From Phascolarctobacterium sp. (lineage in GTDB: Bacteria; Bacillota; Negativicutes; Acidaminococcales; Acidaminococcaceae): a stretch of 43,542 bases of DNA. The notes beneath the pieces were generated by a model that was given only the letters and a program-made list of their open reading frames with translations, was not told the origin of the DNA and searched no databases. The translations under genes were made by a program, and so were the position numbers. Position 1 is the stretch's first letter. Every line of letters starts with the position of its first letter. The stretch covers positions 1 to 43,542 of the forward strand of contig JAJQDY010000024.1 in the NCBI GenBank assembly GCA_021201965.1. The letters are read 5' to 3'. Shown here piece by piece: positions 1-43,542 of this stretch.

Positions 1-44
1 TCTATTAAACTTTTACACGGATGTGTTCAACTTGCACTTGCAAT
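1..44. mobile_element. Terminal end of an IS30-type element (partial)
   Basis: Read on the minus strand, positions 44 to 24 begin ATTGCAAG and end AAGTTGAACA. This matches in 16 of 21 places the sequence at 43345-43365 that precedes an IS30-like transposase start at the other edge. The repeat points out of the window, so the body of the element would lie to the left. No transposase coding sequence is visible here. The call rests only on similarity between the two edges and on the transposase next to the other copy. Confidence 0.5.
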
Positions 45-77
45 TTTCGATTATATCATAATCTTATGAAAACTCCT

Positions 78-115
78 AAAAAAACCGCATCTATTGCGAT
101 GATGAATGCGGTTTT
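78..115 (-). terminator. Terminator of the arg operon
   Basis: A perfect 10-bp stem (AAAACCGCAT at 81-90 with ATGCGGTTTT at 106-115) has a 15-nt loop. On the minus strand it is followed by a run of T residues. It lies just past the argH stop codon and is a good rho-independent terminator for the operon. Confidence 0.8.
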
Positions 116-120
116 ATAAT

Positions 121-1533
121 TTAAAGTTTTTCCTGCCAGCATGCCAAAAGTTCTGCCTGCTGTGAAATTTCCGCTGCGCCTTCCGCAATCTGCTTTTCAT
201 TTTCCTCAGCTGCAGGCCCGCCGTAGGTTCTTCTTGCAGCCACGCAGTTTTCGGATTTCAGCGCTTCAAGGAGATCCTCTTCAAAGAGATCTGACATGCC
301 TTTGTATTCTTTAATGGGAATCTCAGAGAGGAATTTCCCCTGCCCTATGGCATGGGCAACGCATTTCCCCACAATCTCATGGGCCTCCCTGAACGGCACG
401 CCTTTCCGTACCAGATAATCCGCAAGGTCAGTGGCGTTGGAGAAATCCTTCACCGCGGCCTGCGCCATTTTTTCCGTGTTGACTGTCATGCTGAGCAGCA
501 TTTCCCTGTATACGGCAAGACTGAATTTTACGGTATCTATGGCATCAAAGAGACCTTCCTTGTCCTCCTGGAGATCCTTGTTATAGGCCAGCGGCAGCCC
601 CTTAAGCGTTACCAGCATTGCCTGCAGGTGGCCGTAGATACGTCCGGTCTTTCCCCTTACGAGTTCCGCGATGTCCGGGTTTTTCTTCTGTGGCATCATG
701 GAAGACCCCGTGGCAAAAGCATCATCCAGTTCAATGAAACAGAATTCACTGCTGCTCCAGAGGCAGATTTCCTCACTGAGCTTGCTCAAGTGCATCATAA
801 GGACTGAGGCAAAATACAGGAAATCGGCAATGTAGTCCCTGTCGCTCACGGCGTCCATGCTGTTGCCATAGACTTTGGCGAAGTTCAGCTTTTTTGCCAC
901 TTCAAACCGATCTATGGGGAACGTGGTCCCTGCCAGGGCACCGGCACCGAGGGGCATTATGTCCGCCCCGTCCCATACGCCGCTCAGACGGTAAAAATCA
1001 CGTTTCATCATACCGAAATAGGCCAGAAGGTAATGGGCATATGTCACCGGCTGGGCCCGCTGCAGATGGGTATACCCGGGCACCAGGGTCCTGGTATGCT
1101 TTCCTGCAACCGACAGCAGCGCTTCTTCAAAATGAATCAGGAGATCAGCGATTTCTGCCACTTCACGCTTTATATACATATGCATGTCAAGGGCCACCTG
1201 ATCATTCCTGCTCCGCGCCGTGTGAAGCCTTGCCCCGGCAGCACCGATACGCTCCGTCAGCCGTGCCTCAATGTTCATGTGGATATCTTCCAGCGATTCG
1301 TCGAAAGTGAAATTGCCATTTTCGATGTCGTCCAGAATCTTTTCCAGCCCGGAAATAATTTCTTCAGCATCTTTTTCGCTTATTATCCCGCATTTGGCGA
1401 GCATGGCAGCATGGGATATGCTGCCGCGGATATCTTCCCGATAGAGACGCTTATCGAACTCTATGGATGCGTTAAAAGCATCCACCATTTCATTTGTATT
1501 TTTACTGAACCTGCCGCCCCAAAGTTTGGTCAT
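121..1533 (-). CDS. argH: Argininosuccinate lyase
   Basis: This enzyme catalyses the last step of arginine synthesis, splitting argininosuccinate into arginine and fumarate in the cytoplasm. The 470-residue product has the usual family length. It carries the fumarase/aspartase superfamily signature GSSMMPQKKNP near residue 280, whose mobile loop holds the catalytic serine, and the TARSRNDQ substrate motif near residue 107. The gene is the last of the arg operon, starting 15 bp after argG, and is followed by a hairpin terminator. The start has a modest GGGTG-type ribosome site. Identification is secure. Confidence 0.97.
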   Translation of the reverse strand: MTKLWGGRFSKNTNEMVDAFNASIEFDKRLYREDIRGSISHAAMLAKCGIISEKDAEEIISGLEKILDDIENGNFTFDESLEDIHMNIEARLTERIGAAGARLHTARSRNDQVALDMHMYIKREVAEIADLLIHFEEALLSVAGKHTRTLVPGYTHLQRAQPVTYAHYLLAYFGMMKRDFYRLSGVWDGADIMPLGAGALAGTTFPIDRFEVAKKLNFAKVYGNSMDAVSDRDYIADFLYFASVLMMHLSKLSEEICLWSSSEFCFIELDDAFATGSSMMPQKKNPDIAELVRGKTGRIYGHLQAMLVTLKGLPLAYNKDLQEDKEGLFDAIDTVKFSLAVYREMLLSMTVNTEKMAQAAVKDFSNATDLADYLVRKGVPFREAHEIVGKCVAHAIGQGKFLSEIPIKEYKGMSDLFEEDLLEALKSENCVAARRTYGGPAAEENEKQIAEGAAEISQQAELLACWQEKL

Positions 1534-1548
1534 TATTTCACCCTTATC

Positions 1549-2769
1549 TTATTTCAGTTTACCCTTTTTCATCAGTGCACGCACTTTCAGGGGAAGGCCG
1601 AAGAGGTTAATGAACCCTGTTGCATCAGCCTGGTTGTATACGTCATCCTCGCCAAAGGTCACATATTCCTGACTGTAGAGGGAATACGGGGATTTGGCGC
1701 CGGCACTTATGATATTGCCTTTATAGAGTTTTAAGCGGACGGTACCGGTAACCGTCTTCTGTGTTTCGTCAACAAATGCGGCCAGGGCTTCGCGCAGCGG
1801 GCTGTACCACATGCCGTCATAAACCAGCTCCGCATAGCGGATGCCGACCATCTGCTTGTAACTTGCCGTTGCACGGTCAAGGCACAGGTTTTCAAGTTCG
1901 TTATGGGCATAGTAGATAATGGAACCTGCCGGATTTTCATAAACGCCGCGGCTTTTCATGCCTACCAGCCTGTTTTCAACAATATCGCAGATACCCACGC
2001 CGTTCCTTATGCCAATCTCATTTAACGTTTCAACTATTTTCTCCGGGCTCAGCTTCTTGCCGTTAACGGAAACAGGCACGCCTTCCACGAATTCCAGCTC
2101 AACCATTTCATCTTTATCGGAAGCCGTTTCCGGAGTATTAGTCACAATGAAAAGTTCATCCTTCGGTGCATTCCAGGGATCTTCCAAATCACTGCCTTCA
2201 TGGCTTAAATGCCACATGTTGCGGTCCATGGAATAATCATGGTCATGTGTTACCGGTACAGGAATATTATGTGCCGCAGCGTAATCAATCGCCTCATCGC
2301 GGGAGCGGATACTCCATTCACGCCAGGGAGCAATGATGGCCAACTGCGGAGCAAGGGCCTTCACGGTCAGCTCAAAGCGCACCTGGTCGTTGCCTTTGCC
2401 AGTTGCGCCGTGGGCCACGGCATCAGCGCCTTCCGCTTCTGCAATTTCCACGAGTTTCTTCGCAATAAGCGGGCGGGCAAAAGATGTGCCAAGCAGATAT
2501 TTCTTTTCGTAAACGGCTCCTGCCTTAACCACGGGCCATACATAATCTGCAATAAACTCTTCTTTAAGGTCAAGTATAAAACATTTGCTGGCGCCGGATT
2601 TTAAAGCCTTGTCATGAACGGGTTCAAGTTCATCGCCCTGGCCTAAATCAGCGGTAACGGCAATAACTTCACAGCCGTTATAGTTTTCCTTCAGCCAGGG
2701 AATGATAATTGATGTGTCCAGACCGCCGGAATAAGCAAGCACTACTTTTTTAATCTCCTCTTTTTTCAT
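1549..2769 (-). CDS. argG: Argininosuccinate synthase
   Basis: The enzyme joins citrulline and aspartate with ATP to give argininosuccinate. The 406-residue product has the N-terminal PP-loop ATP pyrophosphatase motif AYSGGLDTS at residues 13-21. The [12 protein letters not shown] substrate-binding stretch lies near residue 120. Length is normal. The start is preceded by a GGAGG site nine bases upstream. It sits between argF and argH in the operon; the 62-bp gap to argF is the widest within the operon and has no visible terminator. Confidence 0.97.
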
Positions 2770-2831
2770 CTTCCGATGCCTCCCAAAATTAATTTTTCAA
2801 CTTTTTTATTATACTACCATTCAGCCGTTTA

Positions 2832-3773
2832 TTACAGCACTTCATCGCTCATGAGCAGGGCCATTATTGCTTTCTGCGCATGCAGGCGATTTTCCGCTTC
2901 ATCAAAAACCACGGACTGCGGACTTTCCATAACTTCATCCGTTATTTCCTCGCCCCTGTACGCCGGCAAGCAATGCATGACAATTGCATGTGGTCTTGCG
3001 GCGGCTAAAAGTTCGCCGTTTACCTGGTACCTGCTTAAAGCCTTCAGTCTTTTTTCATGTTCCTCTTCCTGCCCCATGCTGGCCCAGGTATCCGTATATA
3101 TGACGTCTGCGCCTGCAACTGCTTTAAAAGGGTCTTCTTCCAGTTGAATCGTACAACCCGTTTCTGCCGCATCTTTCTGCGCCAGATCAATGATTTCCGC
3201 ATTGGGCAAATATCCCTTCGGACTCGCACATACCATGTTCATGCCAGATTTAGCGCAGCCAAACATTAAAGAGTGGGCCATATTATTCCCGTCCCCTATA
3301 TAGGCAAGCTTGCGTCCCTTTAAAACTTCCAACTTCTCCTTAATGGTAAAGATGTCCGCCAGGGCCTGGCATGGATGCAGCAGGTCGGTCAGCCCGTTTA
3401 TGACGGGCACGTCGGCATATTTTGCCAGCTCAATAACGGATTCATGGGAAAATGTACGGATCATAATTCCGTCTACATAGCGGGATAATACCCGCGCAGT
3501 ATCACGTACGGGCTCACCGCGCCCAATCTGCGATGATTCATCGCTCAAATAGATGGGATGGCCTCCCAGCTGCCAGAACCCGACTTCAAATGAAGTCCTT
3601 GTCCTGGTGGAAGCCTTGGAAAAAATCATTGCCAGCATCTTACCATTCAGGTACTGATGAGGTTCCCCGCTCTTCTGTTTCCTTTTCAGTTTTCTTGTTA
3701 CGTCAAGAATCGTAGCAACTTCACCGACCGTCAGGTCGTGAATAGATATCAGATCTTTTTTGCTAAGTCCCAT
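2832..3773 (-). CDS. argF: Ornithine carbamoyltransferase
   Basis: This enzyme makes citrulline from ornithine and carbamoyl phosphate. The 313-residue product shows the carbamoyl-phosphate motif STRTRTS near residue 54 and HPCQALAD near residue 133. The ornithine-binding HCLP motif lies near residue 268, in MHCLPAYRGEE. Length fits anabolic OTCases. A GAGGGTG ribosome site lies just before the ATG. It follows argD by 13 bp in the operon. A catabolic role is unlikely because no arcA or arcC lies nearby. Confidence 0.96.
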   Translation of the reverse strand: MGLSKKDLISIHDLTVGEVATILDVTRKLKRKQKSGEPHQYLNGKMLAMIFSKASTRTRTSFEVGFWQLGGHPIYLSDESSQIGRGEPVRDTARVLSRYVDGIMIRTFSHESVIELAKYADVPVINGLTDLLHPCQALADIFTIKEKLEVLKGRKLAYIGDGNNMAHSLMFGCAKSGMNMVCASPKGYLPNAEIIDLAQKDAAETGCTIQLEEDPFKAVAGADVIYTDTWASMGQEEEHEKRLKALSRYQVNGELLAAARPHAIVMHCLPAYRGEEITDEVMESPQSVVFDEAENRLHAQKAIMALLMSDEVL

Positions 3774-3786
3774 TTTTCACCCTCGC

Positions 3787-4974
3787 TTAAAATGCAGCCA
3801 GTGCTTTATCCATAACTGCCAGTGCCGTATCAATGTCTTCTTCCGATACGATGAGCGGCGGTACCAGCCGGATGACGTTGCCGGCGGTGCAGTTAATCAG
3901 CAGATATTCTTTCATGCACGCTTCCACAAGGGATCTTCCTTCTTTTACAAGTTCCATCCCGAGGAGCAGTCCTTTGCCGCGTACTTCCTTTATTTTATCA
4001 GGATATTTTTCCTGCAGTTTCTTTAAGCCTGCCATCATATATGCACCACGGTCGGCTGCCTTGTCCACCAGGTTTTCCGCGCGGATGGCGGTCAGCGTGG
4101 CATATATCGCGGCACAGGCCAGGGGATTGCCACCAAAGGTGCCGCCGTGATCACCGTGTTTAAATACATGGGCCAGTTTTTCGTCAATGGCAAATCCTCC
4201 GGTTGGGAATCCTGCCCCAATGCCCTTGGCAAATGTCAGGATATCAGGTTTAACGCCGCTGTACATATAGGCAAACCATTTGCCGGTCCTGCCGACGCCG
4301 GACTGGACTTCATCAAAAATCAGCAGCGCGTCGTACTTGTCGCAGAGGGCACGTACCTGACGCAAATATTCGTCGGAAGGCACATGCACCCCGCCTTCGC
4401 CCTGTATGGGTTCCAGCATTACGGCACACACGTCATCTCCCATTTTTGCTTCCAGTTCTTTAATATCACCGAATGTAACATACTCCAGTCCTTCAGGAAG
4501 AGGTTCCATGTCCTCATGATAATTGGGCTGCCCAGTTGCGGTCAGCGTCATCAGCGTCCGTCCGTGGAATGACTGCATGGCCGTTATAATGCGGTATTTC
4601 CCCGGTGCCTTTTTACCATATTTTCTTGCAAGTTTAAGGGCTCCTTCATTGACTTCAGCACCACAGTTAGCCAGGAATATACGGTCAAATCCCGTGACTT
4701 CAGAAATAACCTTTACCGCTTTTGCCTGAATCGCCGTGTAATAAAGGTTGGAGCAATGCATAATTTTTGCCGCCTGCCCTAAAATGGCCCCTGTCACGGC
4801 GGGGTGCGCATAACCTAAGCAGTTTACGGCAATGCCGGCAAAGAAATCCAGGTATTCATTTCCTTCCGCATCATAAAGCCTGCATCCCTTGCCATGATCC
4901 AAAACCAGCTGGTAACGTCCAAACACCGGCAGATAATATTTTTCGGTCTCAGATATTACAGTCTTGTAATCCAC
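3787..4974 (-). CDS. argD: Acetylornithine aminotransferase
   Basis: This PLP enzyme converts N-acetylglutamate semialdehyde to N-acetylornithine. The 395-residue product is a class III aminotransferase, with LIFDEVQSGVGRTG near residue 220 and the PLP-binding lysine in TFAKGIGAG near residue 248. The start appears to be GTG, with a GGGGA site seven bases upstream; the nearby ATG is out of frame. It lies between argB and argF. Family members may also act on succinyl-diaminopimelate, but operon context points to arginine. Confidence 0.95.
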   Translation of the reverse strand: MDYKTVISETEKYYLPVFGRYQLVLDHGKGCRLYDAEGNEYLDFFAGIAVNCLGYAHPAVTGAILGQAAKIMHCSNLYYTAIQAKAVKVISEVTGFDRIFLANCGAEVNEGALKLARKYGKKAPGKYRIITAMQSFHGRTLMTLTATGQPNYHEDMEPLPEGLEYVTFGDIKELEAKMGDDVCAVMLEPIQGEGGVHVPSDEYLRQVRALCDKYDALLIFDEVQSGVGRTGKWFAYMYSGVKPDILTFAKGIGAGFPTGGFAIDEKLAHVFKHGDHGGTFGGNPLACAAIYATLTAIRAENLVDKAADRGAYMMAGLKKLQEKYPDKIKEVRGKGLLLGMELVKEGRSLVEACMKEYLLINCTAGNVIRLVPPLIVSEEDIDTALAVMDKALAAF

Positions 4975-5002
4975 TGTACCATCCCCTTTTCCTTTTTATT
5001 CT

Positions 5003-5893
5003 TTATATCTCTTTTACAACTTCCGTGCCAACACCCTCATCACTGAAAATTTCCAAGAGGATGGTGTGTTCGCTGCGCCCATCTATGATATGGGTCTTTT
5101 TTGCACCGCCGGATAACGCAGTGATACATGCGCATACTTTAGGAATCATGCCGCCGTCAATCTTGCCGCAGATAATAAGTTCCTGTGCCTTTTCAAATGT
5201 CAGTGTGGAAATGAAACTGTGCTCATCACGATAATCGGAGTAAATTCCTTTTACATCGGTCAAAACCAGCAGTTTTTCCGCTTTCAATGCGCCGGCCACA
5301 TCACCTGCAACACTATCCGCATTGATATTATAAGTTTCACCGGATGAACCGACACCTGTTGGCGCAATGACAGGAATATACCCATTATCCAAGAGTACAT
5401 TCACCAGCTCCGTATTTATTTTTTCCACATTGCCGACAAATCCGATGTCCACCAGATTCACTTCACCGTTTTCATAAACGTCGGCCAGATGTTTTTTTGC
5501 AATTATGAGATTGGCATCCTTACCATTCAACCCCACTGCGCGGCCGCCCAAGTGATTAAGGCGTGCTACAAGGTCTGTATTTGTCTTGCCCACCAGAGCC
5601 ATCTCGGCAATACCTACGGATTCAGCATCCGTGATGCGAAGTCCGCTTACGAACTGGGTCTTTTTGCCGAATTTCGTCATCAGCGAGGTGATTTCCGGTC
5701 CGCCTCCATGAACGACAACAGGCCTCATGCCTGCGCACTGCAGAAACACGATATCCTGCAGGACTTTATTTTTTATGTCATCGTTTAACATAGCGTTGCC
5801 GCCATATTTCACAACGATGGTTTTATCCTTGAACTTGCTCAGATACGGCAGTGCCTCCATCAAAGTTTTTAATTGAGAGTCATTCATTAACAT
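5003..5893 (-). CDS. argB: Acetylglutamate kinase
   Basis: The enzyme phosphorylates N-acetylglutamate, the second step of the pathway and often the target of arginine feedback. The 296-residue product belongs to the amino acid kinase family, with KYGGNAM at residues 29-35 and the VHGGGPEI phosphate loop near residue 60. The C-terminal half has the LTDVKGIY nucleotide region. The first ATG is preceded by GAGGAGG at a seven-base spacing, which supports this start over the second ATG. Whether it is arginine-sensitive cannot be told from the sequence. Confidence 0.96.
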   Translation of the reverse strand: MLMNDSQLKTLMEALPYLSKFKDKTIVVKYGGNAMLNDDIKNKVLQDIVFLQCAGMRPVVVHGGGPEITSLMTKFGKKTQFVSGLRITDAESVGIAEMALVGKTNTDLVARLNHLGGRAVGLNGKDANLIIAKKHLADVYENGEVNLVDIGFVGNVEKINTELVNVLLDNGYIPVIAPTGVGSSGETYNINADSVAGDVAGALKAEKLLVLTDVKGIYSDYRDEHSFISTLTFEKAQELIICGKIDGGMIPKVCACITALSGGAKKTHIIDGRSEHTILLEIFSDEGVGTEVVKEI

Positions 5894-5948
5894 AACCTGT
5901 CCTCCTCATAAAATTATTCAGAATAATTTATTATTATGCATAAACAAT

Positions 5949-7154
5949 TTATGTGCGATATTCGCCGTTAATCTTCACGTATTCGTAACTGAAGTCGCAT
6001 GTCCATACGGTTGCTTTTTCACTGCCTACCCCAAGATCGACGCTCATGGAAATATCATGTTCTGCCATTATCCACTTGAGTTCCGACCTCGGTACATTGC
6101 AGTTCAGGCCGTTTTCCACGAGCATTACGCCGCCAATGGAAAGCGCTGCCTTATCAGCATCCATCTCAGCCCCGCTGTACCCTGCTGCGCAGAGGATGCG
6201 CCCCCAGTTCGGGTCCTCTCCGAAGAATGCAGTCTTTACAAGAGGGGACTTGGCAATTGCCATTGCGGCCGTTTTGGCATCCGCAGCACTTGCCGCTCCG
6301 GTGACGTTTACTTCCAGGAATTTAGTTGCGCCTTCACCATCCCTGGCAATCATTTTTGCAAGATCCATGGCACAGGCTGTAAGAAGTTCCAGGAATGCCA
6401 CATAATCCGGATGTGTTTCCGATGTAATGCAGGCATTTTCCGCCAGTCCGTTTGCAAGTACAATCATACTGTCATTAGTACTGGTATCGCCGTCTATAAC
6501 AACCATATTGAATGATTTATCTGCAGCTTCCTTCACCGCCTGCTGCAGCACTCCCGGGGCTACTAACGCATCCGTAGTTATAAATGTAAGCATGGTGGCC
6601 ATATTAGGATGAATCATCCCGGCCCCTTTGGCAATGCCCGCTATCTTAACGGTCCTGCCTCCAATTTCCCCTTCGTATACTCCATGTTTAATGAAGGTAT
6701 CCGTAGTCTGAATGGCCATGGCACAAGTCTCGCCGCCGTTATCATCTAAGGCTTCCACTGCGGCATTAATGCCTTCAAGGAGTTTGCCCATAGGCAGAAA
6801 CTGCCCAATTACACCCGTGGAACAGACAAAAACCTCATCACTGTCAATGGTTAAAAGTTCCGCCACATGGCGCTGCATGCTTTCCGCATCTAGAAGCCCC
6901 TGTTCTCCAGTACAGGCATTGGCACAGCCACTGTTCACCACAATGGCCCTGGCATGTCCGTTCTGATTAACCTTTCTGCTTACCAGAACCGGAGCCGCAC
7001 AAATTTTATTCTGGGTGAAAACCGCACCGCAGCTTGCTGGAACAGTACTGTAGATTACAGCAACGTCGTAACTGCCGCTTATCTTAATACCTGCTTTTAC
7101 CCCCGCCGCAATAAATCCGAGCGGTGCCGTTACCCATCCGTCGAGCCGCTTCAT
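5949..7154 (-). CDS. argJ: Bifunctional ornithine acetyltransferase / N-acetylglutamate synthase
   Basis: ArgJ moves the acetyl group from acetylornithine to glutamate, which recycles acetyl groups. Bifunctional forms also make N-acetylglutamate from acetyl-CoA. The protein has the self-cleavage region KGAGMIHPNMATML near residue 180, whose threonine becomes the N-terminal nucleophile of the beta chain. A start at 7160 is possible, but the GAGGA ribosome site touches that ATG. The ATG at 7154 (MKRLDGW) has a six-base spacing and is preferred. No argA, argE or argO is seen, which fits the cyclic route. Confidence 0.95.
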   Translation of the reverse strand: MKRLDGWVTAPLGFIAAGVKAGIKISGSYDVAVIYSTVPASCGAVFTQNKICAAPVLVSRKVNQNGHARAIVVNSGCANACTGEQGLLDAESMQRHVAELLTIDSDEVFVCSTGVIGQFLPMGKLLEGINAAVEALDDNGGETCAMAIQTTDTFIKHGVYEGEIGGRTVKIAGIAKGAGMIHPNMATMLTFITTDALVAPGVLQQAVKEAADKSFNMVVIDGDTSTNDSMIVLANGLAENACITSETHPDYVAFLELLTACAMDLAKMIARDGEGATKFLEVNVTGAASAADAKTAAMAIAKSPLVKTAFFGEDPNWGRILCAAGYSGAEMDADKAALSIGGVMLVENGLNCNVPRSELKWIMAEHDISMSVDLGVGSEKATVWTCDFSYEYVKINGEYRT

Positions 7155-7179
7155 AAGCATTCCTCACTTTCGCTAATTA

Positions 7180-8214
7180 TCATGGATATATAGGCAACTG
7201 CCGCAGCCCTGCAGTCTCCTCCATGCCGAACATTACATTCATGTTTTGGATGGCCTGTCCCGCCGCACCTTTTACAAGGTTATCCAAACAGCTCATGACA
7301 ATAATGCGTCCTGTGCGTTTGTCAGTCTGCCAGCCTATATCCACGTAATTGGAAGTGCGCACGTTTTTTATTTCGGGACATGCTCCCTTGCCAAGCAACC
7401 GGATGAAGAACTCATCGGCATACATGTTTCCAAAGGCATTTTCAATCTGAGTGTCCGTAACGCCATCTTTCAGTTTTGCATAGCAGGTAGCAAGAATTCC
7501 CCTGTCTGCAGGCAGGAGATGCGGCGTAAACTGGATTACGACACCCTTACCCGCCATCTGGCTGTAAATCTGCTCAATCTCAGGAGTATGACGGTGATTG
7601 GAAATACCGTATGCATGAAAGTTCTCATTGACGCTGCAGTAAAGACTGCCAAGCTTCAGGCCCCTTCCAGCTCCCGTGGTACCTGATTTTGCATCCACCA
7701 CGATACCATCCGTCTTGATCAACCCATATTTCAAAAGAGATGAAAGTGCCAGAATACTGCAGGTGGTATAACATCCCGGATTTGCCACAAGATCGGCTTT
7801 TTTTACCTCGCTGCGGAACAATTCCGTAAGGCCGTAAACCGCATCGGCATCAGGATCTTCATGCTTAACGCCGTACCATTTTTCAAAAACACGGTAGTCC
7901 TTGAATCTATAGTCACCGCCAAGGTCAATAATTTTCGTCTTGCTGCCCCGCAGTTTCTTTCCTATTTTCATGGCATGTCCATGAGGCAAGGCAATAAAAA
8001 TGACATCGCTTGATGCCGCAATGGTATCAATATCCTGCATGGAAATAAGTTTTTTTTCAATTCTCTTGGCCAAATGGGGATACATGCTTGCAATATTCTC
8101 GCCAGTGCTGCTTTCTGATGTTATAAATGAAAGTTCCGCTTCCGGATGTTCCTCCAGAAGCCTGAGCAGCTCTGCTCCGGCGAAGCCGGTTGCACCAATG
8201 ACACTTGCTTTCAT
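7180..8214 (-). CDS. argC: N-acetyl-gamma-glutamyl-phosphate reductase
   Basis: This NADPH-dependent enzyme reduces N-acetylglutamyl phosphate to the semialdehyde. The 344-residue product starts with the Rossmann motif GATGFAGAELLRLL. The catalytic cysteine lies in the NPGCYTT motif near residue 148. It is the first gene of the arg operon and has an AAAGGAGG ribosome site. The upstream AT-rich region carries a promoter-like site and a small palindrome (separate entry). It is the only arg gene here that ends in TGA. Confidence 0.96.
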   Translation of the reverse strand: MKASVIGATGFAGAELLRLLEEHPEAELSFITSESSTGENIASMYPHLAKRIEKKLISMQDIDTIAASSDVIFIALPHGHAMKIGKKLRGSKTKIIDLGGDYRFKDYRVFEKWYGVKHEDPDADAVYGLTELFRSEVKKADLVANPGCYTTCSILALSSLLKYGLIKTDGIVVDAKSGTTGAGRGLKLGSLYCSVNENFHAYGISNHRHTPEIEQIYSQMAGKGVVIQFTPHLLPADRGILATCYAKLKDGVTDTQIENAFGNMYADEFFIRLLGKGACPEIKNVRTSNYVDIGWQTDKRTGRIIVMSCLDNLVKGAAGQAIQNMNVMFGMEETAGLRQLPIYP

Positions 8215-8228
8215 AGCCGGGCCTCCTT

Positions 8229-8268
8229 TATAATTTGTGATTATACAGTTTCTATGTATAATTCTAAA
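8229..8268 (-). promoter_or_regulatory. Probable arg operon promoter with overlapping palindrome
   Basis: On the minus strand, TTTAGA (8268-8263) and TATAAT (8245-8240) are separated by 17 bp just upstream of argC. The -10 box is half of a perfect palindrome, TATAAT-CACAA-ATTATA, at 8229-8245. An operator over the -10 box is the usual way ArgR acts, but this sequence is only loosely like known ARG boxes. No argR gene is in the window. Confidence 0.4.
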
Positions 8269-8389
8269 ACAGTTTTTGTTATTTTTTTCTTAGCCGCAGT
8301 TTTCCATGGGTTTCGCTGTCTCAAGGACACACTTACCCATTTTGTATATTATATTTTACTACTTTACTCTTGTTTTTCATAGTATTTTT

Positions 8390-8418
8390 TTGCCAGTAAC
8401 CTTCTTTCCTGTTACAAT
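8390..8418 (+). promoter_or_regulatory. Promoter for the GT51 glycosyltransferase gene
   Basis: TTGCCA at 8390-8395 and TACAAT at 8413-8418 are 17 bp apart. The -10 box lies 32 bp before the start codon. The rest of the 8215-8450 gap is AT-rich. It holds the oppositely directed arg promoter, and no gene could be recognised. Confidence 0.6.
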
Positions 8419-8450
8419 AATATTAACCAGAAAGTACGAGGTTTTTGATA

Positions 8451-9314
8451 ATGTTTAAAATTCTTCTAATGGCGGCACTTATTTTTGCCGGAATGGCGGC
8501 ATATGACAGCGTCAAGCCAGAACAGCCGGCAAAACCTCCGACAGCGCAGGAACAGTCAGAACAGACCAAGATGGATAAAACGGAAAGAAAAGTTATGATG
8601 AACATTTTTCTTTCCTTCCTTCCCGACAGCAGTGAATGGCCCGAACATTTCCAGAAAGCTTTTGAAGCTTTTAACATGGAAGATGTCATTGATCCTATCC
8701 GCGATGGCCAGGATTATGTCAAACTGGAAAATATCCACATCGATATGCAACACGCAATCATAGCCATTGAAGATCACGATTTCTACCAGCACGGTCCCAT
8801 AGCAATTAATAGTATTGTGCGTGCCATTATGGTGAATATTTCTGAGGGCAATGTCGTGCAAGGAGGCAGCACTATAACCCAGCAGCTTGTAAAAAATATT
8901 TTTCTGAGCAACGAACAGAGCCTTGGACGCAAATTAGAAGAAGCCTGTTTTTCCCTGATAATTGAGCATTACTACAGCAAGGATGATATATTGGAGCTCT
9001 ACCTGAACACCACTTATTTTGGCGCCGGTGCCAAGGGAATTACCAAGGCTGCCGAAATATATTTTGATAAAACGCCACAGACACTCACTTTGCCTGAGGC
9101 TGCAGTGCTTGCGGCAATGCCCTATGCGCCTTCCGCTTTGAATCCCTTTGAAAATCCTGGAGGCTGCAAGAAACGCCAAATTCTAGTACTTTCCGCCATG
9201 CAAAAATATGGCTTCCTCAGCCAGAAACAGGCTGAAGAAGCCAAAGTGGAAAACGTGAAACTGGCAGACGGAACAGAACTGTCACCTATGCTGCCTGTCT
9301 CTGTTGCTCTATAG
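8451..9314 (+). CDS. Monofunctional peptidoglycan glycosyltransferase (GT51)
   Basis: This enzyme polymerises lipid II into glycan strands at the outer face of the inner membrane. A signal anchor is visible at residues 1-19 (FKILLMAALIFAGMA). GT51 motifs follow in order: EDHDFYQHG with the catalytic glutamate near residue 108, then GGSTITQQLVKNIFL, RKLEEA, ELYLNTTYFG and LPEAAVLAAMP. No transpeptidase domain follows, so this is an MtgA/PbpG-like stand-alone enzyme, with a somewhat long linker after the anchor. A TTG codon at 8445 is an alternative start, but the ATG at 8451 is better spaced from GAGG. It ends in TAG, and its last 29 bp overlap the converging MBL gene. Confidence 0.9.
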   Translation: MFKILLMAALIFAGMAAYDSVKPEQPAKPPTAQEQSEQTKMDKTERKVMMNIFLSFLPDSSEWPEHFQKAFEAFNMEDVIDPIRDGQDYVKLENIHIDMQHAIIAIEDHDFYQHGPIAINSIVRAIMVNISEGNVVQGGSTITQQLVKNIFLSNEQSLGRKLEEACFSLIIEHYYSKDDILELYLNTTYFGAGAKGITKAAEIYFDKTPQTLTLPEAAVLAAMPYAPSALNPFENPGGCKKRQILVLSAMQKYGFLSQKQAEEAKVENVKLADGTELSPMLPVSVAL

Positions 9315-10226
9315 TTACTGAAAAATCATTTCCATCTGTCATTACAGTAATATCCCCCTCCCTGTTGGTCGTATAAATTGTTGCTCCTAAATGCTGCAGT
9401 GCCCCCACGACATTCTGGTTGGGATGATGGTATTTTTCAAAGTCACCGCAGCTAATCAGTGCATACTCAGGTTTTATGCGGCTTATAAATCGGTAATTGG
9501 ACGGCGTACGGCTACCATGGTGAGCAACTTTTAAAACATCCGCTTTCAGCAATGGCTGCCGTATCTGGCAGCCATTGCTGCTTCTACGGGATTTCCCGTA
9601 TCGCCTGTGAACATCATTGTGAAATCCCAGTAATGAAGCATGAAGACCAGACTGGTATTGTTTACTCTGGCATATGTTTTCTTATCTAAATAGTCTCCTG
9701 GTGCCAGCACTTCAATCCAGTAGCCGTCTCCAAGGGTTATCTTGTCATCGGCCTTCAGTATCTGTCTATTATAACGCCCCGTCCTGAAAGCTTCCTCGAG
9801 CTTCTGCGATGTGACACCTTCACTGTTTGGCATGCCGCTGTCGTAAATTAATTTCGGTTTGTATCTTTGCGCTATCGTTAAAATATTCCCGATATGGTCC
9901 TGGTGATGATGGGTTAAAATAATTTCATCAATCCTGGTAATGCCGCATTCGGCAAGTTTCCGCAACAGTATATCCTGGTTTCTGGAGTGCCCCACATCAA
10001 CCATTATCGTCTTACCGCAGCCTTCAAGCAGGATGGCATCCCCGTGTCCCACGTTAAGGACGGATATCTTCAGCTGTCCCTTTAAGATGGAATCCTTTTT
10101 CTGGTAGGCTGCTTCAGCGGGCATGGAAAACGCCGTTTTTATTTCTGTTTTATCTGGCTGGTATAAAAAAGTATGGCCTGCAAGTGCAATTATAATCGCC
10201 AATAACAGGTTAATAAATTTCTTCAT
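9286..10226 (-). pseudogene. ComEC-like metallo-beta-lactamase-fold hydrolase, frameshifted
   Basis: The gene is split into two frames. The 5' part (10226-9546) has an N-terminal hydrophobic segment at residues 5-25, then the metal-binding motif THHHQDHIGN near residue 107 and a GDTGNPVE motif near residue 210. It then stops at a TGA. The 3' part (9552-9286) resumes in the -1 frame with VAHHGSRTPSN, the next conserved block of ComEC/Rec2-type domains. The two parts overlap by seven bases, and a single-base change near 9550 would restore one protein of about 310 residues. No homopolymer is present at the break. It resembles secreted or membrane-anchored MBL proteins rather than full ComEC, since no competence transmembrane domain is seen. 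Translational coupling through the TTG in TTGCTGA is possible but less likely, because neither half would fold alone. Confidence 0.75.
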
Positions 10227-10303
10227 GACTGCTATCCTAAATTTTTTCTTCTATAATATTATATATTATACCATTTAACATCCACATTAAAATTGTATTC
10301 TGA

Positions 10304-10341
10304 AAATAAAAGAACCTGCCTTACGACAGGTTCTTTTATTT
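10304..10341 (-). terminator. Terminator after the flavodoxin gene
   Basis: A 15-bp perfect stem, AAATAAAAGAACCTG with its complement, closes an 8-nt loop. The A/T-rich arms make it work in either direction. It separates the flavodoxin gene from the MBL gene, which lies downstream on the same strand. A TATAAT-like sequence for the MBL gene follows at about 10270. Confidence 0.85.
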
Positions 10342-10364
10342 GGAGGAGAAAATATTCATTTGCT

Positions 10365-10811
10365 TTAATTAAAAAGCAGATAGCAGCAAATTTGTCCGGC
10401 AATTTTTTTGCCTATTTCAGCACACTGCCCTAAAGCAGCGTCATCAAGCGTAGCCATAGCCAGCACGCCGTCCGCTAAAAGTTCGGCGCCTGCAGCACGT
10501 ACCCTGTTTTCCCAATCCTGCATGTAGGTTCCGCCCCAGCCGTAAGAGCCGAACAGTACGACTTTTTTACCTTTTAAGGAACCTTCCAGTTCTGCAAAGA
10601 ACGGTTCAAATTCAACCTCTTCCAATGTCTCGACTCCCATGGCAGGACAGCCGAGGGGCAGGGCAGGATATTTCGCAGCATCAGCTGCTGTTGTCTGGCC
10701 TACTTCAAGCAGCATGACTTCCCCGCCGGCTGCATTTATTGCATCTGCAACAGCTTCAGCCATCATCGTTGTGTTTCCGGTACTGGACCAGAAAATTACG
10801 GGAACTTTCAT
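10365..10811 (-). CDS. Flavodoxin (short chain)
   Basis: Flavodoxins are FMN-binding electron carriers that often replace ferredoxin when iron is short. The 148-residue product has the FMN phosphate loop WSSTGNTTMMA at residues 8-18. It has the second loop PAMGVETLEE near residue 55 and the aromatic-rich loop FGSYGWGGTY near residue 87 that stacks on the flavin. The ribosome site AAGGAGG is strong. The gene follows the broken DUF3793 gene by 32 bp, most likely in one transcript. The TTAG-N6-CTAA sites upstream suggest metal-dependent control. Possible partners are pyruvate or 2-oxoglutarate oxidoreductases such as KorDABC in this window. Confidence 0.93.
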   Translation of the reverse strand: MKVPVIFWSSTGNTTMMAEAVADAINAAGGEVMLLEVGQTTAADAAKYPALPLGCPAMGVETLEEVEFEPFFAELEGSLKGKKVVLFGSYGWGGTYMQDWENRVRAAGAELLADGVLAMATLDDAALGQCAEIGKKIAGQICCYLLFN

Positions 10812-10843
10812 AATTTGCCTCCTTGTTTCACCTTATGTTTTCC

Positions 10844-11419
10844 CTATATTACAGATACCGCTTCATAAAGCGGTATGCCTTCAGCTACTTTTCTAACCAG
10901 GAAATCCCGGCAACTTTCATAGGCCGCAAAAACTTTTCGGGCTTACTTTACATCGCCGTAAACTTTCCAATAACCTGTATATTTATAGTCATGCCCTTTG
11001 TGAAGGACAAACCCTAAAATGTCTCCCAACGGATATCCTAAAAATACTCCTATTTCGTAGGGAAATTTCTCCGCCTCCTGCAGCCTCTGTTCCAGTTTTT
11101 CCAGATCATCCTCCAGCCTACCGTCATTTTTATAACCGGCCGCTATGAGATATGCCCTGTATCTTTCCTTTTTCAGTAACTACTGTAATTTTTTTTCATT
11201 ATATATAAGTAATAAATTACGCCTTGAACAGCCGCACCGTTTCCGGGAAATTAGCCCCCGCTCCCGAAATTGACTGTTATAAACATGCAGCAGGGAATTT
11301 ATTTCCCCATGTTTGCCGTTTGGCCGTGAAATCAGATTGGCGGGTTTAATTCCTATAAGAACTGGCGAACAGTGAAAAGCAAGCAATTCATCAAAATTTC
11401 TGAATCCTAACAGTTCCAT
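10844..11419 (-). pseudogene. DUF3793 family gene with two in-frame stop codons
   Basis: The first 79 codons encode the DUF3793 N-terminus, with HCSPVLIGIKPANLIS near residue 15. A TAG at 11180-11182 then interrupts it. In the same frame, the downstream sequence still encodes the rest of the family: KFPYEIGVFLGYPLGD, FVLHKGHDYKYTGYWKVYGDV and YESCRDFL. A second stop, TAA, lies at 10943-10945, and the frame ends with TAG at 10844. The frame is otherwise kept over 191 codons, so decay looks recent. The start has GGAGG at a six-base spacing. DUF3793 has no proven function; its pairing with flavodoxin hints at iron or redox adaptation, which is inference. Confidence 0.85.
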
Positions 11420-11433
11420 CCCAAGCCTCCATT

Positions 11434-11617
11434 GTTAGCCTTTGCTAACCAATGTGCAAAAAATTGAACCCATGTACTTATTAAAGAAAACACAGGGTGA
11501 TGGTCAAGGTCAAAAACAAAATCCAGAAGGGGCACACAAAATCACTTTGCACATTGGTTAGTTAGTTCTAACTATAAATTATTTTAACATAAATTTTTCA
11601 GGTTAGCAATAGCTAAT
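11434..11617. promoter_or_regulatory. Three TTAG-N6-CTAA palindromes upstream of DUF3793-flavodoxin
   Basis: Three sites share the form GTTAG-N6-CTAA, at 11434-11449 (N6 CCTTTG), 11557-11572 (N6 TTAGTT) and 11602-11617 (N6 CAATAG). Two are full GTTAGC-N4-GCTAA palindromes. In addition, CTAACCAATGTGCAAA at 11445-11460 is repeated inverted and without mismatch at 11546-11561. The layout resembles DtxR/IdeR/MntR-type metal regulator operators, whose consensus also has TTAG and CTAA half sites. One site lies after, and two before, the predicted promoter. No regulator gene is nearby, so the factor is unknown. Confidence 0.6.
11480..11507 (-). promoter_or_regulatory. Probable promoter of DUF3793-flavodoxin
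   Basis: On the minus strand, TTGACC (11507-11502) and TTTAAT (11485-11480) are 16 bp apart. The start codon lies about 60 bp downstream. A second TTGACC copy directly upstream at 11513-11508 makes a tandem repeat. The promoter lies between operator-like sites. Confidence 0.5.
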
Positions 11618-11649
11618 TAAAAATTTTTTAAAAACTATTCTGAGTGCTG

Positions 11650-12771
11650 TTACTCGAGTTTACTCTTAAATGTTTTAGCAGCAAGCGTCAATGTGAGGAC
11701 CGCTATGAGTATAAGAGGTATAAGGTTTACTATTACTTCTTCTATCCCTATGCCCTTCAGAAAAATGCCTCTTGTAAGTTTCATAAAAAATCTTATTGGG
11801 TTAAGATATGTAAAATATTGCAGAGCCTCTGGCATATCTTCTATGGGTGAAATAAATCCCGAAAGCAACATTGACGGCATCATGAATGTCATGACATAAA
11901 GAATTGCCTGCTGCTGAGTATTGGCAATTGAGGAAATAAAGAGTCCCACCCCTACTATGGATAAGAGAGATATAAACATTGAAAGCATAAACATGGGAAA
12001 GGACCCGTTAAAGGGAACTTCAAAAATACCCGTTACGGCGGCAGCCATCAAACATGCCATGCCCATCGCAATGACAAGAGGCGTTATTGTTTTGCCAAGA
12101 AGAATTTCAAATGATGAAAGAGGGCTCACGATAAGCTGGTCGAATGTACCCATTTCCCTTTCCCTGGCAACAGAAAGTGCTGTCAGAATAAGAGTCACGA
12201 CGACTGACAGCATGGCAACAATTATCGTCAAAACATACCACTGATATTCGGCATTGGGATTAAACCAGTTCCTGACAATGGCGTCTATGGCTGTTCCCCG
12301 CCTTTGCGTGACTTCCTGGCTATATTCGGCAATTATCTGTGAAGCATAACCCGTCGCTATTGCAGAGGAATTCGTCTGTCTGCCGTCACCTATGATTAAA
12401 AGCGTTGCTGGTTCAATAGGATTCTGTTTTTTTATGCTGTTGGAAAAATCATTATTTATATACATCCCAATCTGCACTTCCTGATTATCCATTTTCTCCT
12501 GCAGTTCAACTTCAGTATCCATATAATAAATATGTCTGAATCTTGGGGAACTTTCATACCTGGAAATAAGCTCGCGCGATTCCACGGATTTATCACGATC
12601 AAGTACCGCCATGTCTATATTCTTAACTTCCATCGTAGCGGCATTGGCAAAAATTATAAGCTGCATAAGCGGAAGAAAGACAATAATGGACCTGCTTTTA
12701 GGATCTTTCCAAGTAGTTATAAATTCTTTTTTTATAAGCGCAAAAACCCTGCGTAAGAAACCTGATCCCAT
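11650..12771 (-). CDS. ABC-2 type permease (YbhR/YbhS-like), second copy
   Basis: This is an inner-membrane subunit of an ABC-2 exporter. The 373-residue product has one N-terminal membrane segment at about residues 28-48, a large periplasmic region to about residue 175, and then five further hydrophobic segments. It carries the family stretch SVAREREMGTFDQLIVSPLS near residue 205. It is the last gene of the export operon, 6 bp after a paralogous permease. The pair probably forms a heterodimer with the fused ATPase. The substrate is unknown; drugs or lipids are typical for this family. Confidence 0.9.
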   Translation of the reverse strand: MGSGFLRRVFALIKKEFITTWKDPKSRSIIVFLPLMQLIIFANAATMEVKNIDMAVLDRDKSVESRELISRYESSPRFRHIYYMDTEVELQEKMDNQEVQIGMYINNDFSNSIKKQNPIEPATLLIIGDGRQTNSSAIATGYASQIIAEYSQEVTQRRGTAIDAIVRNWFNPNAEYQWYVLTIIVAMLSVVVTLILTALSVAREREMGTFDQLIVSPLSSFEILLGKTITPLVIAMGMACLMAAAVTGIFEVPFNGSFPMFMLSMFISLLSIVGVGLFISSIANTQQQAILYVMTFMMPSMLLSGFISPIEDMPEALQYFTYLNPIRFFMKLTRGIFLKGIGIEEVIVNLIPLILIAVLTLTLAAKTFKSKLE

Positions 12772-12777
12772 TTCGCC

Positions 12778-13890
12778 TTACCTCTCCAGCCTTGTTTTAG
12801 TATTTTTCAGGACAACCGCAAAAAGCAGCAATCCCAGAATTGTCAAAAACACGGCATTTTCTATAATAATCTTCTTGACCGAGCCGGCCATGAACTCACT
12901 TTCAATAAATGCAACATAATATCTTGGCGGCAGAAACATAGTCAGCTTCTGCAGAATATCAGGCATGGAATTTATGGGGAATACCATTCCCGATAACATA
13001 AGTCCAGGCATGAACCCCACGCCAATTGCAACCAAACTTGCCTGAAACTGATTCCTGAGCAAAGTGGAAATCATTATCCCTATGCCAAGACATGCAAACA
13101 GGAACAGTCCGCTTACCACAAAGAGACTCAGAAAACTTCCCATAAATGGTATCCCGAAAACAAAAATACATAAAAAAACGCTAAAAGCAAGTGATGCCAT
13201 GCCTAAAACAAAGTACGGAATGTATTTGCTTAAAACCAGATAAATCGGCCTTACCCTTGTGGACAAAAGGACTTCCATCGTCCCCCTGTCCCATTCCCTA
13301 GCTACAACAAGGGAAGTAAGCAGAATTCCAATTAGTGTCATTGATGTTGCCATTGATCCAGGCATTATGAAATAATGGCTGTCCTGATCCGAATTGTACC
13401 AGAATCTTACTTCAGGTGAAATAATAGGTACGGACATATTCGTTCTGTATTTGCTTGACGCAAGCCAACCGTTAGCAATACTGGTAATGTAACTTTGGAC
13501 ATAATTTGCCGTATTTGCTTCCGAACCGTCAGTAATTACCAGCAGTTCCGCATTCTGTCCTCTGGACAATTTTGTGGAAAAATCATTGGGAATTACTACG
13601 GCTCCTTTTATTTTAGAGTTACTTATTGCCTCTTCAAGTTCCTCATCAGTATAAAGAATTGCTGAATTAATATACTTACTGTGTCCGAAAGATTTTATAA
13701 GCGTTGCAATTTCGGGATTGTTGTTATCATCATTTTTAATCCCTATCGTTACCGTATTAGAATCAAGGTTTACACCATACATATATATCAGAATGGAAAT
13801 AACCGGCAATACGAACGCTATTATTATACAGCTTGAATCACGCAGCATCTGCTTTATTTCTTTTTTTATTAAAGCAAGTAGTACTTTCAT
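12778..13890 (-). CDS. ABC-2 type permease (YbhS-like), first copy
   Basis: This is the partner permease of the exporter. The 370-residue product has the same plan as its neighbour: one N-terminal membrane helix near residues 21-41, a long extracytoplasmic domain, and then a C-terminal membrane bundle. The conserved stretch SLVVAREWDRGTMEVLLSTRV lies near residue 190. Its start codon overlaps the ATPase stop codon as ATGA, so translation is coupled. It ends in TAA, and the next permease starts 6 bp later. Confidence 0.9.
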   Translation of the reverse strand: MKVLLALIKKEIKQMLRDSSCIIIAFVLPVISILIYMYGVNLDSNTVTIGIKNDDNNNPEIATLIKSFGHSKYINSAILYTDEELEEAISNSKIKGAVVIPNDFSTKLSRGQNAELLVITDGSEANTANYVQSYITSIANGWLASSKYRTNMSVPIISPEVRFWYNSDQDSHYFIMPGSMATSMTLIGILLTSLVVAREWDRGTMEVLLSTRVRPIYLVLSKYIPYFVLGMASLAFSVFLCIFVFGIPFMGSFLSLFVVSGLFLFACLGIGIMISTLLRNQFQASLVAIGVGFMPGLMLSGMVFPINSMPDILQKLTMFLPPRYYVAFIESEFMAGSVKKIIIENAVFLTILGLLLFAVVLKNTKTRLER

Positions 13891-15374
13891 TGTTTCTCGC
13901 TCTCTTTTATAAGATTAATAAATGCATCTTCCATGGTAGTAGCCCCCGCCTTTTCCTTCAATTCTGCAGGAGTTCCTATGGCTATGGTTTCCCCGTGGTA
14001 AAAAAGACTGATTCGGTCACAGTATTCGGCCTCATCCATAAAATGGGTAGTAACCATGACTGTTACGCCTTTTTTAGCAAGGGATGTAATATGATTCCAA
14101 AAACCACGGCGCATCCGAACATCTACGCCGGATGTCGGCTCATCAAGAAATAATATCGGGGGATTATGAATAAGGGCGCAGGCCATTGAAAGTCTCTGTT
14201 TTAAACCGAGCGGCAGATCCTCGCTTTTCTGGTCGGCATATTCCTTAAGGCTGAAAATTTCCATAATATCATCAATGCGTTTTCCCCTGTCCAAAATACC
14301 AATGCCATAGGCGGCACCGAAAAATTCCAAATTCTCCTCTACTGTCAGGGTCCCATAAAGTGAAAATTTCTGCGCCATATATCCCAGATTAGAGCGGGCC
14401 CTTTCAGGGTCAGTCCTAATATCAATTCCCATAATCCTTGCAGTGCCTTCCGTCGGCCTTGCAAGTCCGCACATCATTTTAAATGACGTAGATTTTCCCG
14501 CCCCGTTAGGCCCAATGAGCCCAAAAATTTCTCCCTTCTTGATCTTGAGCGTATTATTTTTCACCGCATAAAAATCTCCGTATCTTTTAGCCAGATTATC
14601 TGCTTCAACGGTTAAATCCACTTCGGCAGCCCTATATCTGTAATTTTTAGCAATCTGTGATTCTTCTTCTTTATATCCGCCCATAAGTTCTATGACCTTA
14701 TCTTGAAACTCCTGGGCTGTAGCTCCGAGTGCTGAAGGAATGCCGTCATAAATAATTTTGCCCTTATCAATTACTACGGACGTGTCAAAGCTGTGAGCCT
14801 CATCTAAATATGCAGTCGACCACAAGACCGTAGTTTCAGACCCCATCATTTCCCGGACCATTCTCATTAAATCCCTGCGGGAAATAGGGTCTACACCGAC
14901 GGATGGCTCATCTAAAACTAAAAAAGCCGGATTTCCTAAAAGCGTACAGGCCAAACCCAGCTTCTGTTTCATCCCGCCCGACAAATCGCCTGCCAGCCTG
15001 TTCTGGAAGGTAGTCAGACTTGTGAATTCCAGCATTTTGTCAAAATCATGCGGTACGTCTTTTAAATCAGCATAAAGTATCAAATTTTCGAGGACGGAGA
15101 GATCTTCGTACAACCCAAATTTCTGTGGCATATAGCCTATATGCACAATAAGGTCATTTTTCTGAGTTGCAGGATTGAAGCCAAGAACGGAAATTTCACC
15201 TGCGTCAGGAACCAATAATCCTATTATCGTCCTTGAAAGAGTAGTTTTCCCAGCTCCATCCGCTCCTATAAGGCCAGTAATTTTTCCCTTTTCAATATTA
15301 AGGGAAAGCCCGTCAAGAGCGGTTATATCCCCGAATTTTTTTGTTAAGTTCCTGATTTCTACTGCATTTATCAC
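13887..15374 (-). CDS. Tandem-domain ABC exporter ATPase (YbhF-like)
   Basis: One 495-residue chain holds two nucleotide-binding domains. Domain 1 has Walker A GADGAGKTT near residue 36, signature LSGGMKQKL and Walker B FLVLDEP. Domain 2 has Walker A GPNGAGKST near residue 290, signature LPLGLKQRL and ILFLDEP. In domain 1 the switch histidine is missing (STAYLDEAH), while domain 2 keeps it (TTHFMDEAE), so the two ATP sites are unlike. The start is GTG overlapping the HlyD stop as GTGA. It energises the two downstream permeases. Confidence 0.92.
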   Translation of the reverse strand: MINAVEIRNLTKKFGDITALDGLSLNIEKGKITGLIGADGAGKTTLSRTIIGLLVPDAGEISVLGFNPATQKNDLIVHIGYMPQKFGLYEDLSVLENLILYADLKDVPHDFDKMLEFTSLTTFQNRLAGDLSGGMKQKLGLACTLLGNPAFLVLDEPSVGVDPISRRDLMRMVREMMGSETTVLWSTAYLDEAHSFDTSVVIDKGKIIYDGIPSALGATAQEFQDKVIELMGGYKEEESQIAKNYRYRAAEVDLTVEADNLAKRYGDFYAVKNNTLKIKKGEIFGLIGPNGAGKSTSFKMMCGLARPTEGTARIMGIDIRTDPERARSNLGYMAQKFSLYGTLTVEENLEFFGAAYGIGILDRGKRIDDIMEIFSLKEYADQKSEDLPLGLKQRLSMACALIHNPPILFLDEPTSGVDVRMRRGFWNHITSLAKKGVTVMVTTHFMDEAEYCDRISLFYHGETIAIGTPAELKEKAGATTMEDAFINLIKESEKQ

Positions 15375-16246
15375 TTGATTTCCTGCTCTTTTTTAGAGCT
15401 ATCGTCCCCACCCAAATCAACATTAATGGTAACAGGCATTCCCTGTTTTATGTATTCGTCCACATCGTTAATATAAACATGGATGCGATATACCAGAAGC
15501 GGTCTTGTATCCGTTGACTGAACCGTTTTCGGAGTAAATTCTGCAACTGATGAAATAAAACCGATCTGCCCTTCATATTCACGTTTTTTATCGGTCTTCG
15601 GATTAACTGAATCCGTATATACCCGAACTTTCTGTCCGTATTTTATATTTCCGAGATCCGGTTCATTCACGTAAGCCCTGACCCATAATGGTCTCGTCTT
15701 TGCCACGGTATAAATCGTCTGCCCTTTGGAAACCGTTGCACCAGGCTCCTGGACGCGGATCATTATTATCCCGTCATCCGGAGCATAAAGTTTCGTATAA
15801 TCCAACTGGTTCTGGATATAATCCCTGTTTGCAACAGCGGCATTATATTCGGCATTTGCCACATTTTTATTGTTATATAAAGATTCGACGTCCTGTTTGG
15901 AAACTGTGTCATCAACGCCAAGCGGAGCATTTCTCCCGTATTTGTCATTTGCATCCTGCAATTTGGCGATGGCAACTTCAATGTCGGCATTCGCCTTCGT
16001 AAGGTTGGCCTCATAGTCCTTGGCGTCTATAACAGCAAGCAGTTCCCCTGCCTTTATGGAATCGCCTTCCTCTTTAAGGAGTTGTGCAATCTGTCCTCCT
16101 GACTGGAAGCTTAAATCCACCTGGCGGATTTCAATATTTCCATACAGGGTAAGTTCATTAGGGTTGCTTTTTCCATTTGAGTTAAAAAACCAATACAGTC
16201 CACCTATAACTAAAAGGACTAAAATTAATATTGGAACCTTTTTCAT
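15371..16246 (-). CDS. HlyD-family membrane fusion protein (YbhG-like)
   Basis: This periplasmic adaptor links the inner-membrane exporter to the outer-membrane channel. The 291-residue product has an N-terminal anchor at residues 5-21. A biotinyl-lipoyl-like half (GGQIAQLLKEEGDSIKAGELL) is followed by a coiled-coil hairpin at about residues 75-145. The second lipoyl half (YAPDDGIIMIRVQEPGATV) and a beta-barrel come next. It lies between the TolC-like gene, ending 2 bp upstream, and the ATPase, whose start it overlaps. Confidence 0.92.
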   Translation of the reverse strand: MKKVPILILVLLVIGGLYWFFNSNGKSNPNELTLYGNIEIRQVDLSFQSGGQIAQLLKEEGDSIKAGELLAVIDAKDYEANLTKANADIEVAIAKLQDANDKYGRNAPLGVDDTVSKQDVESLYNNKNVANAEYNAAVANRDYIQNQLDYTKLYAPDDGIIMIRVQEPGATVSKGQTIYTVAKTRPLWVRAYVNEPDLGNIKYGQKVRVYTDSVNPKTDKKREYEGQIGFISSVAEFTPKTVQSTDTRPLLVYRIHVYINDVDEYIKQGMPVTINVDLGGDDSSKKEQEIK

Positions 16247-16247
16247 A

Positions 16248-17567
16248 TTATAATTGCCCTCCTACGAATTTATATAACGTATAATAATCCATTATTCTCT
16301 GGGTTTTGGCTTTTGCTAAATCCATATTGCTGCTGATGCACTGGTTCTTTACCGTCAGATTCTGGCTTCTTGATATAACTCCCCTGTCCAGCATTTTCTG
16401 TGCATTATACTGATTTTTCGTATTGAGCGATAATTCTTCCTTAATATTATCTTCTACCAAACTATCGTGTTTGATATAGCAGAGGGACATATTAACCTCT
16501 TCGGCTGCCTCAAGTCCCGTCTCCGTATAACTCTCCAAAAGCTCCTCATATCTTGCTTTCTGGTATCTGTGAGTAGCAGCAGTCCTTCCTCCAGTAAACA
16601 GGTCCTGCGTCAACCCCGCCATCAGGGAACCGAGTGCTGTGCTCCAGCCCCAGCCGGGAATCATAGTGTTGAATATAAGCATCCCGGTAATGTCGAATTT
16701 TGGCAGGAAATTTTTCCTGGCAACACTTACATCTAGTTTCGCCTTTTCCAAATACTTTTCAGCTTTTAAGACATCAGGCCTGGAAAAAATTACATCTGAT
16801 TCTATCTCCGTGGGGATGGTCCCTCCATACTCAAAAGCATCAAAATTGCCCCTCGGCAGCTGGCTGCTTTCGTCAACGTTCCTGCCAACGAGTGTTGCAA
16901 GTTCCATTAAAAGAGACTCCCTCTGTTTGATAAGGGTTTCCATTTCCACATTCAGCATTTCCAGGTTTAATTTAGAGTTGTTCAGGTCAGTATCTGTAAT
17001 GACCCCACGGGAAAATTTCTTGGTATCGTCCATCAGGATCTGCCGGTAATTATCCAGCAATTTCTCCTGTTCGATTATCAGTTTGTCATACTGGAGAATA
17101 TTAGTATATGCCGATGCAACATCCGTCAAAAGTGAAATGTAGACGGTTTTTTCATCCAGCAAACCCATCTCGTATGACTTTTTCTGACTTTTGGTATTCT
17201 CTTTATTGCTTGAAAAAAGATCGACCTCATAACTTACCGTAAATGGCAACGCAAAAGCATGCCTTTTCATATTAAGATCGTTTAAGAGGTCATAGTTTGG
17301 CATCTTGTTCCACATAAAGGAAGGGTTTATCCCTAAGTAGGGCAGTTCCTGAGCAAACGTAGCCTTTACGTTCTGCCTGTATTCCTCAACCCTTATTGTT
17401 GCCATTTTTGCATTGTGGTTGGTATCAATGGCTTCATTTACATACTGAACTAAATACTGATCATTGAACCTGTCAAAAAAATCCGTATTCAGTTCACTGC
17501 GTTCTATAGCAAACGCAGATGATACAGTCATTGTGAAAATAAGAACCGGTAAAATTTTTTTTAACAT
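16248..17567 (-). CDS. TolC-like outer membrane efflux protein
   Basis: This is the outer-membrane channel of the tripartite exporter. The 439-residue product starts with a cleavable signal peptide (MLKKILPVLIFTMTVSSAFA). It shows the repeated alpha-helical plan of outer membrane factors, including an internal repeat (QYDKLIIEQEKLLDNYR near residue 157; KARYEELLESYTETGLEAAEEV near residue 345). It is first in the operon and has its own promoter. Its presence shows the cell has an outer membrane, a main reason to place the organism in the diderm Firmicutes. Confidence 0.9.
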   Translation of the reverse strand: MLKKILPVLIFTMTVSSAFAIERSELNTDFFDRFNDQYLVQYVNEAIDTNHNAKMATIRVEEYRQNVKATFAQELPYLGINPSFMWNKMPNYDLLNDLNMKRHAFALPFTVSYEVDLFSSNKENTKSQKKSYEMGLLDEKTVYISLLTDVASAYTNILQYDKLIIEQEKLLDNYRQILMDDTKKFSRGVITDTDLNNSKLNLEMLNVEMETLIKQRESLLMELATLVGRNVDESSQLPRGNFDAFEYGGTIPTEIESDVIFSRPDVLKAEKYLEKAKLDVSVARKNFLPKFDITGMLIFNTMIPGWGWSTALGSLMAGLTQDLFTGGRTAATHRYQKARYEELLESYTETGLEAAEEVNMSLCYIKHDSLVEDNIKEELSLNTKNQYNAQKMLDRGVISRSQNLTVKNQCISSNMDLAKAKTQRIMDYYTLYKFVGGQL

Positions 17568-17607
17568 TCATCTTCTCCTGTATAAATACAGTTATTTTTC
17601 TGAAAAT

Positions 17608-17637
17608 ATTATACCAAGCAATAAATATGTTTGTAAA
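17608..17637 (-). promoter_or_regulatory. Promoter of the TolC-HlyD-ABC operon
   Basis: On the minus strand, TTTACA (17637-17632) and TATAAT (17613-17608) are 18 bp apart. The -10 box lies 40 bp upstream of the start codon. A CAGGAGAAG ribosome site follows. The promoter lies just after the terminator of pckA. Confidence 0.65.
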
Positions 17638-17651
17638 GATAATTGTATAAA

Positions 17652-17681
17652 AATACCCCTCCTGCATATCAGGAGGAGTAA
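17652..17681 (-). terminator. Terminator after pckA
   Basis: On the minus strand, CTCCTCCTG and CAGGAGGGG pair with one wobble around the loop ATATG. A T-rich run follows. It lies 12 bp after the end of the pckA reading frame. Confidence 0.75.
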
Positions 17682-17692
17682 ATATTTAACCG

Positions 17693-19252
17693 CTAAAAGT
17701 CCGGACCGGCATTTAAAATATCTTTTTCCATCAGTCCAGCAAATTCTTTGTTGTTTTCATTAAACAGCCCCGCCAGTTTGTGAAGCTGTTTATCATACGC
17801 TTTTTTATCACTCTAAGTAGGATCAAATAATTCATCCGGCACGCCTGTACAATGGACAGGAACCTTTAATTTAAAGATTGGAAATTCCTTCATCTCCTGT
17901 TTCTTCAAACTTCCGTCCAAAATGGCATCAACAATCGCCCGGGTATATTTAAGTTTTATGCGGCTGCCAGTACCGTAAGGGACACCGCACCAGCCAGTGT
18001 TCACCAAATAAACATCCACTGCATGTTTATCAATATTTGCTCCCAGTATTTTTGCATAGGTTAGCGGGGGCAAATGCAGGAACGGCTCGACAACACCAAT
18101 GGAAAACGCAGCCTGGGGCTCTGTTATTCCCCCATCCGTACCGGCAAGTTTACTGGTGTATCCTGCAAGATAATGATACATAGCCTGCTCTGTCGACAGT
18201 TTTGCCACAGGCGGCAGAACCCCAAATGCATCTGCAGTAAGGAAAATAATGGTTTTCGGGTGCCATGCAACACTGGGAAAGACAGCGTTATCAATATAAT
18301 TCAGGGGACATCCTGCACGGGTATTTTCAGTTGTTGAAGAATCAGTATAATCAGGAATTCTATTATCATCCAGAACCACATTTTCCAAAACTGCTCTATC
18401 TCTAATAGCACGGTAAATTTGCGATTTCGCTTTTCCCGTCAGGCCAATGCACTTGGCATAACATCCGCCTTCAATATTAAAAATACCTTCATCACTCCAG
18501 CCATGCTCATCATCGCCCACAAGAAACCGCCTTTTATCAGCAGACAACGTGGTTTTTCCTGTACCTGAAAGTCCGAAAAACAGGGCTGAATCGCCGTTTT
18601 TTCCAATATTTGCAGAACAGTGCACGGAGAAAACACTGCGTTTTGGCAGGAGATAATTCATTACTGTAAAAATACCTTTTTTCAGTTCGCCTACATAACG
18701 GCCCCCGCCAACCAATATGACTTTTTCCGTTAAATTCAAAATGATGAATGTCTCGGAATTTGTCCCGTCCTCTTCAGGGTCAGCCAGTACTGAAGGCATG
18801 GAGAGAACCGTAAATCCTTCCGCATCGGCAGGCACTTCTTCGTCACTTATCAGAAGATTTTTTACAAACAGCTACTGCCATGCAAGTTCATTAATAAAAC
18901 GCAACGGTATGCGGTACTCTTTGTCAGCCCCGGCATAAACGTCAGTAACATACATCTTATGCTCTCTGGCGTAAGCCAGCATCTTTTTATAAAGTTTTTC
19001 AAAAGTCTCATATGTGCAGGCATTGTTATTTGCCCAGCATATTTCATCATGGGTAACTTCATCGTCGACAAAAAATTTGTCGTTAGGTGAGCGCCCCGTG
19101 TGTTTACCAGTAAAAACACACAATGCGCCGGTGTTTGAAAGTATTCCTTCTTCATTCTTCAGGGCTTCCTTAACCAGCTCTTCACTTGACATATTAAATA
19201 TCGGGGTCTTTACGGCCTCATCGATTTCCTTGCGTAATTTCGTAAGCGCCAT
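17693..19252 (-). pseudogene. pckA: ATP-dependent phosphoenolpyruvate carboxykinase with two in-frame amber codons
   Basis: PckA interconverts oxaloacetate and PEP using ATP. The reading frame spans about 519 codons, the normal family length, but contains TAG at 18872-18874 (after INELAWQ) and at 17813-17815 (after ELFDPT). Homology continues in the same frame on both sides: LFVKNLLI after the first stop, and SDKKAYDKQ through LAGLFNENNKEF after the second. The catalytic parts are intact, with HTGRSPND, VHCSAN, the P-loop GLSGTGKTT and GDDEHGW. The preferred start is the ATG at 19252, eight bases after GGAG. The final stop is also TAG. Decay is the simplest reading; read-through would be needed for function. 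Loss would alter PEP/oxaloacetate exchange in a fermenting cell. Confidence 0.85.
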
Positions 19253-19261
19253 TCTATTCAC

Positions 19262-19476
19262 TCCATAATTATATTATATAGTAGTAAAATCATGTACCTT
19301 TCTACTATAACACTCTTTTATTATATATGTCACAATAAATATAATCTTTTTTTCGAAAATGGTCATAATTAGTCTAACTCACGTATTTATAGACTTTATC
19401 CGTTTTGATATTTGGAAGATTGTTTTTTATAATTAAGGTAATAACGAAGTAAACAACAAAAAATCCGTTTTAATGT
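19262..19476 (-). promoter_or_regulatory. Intergenic region upstream of pckA
   Basis: The 215-bp gap between hisIE and pckA is very AT-rich and holds no gene. On the minus strand it has a TATAAT-like box close to pckA and a 7-bp inverted repeat (ATAGTAG with CTACTAT) around it. It also has two copies of AAAACGGAT about 40 bp apart. No clear terminator for the his operon was found here, so some transcription may run into pckA. Confidence 0.35.
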
Positions 19477-20136
19477 TTAATATTTGCTGTTGTTTTCTTT
19501 TCCCCGGCGCCCGCTTAATACATAGAGCAATTCTCCTGGGGTAATATTATGATACGCAAGAAGTACCAAACAGTGATACCAAAGATCCGACATTTCATAC
19601 AGTACTTCATCCTTGCTGTTATTTTTTGATGCTATGATAGTCTCTGCAGCTTCTTCGCCCACTTTTTTAAGGATCTTATCCTGTCCTGACATGAAAAGAT
19701 ATTTAGTATAAGATTTTTCGCCGCCGTTTTCGCGTTTTTCCTGAATAACCCTGTAAAGCTCAGCTAAAATGCCTGGGATACCATCCATTTCAGGAACAGG
19801 CGTATTATCTCTCCTCCACAGTGGATTCTGGAAACATGAATATGCACCTGTATGACAGGCATTGCCAGTCTGTTCAACTTCAACCAGAAGAGCGTCCCCG
19901 TCACAGTCATATGTAATGCTTACGACTTTCTGCACATTGCCGCTGGTGGCACCTTTATTCCACAACTCATTCCGGATGCGGCTCCAAAACCATGTATAGC
20001 CTGTTTCCGCCGTACGGGCTAAAGATTCACCATTCATATAGGCCAGCATCAATACGGCTCCCGTCCTGATATCCTGCACTATTGCGGGAACCAGTCCTTT
20101 TTCATCAAATTTAATCTTCGCAAAATCTATCTGCAT
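19477..20136 (-). CDS. hisI: Bifunctional phosphoribosyl-AMP cyclohydrolase / phosphoribosyl-ATP pyrophosphohydrolase
   Basis: The product performs steps 2 and 3 of histidine synthesis. The N-terminal cyclohydrolase domain (about residues 1-115) has [12 protein letters not shown] and the zinc-site stretch [11 protein letters not shown]. The C-terminal pyrophosphohydrolase domain (about 120-210) has [13 protein letters not shown] and the [10 protein letters not shown] helix. At 219 residues it is the typical HisIE fusion. It is the last his gene. Its ATG overlaps the hisF stop as TAATG. Confidence 0.95.
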
Positions 20137-20894
20137 TATGACCTCACCTCAATACCTTTCCCTTTCAGATATTCCTTCACCTGTTTTATGGTAAAAGTTT
20201 TATAGTGAAAAACAGATGCCGCAAGTACTGCATCGGCACCGCCTTCTGCCAGAACCTCATAAAAATCTTCCAGTTTTCCCGCGCCTCCTGATGCTATAAC
20301 AGGAACATTTACCACACTGCTTATGGCTTTTGTCAGGGGAATATCATATCCTGCCTTGGTACCGTCAGCATCCATACTTGTTAAAAGTATTTCTCCGGCT
20401 CCCAAATCCACTGCGCGTTTTGCCCATTCCACAGCGTCTATTCCAGTAGGTTTGCGGCCCCCTTCCACGTAGACTTCCCATTTATTATCACCACAGATAT
20501 GGGCATCCAGTGCCAGCACGATACATTGGTTTCCAAATAACCGAGCCCCTTCTGCAATTAGATTAGGATTTCTCACCGCAGCGGAATTAACCGATGTCTT
20601 ATCGGCACCTGCCCGCAGGGCGTTCCGTATATCATCCACGGTACTTATACCGCCGCCGACAGTAAGCGGCATGAAAACCTCACCTGCTGTTCTTCTTATA
20701 ACATCCAGCATAGCCTTGCGGCCTTCATATGAGGCGTTAATGTCCAGAAATACCAGCTCGTCTGCGCCTTCCACGTCATAAGCCGCCGCCCGTTCTACAG
20801 GATCTCCTGCATCACGCAGTCCTACAAAATTGGTTCCCTTGACTACACGGCCTTCTTTTACGTCAAGGCAGGGGATAATTCTTTTAGTGTGCAT
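20136..20894 (-). CDS. hisF: Imidazole glycerol phosphate synthase, cyclase subunit
   Basis: With HisH it forms imidazole glycerol phosphate and AICAR. This 252-residue TIM barrel has [16 protein letters not shown] at its N-terminus, with the catalytic aspartate in CLDV. The second catalytic aspartate lies in [14 protein letters not shown] near residue 130. It overlaps hisA by 11 bp. Its AICAR product links to purine synthesis, and purC is also in the window. Confidence 0.97.
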
Positions 20895-21621
20895 TATTAT
20901 CTGCCTCCTCTGCTAATCTGAGCGCCGTTTTTAAATCAATGGCCCCCGTATAAATAGCTTTTCCAATAATGCATCCTGAAATACCTTTGTATTTAAGGAG
21001 TTTTTTTATGTCACCAAGGGATGCTGTCCCGCCTGAGGCTATCACATCCACCTTTGCGGCCTCAGCCAGTTTCGCCGTTGCTTCAGCGTTGACCCCAGTC
21101 AACATACCATCACGGCTGGTATCGGTAAAAATAATTTTATCAACGCCACTTGCCGCCATTCTTTTGGCCAGTTCTATGGCTCCCATACCGCTGCCCTTTT
21201 CCCATCCTTCAATAGCCACGTCACCATTTTTCACATCAATGCCCACGGCTATCTGATAGGGATATTTTTTGCATGCCTCTTCTATAAGATCAGGATTTTT
21301 TACTGCCGCACTGCCTAAAATAACGCGACTTACTCCTACCTCCAGTAATCTGGAAATATTTTCCATGGTACGAATCCCTCCGCCAAACTGCACCGGTATA
21401 GTTGTAGCCGCAAGAATCCTTTTTATGACTTCAATGTTCCTGCTTTCACCAGCCAGCGCTCCGTCAAGATCAACCAAATGCAAATACCTGGCCCCGCATT
21501 CAGCCCATTTTACGGCCATCTCTGCCGGATCATCAGCAAAGACAGTCTCCTTGTCAAATCTTCCTTCAGTCAAACGCACGCAGCGCCCGCCCCGAATATC
21601 TATTGCCGGATATATAATCAT
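20884..21621 (-). CDS. hisA: Phosphoribosylformimino-5-aminoimidazole carboxamide ribotide isomerase
   Basis: HisA isomerises ProFAR to PRFAR. This TIM-barrel protein has [16 protein letters not shown] at the N-terminus with the catalytic aspartate, and [12 protein letters not shown] with the second aspartate near residue 130. A GTG at 21630 is in frame, but the ATG at 21621 has GGAG at eight bases and overlaps the hisH stop as ATGA, so it is preferred. HisA and HisF are related barrels encoded side by side. Confidence 0.96.
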
Positions 21622-22229
21622 AGCCACCACTCCTTAAAAGATTTTAGAATTGCAAGTCCCGTCCTACTGGACTTTTCCGGATGAAACTGAACAGCTTGCA
21701 CATTATTGCGCCCTATGGACGCAGTAATTTCTTTTCCATAATTGCAAACGGATGTAATAATAGATTCATCTTCCGGCTCTGCATGGTAACTATGGACAAA
21801 GTAGACATACTCCCCGCCGGCATCCTTCATAATAGGTGATGGGCTTTTTAATATAAGTTGGTACCAGCCCATATGGGGTATTTTCTCATTAACTGCCAGA
21901 TATTTTACGTATCCCTTAAAATACCCGAATCCCTTTACTCCCGGGGCTTCATCGCTGCCTTCAAACAGTATCTGAAGCCCGAGACAGATTCCCAGAAAAG
22001 GACGCCCGCTGTCCATAACATTCTTAATTACTGGTACCAGGTCAAAGCGTTCCATATTTGCCATGCAGTCGCCAAATGCACCAACACCCGGCAAAATGAT
22101 TTTTTCCGCAGCAGCAATTATCTTTTTGTCACTTGTAACTACAGGTTCCACTCCAACGGCAGCAACTGCCTTGCTAACGCTGTGGAGGTTGCCCATACCG
22201 TAATCGACTATTACTATCTTATCGCTCAT
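21618..22229 (-). CDS. hisH: Imidazole glycerol phosphate synthase, glutaminase subunit
   Basis: HisH releases ammonia from glutamine and passes it to HisF. The 203-residue class I glutamine amidotransferase has the nucleophile elbow GICLGLQ near residue 79. The histidine and glutamate of the triad lie in VQFHPEKSS near residue 182. It overlaps hisB at its start and hisA at its end by 4 bp each. Confidence 0.97.
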   Translation of the reverse strand: MSDKIVIVDYGMGNLHSVSKAVAAVGVEPVVTSDKKIIAAAEKIILPGVGAFGDCMANMERFDLVPVIKNVMDSGRPFLGICLGLQILFEGSDEAPGVKGFGYFKGYVKYLAVNEKIPHMGWYQLILKSPSPIMKDAGGEYVYFVHSYHAEPEDESIITSVCNYGKEITASIGRNNVQAVQFHPEKSSRTGLAILKSFKEWWL

Positions 22230-22810
22230 AATACTCCCTTACTGCTCATAATGCCTTTCACACGCCCGTCTATGGCAACCGCTTCAGAAAGGGCACGGGC
22301 AAATCCTTTAAAAATCGTTTCTATAATATGGTGCGTATTCTTACCGTATATTATCCTGATGTGCAGGGTAAGTCCTGCTTCTGCTGCCAAGGCACGGAAG
22401 AATTCCTCTGTCAGTTCCGCATCATACATTCCGAGCTGTACTTTTGGCACATCACCTTCAAATACCAGAAGGGGGCGGCCAGAAAAATCTATAACAATCT
22501 GTGCCAAAGTCTCATCCATAGGCATAAAACATGTACCGTAGCGATGAATACCTGCTTTATCACCCAAGGCATCTTTCAACGCCCTGCCGAGGGTTAAGCC
22601 GCAATCTTCCACTATATGATGCCCATCCACTTCCAAATCTCCCGTGACTTTAAGTTTAAGGTCAGTAAAGCTGTGCTTGGCTAAAAGGGTAAGCATATGG
22701 TCAAAATACCCAATACCTGTCCTTATATCGGCGCTGCCGCTTCCATCCAGCTCCCACGTAACGCTTATTTTTGTTTCCAAGGTTTCTCTTTTACATACAC
22801 CGTTTCTCAT
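22226..22810 (-). CDS. hisB: Imidazoleglycerol-phosphate dehydratase
   Basis: HisB removes water from imidazole glycerol phosphate. The 194-residue monofunctional form has the metal-binding repeats GHHIVEDCG near residue 62 and HHIIETIFKG near residue 160. The DHMLTLLAKHS stretch is also present. No histidinol phosphatase domain is attached, and none of the other genes in the operon encodes that enzyme, so hisK/hisJ must lie elsewhere. Confidence 0.96.
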   Translation of the reverse strand: MRNGVCKRETLETKISVTWELDGSGSADIRTGIGYFDHMLTLLAKHSFTDLKLKVTGDLEVDGHHIVEDCGLTLGRALKDALGDKAGIHRYGTCFMPMDETLAQIVIDFSGRPLLVFEGDVPKVQLGMYDAELTEEFFRALAAEAGLTLHIRIIYGKNTHHIIETIFKGFARALSEAVAIDGRVKGIMSSKGVL

Positions 22811-24000
22811 AATCGCACCTCCGTATTTAATGCGACAAGTTTATCCAGAATAATTTTATTTTCTTCAGGACGTCCTAACGTAATTCTCAGACAGCCTGTC
22901 AGATAAGGATGTGTGGTATAATCCCGTACCAGAATGCCGTTTTCCAGAAAATATCTGTACAACATTTTACCACTGGCAACCACATCGGGAAGATTCCCGC
23001 CATATTTTTTTCCGCAAGCAGCCGCCAGTTTTTCACTCAAGAATCCCTGGGCGCAAAACAGAAGAAAATTAGTAGATGAAGGCCAAACACTGAACCCAAG
23101 TTTCCGCAGAAATCCCGCCATTTTGTCACGCTCTTCCCTAATGGTTTTAACCATTGTTTTATAAAGCAGTTTATTTTCATAAACCACTTTTGCCACCATA
23201 AGTGAATATGAATTTACGTTATATGGCAGCAAAGCCTTACCCAAAAGTTTTATAAGCTGTGCTGTGCCCACAGCATATCCGCAGCGCAGTCCGGCAAGAC
23301 CGTAGGCTTTAGAAAAAGTGCGAAAACATATTAAATTACTGTAGTTTCCTATAAGACTTAATGTGGAGCCAGCTACCAGCCAAACTTTATCTAAAGGCCT
23401 CATGTCAAGAAGCGGCACGTCCTTGCCGTCCGCAAATTCCATATACGCTTCATCAACTATTACGGGACATTGCACGGCACCTATAATTTTTTCAACCACT
23501 GAAAGTTCATTATAATTGCCAGTCGGATTGTTAGGATTGCAAATAATCAGCAGATCAGGATTCTCTTTACGACAAAATGATATGAGTTTATCTGCATCCA
23601 GGAATCCGTCATCAGATAAGTGATACTGAACTGCAGTACTGTCAGACATTTGAACATATACTCCGTACATGGAAAATGAAGGATATGGTATGGCAATTTT
23701 TTTACCCAAACCCCCAAATACATAGCAGGCTGTCTGCAGTAGTTCGCTTGATCCATTGCCAATCTTGACGTTTTCAGTATAAAGTTCCAGTCCCTCCGCA
23801 ATCGTTTCGCATAAATTCTCAGCTTTGATGGGCGGATATCTATTGAAAGGAAAGTCCTTAGCAATTTTTTCTATTTTTTCCGCTACTTTTTCAGGTATTG
23901 GGAAATTATTCTCATTGGCATTTACGATAATCTCAGCAGCAACATATTCCACTTTATATTCTTCAATGTCATTGAGACTTCGACGTGTAACAAAATCCAT
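22807..24000 (-). CDS. hisC: Histidinol-phosphate aminotransferase
   Basis: This fold-type I PLP enzyme makes histidinol phosphate. Recognisable parts are NNPTGNYNE, DEAYMEFADG, the PLP lysine in RTFSKAYGLAGLRCGYA near residue 229, and the C-terminal CLRITLGRPEEN. At 397 residues it is about 40 longer than common HisC proteins. The extra residues appear to lie before the PLP lysine block (KVWLVAGSTLSLIGN) and in the small domain (LAAACGKKYGGNLPDVV). Both are in frame with no sign of damage. It overlaps hisB by 4 bp. Confidence 0.93.
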   Translation of the reverse strand: MDFVTRRSLNDIEEYKVEYVAAEIIVNANENNFPIPEKVAEKIEKIAKDFPFNRYPPIKAENLCETIAEGLELYTENVKIGNGSSELLQTACYVFGGLGKKIAIPYPSFSMYGVYVQMSDSTAVQYHLSDDGFLDADKLISFCRKENPDLLIICNPNNPTGNYNELSVVEKIIGAVQCPVIVDEAYMEFADGKDVPLLDMRPLDKVWLVAGSTLSLIGNYSNLICFRTFSKAYGLAGLRCGYAVGTAQLIKLLGKALLPYNVNSYSLMVAKVVYENKLLYKTMVKTIREERDKMAGFLRKLGFSVWPSSTNFLLFCAQGFLSEKLAAACGKKYGGNLPDVVASGKMLYRYFLENGILVRDYTTHPYLTGCLRITLGRPEENKIILDKLVALNTEVRL

Positions 24001-24004
24001 CGCA

Positions 24005-25348
24005 TCACTTCCCCTCTATACGCTTACGGATTGCATTAGCGTGGCCTCTCAATCCTTCCGCTTCCGCCATTGCTATAATGTCCTTTGCCACGGTAGCAAG
24101 TGCCGGGGCTGTATATGCGATAATACTTGTTTTTTTCATAAATGTTTCCACGTTCAGTACTGAATAGAACCTTGCCGTACCACCGGTCGGCAGAATATGG
24201 TTAGGACCTGCATAATAGTCACCTAGCGGTTCAGGTGAATATGCTCCCATGAAAATTGCGCCAGCGTTTCTTATGTATGGCAGCAAGCCAAATTGCTCCT
24301 TTGTCATGAGTTCCAAATGTTCAGGTGCCGAAATATTTGCCATTTCGATTGCCGTTTCCATATCTTTTGCCAAAATAATCTTGCCCTGATTCTCAAGAGA
24401 GACGCCTGCAATTTCTTTTCTCGGCAACATATCAAGCTGGATCTCAACCTCCCTAGCGACAGAACCCGCAACTCTCTCACTGTCCGTCACTAAAATTGCA
24501 CTGGCCAAGGGGTCGTGTTCTGCTTGACTCAAAAGATCAGCAGCCAAATACTCAGGATCGGCACTGTTATCCGCAATTATTAAAATTTCACTTGGCCCTG
24601 CCAGCATATCTATATCACAGTGTCCATAAACCGCCTTCTTCGCCAAAGTTACGAAAATATTTCCAGGACCCGTGATTTTTTCCACTTTCGGCACCACGGA
24701 TGTTCCAAATGCCAGTGCGACAACCGCCTGGGCGCCACCAATTTTATATATTTCAGTGACCCCGATGAGTTTTGCCGTTACCAAGACGTATGGATTTATC
24801 CTACCATCTTTTCCCGGCGGAACTGCCATAACAATTTTGGGTACTCCGGCAACTTTTGCAGGACATGCATTCATAATGACGGATGACGGATATGCTGCTG
24901 TACCGCCTGGTACATAAATACCCACAGAATCAACAGGAGTCACCTTCTGTCCTAGAAATGCACCGTAATCCCTGTTCGTGAGCCATGTTTTAGGCATTTG
25001 CCCCTCATGAAACTTCGTTACATTGGCAATGGCACGTTTTATAGCTTCCACTACCTCATAATCTGCTAGCTGTTCCGCCTCAGCAAATTCTCCGTCCTCA
25101 ACGCGAATATTCTCCGCGGTCAGTTTCACACCATCTATTAGTTTGGTGTAATAAAATAACTTGTCACCGTCTTCACGTATGTCGCTTACAATTTTATCCA
25201 CAACCTGCGCTGCGGTAAGAGCCTCGCCGAACATTTCCGTAACGGCCGCTTGGATTCCAGGCGATAATTCGCATTCATCAAAAGCTTTTTTCTTCATTAA
25301 AGATGCTATCTCCCTAACATCCATTTCTCTGGCATCAATAACTTGCAT
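24005..25348 (-). CDS. hisD: Histidinol dehydrogenase
   Basis: HisD oxidises histidinol to histidine in two NAD-linked steps with a zinc ion. The product of about 447 residues has GIYVPGGTAAYPSSVIM near residue 130, AGPSEILIIAD near residue 255, and the histidine pair in SQAEHDPLAS and NISAPEHLEL. An ATG at 25354 overlaps the hisG stop, but the GGGAG site is only one base from it. The ATG at 25348 is seven bases away and is preferred. Confidence 0.95.
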   Translation of the reverse strand: MQVIDAREMDVREIASLMKKKAFDECELSPGIQAAVTEMFGEALTAAQVVDKIVSDIREDGDKLFYYTKLIDGVKLTAENIRVEDGEFAEAEQLADYEVVEAIKRAIANVTKFHEGQMPKTWLTNRDYGAFLGQKVTPVDSVGIYVPGGTAAYPSSVIMNACPAKVAGVPKIVMAVPPGKDGRINPYVLVTAKLIGVTEIYKIGGAQAVVALAFGTSVVPKVEKITGPGNIFVTLAKKAVYGHCDIDMLAGPSEILIIADNSADPEYLAADLLSQAEHDPLASAILVTDSERVAGSVAREVEIQLDMLPRKEIAGVSLENQGKIILAKDMETAIEMANISAPEHLELMTKEQFGLLPYIRNAGAIFMGAYSPEPLGDYYAGPNHILPTGGTARFYSVLNVETFMKKTSIIAYTAPALATVAKDIIAMAEAEGLRGHANAIRKRIEGK

Positions 25349-25350
25349 TT

Positions 25351-25998
25351 TCATTCTCCCTTATTCAATATTTCCCGCAGGTCTTCGGTAAGTTTGTGAA
25401 GACGTTCAAACTTTAACTTAAAGCTTGCACGATTAGCAATTAACCTTGCCGTAGCCGTAAAAATTGAATCCACTTCCACTAAATGATTCTCTTTCAGTGT
25501 GCGCCCAGTTTCCACAATATCGACAATCAGTTCACTAAGCCCAACAATAGGCCCGAGTTCGATAGAACCGTTGAGTTTCACGATCTCCGTCTGGATGCCG
25601 AGACTGTTGAAATATTCCTTAGCACAATTCGGATACTTGGTAGCCACACGTAGATGAGCATAATCCGTAAGGCGATGTTTCTGTATATGCTCCGGTACTG
25701 CTAACATAAGTCGGCAACGCCCGAAACCTAAATCCAGAAGTTCAACTACATCCTTTTTCTCTTCCAATAATACATCCTTGCCTATAATCCCGATATCCGC
25801 CGCCCCATATTCAACGTATGTGGGTAGATCAACAGTTTTTGCTATTATAAAGCGCACTTTAGTTTTGTCATTTACTATTACCAGCTTACGTGAATCTTCG
25901 GTAACATTTTCAGCACTATAGCCTGCCATTCCCAAAAGCTTAACAGATGTTTTAAATAATTTACCCTTTGGAAGGGCTATTGTAATATGATTTTCCAT
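25351..25998 (-). CDS. hisG: ATP phosphoribosyltransferase, short-form catalytic subunit
   Basis: HisG starts the pathway by joining ATP and PRPP. The 215-residue product lacks the C-terminal histidine-binding domain of long HisG. It therefore needs HisZ, encoded just upstream. Motifs include IALPKGKLFKTSV at the N-terminus, VEYGAADIGIIGKD near residue 60, and the PRPP loop DIVETGRTLKENHL near residue 160. The start ATG has GAGGATG upstream, and a longer upstream frame is only overlap with hisZ. Confidence 0.95.
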   Translation of the reverse strand: MENHITIALPKGKLFKTSVKLLGMAGYSAENVTEDSRKLVIVNDKTKVRFIIAKTVDLPTYVEYGAADIGIIGKDVLLEEKKDVVELLDLGFGRCRLMLAVPEHIQKHRLTDYAHLRVATKYPNCAKEYFNSLGIQTEIVKLNGSIELGPIVGLSELIVDIVETGRTLKENHLVEVDSIFTATARLIANRASFKLKFERLHKLTEDLREILNKGE

Positions 25999-26008
25999 AA
26001 TATCATCC

Positions 26009-27172
26009 TCATACGTAAAAAAGCGTAGCACAACCGTTTTCATCCAGCGCTTCCAGCGCTTCTTTCTGCCCCATGGCCTCGGCTGCAAGTTTTACACTGT
26101 GCCCTTCTTCACGCAGATTTGCCGCCGCGGCGATGGCTTTCTTTAAATTTCCTTCCTGCCAAGCTACGAATATATCCCAGTTCCTACTTGATACAACATT
26201 GCCCTGACGGGCCAGTGAAAGAATCAGCCTTTCAACACCTATGGCAAATCCCGTTGCCGGACATCTGACACCAAATTTATCCATCATCTTGTCATAACGA
26301 CCGCCGCCTGCTGCCGGAAAGCCCATTTCCGGCAAATATACTTCAAACAGCATACCAGTGTAATAATCAAGGGATCTGTTCAGCCCTAAATCAAATCTCA
26401 GAAAATCAGCCGTACCATAAGCTTTAACTAATTCGTAGATCTGTTTCAGGTTATCAAGTGCTCCTAGACATTTTTTGCTGGTCACAACTTTAGCAACCCT
26501 TTCTAGCAATTCAATACCCCCCTGCAGGAAGAGAAATTCGGAAAACAACTGTTTTATTTTCGGTTTTATACCATTAACGGAGGTGGCAATATCCTGTATC
26601 TTTACCGCATCGTAGTAGCGCAGGCATTCTTTTATCTGAACTATCTGGTCATCGCTGAACCCCGCTTCTTCCGCTAGCCCGCCAATAAATCCTACATGCC
26701 CCAGGCTGAAGGAAAAATCCTCAAGCCCTGCGGCACGGAACGCTTCTGCTGCAAGCACTATAATCTCAGCATCTGCAGCAGCACCAGATGCCCCCAGCAT
26801 TTCCACACCTGCTTGCTCAAATTCGCATTGACGCCCTTCCTGAATTTCTTCATAACGATAAAGATTTGCCAAATAACACAACCTTTTGACCTTCTCCCCA
26901 CCCTGCAATCTAGTTGCCGTAAGTCTTGCTATTGGCGCCGTCATATCATTTCTGAGTACAAGGAGGTGGTTACAACGGTCAAAAAAACGAAAATCTCCGC
27001 TTTTGCCTGCCGTCTCAAAAAGTTCGGCATATTCAAAATCAGGCGTTTTCACTTCATCATAGCCCCACATATCAAAAACGCGTATAATCGCGTCCTCAAT
27101 ACGTCGGCGTATCTTCATTTCGCCAGGCAGAATATCCTTAGTTCCATATGGTACCTGATATGTTTTATTCAT
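26009..27172 (-). CDS. hisZ: ATP phosphoribosyltransferase regulatory subunit
   Basis: HisZ is a catalytically dead paralogue of histidyl-tRNA synthetase that pairs with short HisG and senses histidine. The 387-residue product has class II synthetase motif 2-like sequence (LRNDMTAPIARL near residue 72) and LCYLANLYRYEE. It also has SLDYYTGMLFEVY and the motif 3-like GFAIGVERLIL. It lacks the anticodon-binding domain of a true HisRS. It overlaps yerC by 8 bp and is followed by hisG. Confidence 0.93.
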   Translation of the reverse strand: MNKTYQVPYGTKDILPGEMKIRRRIEDAIIRVFDMWGYDEVKTPDFEYAELFETAGKSGDFRFFDRCNHLLVLRNDMTAPIARLTATRLQGGEKVKRLCYLANLYRYEEIQEGRQCEFEQAGVEMLGASGAAADAEIIVLAAEAFRAAGLEDFSFSLGHVGFIGGLAEEAGFSDDQIVQIKECLRYYDAVKIQDIATSVNGIKPKIKQLFSEFLFLQGGIELLERVAKVVTSKKCLGALDNLKQIYELVKAYGTADFLRFDLGLNRSLDYYTGMLFEVYLPEMGFPAAGGGRYDKMMDKFGVRCPATGFAIGVERLILSLARQGNVVSSRNWDIFVAWQEGNLKKAIAAAANLREEGHSVKLAAEAMGQKEALEALDENGCATLFYV

Positions 27173-27470
27173 CTTTGCTAAGCCCCTTTCTTAAAAGTGG
27201 CATTACGGAATTATATCCGTCAGCACCATAGACTAGGCATCGCTTAACCCTAGAAATGGTTGCTGTGCTGGCGCCCGTTTTTTCCACGATGGCCTCATAA
27301 ATGCAACCTGCATCAAGCATACGCGCCACTTCTAGCCGCTGGGACATGGATTTTATTTCGCCTACAGTACAAATATCCTCAAAAAAATTATAGCACTGCT
27401 CCTTATCCTTCAGACTTAACACAATTTCTATCAACTGATCTGTTAATGTATCTCTAAATTTATCAGACAT
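27165..27470 (-). CDS. TrpR-like repressor, YerC/YecD family
   Basis: This 101-residue helical protein has the Trp repressor superfamily helix-turn-helix. The recognition region is GASTATISRVKRCLVYG near residue 67, and EIKSMSQRLEVARML near residue 37 is typical of YerC. Its place at the head of the his operon, overlapping hisZ, suggests it regulates the operon, perhaps in response to histidine. That role is inferred from position. Confidence 0.88.
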   Translation of the reverse strand: MSDKFRDTLTDQLIEIVLSLKDKEQCYNFFEDICTVGEIKSMSQRLEVARMLDAGCIYEAIVEKTGASTATISRVKRCLVYGADGYNSVMPLLRKGLSKDE

Positions 27471-27513
27471 AATATTCCTCCAGTTTTTACTTTCATTTCT
27501 CTAATTCTTTTAT

Positions 27514-27542
27514 ACTTTAACACTTTATCTAATAAAAGGCAA
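27514..27542 (-). promoter_or_regulatory. Probable promoter of the yerC-his operon
   Basis: On the minus strand, TTGCCT (27542-27537) and TAAAGT (27519-27514) are 17 bp apart. A better -10 match, TATAAA, lies five bases further at a 22-bp spacing. The promoter lies back to back with the metNIQ promoter, whose -35 box starts 32 bp away. No T-box or histidine leader peptide was seen. Confidence 0.45.
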
Positions 27543-27573
27543 GTATTTTATTATTTTTTTTTAAATATTTTTG

Positions 27574-27602
27574 TTGACAATTATATAAAACCATTGTATT
27601 AT
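27574..27602 (+). promoter_or_regulatory. Promoter of the SAM-riboswitch / metNIQ transcript
   Basis: A consensus TTGACA at 27574-27579 and TATTAT at 27597-27602 are separated by 17 bp. The riboswitch begins about 20 bases after the -10 box, as expected for a short leader. Confidence 0.8.
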
Positions 27603-27624
27603 TAATCCACTAATTTAACACCAA

Positions 27625-27770
27625 TTTCATCAAGAGTAGATGAGGGACTGGCCCTATGACGCTACGGCAACCACACGAGAGTGAACGGTGCTAATTCCAT
27701 CGGAGGTAATTCCGGCAGATGAAGTGAGAGCGTATATCACCCTTCACTAATCTGTGAAGGGTTTTTTAAT
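27625..27770 (+). promoter_or_regulatory. SAM-I (S-box) riboswitch with expression-platform terminator
   Basis: The aptamer spans 27625-27723. Helix P1 pairs TTCATC (27625-27630) with GATGAA (27718-27723). Inside lie the S-box hallmarks GATGAGGGA, GGCAACC and GGTGCTAATTCC in order. A terminator follows, with ACCCTTCAC (27739-27747) paired to GTGAAGGGT and a T run. When SAM is bound, P1 would form and transcription should stop before metN. Confidence 0.95.
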
Positions 27771-27786
27771 ATAGGGAAGGACAGAC

Positions 27787-28824
27787 ATGATAAGACTTAT
27801 TGATGTGGAAAAAACTTATTTTAGCGATGCCGGTAACATTCACGCTTTAAAACCAACCACCATTACCGTCAATCCAGGTGAGATTTTTGGTGTTATTGGT
27901 CTATCAGGCGCCGGCAAATCCACTCTGGTCCGTTGTATTAATCTGCTTGGAAAGCCAACTGGCGGCCAAGTTTTCGTCGATGGTGCAGAACTTACGGCCA
28001 TGAACGATAATGAACTGCGGAAAGCAAGACAGAGTATCGGCATGATTTTCCAACATTTTAACCTCCTTGCTTCTCGGACCGTTTACAGCAATATAGCTTT
28101 TCCCCTTGAAATCCAAGGCATGAGTAAATCTGAAATAGAAAAACGAGTCCGCCCATTACTGGAACTTGTCCAACTTGAAGACCGCGCAAAATACCATCCA
28201 AGTCAGCTTTCCGGCGGTCAGAAACAGCGTGTCGGTATTGCTCGTGCTCTGGCATCTAATCCTAAAGTTCTTCTCTGCGATGAGGCAACATCTGCACTTG
28301 ATCCTCAGACGACCAGATCTATCCTCGACTTGTTAAAGGATATCAACAAAAAAATGAATCTTACCATAATGCTCATAACGCATCAGATAGAAGTGGTTAA
28401 AATTATCTGTGACCGGGTGGCCGTTATTGAAAACGGTGTTATAGTTGAAGAAGGTTCCATTGTTGATGTTTTCACCAATCCACAGCATGCAACCACCCAA
28501 GAATTTGCCAGAAGTACCGCCAGTGCTGATCTTGTCAAGCTTGTCAGAAGTCTCAATCTCAGTGCGACATATAAAGAAGGAAGCAAACCTGTCGTACGGC
28601 TGTCATTTTTCGGAGATTCCGTAAGCAAACCAGTAGTTTCCGGTATGGTGAAACGTTTTGATGTTGATGTCAGCATCATGTATGGCAATACCGAACAGCT
28701 TAAAGACACTCCTTACGGTACGCTTATTGTCCAAATCTCCGGCGATAGGGAAGGTATTCGAAAAGCCCTGGAATATCTACAGGCGCAGAAATTACAAACG
28801 GAGGTAATAGGTTATGAGTGCTGA
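27787..28824 (+). CDS. metN: Methionine ABC transporter ATPase
   Basis: MetN powers uptake of methionine through MetI. The 345-residue product has Walker A GLSGAGKST near residue 37, signature LSGGQKQRVGIARAL near residue 139 and Walker B VLLCDEATSALD. The C-terminal region from about residue 265 matches the NIL regulatory domain that binds methionine and gives feedback inhibition. Its last codons overlap metI by 11 bp. Expression is set by the SAM-I riboswitch upstream. Confidence 0.95.
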   Translation: MIRLIDVEKTYFSDAGNIHALKPTTITVNPGEIFGVIGLSGAGKSTLVRCINLLGKPTGGQVFVDGAELTAMNDNELRKARQSIGMIFQHFNLLASRTVYSNIAFPLEIQGMSKSEIEKRVRPLLELVQLEDRAKYHPSQLSGGQKQRVGIARALASNPKVLLCDEATSALDPQTTRSILDLLKDINKKMNLTIMLITHQIEVVKIICDRVAVIENGVIVEEGSIVDVFTNPQHATTQEFARSTASADLVKLVRSLNLSATYKEGSKPVVRLSFFGDSVSKPVVSGMVKRFDVDVSIMYGNTEQLKDTPYGTLIVQISGDREGIRKALEYLQAQKLQTEVIGYEC

Positions 28825-29476
28825 TATGATTGATCTTTTAATAAAATCCTTTTTTGAAACCTGTTACATGGTTTTCGCCTCCACTATACTTGCTACCCTC
28901 ATCGGTATACCCCTTGGTGTAATTTTAACAGTCACTCGCAAGGATCATATTCTGCCAAATACTGGTATTAATTCCATACTCGGGGCCATAATTAATGCCA
29001 CACGTTCAACTCCTTTCATTATATTAATGGTAGCAATCATTCCACTTACCCGTTTCATCGTAGGATCATCCATCGGTACTACGGCGGCAATCGTGCCTCT
29101 TACCATAAGTGCAGCACCTTTCATCGCCCGTATTATCGAATCCTCCCTGCTTGAAATTGACCACGGGGTAATTGAGGCAGCACAATCTATGGGGGCCCGC
29201 CCCCTGCAGATTATTACTAAAGTACTATTACCAGAATCACTCCATTCCATAGTTCTTGGCATTACTCTTGCCATCATAAGCCTGATCGGCTATTCTGCCA
29301 TGGCAGGGGCTCTTGGCGGCGGAGGGCTCGGCGACCTTGCCATACGCTATGGTTATCAAAGATTCCAGATGGATGTCATGATAACAACCGTTATTGTTTT
29401 AATAATCATGGTCCAATGCATGCAATCTTTAGGCAATATGCTTTCCAAAAAGCTAAATAAAAATAAACTGTTATAA
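28814..29476 (+). CDS. metI: Methionine ABC transporter permease
   Basis: MetI is the inner-membrane channel of the methionine importer. The 220-residue product has five predicted membrane segments starting near residue 17. The EAA loop (GVIEAAQSMGARPLQIITKVLLPES, near residue 115) contacts MetN. The glycine-rich AGALGGGGLGDLAIRYGYQRF motif typical of MetI is present near residue 172. It sits between metN and metQ. Confidence 0.95.
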   Translation: MSADMIDLLIKSFFETCYMVFASTILATLIGIPLGVILTVTRKDHILPNTGINSILGAIINATRSTPFIILMVAIIPLTRFIVGSSIGTTAAIVPLTISAAPFIARIIESSLLEIDHGVIEAAQSMGARPLQIITKVLLPESLHSIVLGITLAIISLIGYSAMAGALGGGGLGDLAIRYGYQRFQMDVMITTVIVLIIMVQCMQSLGNMLSKKLNKNKLL

Positions 29477-29496
29477 AATTAAGGAGGCTTAATTTA

Positions 29497-30318
29497 ATGA
29501 ACAAATTATTTAAAATTTTTGCCATCACAACTTTATGTGTGCTAGCACTCGCAGGCTGCGGCGGCGAGAAGGAGGAAGACAAAAAGGCTGATGATAAGGC
29601 TGCCGTTAAAATCGGTGTAACCGCAGGACCACATGCCGAAATTATGGATAATGTTGCAAAAATTGCCGCAAAAGACGGCCTAAAGATACAGGTTGTCGAA
29701 TTCTCCGATTTCGTTTCCCCAAATATCGCTCTCTTCCAGAATGAGCTTTTTGCCGACAGCATGCAGCATGCTCCTTATCTTAAGGCTACCATTGCCAAAG
29801 AACCGAAATTTGATCTTGTTGAAGTTTTCAAAACCATAAATATGCCAATGGCTATTTATTCCAAAAAAGTGAAGAAAGGCGAATCAATTCCTGACGGTGC
29901 CGTAATCGGTATACCGAATGATCCTTCCAATGGCGGCAGGGCACTGCTTCTTTTAGCAGACAAGGGATTGATTGAGGTTAAGGATAAAAAAGACATCAAT
30001 ACTACGGTGAAAGATATTACCTCTAATCCACATAACTTCCAGATTAAGGAACTTGATGCCGCAATTATCCCGAACAGTCTTCCTGATCTTACAGTCGCTG
30101 TTATAAACGCCAACTATGCTATCCCGACAGGGCTGAATCCTACTAGTGATTCCTTAATGATAGAAAATCCCGATAACCCTTATGTAAATATCTTAGTAAC
30201 CAGAAAGGGTAACAAGGATGATCCGAGAATTGCCCAGCTAAAAAAAGCTTACCAGTCTGACGAAAACAAAAAATTCATTATAGATCATTTTAAGGGTACC
30301 ATGGTCCCCAGTTGGTAA
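29497..30318 (+). CDS. metQ: Methionine-binding lipoprotein
   Basis: MetQ captures methionine outside the membrane. The 273-residue product has a lipoprotein signal with lipobox LAGC and the lipidated cysteine at residue 21. The NlpA/MetQ fold follows, with KIGVTAGPHAEIMD, FSDFVSPNIAL, QHAPYL and AAIIPNSLP. A strong AAGGAGG site precedes it. It ends the operon before a clear terminator. Confidence 0.95.
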   Translation: MNKLFKIFAITTLCVLALAGCGGEKEEDKKADDKAAVKIGVTAGPHAEIMDNVAKIAAKDGLKIQVVEFSDFVSPNIALFQNELFADSMQHAPYLKATIAKEPKFDLVEVFKTINMPMAIYSKKVKKGESIPDGAVIGIPNDPSNGGRALLLLADKGLIEVKDKKDINTTVKDITSNPHNFQIKELDAAIIPNSLPDLTVAVINANYAIPTGLNPTSDSLMIENPDNPYVNILVTRKGNKDDPRIAQLKKAYQSDENKKFIIDHFKGTMVPSW

Positions 30319-30337
30319 TAGCTCTAGTAGCAAATAG

Positions 30338-30372
30338 AAAAACTGTAGGATTTCACAATCCTGCAGTTTTTT
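30338..30372 (+). terminator. Terminator of metNIQ
   Basis: AAAACTGTAGGATT (30339-30352) pairs with AATCCTGCAGTTTT (30357-30370), with one wobble, around the loop TCAC. A run of T residues follows. It also sits at the 3' end of the converging TetR gene. Confidence 0.85.
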
Positions 30373-30382
30373 ATTTACAAAG

Positions 30383-31066
30383 TTATTTATCTGATATTTC
30401 TGCACGGACCAGCGACCCATGTAGAAACCAATCAATAATATTAGACGCCATTTCTTCATTAGTCTGTCTGCGAGTATATTCAATAGGATTAAATACGCAC
30501 ATAACGACGCCAAAAAATAAACTTATTGCAGAAAAATCAACATTATCCTTTTTTAGTACACCTTTATCCACATTTTCCTTGAGCAAATTATGTATGAGAG
30601 AATATTCGCTCATTAAAATCCTGTGATAACGCAATACACGTTTCTTAGTTTCTTCCGTAATCACATTATTGTAAAGAGGTACTATTTCTTCTGCGCCATT
30701 GTTTATATTTACAATACAGCCGTGTCTGAAACCTACCATTTCAAAACAGATAATCTGCCACAGAACAGGATATGTGCGGTAAAACTTAATCATTTCAGTA
30801 AAATATGCTAGCAATTTATCCCTTAGGTTATCATGAGCTGCAATAGCATGCTTTAAGCGCTCAACGAAAGCTATGTTCTTGTCATTAACCAGCTTATAAA
30901 AAAGACCCTCTTTGCTGCCAAAATATTTATACACAGTTCCTTTTCCAACGGCAGCCAAAGCTATAATTTTATCTAAGGTAGATTTTTCGTAACCGCTTTT
31001 GGAAAACACCTCTTCCGCAGCCAATAAAATTCGCTGATCCTTAGGCACCCCACCGTTTGATCTCAA
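30383..31066 (-). CDS. TetR/AcrR-family transcriptional regulator
   Basis: The N-terminal helix-turn-helix (about residues 10-55) reads RILLAAEEVFSKSGYEKSTLDKI then AVGKGTVYKYFGSKEGLFY, a typical TetR DNA-binding domain. The C-terminal ligand domain has no recognised specificity. Two in-frame TTG codons could be starts; the one at 31066 has GGAGGG at six bases and is preferred over 31084. It is divergent from korDABC, so local control of that operon or autoregulation is likely, but the effector is unknown. Confidence 0.88.
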   Translation of the reverse strand: MRSNGGVPKDQRILLAAEEVFSKSGYEKSTLDKIIALAAVGKGTVYKYFGSKEGLFYKLVNDKNIAFVERLKHAIAAHDNLRDKLLAYFTEMIKFYRTYPVLWQIICFEMVGFRHGCIVNINNGAEEIVPLYNNVITEETKKRVLRYHRILMSEYSLIHNLLKENVDKGVLKKDNVDFSAISLFFGVVMCVFNPIEYTRRQTNEEMASNIIDWFLHGSLVRAEISDK

Positions 31067-31261
31067 TTCTGACCCTCCCTGCAAAATTTTCCTTCAGTTA
31101 TCATTATAACTATAATCAGAAACTATTTCCAGTTTTTAAAATATACGCAAGAAAAAGTGTTTTTCTAAATATGTTTTTTATGCTAATATATAATTACAGT
31201 AACTACTTTTAAATTTTAAAGGTCTGTATAGGATTCTTTTATGTTAAGGAGGAGTAATATA

Positions 31262-31444
31262 ATGAGTTTAAAAATTATTACAAAACGGTGCAAGGGCTGT
31301 GGCATATGCGCTGCTTTCTGCCCGAAAAAGGTCCTAGCAGTCAATGAAATCGAAAAGATCGAGGTCGTAGCTGAAGAAAACTGTATCAAATGCGGACAAT
31401 GCGAACTTCGCTGCCCAGATTACGCTATTTTTGTTGAAAAGTAA
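31262..31444 (+). CDS. korD: 2-oxoacid:ferredoxin oxidoreductase, ferredoxin-like delta subunit
   Basis: This 60-residue protein carries two 4Fe-4S motifs, CKGCGICAAFCPKKVL and CIKCGQCELRCPDYAI. It passes electrons from the catalytic subunits to ferredoxin or flavodoxin. The ATG at 31262 has AAGGAGG ten bases upstream and fits the family; an earlier in-frame codon covers the ribosome site. It opens the korDABC operon. The 178-bp gap before it holds AT-rich promoter-like sequence shared with the TetR gene. Confidence 0.93.
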   Translation: MSLKIITKRCKGCGICAAFCPKKVLAVNEIEKIEVVAEENCIKCGQCELRCPDYAIFVEK

Positions 31445-31458
31445 AAGGAGTGAACAAA

Positions 31459-32598
31459 ATGTCTAAAATCTTATTGCTCCAAGGTAACCAGGCAGTTGTG
31501 GAAGGTGCCATTGCCGCAGGCTGTAAATTTTTCGGCGGCTATCCCATTACGCCCTCTACTGAGATTGCCGAACTGTTAGCAGAACGTCTGCCGCTTGTTG
31601 GCGGCAAATTTATCCAAATGGAAGATGAAATTGCTTCCATGGGCGCCATTATCGGTGCTTCATTAACCGGGAAAAAAGTCATGACTGCAACCAGCGGCCC
31701 TGGTTTTTCCCTGAAACAAGAACTTATCGGCTATGCCTGCATGGCTGAAATTCCACTTGTTATTGTGAACGTACAACGTGTAGGCCCGTCTACAGGTCAG
31801 CCTACATCCCCATCCCATGGCGATGTGATGCAGGCCCGCTGGGGTACCCATGGTGATCACTGGCTGATTGCTTTGACTCCTGCAAGTGTTCCAGAGTGTT
31901 TCGAGATTACGGTGCGCGCCTATGCCTTAAGTGAGAAATACCGTGTTCCCGTTATCCTTCTCATGGATGAGGTTATCGGACATATGCGTGAAAAAATTGA
32001 ATTGCCAGATACATATGACAATATTCCACAACCGGAGCGCAAACTGCCGACTTGTCCTCCAGAAAAATTTAATGCCTATGCTACGGACGAAAGTCTAGTA
32101 CCCCCGATGCCGCCTTTCGGTAGCGGCTACCGCTTGCATGTAACTGGTCTTGTCCATGATGAAACGGGCTTCCCAAAAGGTACTGGGGCTGCAACAGTTG
32201 CTTCAACTGACCGTCAGTACCATAAACTATATGATAACCTTGATGATATCGTGCAGGTAGAAAACTATAAACTTGACGATGCTGAATATGCAGTCATAGC
32301 TTTTGGCTGTGCCGCACGTACAGCTTATGACTCCATTGACAGAGCCCGTGCGGAAGGCCTTAAAGTCGGGCTCCTGCGTCCCATAACAATCTGGCCTTTT
32401 GCAGATAAACAAGTCAAAGAACTTGCAAGTAAAGTAAAGGGTATTATGGTCCACGAACTTAATCGCGGGCAATATGTCCTTGAAGTGGAACGCGCCGTTG
32501 CCGGCAAGATTCCAGTAACTTCCTATTGCAAGTATGATAATGAACCGGCTACTCCTGCCCAGCTGCTGGCAGAAATTAAAAAAGCCATGGGGCTGTAA
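31459..32598 (+). CDS. korA: 2-oxoglutarate:ferredoxin oxidoreductase, alpha subunit
   Basis: KorA and KorB convert 2-oxoglutarate and CoA to succinyl-CoA, CO2 and reduced ferredoxin, or run in reverse. The alpha subunit has FFGGYPITPSTEIAE near residue 24, EDEIASMGAIIGAS and TSGPGFSLKQE. The region from about residue 250 to the end matches the transketolase C-terminal-like part. A GTG at 31450 is in frame but abuts the AAAGGAG site, so the ATG at 31459 is preferred. The 2-oxoglutarate specificity is inferred; branched-chain 2-oxoacid enzymes are close relatives. Confidence 0.9.
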   Translation: MSKILLLQGNQAVVEGAIAAGCKFFGGYPITPSTEIAELLAERLPLVGGKFIQMEDEIASMGAIIGASLTGKKVMTATSGPGFSLKQELIGYACMAEIPLVIVNVQRVGPSTGQPTSPSHGDVMQARWGTHGDHWLIALTPASVPECFEITVRAYALSEKYRVPVILLMDEVIGHMREKIELPDTYDNIPQPERKLPTCPPEKFNAYATDESLVPPMPPFGSGYRLHVTGLVHDETGFPKGTGAATVASTDRQYHKLYDNLDDIVQVENYKLDDAEYAVIAFGCAARTAYDSIDRARAEGLKVGLLRPITIWPFADKQVKELASKVKGIMVHELNRGQYVLEVERAVAGKIPVTSYCKYDNEPATPAQLLAEIKKAMGL

Positions 32599-32613
32599 GA
32601 GAGGAGAATAATT

Positions 32614-33444
32614 ATGAGTATGGAACAGATTATTGATAAATATTTCCGTCCGGGCCGCCTCCCCCATATCTGGTGTCCCGGTTGTGGTAACGGTGTAATT
32701 ACCGGTGCCATTGTCAAGGCCATTGATCAGGTTGGCCTTGACCAAAATGCCGTGGCTGTCATTTCCGGCATAGGCTGTAGCAGCCGTGCTTCCGGTTATC
32801 TTGATTTCAACACCGTACATTCCGCCCATGGCAGGGCGATACCCGTAGCTACTGGTATAAAGCTCGCCGATCCGTCCCTTAACGTAGTCGTTATAACAGG
32901 TGACGGCGACGCTACCGCTATCGGAGGCAATCACCTTATCCATGCTGCAAGGCGCAACATTGATATGACCGTTGTTTTATATAACAACAGTATTTATGGC
33001 ATGACCGGCGGGCAGTATTCTCCTATGACTCCTTTGGGAAGCAAAGCTACCACTGCACCTTATGCCACCATAGAACATGATTTTAATGTAACGGAACTGG
33101 TAAAGGCTGCAAGGGCTACTTTCGTAGCACGTGCCACTACTTTCCACACCCAGACTTTAATCGATCTTATTGCTAAAGGCATCCAGCACAAAGGTTTCAG
33201 CTTCATTGAGGCTGTGTCCGCATGCCCCATTTCCTTCGGACGTCAGAACAAAATGGGCGGACCGGACGCAATGATGATGTGGCAACGCGACCATGCAGCT
33301 CCGCTGGCCGCCTGGGAAAAACTTAATGATGAGCAGCGTCAAGGCAAATTCCCTATCGGCATCTTATATGAAGATACCAGCCGTATGGAATATACGGAGG
33401 CCTATGATCAGCTTATTGCAAAAGCGCAGGGAGGTAAGAAATAA
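32614..33444 (+). CDS. korB: 2-oxoglutarate:ferredoxin oxidoreductase, beta subunit
   Basis: The beta subunit binds thiamine pyrophosphate. The 276-residue product has WCPGCGNGVITGAI near residue 20. The TPP/Mg site GDGDATAIGGNHLIHAARRN is near residue 92, with YNNSIYGMTGGQYSP after it. The SACPISFGRQNK stretch near residue 202 is typical of Kor. It is coupled to korC through a TAATG overlap. Confidence 0.93.
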   Translation: MSMEQIIDKYFRPGRLPHIWCPGCGNGVITGAIVKAIDQVGLDQNAVAVISGIGCSSRASGYLDFNTVHSAHGRAIPVATGIKLADPSLNVVVITGDGDATAIGGNHLIHAARRNIDMTVVLYNNSIYGMTGGQYSPMTPLGSKATTAPYATIEHDFNVTELVKAARATFVARATTFHTQTLIDLIAKGIQHKGFSFIEAVSACPISFGRQNKMGGPDAMMMWQRDHAAPLAAWEKLNDEQRQGKFPIGILYEDTSRMEYTEAYDQLIAKAQGGKK

Positions 33445-33974
33445 TGAAACAGGAATTACGCTTATCTGGTACCGGCGGTCAAGGGCTAATACTTGCCGGC
33501 ATTATCCTCGCTGAAGCAGCACTTCTCGACGGAAAACTTGCTATCCAGTCCCAATCTTATGGCCCTGAAGCCCGCGGCGGCTCTTCAAAATCCGAAGTAA
33601 TTATAAGTGACAATGTTATACATTTCAGCAAGGTTACGAGTCCTGATCTGCTGCTTGCTATGAGTCAGGAAGCTGCCAATAAATACAGCAACGACTTAAA
33701 GCCTGACAGCATCCTCATGACAGATAAACTGTTTGTCACGGAACTGCCTGCTAAGTATACTGGCAAAACATATGAACTACCTATTACCCACAGTGCTAAT
33801 AATGTGCTGGGCAAATCTCTTTTTGCCAATATCATCGCCCTTAGTGCATTGGTAAAGATTACCGGCATCGTTTCTGAAGCATCACTAGAAAAAGCCGTGC
33901 TGAACCGCGTTCCCAAAGGAACAGAAGATGCCAACAGGCGTGCTCTTCAGGTCGGCAGAGATCTTGTAAAATAA
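33444..33974 (+). CDS. korC: 2-oxoglutarate:ferredoxin oxidoreductase, gamma subunit
   Basis: The gamma subunit helps hold CoA and the complex together. The 176-residue product has the family start LRLSGTGGQGLILAGIILAEAA. The QSQSYGPEARGGSSKSEVIIS motif is near residue 35, and the later ITHSANNVLGKSLFANI block is present. It ends the operon; a short hairpin (33985-34000) follows but has no T run on this strand. Confidence 0.93.
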   Translation: MKQELRLSGTGGQGLILAGIILAEAALLDGKLAIQSQSYGPEARGGSSKSEVIISDNVIHFSKVTSPDLLLAMSQEAANKYSNDLKPDSILMTDKLFVTELPAKYTGKTYELPITHSANNVLGKSLFANIIALSALVKITGIVSEASLEKAVLNRVPKGTEDANRRALQVGRDLVK

Positions 33975-33976
33975 AC

Positions 33977-34115
33977 AAAAAAATACCCGTTTACACGGGC
34001 ATTTCAACTTCGCGTGACTGATATTTAATTATTCAATCAGTACATCCCAACATTTGGGCACTTCGACGATTGCCTCTTATCTCTATTTTGGCAATTTAGC
34101 AGAATAGTCACGCAT
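33977..34115 (-). ncRNA. Candidate structured small RNA between korC and purC
   Basis: On the minus strand, TTGCCG (34149-34144) and TATTAT (34127-34122) form a promoter with a 16-bp spacer. The transcript would start near 34115. Closing arms GCGTGACT (34113-34106) and AGTCACGC (34019-34012) pair perfectly. Inside are the hairpins ATTGCC/GGCAAT and CCCAA-ATG-TTGGG. A third pairing, ACTGAT/ATCAGT, competes with the closing stem over three bases. A short hairpin (34000-33985) and seven T residues end it. No minus-strand gene lies downstream, so a cis riboswitch is unlikely. The family is not recognised; a 6S-like or trans-acting RNA is possible. Confidence 0.45.
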
Positions 34116-34140
34116 ATCTGTATAATACTGATAAAAACAA

Positions 34141-34178
34141 CAACGGCAATAAAATTCTACTTTACAACGCCGTTGTTG
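34141..34178 (-). terminator. Long-loop hairpin with T run on the minus strand
   Basis: CAACAACGGC and GCCGTTGTTG pair perfectly over 10 bp around a loop of about 20 nt. On the minus strand TTTTT follows, so it may end a transcript coming from the purC side. It overlaps the -35 box of the small RNA candidate. The rest of the gap up to the purC promoter (about 34180-34320) is AT-rich, with no gene seen. Confidence 0.45.
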
Positions 34179-34327
34179 ATTATGTTATGATTATAATACT
34201 CAAAAATAGCTTTTATAAAGGATTTTTTCGTACTATATTTTACACTTTTTTGGAATTTTTTATATTTTTATCTTTTTTTTGGAAATTTCCCTGCATCATT
34301 GTTCTTCGATACATAATTTGAGGAGCC

Positions 34328-34356
34328 TTGACAACAGGCAGAGAAAAACTTAAACT
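34328..34356 (+). promoter_or_regulatory. Promoter of purC
   Basis: TTGACA at 34328-34333 and TAAACT at 34351-34356 are 17 bp apart, leaving a leader of about 45 bases. No purine riboswitch was recognised in the leader. Confidence 0.6.
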
Positions 34357-34411
34357 ACAATCGTACGGAGAGTAATCTGTTGCGTAAAATACATATGAAA
34401 GAGGTATTATT

Positions 34412-35113
34412 ATGGCAGAAATGTTATATGAAGGCAAAGCAAAAAAAGTTTTTGCTACAGACAATCCCAACGAAGTAGTAATTTACTATAAAGACGATGC
34501 AACTGCCTTTAATGGCCTCAAAAAAGGAACCATTATTGATAAAGGCATCATGAATAACACCATCACCACTTTCTTTTTTGATCTTCTTGCCAAAAACGGC
34601 ATTCCCCATCATCAGCTGAAAAAATTAAGCGACAGGGAAGTCCTATGCAAGAAAGTAAGCATTATTCCGCTGGAAGTCATCGTCCGCAATATTGCTGCAG
34701 GCAGCCTTGCAAAGAAAATGGGGATAGAAGAGGGTCTGCCGCTAAAAAAACCTATCATAGAATTCTGTTATAAAAACGATGAACTCGGCGATCCCATGGT
34801 GAATGATGATTATGCGGAGGCTTTCGGCATCGCTACCGATGCACAAGTCACGGAAATTAAATCAATGGCACTAAAAATTAATGATATTCTAAAAAAATTT
34901 CTGGCAGACCGCAAAGTCCGCCTGATAGATTTCAAGCTGGAGTTTGGCGTTGATGCGGACGGCAGGGTTATCCTCGCTGATGAAATCACTCCCGATACCG
35001 TACGGCTGTGGGATGCAGGCACCAACGAAAAACTCGATAAAGACCGTTTCCGCCGTGACCTTGGCAATGTAGAAGAAGCTTACCAAGAAGTTATTCGCCG
35101 TCTGACTAAATAA
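34412..35113 (+). CDS. purC: Phosphoribosylaminoimidazole-succinocarboxamide synthase
   Basis: PurC couples CAIR with aspartate using ATP in de novo purine synthesis. The 233-residue product starts with MLYEGKAKKVF. It shows IPLEVIVRNIAAGS near residue 89 and the ATP/metal region LEFGVDADGRVILADEITPDT near residue 178. GAAAGAGG precedes the ATG. It stands alone here: no other pur gene is adjacent, which is unusual because purC is often in a pur operon. It is followed by a strong terminator. Confidence 0.97.
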   Translation: MAEMLYEGKAKKVFATDNPNEVVIYYKDDATAFNGLKKGTIIDKGIMNNTITTFFFDLLAKNGIPHHQLKKLSDREVLCKKVSIIPLEVIVRNIAAGSLAKKMGIEEGLPLKKPIIEFCYKNDELGDPMVNDDYAEAFGIATDAQVTEIKSMALKINDILKKFLADRKVRLIDFKLEFGVDADGRVILADEITPDTVRLWDAGTNEKLDKDRFRRDLGNVEEAYQEVIRRLTK

Positions 35114-35155
35114 AAAAACAGGACCGTTTCAAAATATGAAATGGTCCTGTTTTTT
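35113..35155. terminator. Bidirectional terminator between purC and the DUF362 gene
   Basis: An 18-bp stem (35113-35130 with 35138-35155) has one wobble and a 7-nt loop. It has A runs on the left arm and T runs on the right, so it can end both converging transcripts. It begins within the purC stop codon. Confidence 0.9.
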
Positions 35156-35160
35156 ATGTC

Positions 35161-36294
35161 TTACTTAACAGTAATAAGCTCGTATTTTCTTGTACCCATC
35201 CCAAGTTTTTCTGCATGTTCCAGACAGATTTTCCAATCTGACGAATCAGGCGAAATATTGTGAAAATGGTCATGTCCTTTACAATCTTCGGGGTTTCCTA
35301 CAAGATGTTCTCCCAAAACAGAGTTTTCCAATGGATGCGCCGCATTTACCAAATCTGCACAAGCCTGATCCAATGCCACAGGACCATATGAGGCAAGCAT
35401 GCCTATATTGTTTACTACCGGTGCGTCGTTTTGCGCATGGCAGTCGCAGTATGGAGAAACATCCACGATAAGGCTGATATGGAATGCCGGCCGGTCATGC
35501 AAAATGGCCCAGGCATATTCAGCCATACGCTTATTCAGGTTTTCAGCACTAGCATCCAGGATAGAATGAATGGCATCTGCAGGGCAGAGTCCCAGACATC
35601 TGCCGCAGCCTACGCATTTATTAACATCAATACTGGATTTACCATTAACCACCGATGGTGCATCGTGGGCACAAATCCTTACACACCTGCCGCAACCGAT
35701 ACATTTTTTCTGGGATACTCGCGGTTTGCCGTCGTTATGCATTTCCATTTTCCCAGCACGAGAACCGCCACCCATACCTATGTTTTTTATAGTACCGCCG
35801 AAGCCGGCCATTTCATGACCTTTAAAGTGGGTTAGAGAAATAACTATGTCGGCATCCATCAGCGCACGACCAATTTTAGCCTCTTTTACCAGTTCACCCC
35901 CCGGAACATCCACATATGCTTCATCAGTTCCCTTCAGTCCGTCCGCAATAATTACGTGGCAGTCCGTAGTAAAAGGATTGAACCCGTTCACATAGGCAGT
36001 ATCAATATGCTCCAATGCATGTTTGCGGCCGCCCACATAAAGGGTATTACAGTCAGTTAAAAAAGGCCGGCCACCAAGTTCCTTTACCGTGTCTACTACG
36101 GCCCTTACATAATTAGGACGCAGGTAGGAAACATTCCCTGGCTCGCCAAAATGCATTTTAATAGCTACAAACTGATTCTTAAAATCAATATTCCCAATGC
36201 CTGCTTCTTTTATAAGTTTCTGAAGTTTCTGAGGCATACTAGCTCCCCAAGCAGACGTACGGAAATCAGTAAAATACACTTTTGCTTTTTCCAT
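35161..36294 (-). CDS. DUF362 domain protein with two 4Fe-4S clusters
   Basis: The 377-residue product has an N-terminal DUF362 domain (IKMHFGEPGNVSYLRPNYVR near residue 45; SLTHFKGHEMAGFGGTIKNIGMG near residue 152). Two ferredoxin motifs follow, CIGCGRCVRICAHDAP and CVGCGRCLGLCPADAI, near residues 200 and 225. The C-terminal part is the second half of the DUF362 domain. Such proteins occur widely in anaerobes and are probably redox proteins, with no proven reaction. A strong AGGAGGTG site precedes the ATG. A TTGACT/TAAAAT promoter-like pair lies near 36340-36375. Confidence 0.88.
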   Translation of the reverse strand: MEKAKVYFTDFRTSAWGASMPQKLQKLIKEAGIGNIDFKNQFVAIKMHFGEPGNVSYLRPNYVRAVVDTVKELGGRPFLTDCNTLYVGGRKHALEHIDTAYVNGFNPFTTDCHVIIADGLKGTDEAYVDVPGGELVKEAKIGRALMDADIVISLTHFKGHEMAGFGGTIKNIGMGGGSRAGKMEMHNDGKPRVSQKKCIGCGRCVRICAHDAPSVVNGKSSIDVNKCVGCGRCLGLCPADAIHSILDASAENLNKRMAEYAWAILHDRPAFHISLIVDVSPYCDCHAQNDAPVVNNIGMLASYGPVALDQACADLVNAAHPLENSVLGEHLVGNPEDCKGHDHFHNISPDSSDWKICLEHAEKLGMGTRKYELITVK

Positions 36295-36494
36295 ATTTCG
36301 AACACCTCCTGAATTTTAAATCACCTTTCCCTTTTGAATTTATTTTAGCACTTTAGACGGAGTTTTAGTCAAGATTTTTTTCCAAAGTAATCATAGAAGG
36401 AACATAATTATATGAAAATTTGACTGGAATATACAATTGGAGTATGCTATAATTAATATGTATCATGCTCTCAATGTACCTTCAGGAGAATTAA

Positions 36495-36934
36495 ATGCAA
36501 CCAGCTGAAATTATAAAATTATAGAAAACCGCTATAAGAAAAGTTATTTCACTCAGTCCTGTGGCATCCAGATTATAGATATAAATTGCGGAAAAGCCAG
36601 TGTCAGTCTGGACCTCAAACTTACGGAACATACAAATCTCCACGGTATTATGCGCGGCGGACTGGTTATGACTCTCATCGATAATGCTACTGGTATTGCG
36701 GGTGCTGGTATTGGTAAAAGCGTAGTAACGCTTTCCGCTACAATTGATTTCATCAAAGGTGCAAAGTCTGGAGAATTTGTCGTGGCAACTGCCGAAATTC
36801 GCAGTATGGAAGACAGTATTATAAATATGGTAACCAATTTATATAGCAGTGATACTAGCACTATTTTTGCCACTGGTATGAGTTGCATGTTCATTGTTGA
36901 TAAATTTTCCGATATCGACAAAACTCATCCCTAA
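36495..36934 (+). pseudogene. PaaI-type hotdog thioesterase, frameshifted near its start
   Basis: A CAGGAG site and ATG at 36495 open a frame (MQPAEIIK) that stops after nine codons. The family sequence continues in another frame from about 36519: IIENRYKKSYF, then GIQIIDINCGKASVSL, then the hotdog core HGIMRGGLVMTLIDNATGIAG with the conserved glycine pair and catalytic-type Asp. The continuing frame has no ATG, GTG or TTG before 36650. A one-base loss near the AAAATTATA stretch explains both frames. The intact protein would have about 145 residues, acting on acyl-CoA thioesters. Confidence 0.75.
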
Positions 36935-37014
36935 GGTGGTAAATTTTACATACAACTTGCAATATGACTTAAATTTTAAAGAGGGGTTATTTTAATCTCA
37001 AGGAGGTTTTATCA

Positions 37015-38088
37015 ATGTCAAAGAAAACTAGTTTATGGGCATTGTTACTGGTTCTCCTGGTAACCATGCTTATGGCCGGTTGCGGTGGTGGAGGCGGTGA
37101 AAAGAAAGAAGCTGCCAAAGAACCTGCTAAGACCGAAGTAAAAGCCGATGCCAAAGGCGGAGACTCTAAGAAACTTATCGTTTACACTTCCATGAAGGAA
37201 TCCCTAATTAAAGGCATTGTGGAAGGCTTCAAAGCAAAGAATCCTGGTATTGATATTGATTATCAGAGTGCTGGCGCGGGCAAACTGATGGCTAAAATTG
37301 CCGCAGAACGCCAGAGCGGCAAAATTCTGGCCGACATCATCTGGACTAGTGAAGTTCCCGACTTCTATAAAATGAAATCCGAAGGTATTCTCGAAGTTTA
37401 TAAGAGCCCAGTACTTCCCGAAATCGTTAACCCGTTCCCAGATTACGATGGTTCTTTCCACGCAGCACGTCTTGGTACTCTCGGTATTATCGTTAACACC
37501 GATAAAATTAAAGAATTGCCGACCCAGTGGTCTGACCTGCTGAAACCCGAATACAAAAACGGATTCGGCGTAGCTGATCCCGCTTTGTCCGGCACTGCTT
37601 ACATGAGCATCGCCCTGCTGGAAAAACAGTTCGGCTGGGAATTCTTTGAAAAAATTAAAGCTAACGGTGGCAGAATTGGTAAAGGCTCCGGCCAGGTTAT
37701 CGACGATACCGCATCAGGAGAACTTTGCTCCTCTCTCGCCGTTGACTATATTACAAATGACAAAATCAAAAAAGGCGCCCACATTAAGATGTCCTATCCT
37801 CCCGAACTCCTTGTAGTCCCGAGTCCGGTAGCTATCTTCAAGGGCACTGCCAAACTTGATGCAGCTAAAAAATTCATTGACTACTTGCTTGGCAAGGAAG
37901 CTCAGGCTAAGATCGCTTTAGAAGGCACCATCCCTGTTCGTGAGGACGTAGAAATTCCAAAAGAGTTCCAGCTCCCTGCTCCGAAAGCAGCACTGGAAAA
38001 ATCCATCAAGATCAACTATCTTGAAGTTGTGGACAGCAAAGAAGCTATCGTTAAGAAATTCTCTGAGATTATGCAGACCAAGAAATAA
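37015..38088 (+). CDS. Iron(III)-type ABC transporter substrate-binding lipoprotein
   Basis: The 357-residue product has a lipoprotein signal (LLVTMLMAGC, cysteine at 23) followed by a glycine/lysine/alanine-rich tether. The mature part resembles FbpA/AfuA-like binding proteins: LIVYTSMKESLIKGIVEGF, KIAAERQSGKILADIIWTSE and NTDKIKELPTQWSDLLKPEYK. It is followed by a hairpin, then ATPase and permease genes. Ferric iron is the likely ligand, but relatives bind 2-aminoethylphosphonate or other anions. AAGGAGG gives a strong start. Confidence 0.9.
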   Translation: MSKKTSLWALLLVLLVTMLMAGCGGGGGEKKEAAKEPAKTEVKADAKGGDSKKLIVYTSMKESLIKGIVEGFKAKNPGIDIDYQSAGAGKLMAKIAAERQSGKILADIIWTSEVPDFYKMKSEGILEVYKSPVLPEIVNPFPDYDGSFHAARLGTLGIIVNTDKIKELPTQWSDLLKPEYKNGFGVADPALSGTAYMSIALLEKQFGWEFFEKIKANGGRIGKGSGQVIDDTASGELCSSLAVDYITNDKIKKGAHIKMSYPPELLVVPSPVAIFKGTAKLDAAKKFIDYLLGKEAQAKIALEGTIPVREDVEIPKEFQLPAPKAALEKSIKINYLEVVDSKEAIVKKFSEIMQTKK

Positions 38089-38133
38089 TCTGTCGGAAGG
38101 TATTACTTTGAGCTGTTAGCAATATATGCTTAC

Positions 38134-38169
38134 AAAATGGCAGAACAGAAAACCTGTTCTGCCATTTTT
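38134..38169 (+). terminator. Hairpin between binding-protein and ATPase genes
   Basis: A perfect 15-bp stem (AAAATGGCAGAACAG with its complement) has a 5-nt loop and ends in TTTTT. It lies inside the transporter operon. Partial read-through would give more binding protein than membrane parts, a common arrangement. Confidence 0.85.
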
Positions 38170-38196
38170 GCAATAACGGATTTTAGGAGGTTATTT

Positions 38197-39291
38197 ATGG
38201 AAAATATTATCACGATTGAAGGCGTAGCCAAAAGTTATGCTGACCATCATGTTCTGCAGAACCTTGACCTGAATATTGAAAAAGGAGAATGTTTCACCCT
38301 TTTGGGACCTTCAGGCTGTGGCAAAACTACCCTTATACGCCTGCTGGCAGGCCATGAAGTACCGGAAGCCGGTAAAATCTGTATTGATAATACTGTCGTT
38401 ACTGACAGCGGAACTGGAGAATATATTCCTCCTGAACGCCGCGGTCTGGGCATCGTTTTCCAAGATTACGCCGTATGGCCACACATGACGGTTTATGAAA
38501 ATATCGCATATCCTCTAAAAATAGAAAAACGCCCCAAAGAAGAAATCAATAAGCTCGTTATGAGGATGATTGAAGTAGTAGGCATGAAAGGCCTCGACAA
38601 ACGCCTTCCGTCCGAACTTTCCGGCGGCCAGCAACAGCGTGTTGCCCTAACCCGTGCCCTGGTAGCCGATCCTTCCGTAATGCTGCTTGATGAACCTCTT
38701 TCCAACCTTGATGCAAATCTGCGCGAGGAAATGCGGTTTAAAATTAAGGCACTGCAACGGGAATTTGGCATTACCGTCCTTTATGTGACCCATGACCAGG
38801 AAGTTGCCCTTGCCATATCGGACAGAATAGCAATTATGGACGACAAAGGTTATATCCGCCAGATTGGCACTCCTTATGAGATTTTTGAACAGCCTAAGGA
38901 TCTGTTTATTTTTAAATTTATGGGTATTGCCAATTTCCTTCATATCCGTGAGGAGCAGGGGAAATACTTCGTAGGCACAGGCATGCAGCCCATTCCCTGG
39001 GAAGGCCCTGCGGGTACGGCAGAAAACTGGGTTGTGGGATTCCGCCCATCCGATGCCCAGATAAGCCGCAACGGTCCTGCTCTTAAAGGTATAATTAAAC
39101 GCACCAATTTCCTTGGCGATACCATGGACTACATGATTGAAATAGACGGCGAAAACATGCGCACCGAACTCGAAACACAGCAGGCTATTAATGAGGGCCT
39201 CATGTTCACGGAAGGCGAGGAATGCTACATAAGTTTCCGCAGCCTGCTCTGGTTTGATGCGGCACAGTTGAAGGAGGTGGAAAGCATATGA
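38197..39291 (+). CDS. ABC transporter ATPase, first copy (FbpC/PotA-like)
   Basis: The 364-residue product has Walker [10 protein letters not shown] near residue 36 and Q-loop [10 protein letters not shown]. The signature is the standard [15 protein letters not shown], Walker B is [12 protein letters not shown], and the switch histidine lies in [12 protein letters not shown]-terminal TOBE-like domain follows from about residue 285. The ATG at 38197 has TAGGAGG upstream; a longer in-frame start at 38137 would run through the hairpin and is rejected. It overlaps the permease gene by 4 bp (ATGA). Confidence 0.92.
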
Positions 39292-40985
39292 GCTCTGGTA
39301 CTATTAAAAAAGATGGTGGATTTGGCGTAGCCCAGCTTATTCTTCTCATCTCTATCGCGGTACTTGTTGTTTTTGTAGCCTGGCCGGTAATACTCATTTT
39401 GTTTAATGCCTTCTTTGTTAATGGTGAATTTAACAGCCTTGATTTCTACAGGGTACTGACGGATTCTGAAACTTTTAAGGCGCTGACAAACTCCGTTTTA
39501 ATTGCCAGCATGACTACCATTGGCAGTACCATAGTCGGCACATTCTTTGCCTGGTTAGTTACAAGAACCGACTTGCCGTACAAGACATTTATGAAGAGCT
39601 TGTTTCTCGTACCTTTCATGCTGCCGTCCTTTATCGGTGCCTTGGCTTGGAAGATGCTGCTTTCGCCATATTCCGGCTATATCAACCGTTTCTTCATGGA
39701 GACTTTCGGCTTTACAGAACCGATTTTTAACATCTACAGTTATGTAGGCATCAGCGCAGTTGAAGTAATGTACCTTTTTCCATTCGTCTTTATTCAAGTT
39801 TGCGGTGCCTTAGAACGTATGGATCCAACCCTTGAGGAATCAGCCCGTATTTCAGGAGCTGGTCTTCTGACTATTACGAGAAAAATTACCATTCCCCTGG
39901 TACTTCCGTCCATTATGTCAGGCGCACTCCTTATAATGCTTTATTCTATGGCACATTTCGGCACTGTTGCGGTTTTAGGTATTGAACAAGGTATTTATAA
40001 TATCCCAACCCTTATCTACGAAAAAATCCACCAGAGCGCCGGCAGTTTTGAATCCATCCGCACGGGTACAGTGCTTTCCACGGTACTTATCGTTTCCGCC
40101 GCTATAATTATCTGGGGTCAGCAGAAGATACTGAGCCGCGGACACTACCAGATTATTGGCGGCAAGAGTTTCCGTCCTATGGAACTTAAATTACGCGGTC
40201 TGCGCTATCCACTTCTTATTTTCTGCCTAGCATATATCGGTTTTACCATTGTGCTTCCGACAATAGTTATTTTCCTTGTCGGTGGTGTAGCCACATACGG
40301 TTTGCCACTCACTTGGAAAAACCTTTCTTTGAATAATTATAAATACGTTCTTTTCGAATATGAGGTAACCAGAGACGCTATCTTTAACAGTGTAACCTTA
40401 GGTCTTGCGGCAGCTCTTATCACAATGTTTACCGGCGTTATGATTTCCTACGTAATTGTAAAGATGAAGGTTAGAGGCAAAGGGATCCTAGAATTTCTAG
40501 GCATGCTTCCCTTCTCCGTACCAGGCTCCGTTATCGCCCTTGGTGTAATCCTTGCCTGGAGCGGTCAGTTCGGTATCAATATTTACAATACGATCTGGAT
40601 CATCCTCGTATCCTACATAGCGCGCTATATGGCTTTCTCACTGAAGGCAAACTCGGCAGCGTTGGAACAGGTACATGACTCCTTAATGGAAGCATCCCGC
40701 TCCTGCGGTGCGAGCATGTGGCAGTCCTTAAATAATATCGTTGTTCCCCTAGTACGCCCAGGCATGATTTCCGCCTTCTTCCTTATCTTCCTACCAGCCC
40801 TGCGCGAACTGACGGTTTCCATTATGCTGTATGCTCCTACTACAAGGACCATCGGTGTCGCCATATATACTCTTAATGAAGATGGCGAAACCGTTATGTC
40901 CACTGCCCTTGCAGGTGTAGCACTTATTATAATAGTTGTAGGTCAGAGCCTCATCAATCATTTTACCAAAAAGGCAGGTGAATAA
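39288..40985 (+). CDS. Fused two-domain ABC transporter permease (FbpB-like)
   Basis: The 565-residue membrane protein contains two permease domains in one chain, each with about six helices. Each has an EAA loop for contact with the ATPases: EESARISGAGLLTITRKITIP near residue 183, and MEASRSCGASMWQSLNNIVVP near residue 467. This is the usual plan for ferric iron and related importers. Two ATPase genes flank it, so each loop could meet a different ATPase. Confidence 0.93.
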   Translation: MSSGTIKKDGGFGVAQLILLISIAVLVVFVAWPVILILFNAFFVNGEFNSLDFYRVLTDSETFKALTNSVLIASMTTIGSTIVGTFFAWLVTRTDLPYKTFMKSLFLVPFMLPSFIGALAWKMLLSPYSGYINRFFMETFGFTEPIFNIYSYVGISAVEVMYLFPFVFIQVCGALERMDPTLEESARISGAGLLTITRKITIPLVLPSIMSGALLIMLYSMAHFGTVAVLGIEQGIYNIPTLIYEKIHQSAGSFESIRTGTVLSTVLIVSAAIIIWGQQKILSRGHYQIIGGKSFRPMELKLRGLRYPLLIFCLAYIGFTIVLPTIVIFLVGGVATYGLPLTWKNLSLNNYKYVLFEYEVTRDAIFNSVTLGLAAALITMFTGVMISYVIVKMKVRGKGILEFLGMLPFSVPGSVIALGVILAWSGQFGINIYNTIWIILVSYIARYMAFSLKANSAALEQVHDSLMEASRSCGASMWQSLNNIVVPLVRPGMISAFFLIFLPALRELTVSIMLYAPTTRTIGVAIYTLNEDGETVMSTALAGVALIIIVVGQSLINHFTKKAGE

Positions 40986-40990
40986 TCGTC

Positions 40991-42061
40991 ATGTCATATA
41001 TTCGTTTAATAAATGTTACCAAACAGTTTGGCGATGTTACTGCCGTAAATAATTTAAACCTTGAAGTAGGCAAAGGCGAATGCTTCTCCATGCTCGGACC
41101 ATCCGGCTGCGGCAAAACCACTACACTACGCATGGTAGCTGGCTTCGAGGATTTGACGAACGGCGAAGTATGGGCAGGCGACAAGCTTCTCTCATCACCT
41201 AAAAAACACCATTATACCCCGCCTGAAAACCGTAACTTCGGCATGGTTTTCCAGGCTTTCGCCGTATGGCCACATATGTCCGTTTACGAAAACGTTGCTT
41301 TTCCGCTGCGGCTCCGCGGCCTACCGAAAGCAGAAATTGACCAACGTACCAAAGATGCCCTGACAGCTACAAATCTTTTAAAAGCCGCTGGCGGCAGTCC
41401 AGCCGACCTTTCCGGCGGTGGCAAGCAGCGTGTTGCTTTGGCCCGTGCACTAGCAATAAACCCTGACGTAATGCTGCTTGATGAGCCTCTTTCCAGTCTT
41501 GATCCGCACCTGCGTGAGGAAATGCGTTTTGAAATCAAGGATCTGCAAAAAAAATACGGTTTTTCCATCATTTACGTAACCCATGACCAAGCTGAAGCTA
41601 TGGCCCTTTCCGACCGCATTCTGGTAATGAAGCTTGGCGTAGTACAGCAGATTGATAGTCCGCTTGATGTTTATAATAATCCAGTCAATAAGTTCGTTTT
41701 CAGCTTCATCGGTGTTTCAAGCTTTACTGATGTTGTTTGGAATGACGGCAAAGCCTTTATTAAAGGCTCTGAACGTCCTCTGCCTGCTGGTATTGAAATT
41801 CCTGACAATATGAAAGACGAAGTTGTTTTCAGCTTAGCCAGCCGTCCTAAGGAAATAAAATTCACCAGTGCGGACGATCCCGCAGGAGTCCATGGAACGG
41901 TGCTCCGTACGGCTTTTCTCGGAGAAATTGTCGATTATCTGATAAAAATAGGTAATCAGGAAGTCCGTGTACAGATAGGCCGCAGAGATCCAGGTCCTGA
42001 AACTGGTGAAAACTGCAATCTCTGCTTTAAACGACCCTTCTGGTACAAAGCCGACGAATAA
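40991..42061 (+). CDS. ABC transporter ATPase, second copy with altered signature
   Basis: The 356-residue product is a paralogue of the first ATPase. Walker A is [14 protein letters not shown]-loop FQAFAVWPHM, Walker [13 protein letters not shown], and the switch histidine lies in YVTHDQAEAM. The signature reads LSGGGKQRV instead of LSGGQQQRV, with glycine where glutamine is usual. A C-terminal TOBE-like domain is present. It follows the permease by 5 bp and ends before a terminator. A heterodimer with the first ATPase is a reasonable inference. Confidence 0.92.
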   Translation: MSYIRLINVTKQFGDVTAVNNLNLEVGKGECFSMLGPSGCGKTTTLRMVAGFEDLTNGEVWAGDKLLSSPKKHHYTPPENRNFGMVFQAFAVWPHMSVYENVAFPLRLRGLPKAEIDQRTKDALTATNLLKAAGGSPADLSGGGKQRVALARALAINPDVMLLDEPLSSLDPHLREEMRFEIKDLQKKYGFSIIYVTHDQAEAMALSDRILVMKLGVVQQIDSPLDVYNNPVNKFVFSFIGVSSFTDVVWNDGKAFIKGSERPLPAGIEIPDNMKDEVVFSLASRPKEIKFTSADDPAGVHGTVLRTAFLGEIVDYLIKIGNQEVRVQIGRRDPGPETGENCNLCFKRPFWYKADE

Positions 42062-42070
42062 TTGAACAGC

Positions 42071-42109
42071 AAAAGCATCCCGTTACAAAAAGTAACGGGA
42101 TGCTTTTTA
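42071..42109 (+). terminator. Terminator of the iron-type ABC operon
   Basis: A perfect 16-bp stem (AAAAGCATCCCGTTAC with its complement) has a 5-nt loop and is followed by T residues. It also faces the 3' end of the converging M48 gene. Confidence 0.9.
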
Positions 42110-42127
42110 TTTTTCTTTATTTATTAT

Positions 42128-43195
42128 CTATTTTTTAGAACTTTTGCCGGACGTTTCAGCATTTGCTATTTCCGCCCAGTCACGCAACATATTGGCGCAT
42201 GCTGCAGCATAATTTCCTGCGCTGCCAAACCCTGCGGCATCCTGATTATAGAGTGTCAACAGCTGGATATCGTCATAATAGATATCGGCGATATTACCAT
42301 GGTCATAAACCACGAAATGATTAGGGTTTATCTTGCCTCGTTGGCGTGCAACCCATAAGGATCCCGCCAGCATATATGCTCTGTATCTTGCTTTCGTATT
42401 TCCTATACTGTGGCTTATATTGAAAGCCCAGTCTCCTTCCTTTACCGTTGCAACCTTTTCATCGTCTGTAACCACCACTTCAGGGTATATGTTCAGCTTA
42501 TCGGTAAGCTTAGTCACATTTTTAACACGTGCCTCTGGTTCCGGATGGCTGGAAAATACTCCATAACCAGGATTCCCCTGCTGCGCGGACAAATCTTCCA
42601 GCTTATAAACGGCTATCAGCATGCTATAAGGGTTATAGCCTGCATTTAGCGAATTATAAAACCCTTCCTTATCCGCAGCACGTTCATCCGCCCTGGAATA
42701 ACCTGCCATGAGTACCTGCTGGGTTACGGAAACAAGGCCCATGGCTTCTCCCTGGGTAGCAGCAATAAGAAGAAGCGTCGTCCACAACTGCTTTTCTATT
42801 TGGTGTACCATGTGTTTTTTCACAACATGCCCTACCTCGTGACCTAAAACACCTGCTAGCTCCATATCGCTAGGCATATAATCAAGAAGTCCTTTGAACA
42901 CATAAACAAAACCACCAGGACACGCCATTGCGTTAACCTCATTGCTGTTTAAGACTGTAAATGAGTAGTCAAGATCCTGTCTTCCGCATACATTGACAAT
43001 ACTCTGTCCTATACGATTAACACGTGCCTGCATGGCGGGATCTTGCACTATTCCATACTGGGCCTCCAGCTGTTTACCTGTTTCGCGCCCCATAGAAATT
43101 TCCTGATCCTTACTGATCATTCCTGCTTCTGCAGGCGGAACAATCCCTACCGCTAGGCAGAAACAGCATATTATTGCCAGAAAAAATTTTTTCAT
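42128..43195 (-). CDS. M48-family zinc metalloprotease, exported
   Basis: The 355-residue product has a signal peptide (MKKFFLAIICCFCLAVGIVPPAEA). The peptidase M48 domain follows, with the zinc motif LGHEVGHVVKKH near residue 125 and the third ligand region ADERAADKEGF near residue 180. It resembles periplasmic BepA/LoiP-type proteases that check outer-membrane proteins, which fits a diderm cell. The C-terminal 120 residues lack a clear domain and have no TPR that I can see. It ends in TAG. An AAGGAG site precedes the ATG, 12 bp after the CoA-transferase remnant. Confidence 0.9.
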   Translation of the reverse strand: MKKFFLAIICCFCLAVGIVPPAEAGMISKDQEISMGRETGKQLEAQYGIVQDPAMQARVNRIGQSIVNVCGRQDLDYSFTVLNSNEVNAMACPGGFVYVFKGLLDYMPSDMELAGVLGHEVGHVVKKHMVHQIEKQLWTTLLLIAATQGEAMGLVSVTQQVLMAGYSRADERAADKEGFYNSLNAGYNPYSMLIAVYKLEDLSAQQGNPGYGVFSSHPEPEARVKNVTKLTDKLNIYPEVVVTDDEKVATVKEGDWAFNISHSIGNTKARYRAYMLAGSLWVARQRGKINPNHFVVYDHGNIADIYYDDIQLLTLYNQDAAGFGSAGNYAAACANMLRDWAEIANAETSGKSSKK

Positions 43196-43206
43196 AACTA
43201 ATCTCC

Positions 43207-43344
43207 TTAGATGGCTCCTTGGTTCCTGAGTATTTCAATTTCATCATTGCTATAGCCCAGTTCACACAAAATTTCAAGCGTGTGTTCGCCAAGTTTTGGA
43301 GCCCGCCGCAAGATTTTGCATTCTATATTGGAAAATTTAGGCCG
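43207..43344 (-). pseudogene. 3' remnant of a CaiB/BaiF CoA-transferase gene
   Basis: The last 45 codons of a family III CoA-transferase are present. They contain RRAPKLGEHTLEILCELGYSND and end GAI before TAA. This is the conserved C-terminus of the family, where the GEHT motif is typical. The rest of the gene is replaced by the IS30-like end at 43345. It was probably cotranscribed with the M48 gene before the insertion. Confidence 0.75.
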
Positions 43345-43542
43345 ATTGTAAAATGAAGTTGAACAATTAAAAAATCCATAACGATTGAATCCGTGGTAGA
43401 ATAGAGTTCACACACAAAACCCTATCGAGGAGGATAATCACTATGGACTACCCACATTCTATCACAAATGCGGAGAAGCTCAAGAAGAAAAACATCTGAC
43501 GGACATCGACCGAGGCACAATCCAAGCCCTTAACAGAGAGGG
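43345..43542 (+). mobile_element. IS30-family insertion sequence, 5' part
   Basis: The terminal repeat ATTGTAAAATGAAG... AACA (43345-43365) begins where the CoA-transferase remnant ends. A transposase reading frame follows. The element runs out of the window, so its length, right end and target duplication cannot be seen. Confidence 0.7.
43443..43542 (+). CDS. IS30-family transposase, N-terminal part (possibly frameshifted)
   Basis: GAGGAGG precedes the ATG at 43443, which encodes MDYPHSITNAEKLKKK before a TGA. In the -1 frame the sequence goes on as EKHLTDIDRGTIQALNREG, the N-terminal helix-turn-helix start of IS30 transposases. The frame changes at a run of five A residues. It may be a decayed copy, a sequence error in the A run, or a slip site. 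The gene is cut by the window edge. Confidence 0.65.

Follow-up and report, generated by a model that had tools for sequence, protein, structure and literature searches.

Putative single-dimer operators of a DtxR-type iron regulon, and a structured leader, at a DUF3793-flavodoxin operon of Phascolarctobacterium

Three TTAG-N6-CTAA palindromes stand upstream of a DUF3793-flavodoxin operon in Phascolarctobacterium sp., and these are very probably operators of an Fe2+-sensing repressor of the DtxR type that would control this operon as well as feoAAB, with a leader stem that probably acts at the RNA level. Sequence comparison speaks strongly for an iron-type regulon headed by a DtxR-like protein. 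The sites, their gene associations, promoter geometry and conservation, the co-occurrence of the regulator and the covariation of the stem can be read directly in the genomes, and from these we infer that the DtxR-like protein binds the sites, which metal it senses, in which direction it acts and what the leader might do. As a kind, a DtxR-superfamily regulator with dimer operators is known; what is new is the lineage, the form of the operator, a two-domain regulator with an Asn/Cys metal site and the structured leader. No published description of the regulon or the motif was found in the open-access literature.

In the window (the whole stretch of 43,542 nucleotides that was analysed), TTAG-N6-CTAA occurs three times, at 11435-11448, 11558-11571 and 11603-11616, all of them inside a stretch of 182 bp upstream of the minus-strand DUF3793 gene. 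Shuffled windows held a mean of 0.84 copies, and three anywhere in the window were reached in 3 of 100 shuffles. The preliminary description had called these palindromes identical in format, which holds for the core but not for the outer bases: operator 1 reads ATTAGC...GCTAAC on the gene strand at 11602, and operator 2, at 11557, has the form GTTAG-N6-CTAAC but lacks the inner C/G. The perfect 16-bp inverted repeat that it had reported, with arms about 85 bp apart, was confirmed at 11445-11460 and 11546-11561; it joins the inner halves of two of the three palindromes across 85 nt. The idea that this repeat belongs to a mobile element present in several copies was discarded, since the genome holds no second copy. 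The features of the region are listed in Table 1.

Table 1. Features of the DUF3793-flavodoxin operon and its upstream region (positions in the window)
Feature	Position	Strand	Remarks
Operator 1, ATTAGCTATTGCTAAC (gene strand)	11602..11617	-	overlaps -35 box
-35 box TTGCTA	11604..11609	-	part of operator 1
-10 box TAAAAT, extended TG, 17-nt spacer	11581..11586	-	promoter match
Operator 2, GTTAGAACTAACTAAC	11557..11572	-	at expected transcription start; right half begins leader stem
Structured leader (predicted)	11427..11572	-	covariance model R1, built without this genome
Leader stem 5' arm, CUAACCAAUGUGCAAA	11546..11561	-	inverted repeat, folding, covariation
Leader stem 3' arm, UUUGCACAUUGGUUAG	11445..11460	-	inverted repeat, folding, covariation
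Operator 3, GTTAGCAAAGGCTAAC	11434..11449	-	directly before ribosome-binding site
Ribosome-binding site GGAGG	11426..11430	-	
DUF3793 gene, ATG at 11419	10844..11419	-	broken by in-frame TAG (11182-11180) and TAA (10945-10943)
Flavodoxin gene	10365..10811	-	intact

Across the whole genome of 1.38 Mb there are 14 copies of TTAG-N6-CTAA, against 81 of a reversed control pattern. Of the 11 copies outside the DUF3793 region, nine lie within ORFs and one, after a glpX-like gene (C37), is a terminator-like hairpin; those on contigs C11, C33, C53, C55, C74, C75, C81 and C83 were rejected as regulatory since they are internal to ORFs, and the C37 copy for its hairpin. This leaves a single further site preceding genes, placed directly before a feoA-feoA-feoB operon. 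The genome-wide search proposed in the preliminary description, for which a lack of copies before metal-related genes or a background rate of placement would have spoken against an iron regulon, thus turned up a site in front of ferrous iron uptake genes. The longer form GTTAGC-N4-GCTAAC is found exactly twice in the genome, at 11434 and before feoA, and both copies stand just before a ribosome-binding site, so that operator 3 and the feoA operator have the same position relative to it.

A scan of 10200-12000 gave a single promoter-like match, which is on the minus strand and spans 11609-11581. Its -35 box lies under operator 1 and its expected transcription start under operator 2; operator 3 adjoins the GGAGG. 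The promoter that had been placed at 11480-11507 was not borne out, there being no promoter match at that position. In the relatives L143, L145, L146, L149 and L150-153 the operator 1 site likewise lies on a TTGCTA -35 box. More generally, 67 of 106 promoter predictions, made across 109 non-redundant sites, put the operator downstream of the -10 box at a distance of 0-14 nt, as would be expected of a repressor. Farther upstream of the DUF3793 promoter and on the same strand, 11650-17567 holds an operon of an outer-membrane efflux protein, an HlyD-like protein, a double ATPase and two ABC-2 permeases.

The motif was also followed through the family. GTTAGC-N4-GCTAAC was found in 28 of 59 family genomes, with up to 12 copies per genome, compared to two control matches over all 59. 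The genes facing these sites encode FeoA, FeoB, TonB-dependent receptors, ChaN-type haem uptake proteins, iron-type periplasmic binding proteins and ExbB, and further AhpC/TSA-family peroxiredoxins, Fe/Mn superoxide dismutase, ZIP and cation-efflux transporters, a NifH-like protein and DUF3793. Enrichment before feoAB, flavodoxin, DUF3793 or a dtxR-family gene was what the preliminary description had named as support. In related genomes the motif does precede feoAB, DUF3793-flavodoxin and other iron genes, and some relatives also have a dtxR-family gene by the motif, divergent from iron genes and with the sites in between. DUF3793 genes of relatives were collected by protein family, regardless of the motif, and in each of the 24 loci from other genomes the gene is preceded by one or two TTAG-N6-CTAA sites. 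When gaps of 0-14 were counted at these motif-independent loci, 46 occurrences fell at gap 6, the next highest value being 12 at gap 10. Paired single-dimer sites in the regulon are often spaced 33-34, 45-48 or 64-65 bp apart. In two genera, a ribosomal protein S4 gene (PF00163/PF01479 in L090) is preceded by GTTAGC-N4-GCTAAC (L063:2954 and L090:3002), an unexpected member for an iron regulon.

The resemblance to DtxR-type boxes and the idea of an iron regulon, both raised in the preliminary description, are well supported by the feoAAB site, by the iron genes in relatives and by the spacing. IdeR of Saccharopolyspora binds a single-dimer 14-bp site, TTAGGNNNNCCTAA, which is half of the classical 19-bp DtxR box (PMC8464063). 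The sites described here share with this half site the TTAG-N6-CTAA spacing, the metal-regulator family and the iron-gene targets, and the gap spectrum peaks at 6 only. They differ in the fifth base, which is C (or T) rather than the G of the IdeR consensus, in being single-dimer sites where IdeR/DtxR have an overlapping 19-bp two-dimer site, and in their hosts, which are low-GC Negativicutes and not Actinobacteria. The 19-bp two-dimer consensus TTAGGTTAGSCTAACCTAA had no match in the window with up to three mismatches, nor was a site like the Fur box TGATAATNATTATCA present at the promoter (11380-11660, up to three mismatches). Elsewhere in the window, a Fur-box-like sequence with one mismatch lies at 37251-37265, inside the coding region of a gene for an AfuA-like iron-binding protein. 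For SlyA/MarR regulators the site is TTAGCAAGCTAA, with TTAG-N4-CTAA spacing; gap 4 was counted 0 and 5 times, against 46 and 38 times for gap 6. The occurrence of single-dimer IdeR sites elsewhere has been left as a question in reviews.

The only PF01325 protein of the genome is a two-domain DtxR-like protein of about 124 amino acids (G000:C38:2618-2989). It has an N-terminal Fe_dep_repress winged-helix domain (PF01325, 38 bits, cut-off 26) and the metal-binding/dimerisation domain (PF02742, 55.8 bits, cut-off 27); a C-terminal SH3-like domain was not found, the protein ending after about 124 residues with no further domain. With IdeR/DtxR it shares PF01325 and PF02742 and a DACR-EH motif with the equivalent of Cys102, and it differs from these in having Asn in place of Met10 and no SH3-like domain; its score also stays far below the NCBIfam DtxR cut-off (46 versus 290 bits). 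With MntR of Bacillus subtilis and E. coli it shares the two-domain architecture and the best sequence score, and it differs in having Cys in place of Glu99 and in its predicted iron-gene targets. In the alignment, Asn9 takes the position of IdeR Met10 and MntR Asp8, and Cys101 that of IdeR Cys102 and MntR Glu99; based on the roles given to these residues in the two described types, IdeR and MntR (PMC10317159), the predicted metal site is a hybrid, with an MntR-like Asn and an IdeR-like Cys. Both the Acidaminococcaceae and the Clostridia, the latter including Clostridioides difficile, have close homologues of the regulator. In four Acidaminococcaceae (L065, L075, L190 and L195) the orthologue gene and feoAB are in divergent orientation with sites between them, and in two Clostridia (L211 and L239) it lies near feoAB and/or DUF3793-flavodoxin, again with sites; in L239 the row runs feoB-feoA, DtxR-like gene, two operators, DUF3793-flavodoxin.

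Co-occurrence was assessed in a sample of 300 genomes of the class, of which 49 have an orthologue (threshold E 1e-20) and 251 do not. The 49 genomes hold 141 motif copies versus 13 of the control, while those lacking the orthologue hold about 120 versus 159. This corresponds to a Fisher odds ratio of 14, from hand-tallied counts of genomes that are not independent, and its p-value is not to be taken literally because the genomes are phylogenetically related. There are exceptions in both directions: genera g5 and g14 have the orthologue with few or no sites, and sites occur without an orthologue at E 1e-20 in G047 (8), G177 (4) and family f25 (up to 10).

In the proposed mechanism, the palindromes are operators of this DtxR-superfamily repressor, which most likely senses Fe2+. 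When iron is present, each TTAG-N6-CTAA site would be occupied by a single dimer carrying the metal, and the dimers over the -35 box and over the start would keep RNA polymerase off the DUF3793-flavodoxin promoter; the third site stands ahead of the ribosome-binding site. As iron runs low, the repressor would be released, and flavodoxin would be made along with the ferrous iron uptake system FeoAAB, whose genes have the matching site. Flavodoxin is a replacement for ferredoxin and saves iron. Fur regulons with an iron-sparing flavodoxin in low-GC Gram-positives follow the same logic, with uptake and flavodoxin made at low iron, but the regulator family and the operator are different here. The transcript would begin with about 120 nt of leader, the ends of which are brought together by a conserved long-range stem; this stem probably acts at the RNA level, on stability or on access to the ribosome-binding site.

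According to reviews, low-GC Gram-positives use Fur for iron and reserve DtxR proteins for manganese (PMC10317159). The hybrid metal site leaves room for manganese as the sensed metal, and a manganese-sensing MntR-like regulator, with iron genes included through cross-talk only, would agree with the Asn at the Met10 position, an MntR trait (PMC10317159), and with the solved structures and NCBIfam models that score best, which are those of MntR. We consider this improbable. The targets serve iron uptake or spare iron (FeoAB, TonB receptors, haem uptake, flavodoxin), none of the selected proteins scanned beside a site was recognised as an MntH-type transporter, and the Cys aligned with Cys102 is typical of IdeR, replacing Glu99 of the Asp/Asn8 and Glu99 ligands of MntR proper. 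The NCBIfam MntR cut-offs are also missed widely (68.5 versus 153 and 64.6 versus 138 bits). Fur-family genes are nearly universal (57 of 59 family genomes), so a second iron regulator is possible, and together with the site-bearing genomes that lack an orthologue at E 1e-20 this could suggest that Fur or another regulator binds the palindromes and that the DtxR-like gene is a bystander. Such an arrangement appears more improbable still, given that the region has no Fur-box-like match, that the spacing is of the DtxR type, that the DtxR-like gene and feo are repeatedly seen in divergent orientation with a site between them, and that genus g15 has Fur and neither orthologue nor sites. The textbook expectation for iron control here is Fur, and the sequence points instead to a DtxR-type repressor.

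The leader, from operator 2 to the start codon, is common to this genome and three other genera (L143, which is G031; L145/L146; L148/L150-L153). Its ends pair (GCUAACCA...UGGUUAGC), and further flanking pairs differ in sequence between lineages. Over 15 pairs and five distinct sequences, 94.7% of cells pair and six pairs have changed on both sides, and neither the pairing nor the covariation score was reached in any of 500 shuffles. Folding z-scores of the leader ranged from -2.0 to -3.5. In this genome, the window leader is the sole match of covariance model R1 (E 0.0085), and in other genomes strong scores were seen only at DUF3793 leaders; a weak match in G027 is at feoA operators, and in G016 the DUF3793 gene at the match is cut by the contig end. 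Rfam gave no gathering-level match for the leader in relatives and chance-level matches only in the window. An intrinsic terminator or attenuator was rejected, as the stretch from the stem to the ribosome-binding site contains no U-run. A pyrimidine run resembling ACCCTTCTTTCTTTT occurs in the loops of DUF3793 leaders of several genera (L143, L145, L150, L162, L164-L166 and the window, at about 11525-11535 on the minus strand), even where the stem differs. It could pair with a ribosome-binding site in cis or in trans; judged by eye, this pairing is not consistently conserved.

The preliminary description had raised the possibility of a DNA loop, formed by the array through the inverted repeat and enclosing a promoter at 11480-11507, and two inverted half sites 85 bp apart would lend themselves to this. 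We regard such looping as highly implausible: no promoter match is found there, operators of relatives sit on the -35 box and the start, and operator pairs generally have no extended complementarity. Moreover, in the three other lineages the third operator is degenerate and the pairing of the stem is kept with compensatory changes, so the inverted repeat is better read as a conserved, covarying RNA stem of the leader than as an operator loop. Another alternative opposes only the RNA part of the preferred explanation and leaves the operators as they are, namely that the stem is a by-product of DNA template switching seeded by the operator palindromes and has no RNA role. About 28 of 111 operators, or a quarter of the family's single operators, sit in unusually long, perfect inverted repeats where about 2 would be expected, and their arms vary between sites and sometimes take in the untranscribed -10 box, which suggests that a DNA-level process of palindrome lengthening may also operate here. 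Very long examples (L067:3013, L155:1367, L076:2983, L086:3074, L143:1286 and L150:1283) have arms that extend past the core by as much as 23 bp. Against template switching as the whole account, the stem is present in all four long-leader lineages, where it contains G-U pairs and several positions differ in the type of pair. The leader also has conserved sequence of its own, which model R1 recognises although this genome played no part in building it. A template-switching origin is quite conceivable for the stem, if somewhat doubtful. A more speculative and rather unlikely extension of the RNA reading would make the leader a regulatory RNA itself, layered under a single-dimer DtxR-type regulon that replaces Fur in the control of iron in a branch of Negativicutes and Clostridia. 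It would then be either a switch of an undescribed kind that responds to a metal or a flavin, or the precursor of a small RNA that spares iron and has the conserved ACCCUUCUU run.

Across Acidaminococcaceae, the cultured gut species Phascolarctobacterium faecium among them, iron genes are marked by single-dimer sites and a short DtxR-like protein, and so they are at loci of Clostridia, Clostridioides difficile included; the regulon question can be tested in cultured strains. DUF3793, a family of unknown function, would gain a physiological setting in iron starvation. DUF3793 is intact in all relatives and has two nonsense codons in this assembly, in which the operator and promoter of the operon are intact. 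An in-frame TAG also interrupts the ATP-dependent PEP carboxykinase (PEPCK) gene at 18874-18872 and a Fur-family gene at G000:C24:17972. TAG is not obviously recoded, since the natural ends of PEPCK and DUF3793 are TAG. With other genes of the window interrupted as well, either the genome is decaying or the assembly contains errors: a metallo-beta-lactamase-fold gene at 9286-10226 is frameshifted into two ORFs in different frames, and the neighbouring transglycosylase-type ORF at 8445-9314 looks truncated.
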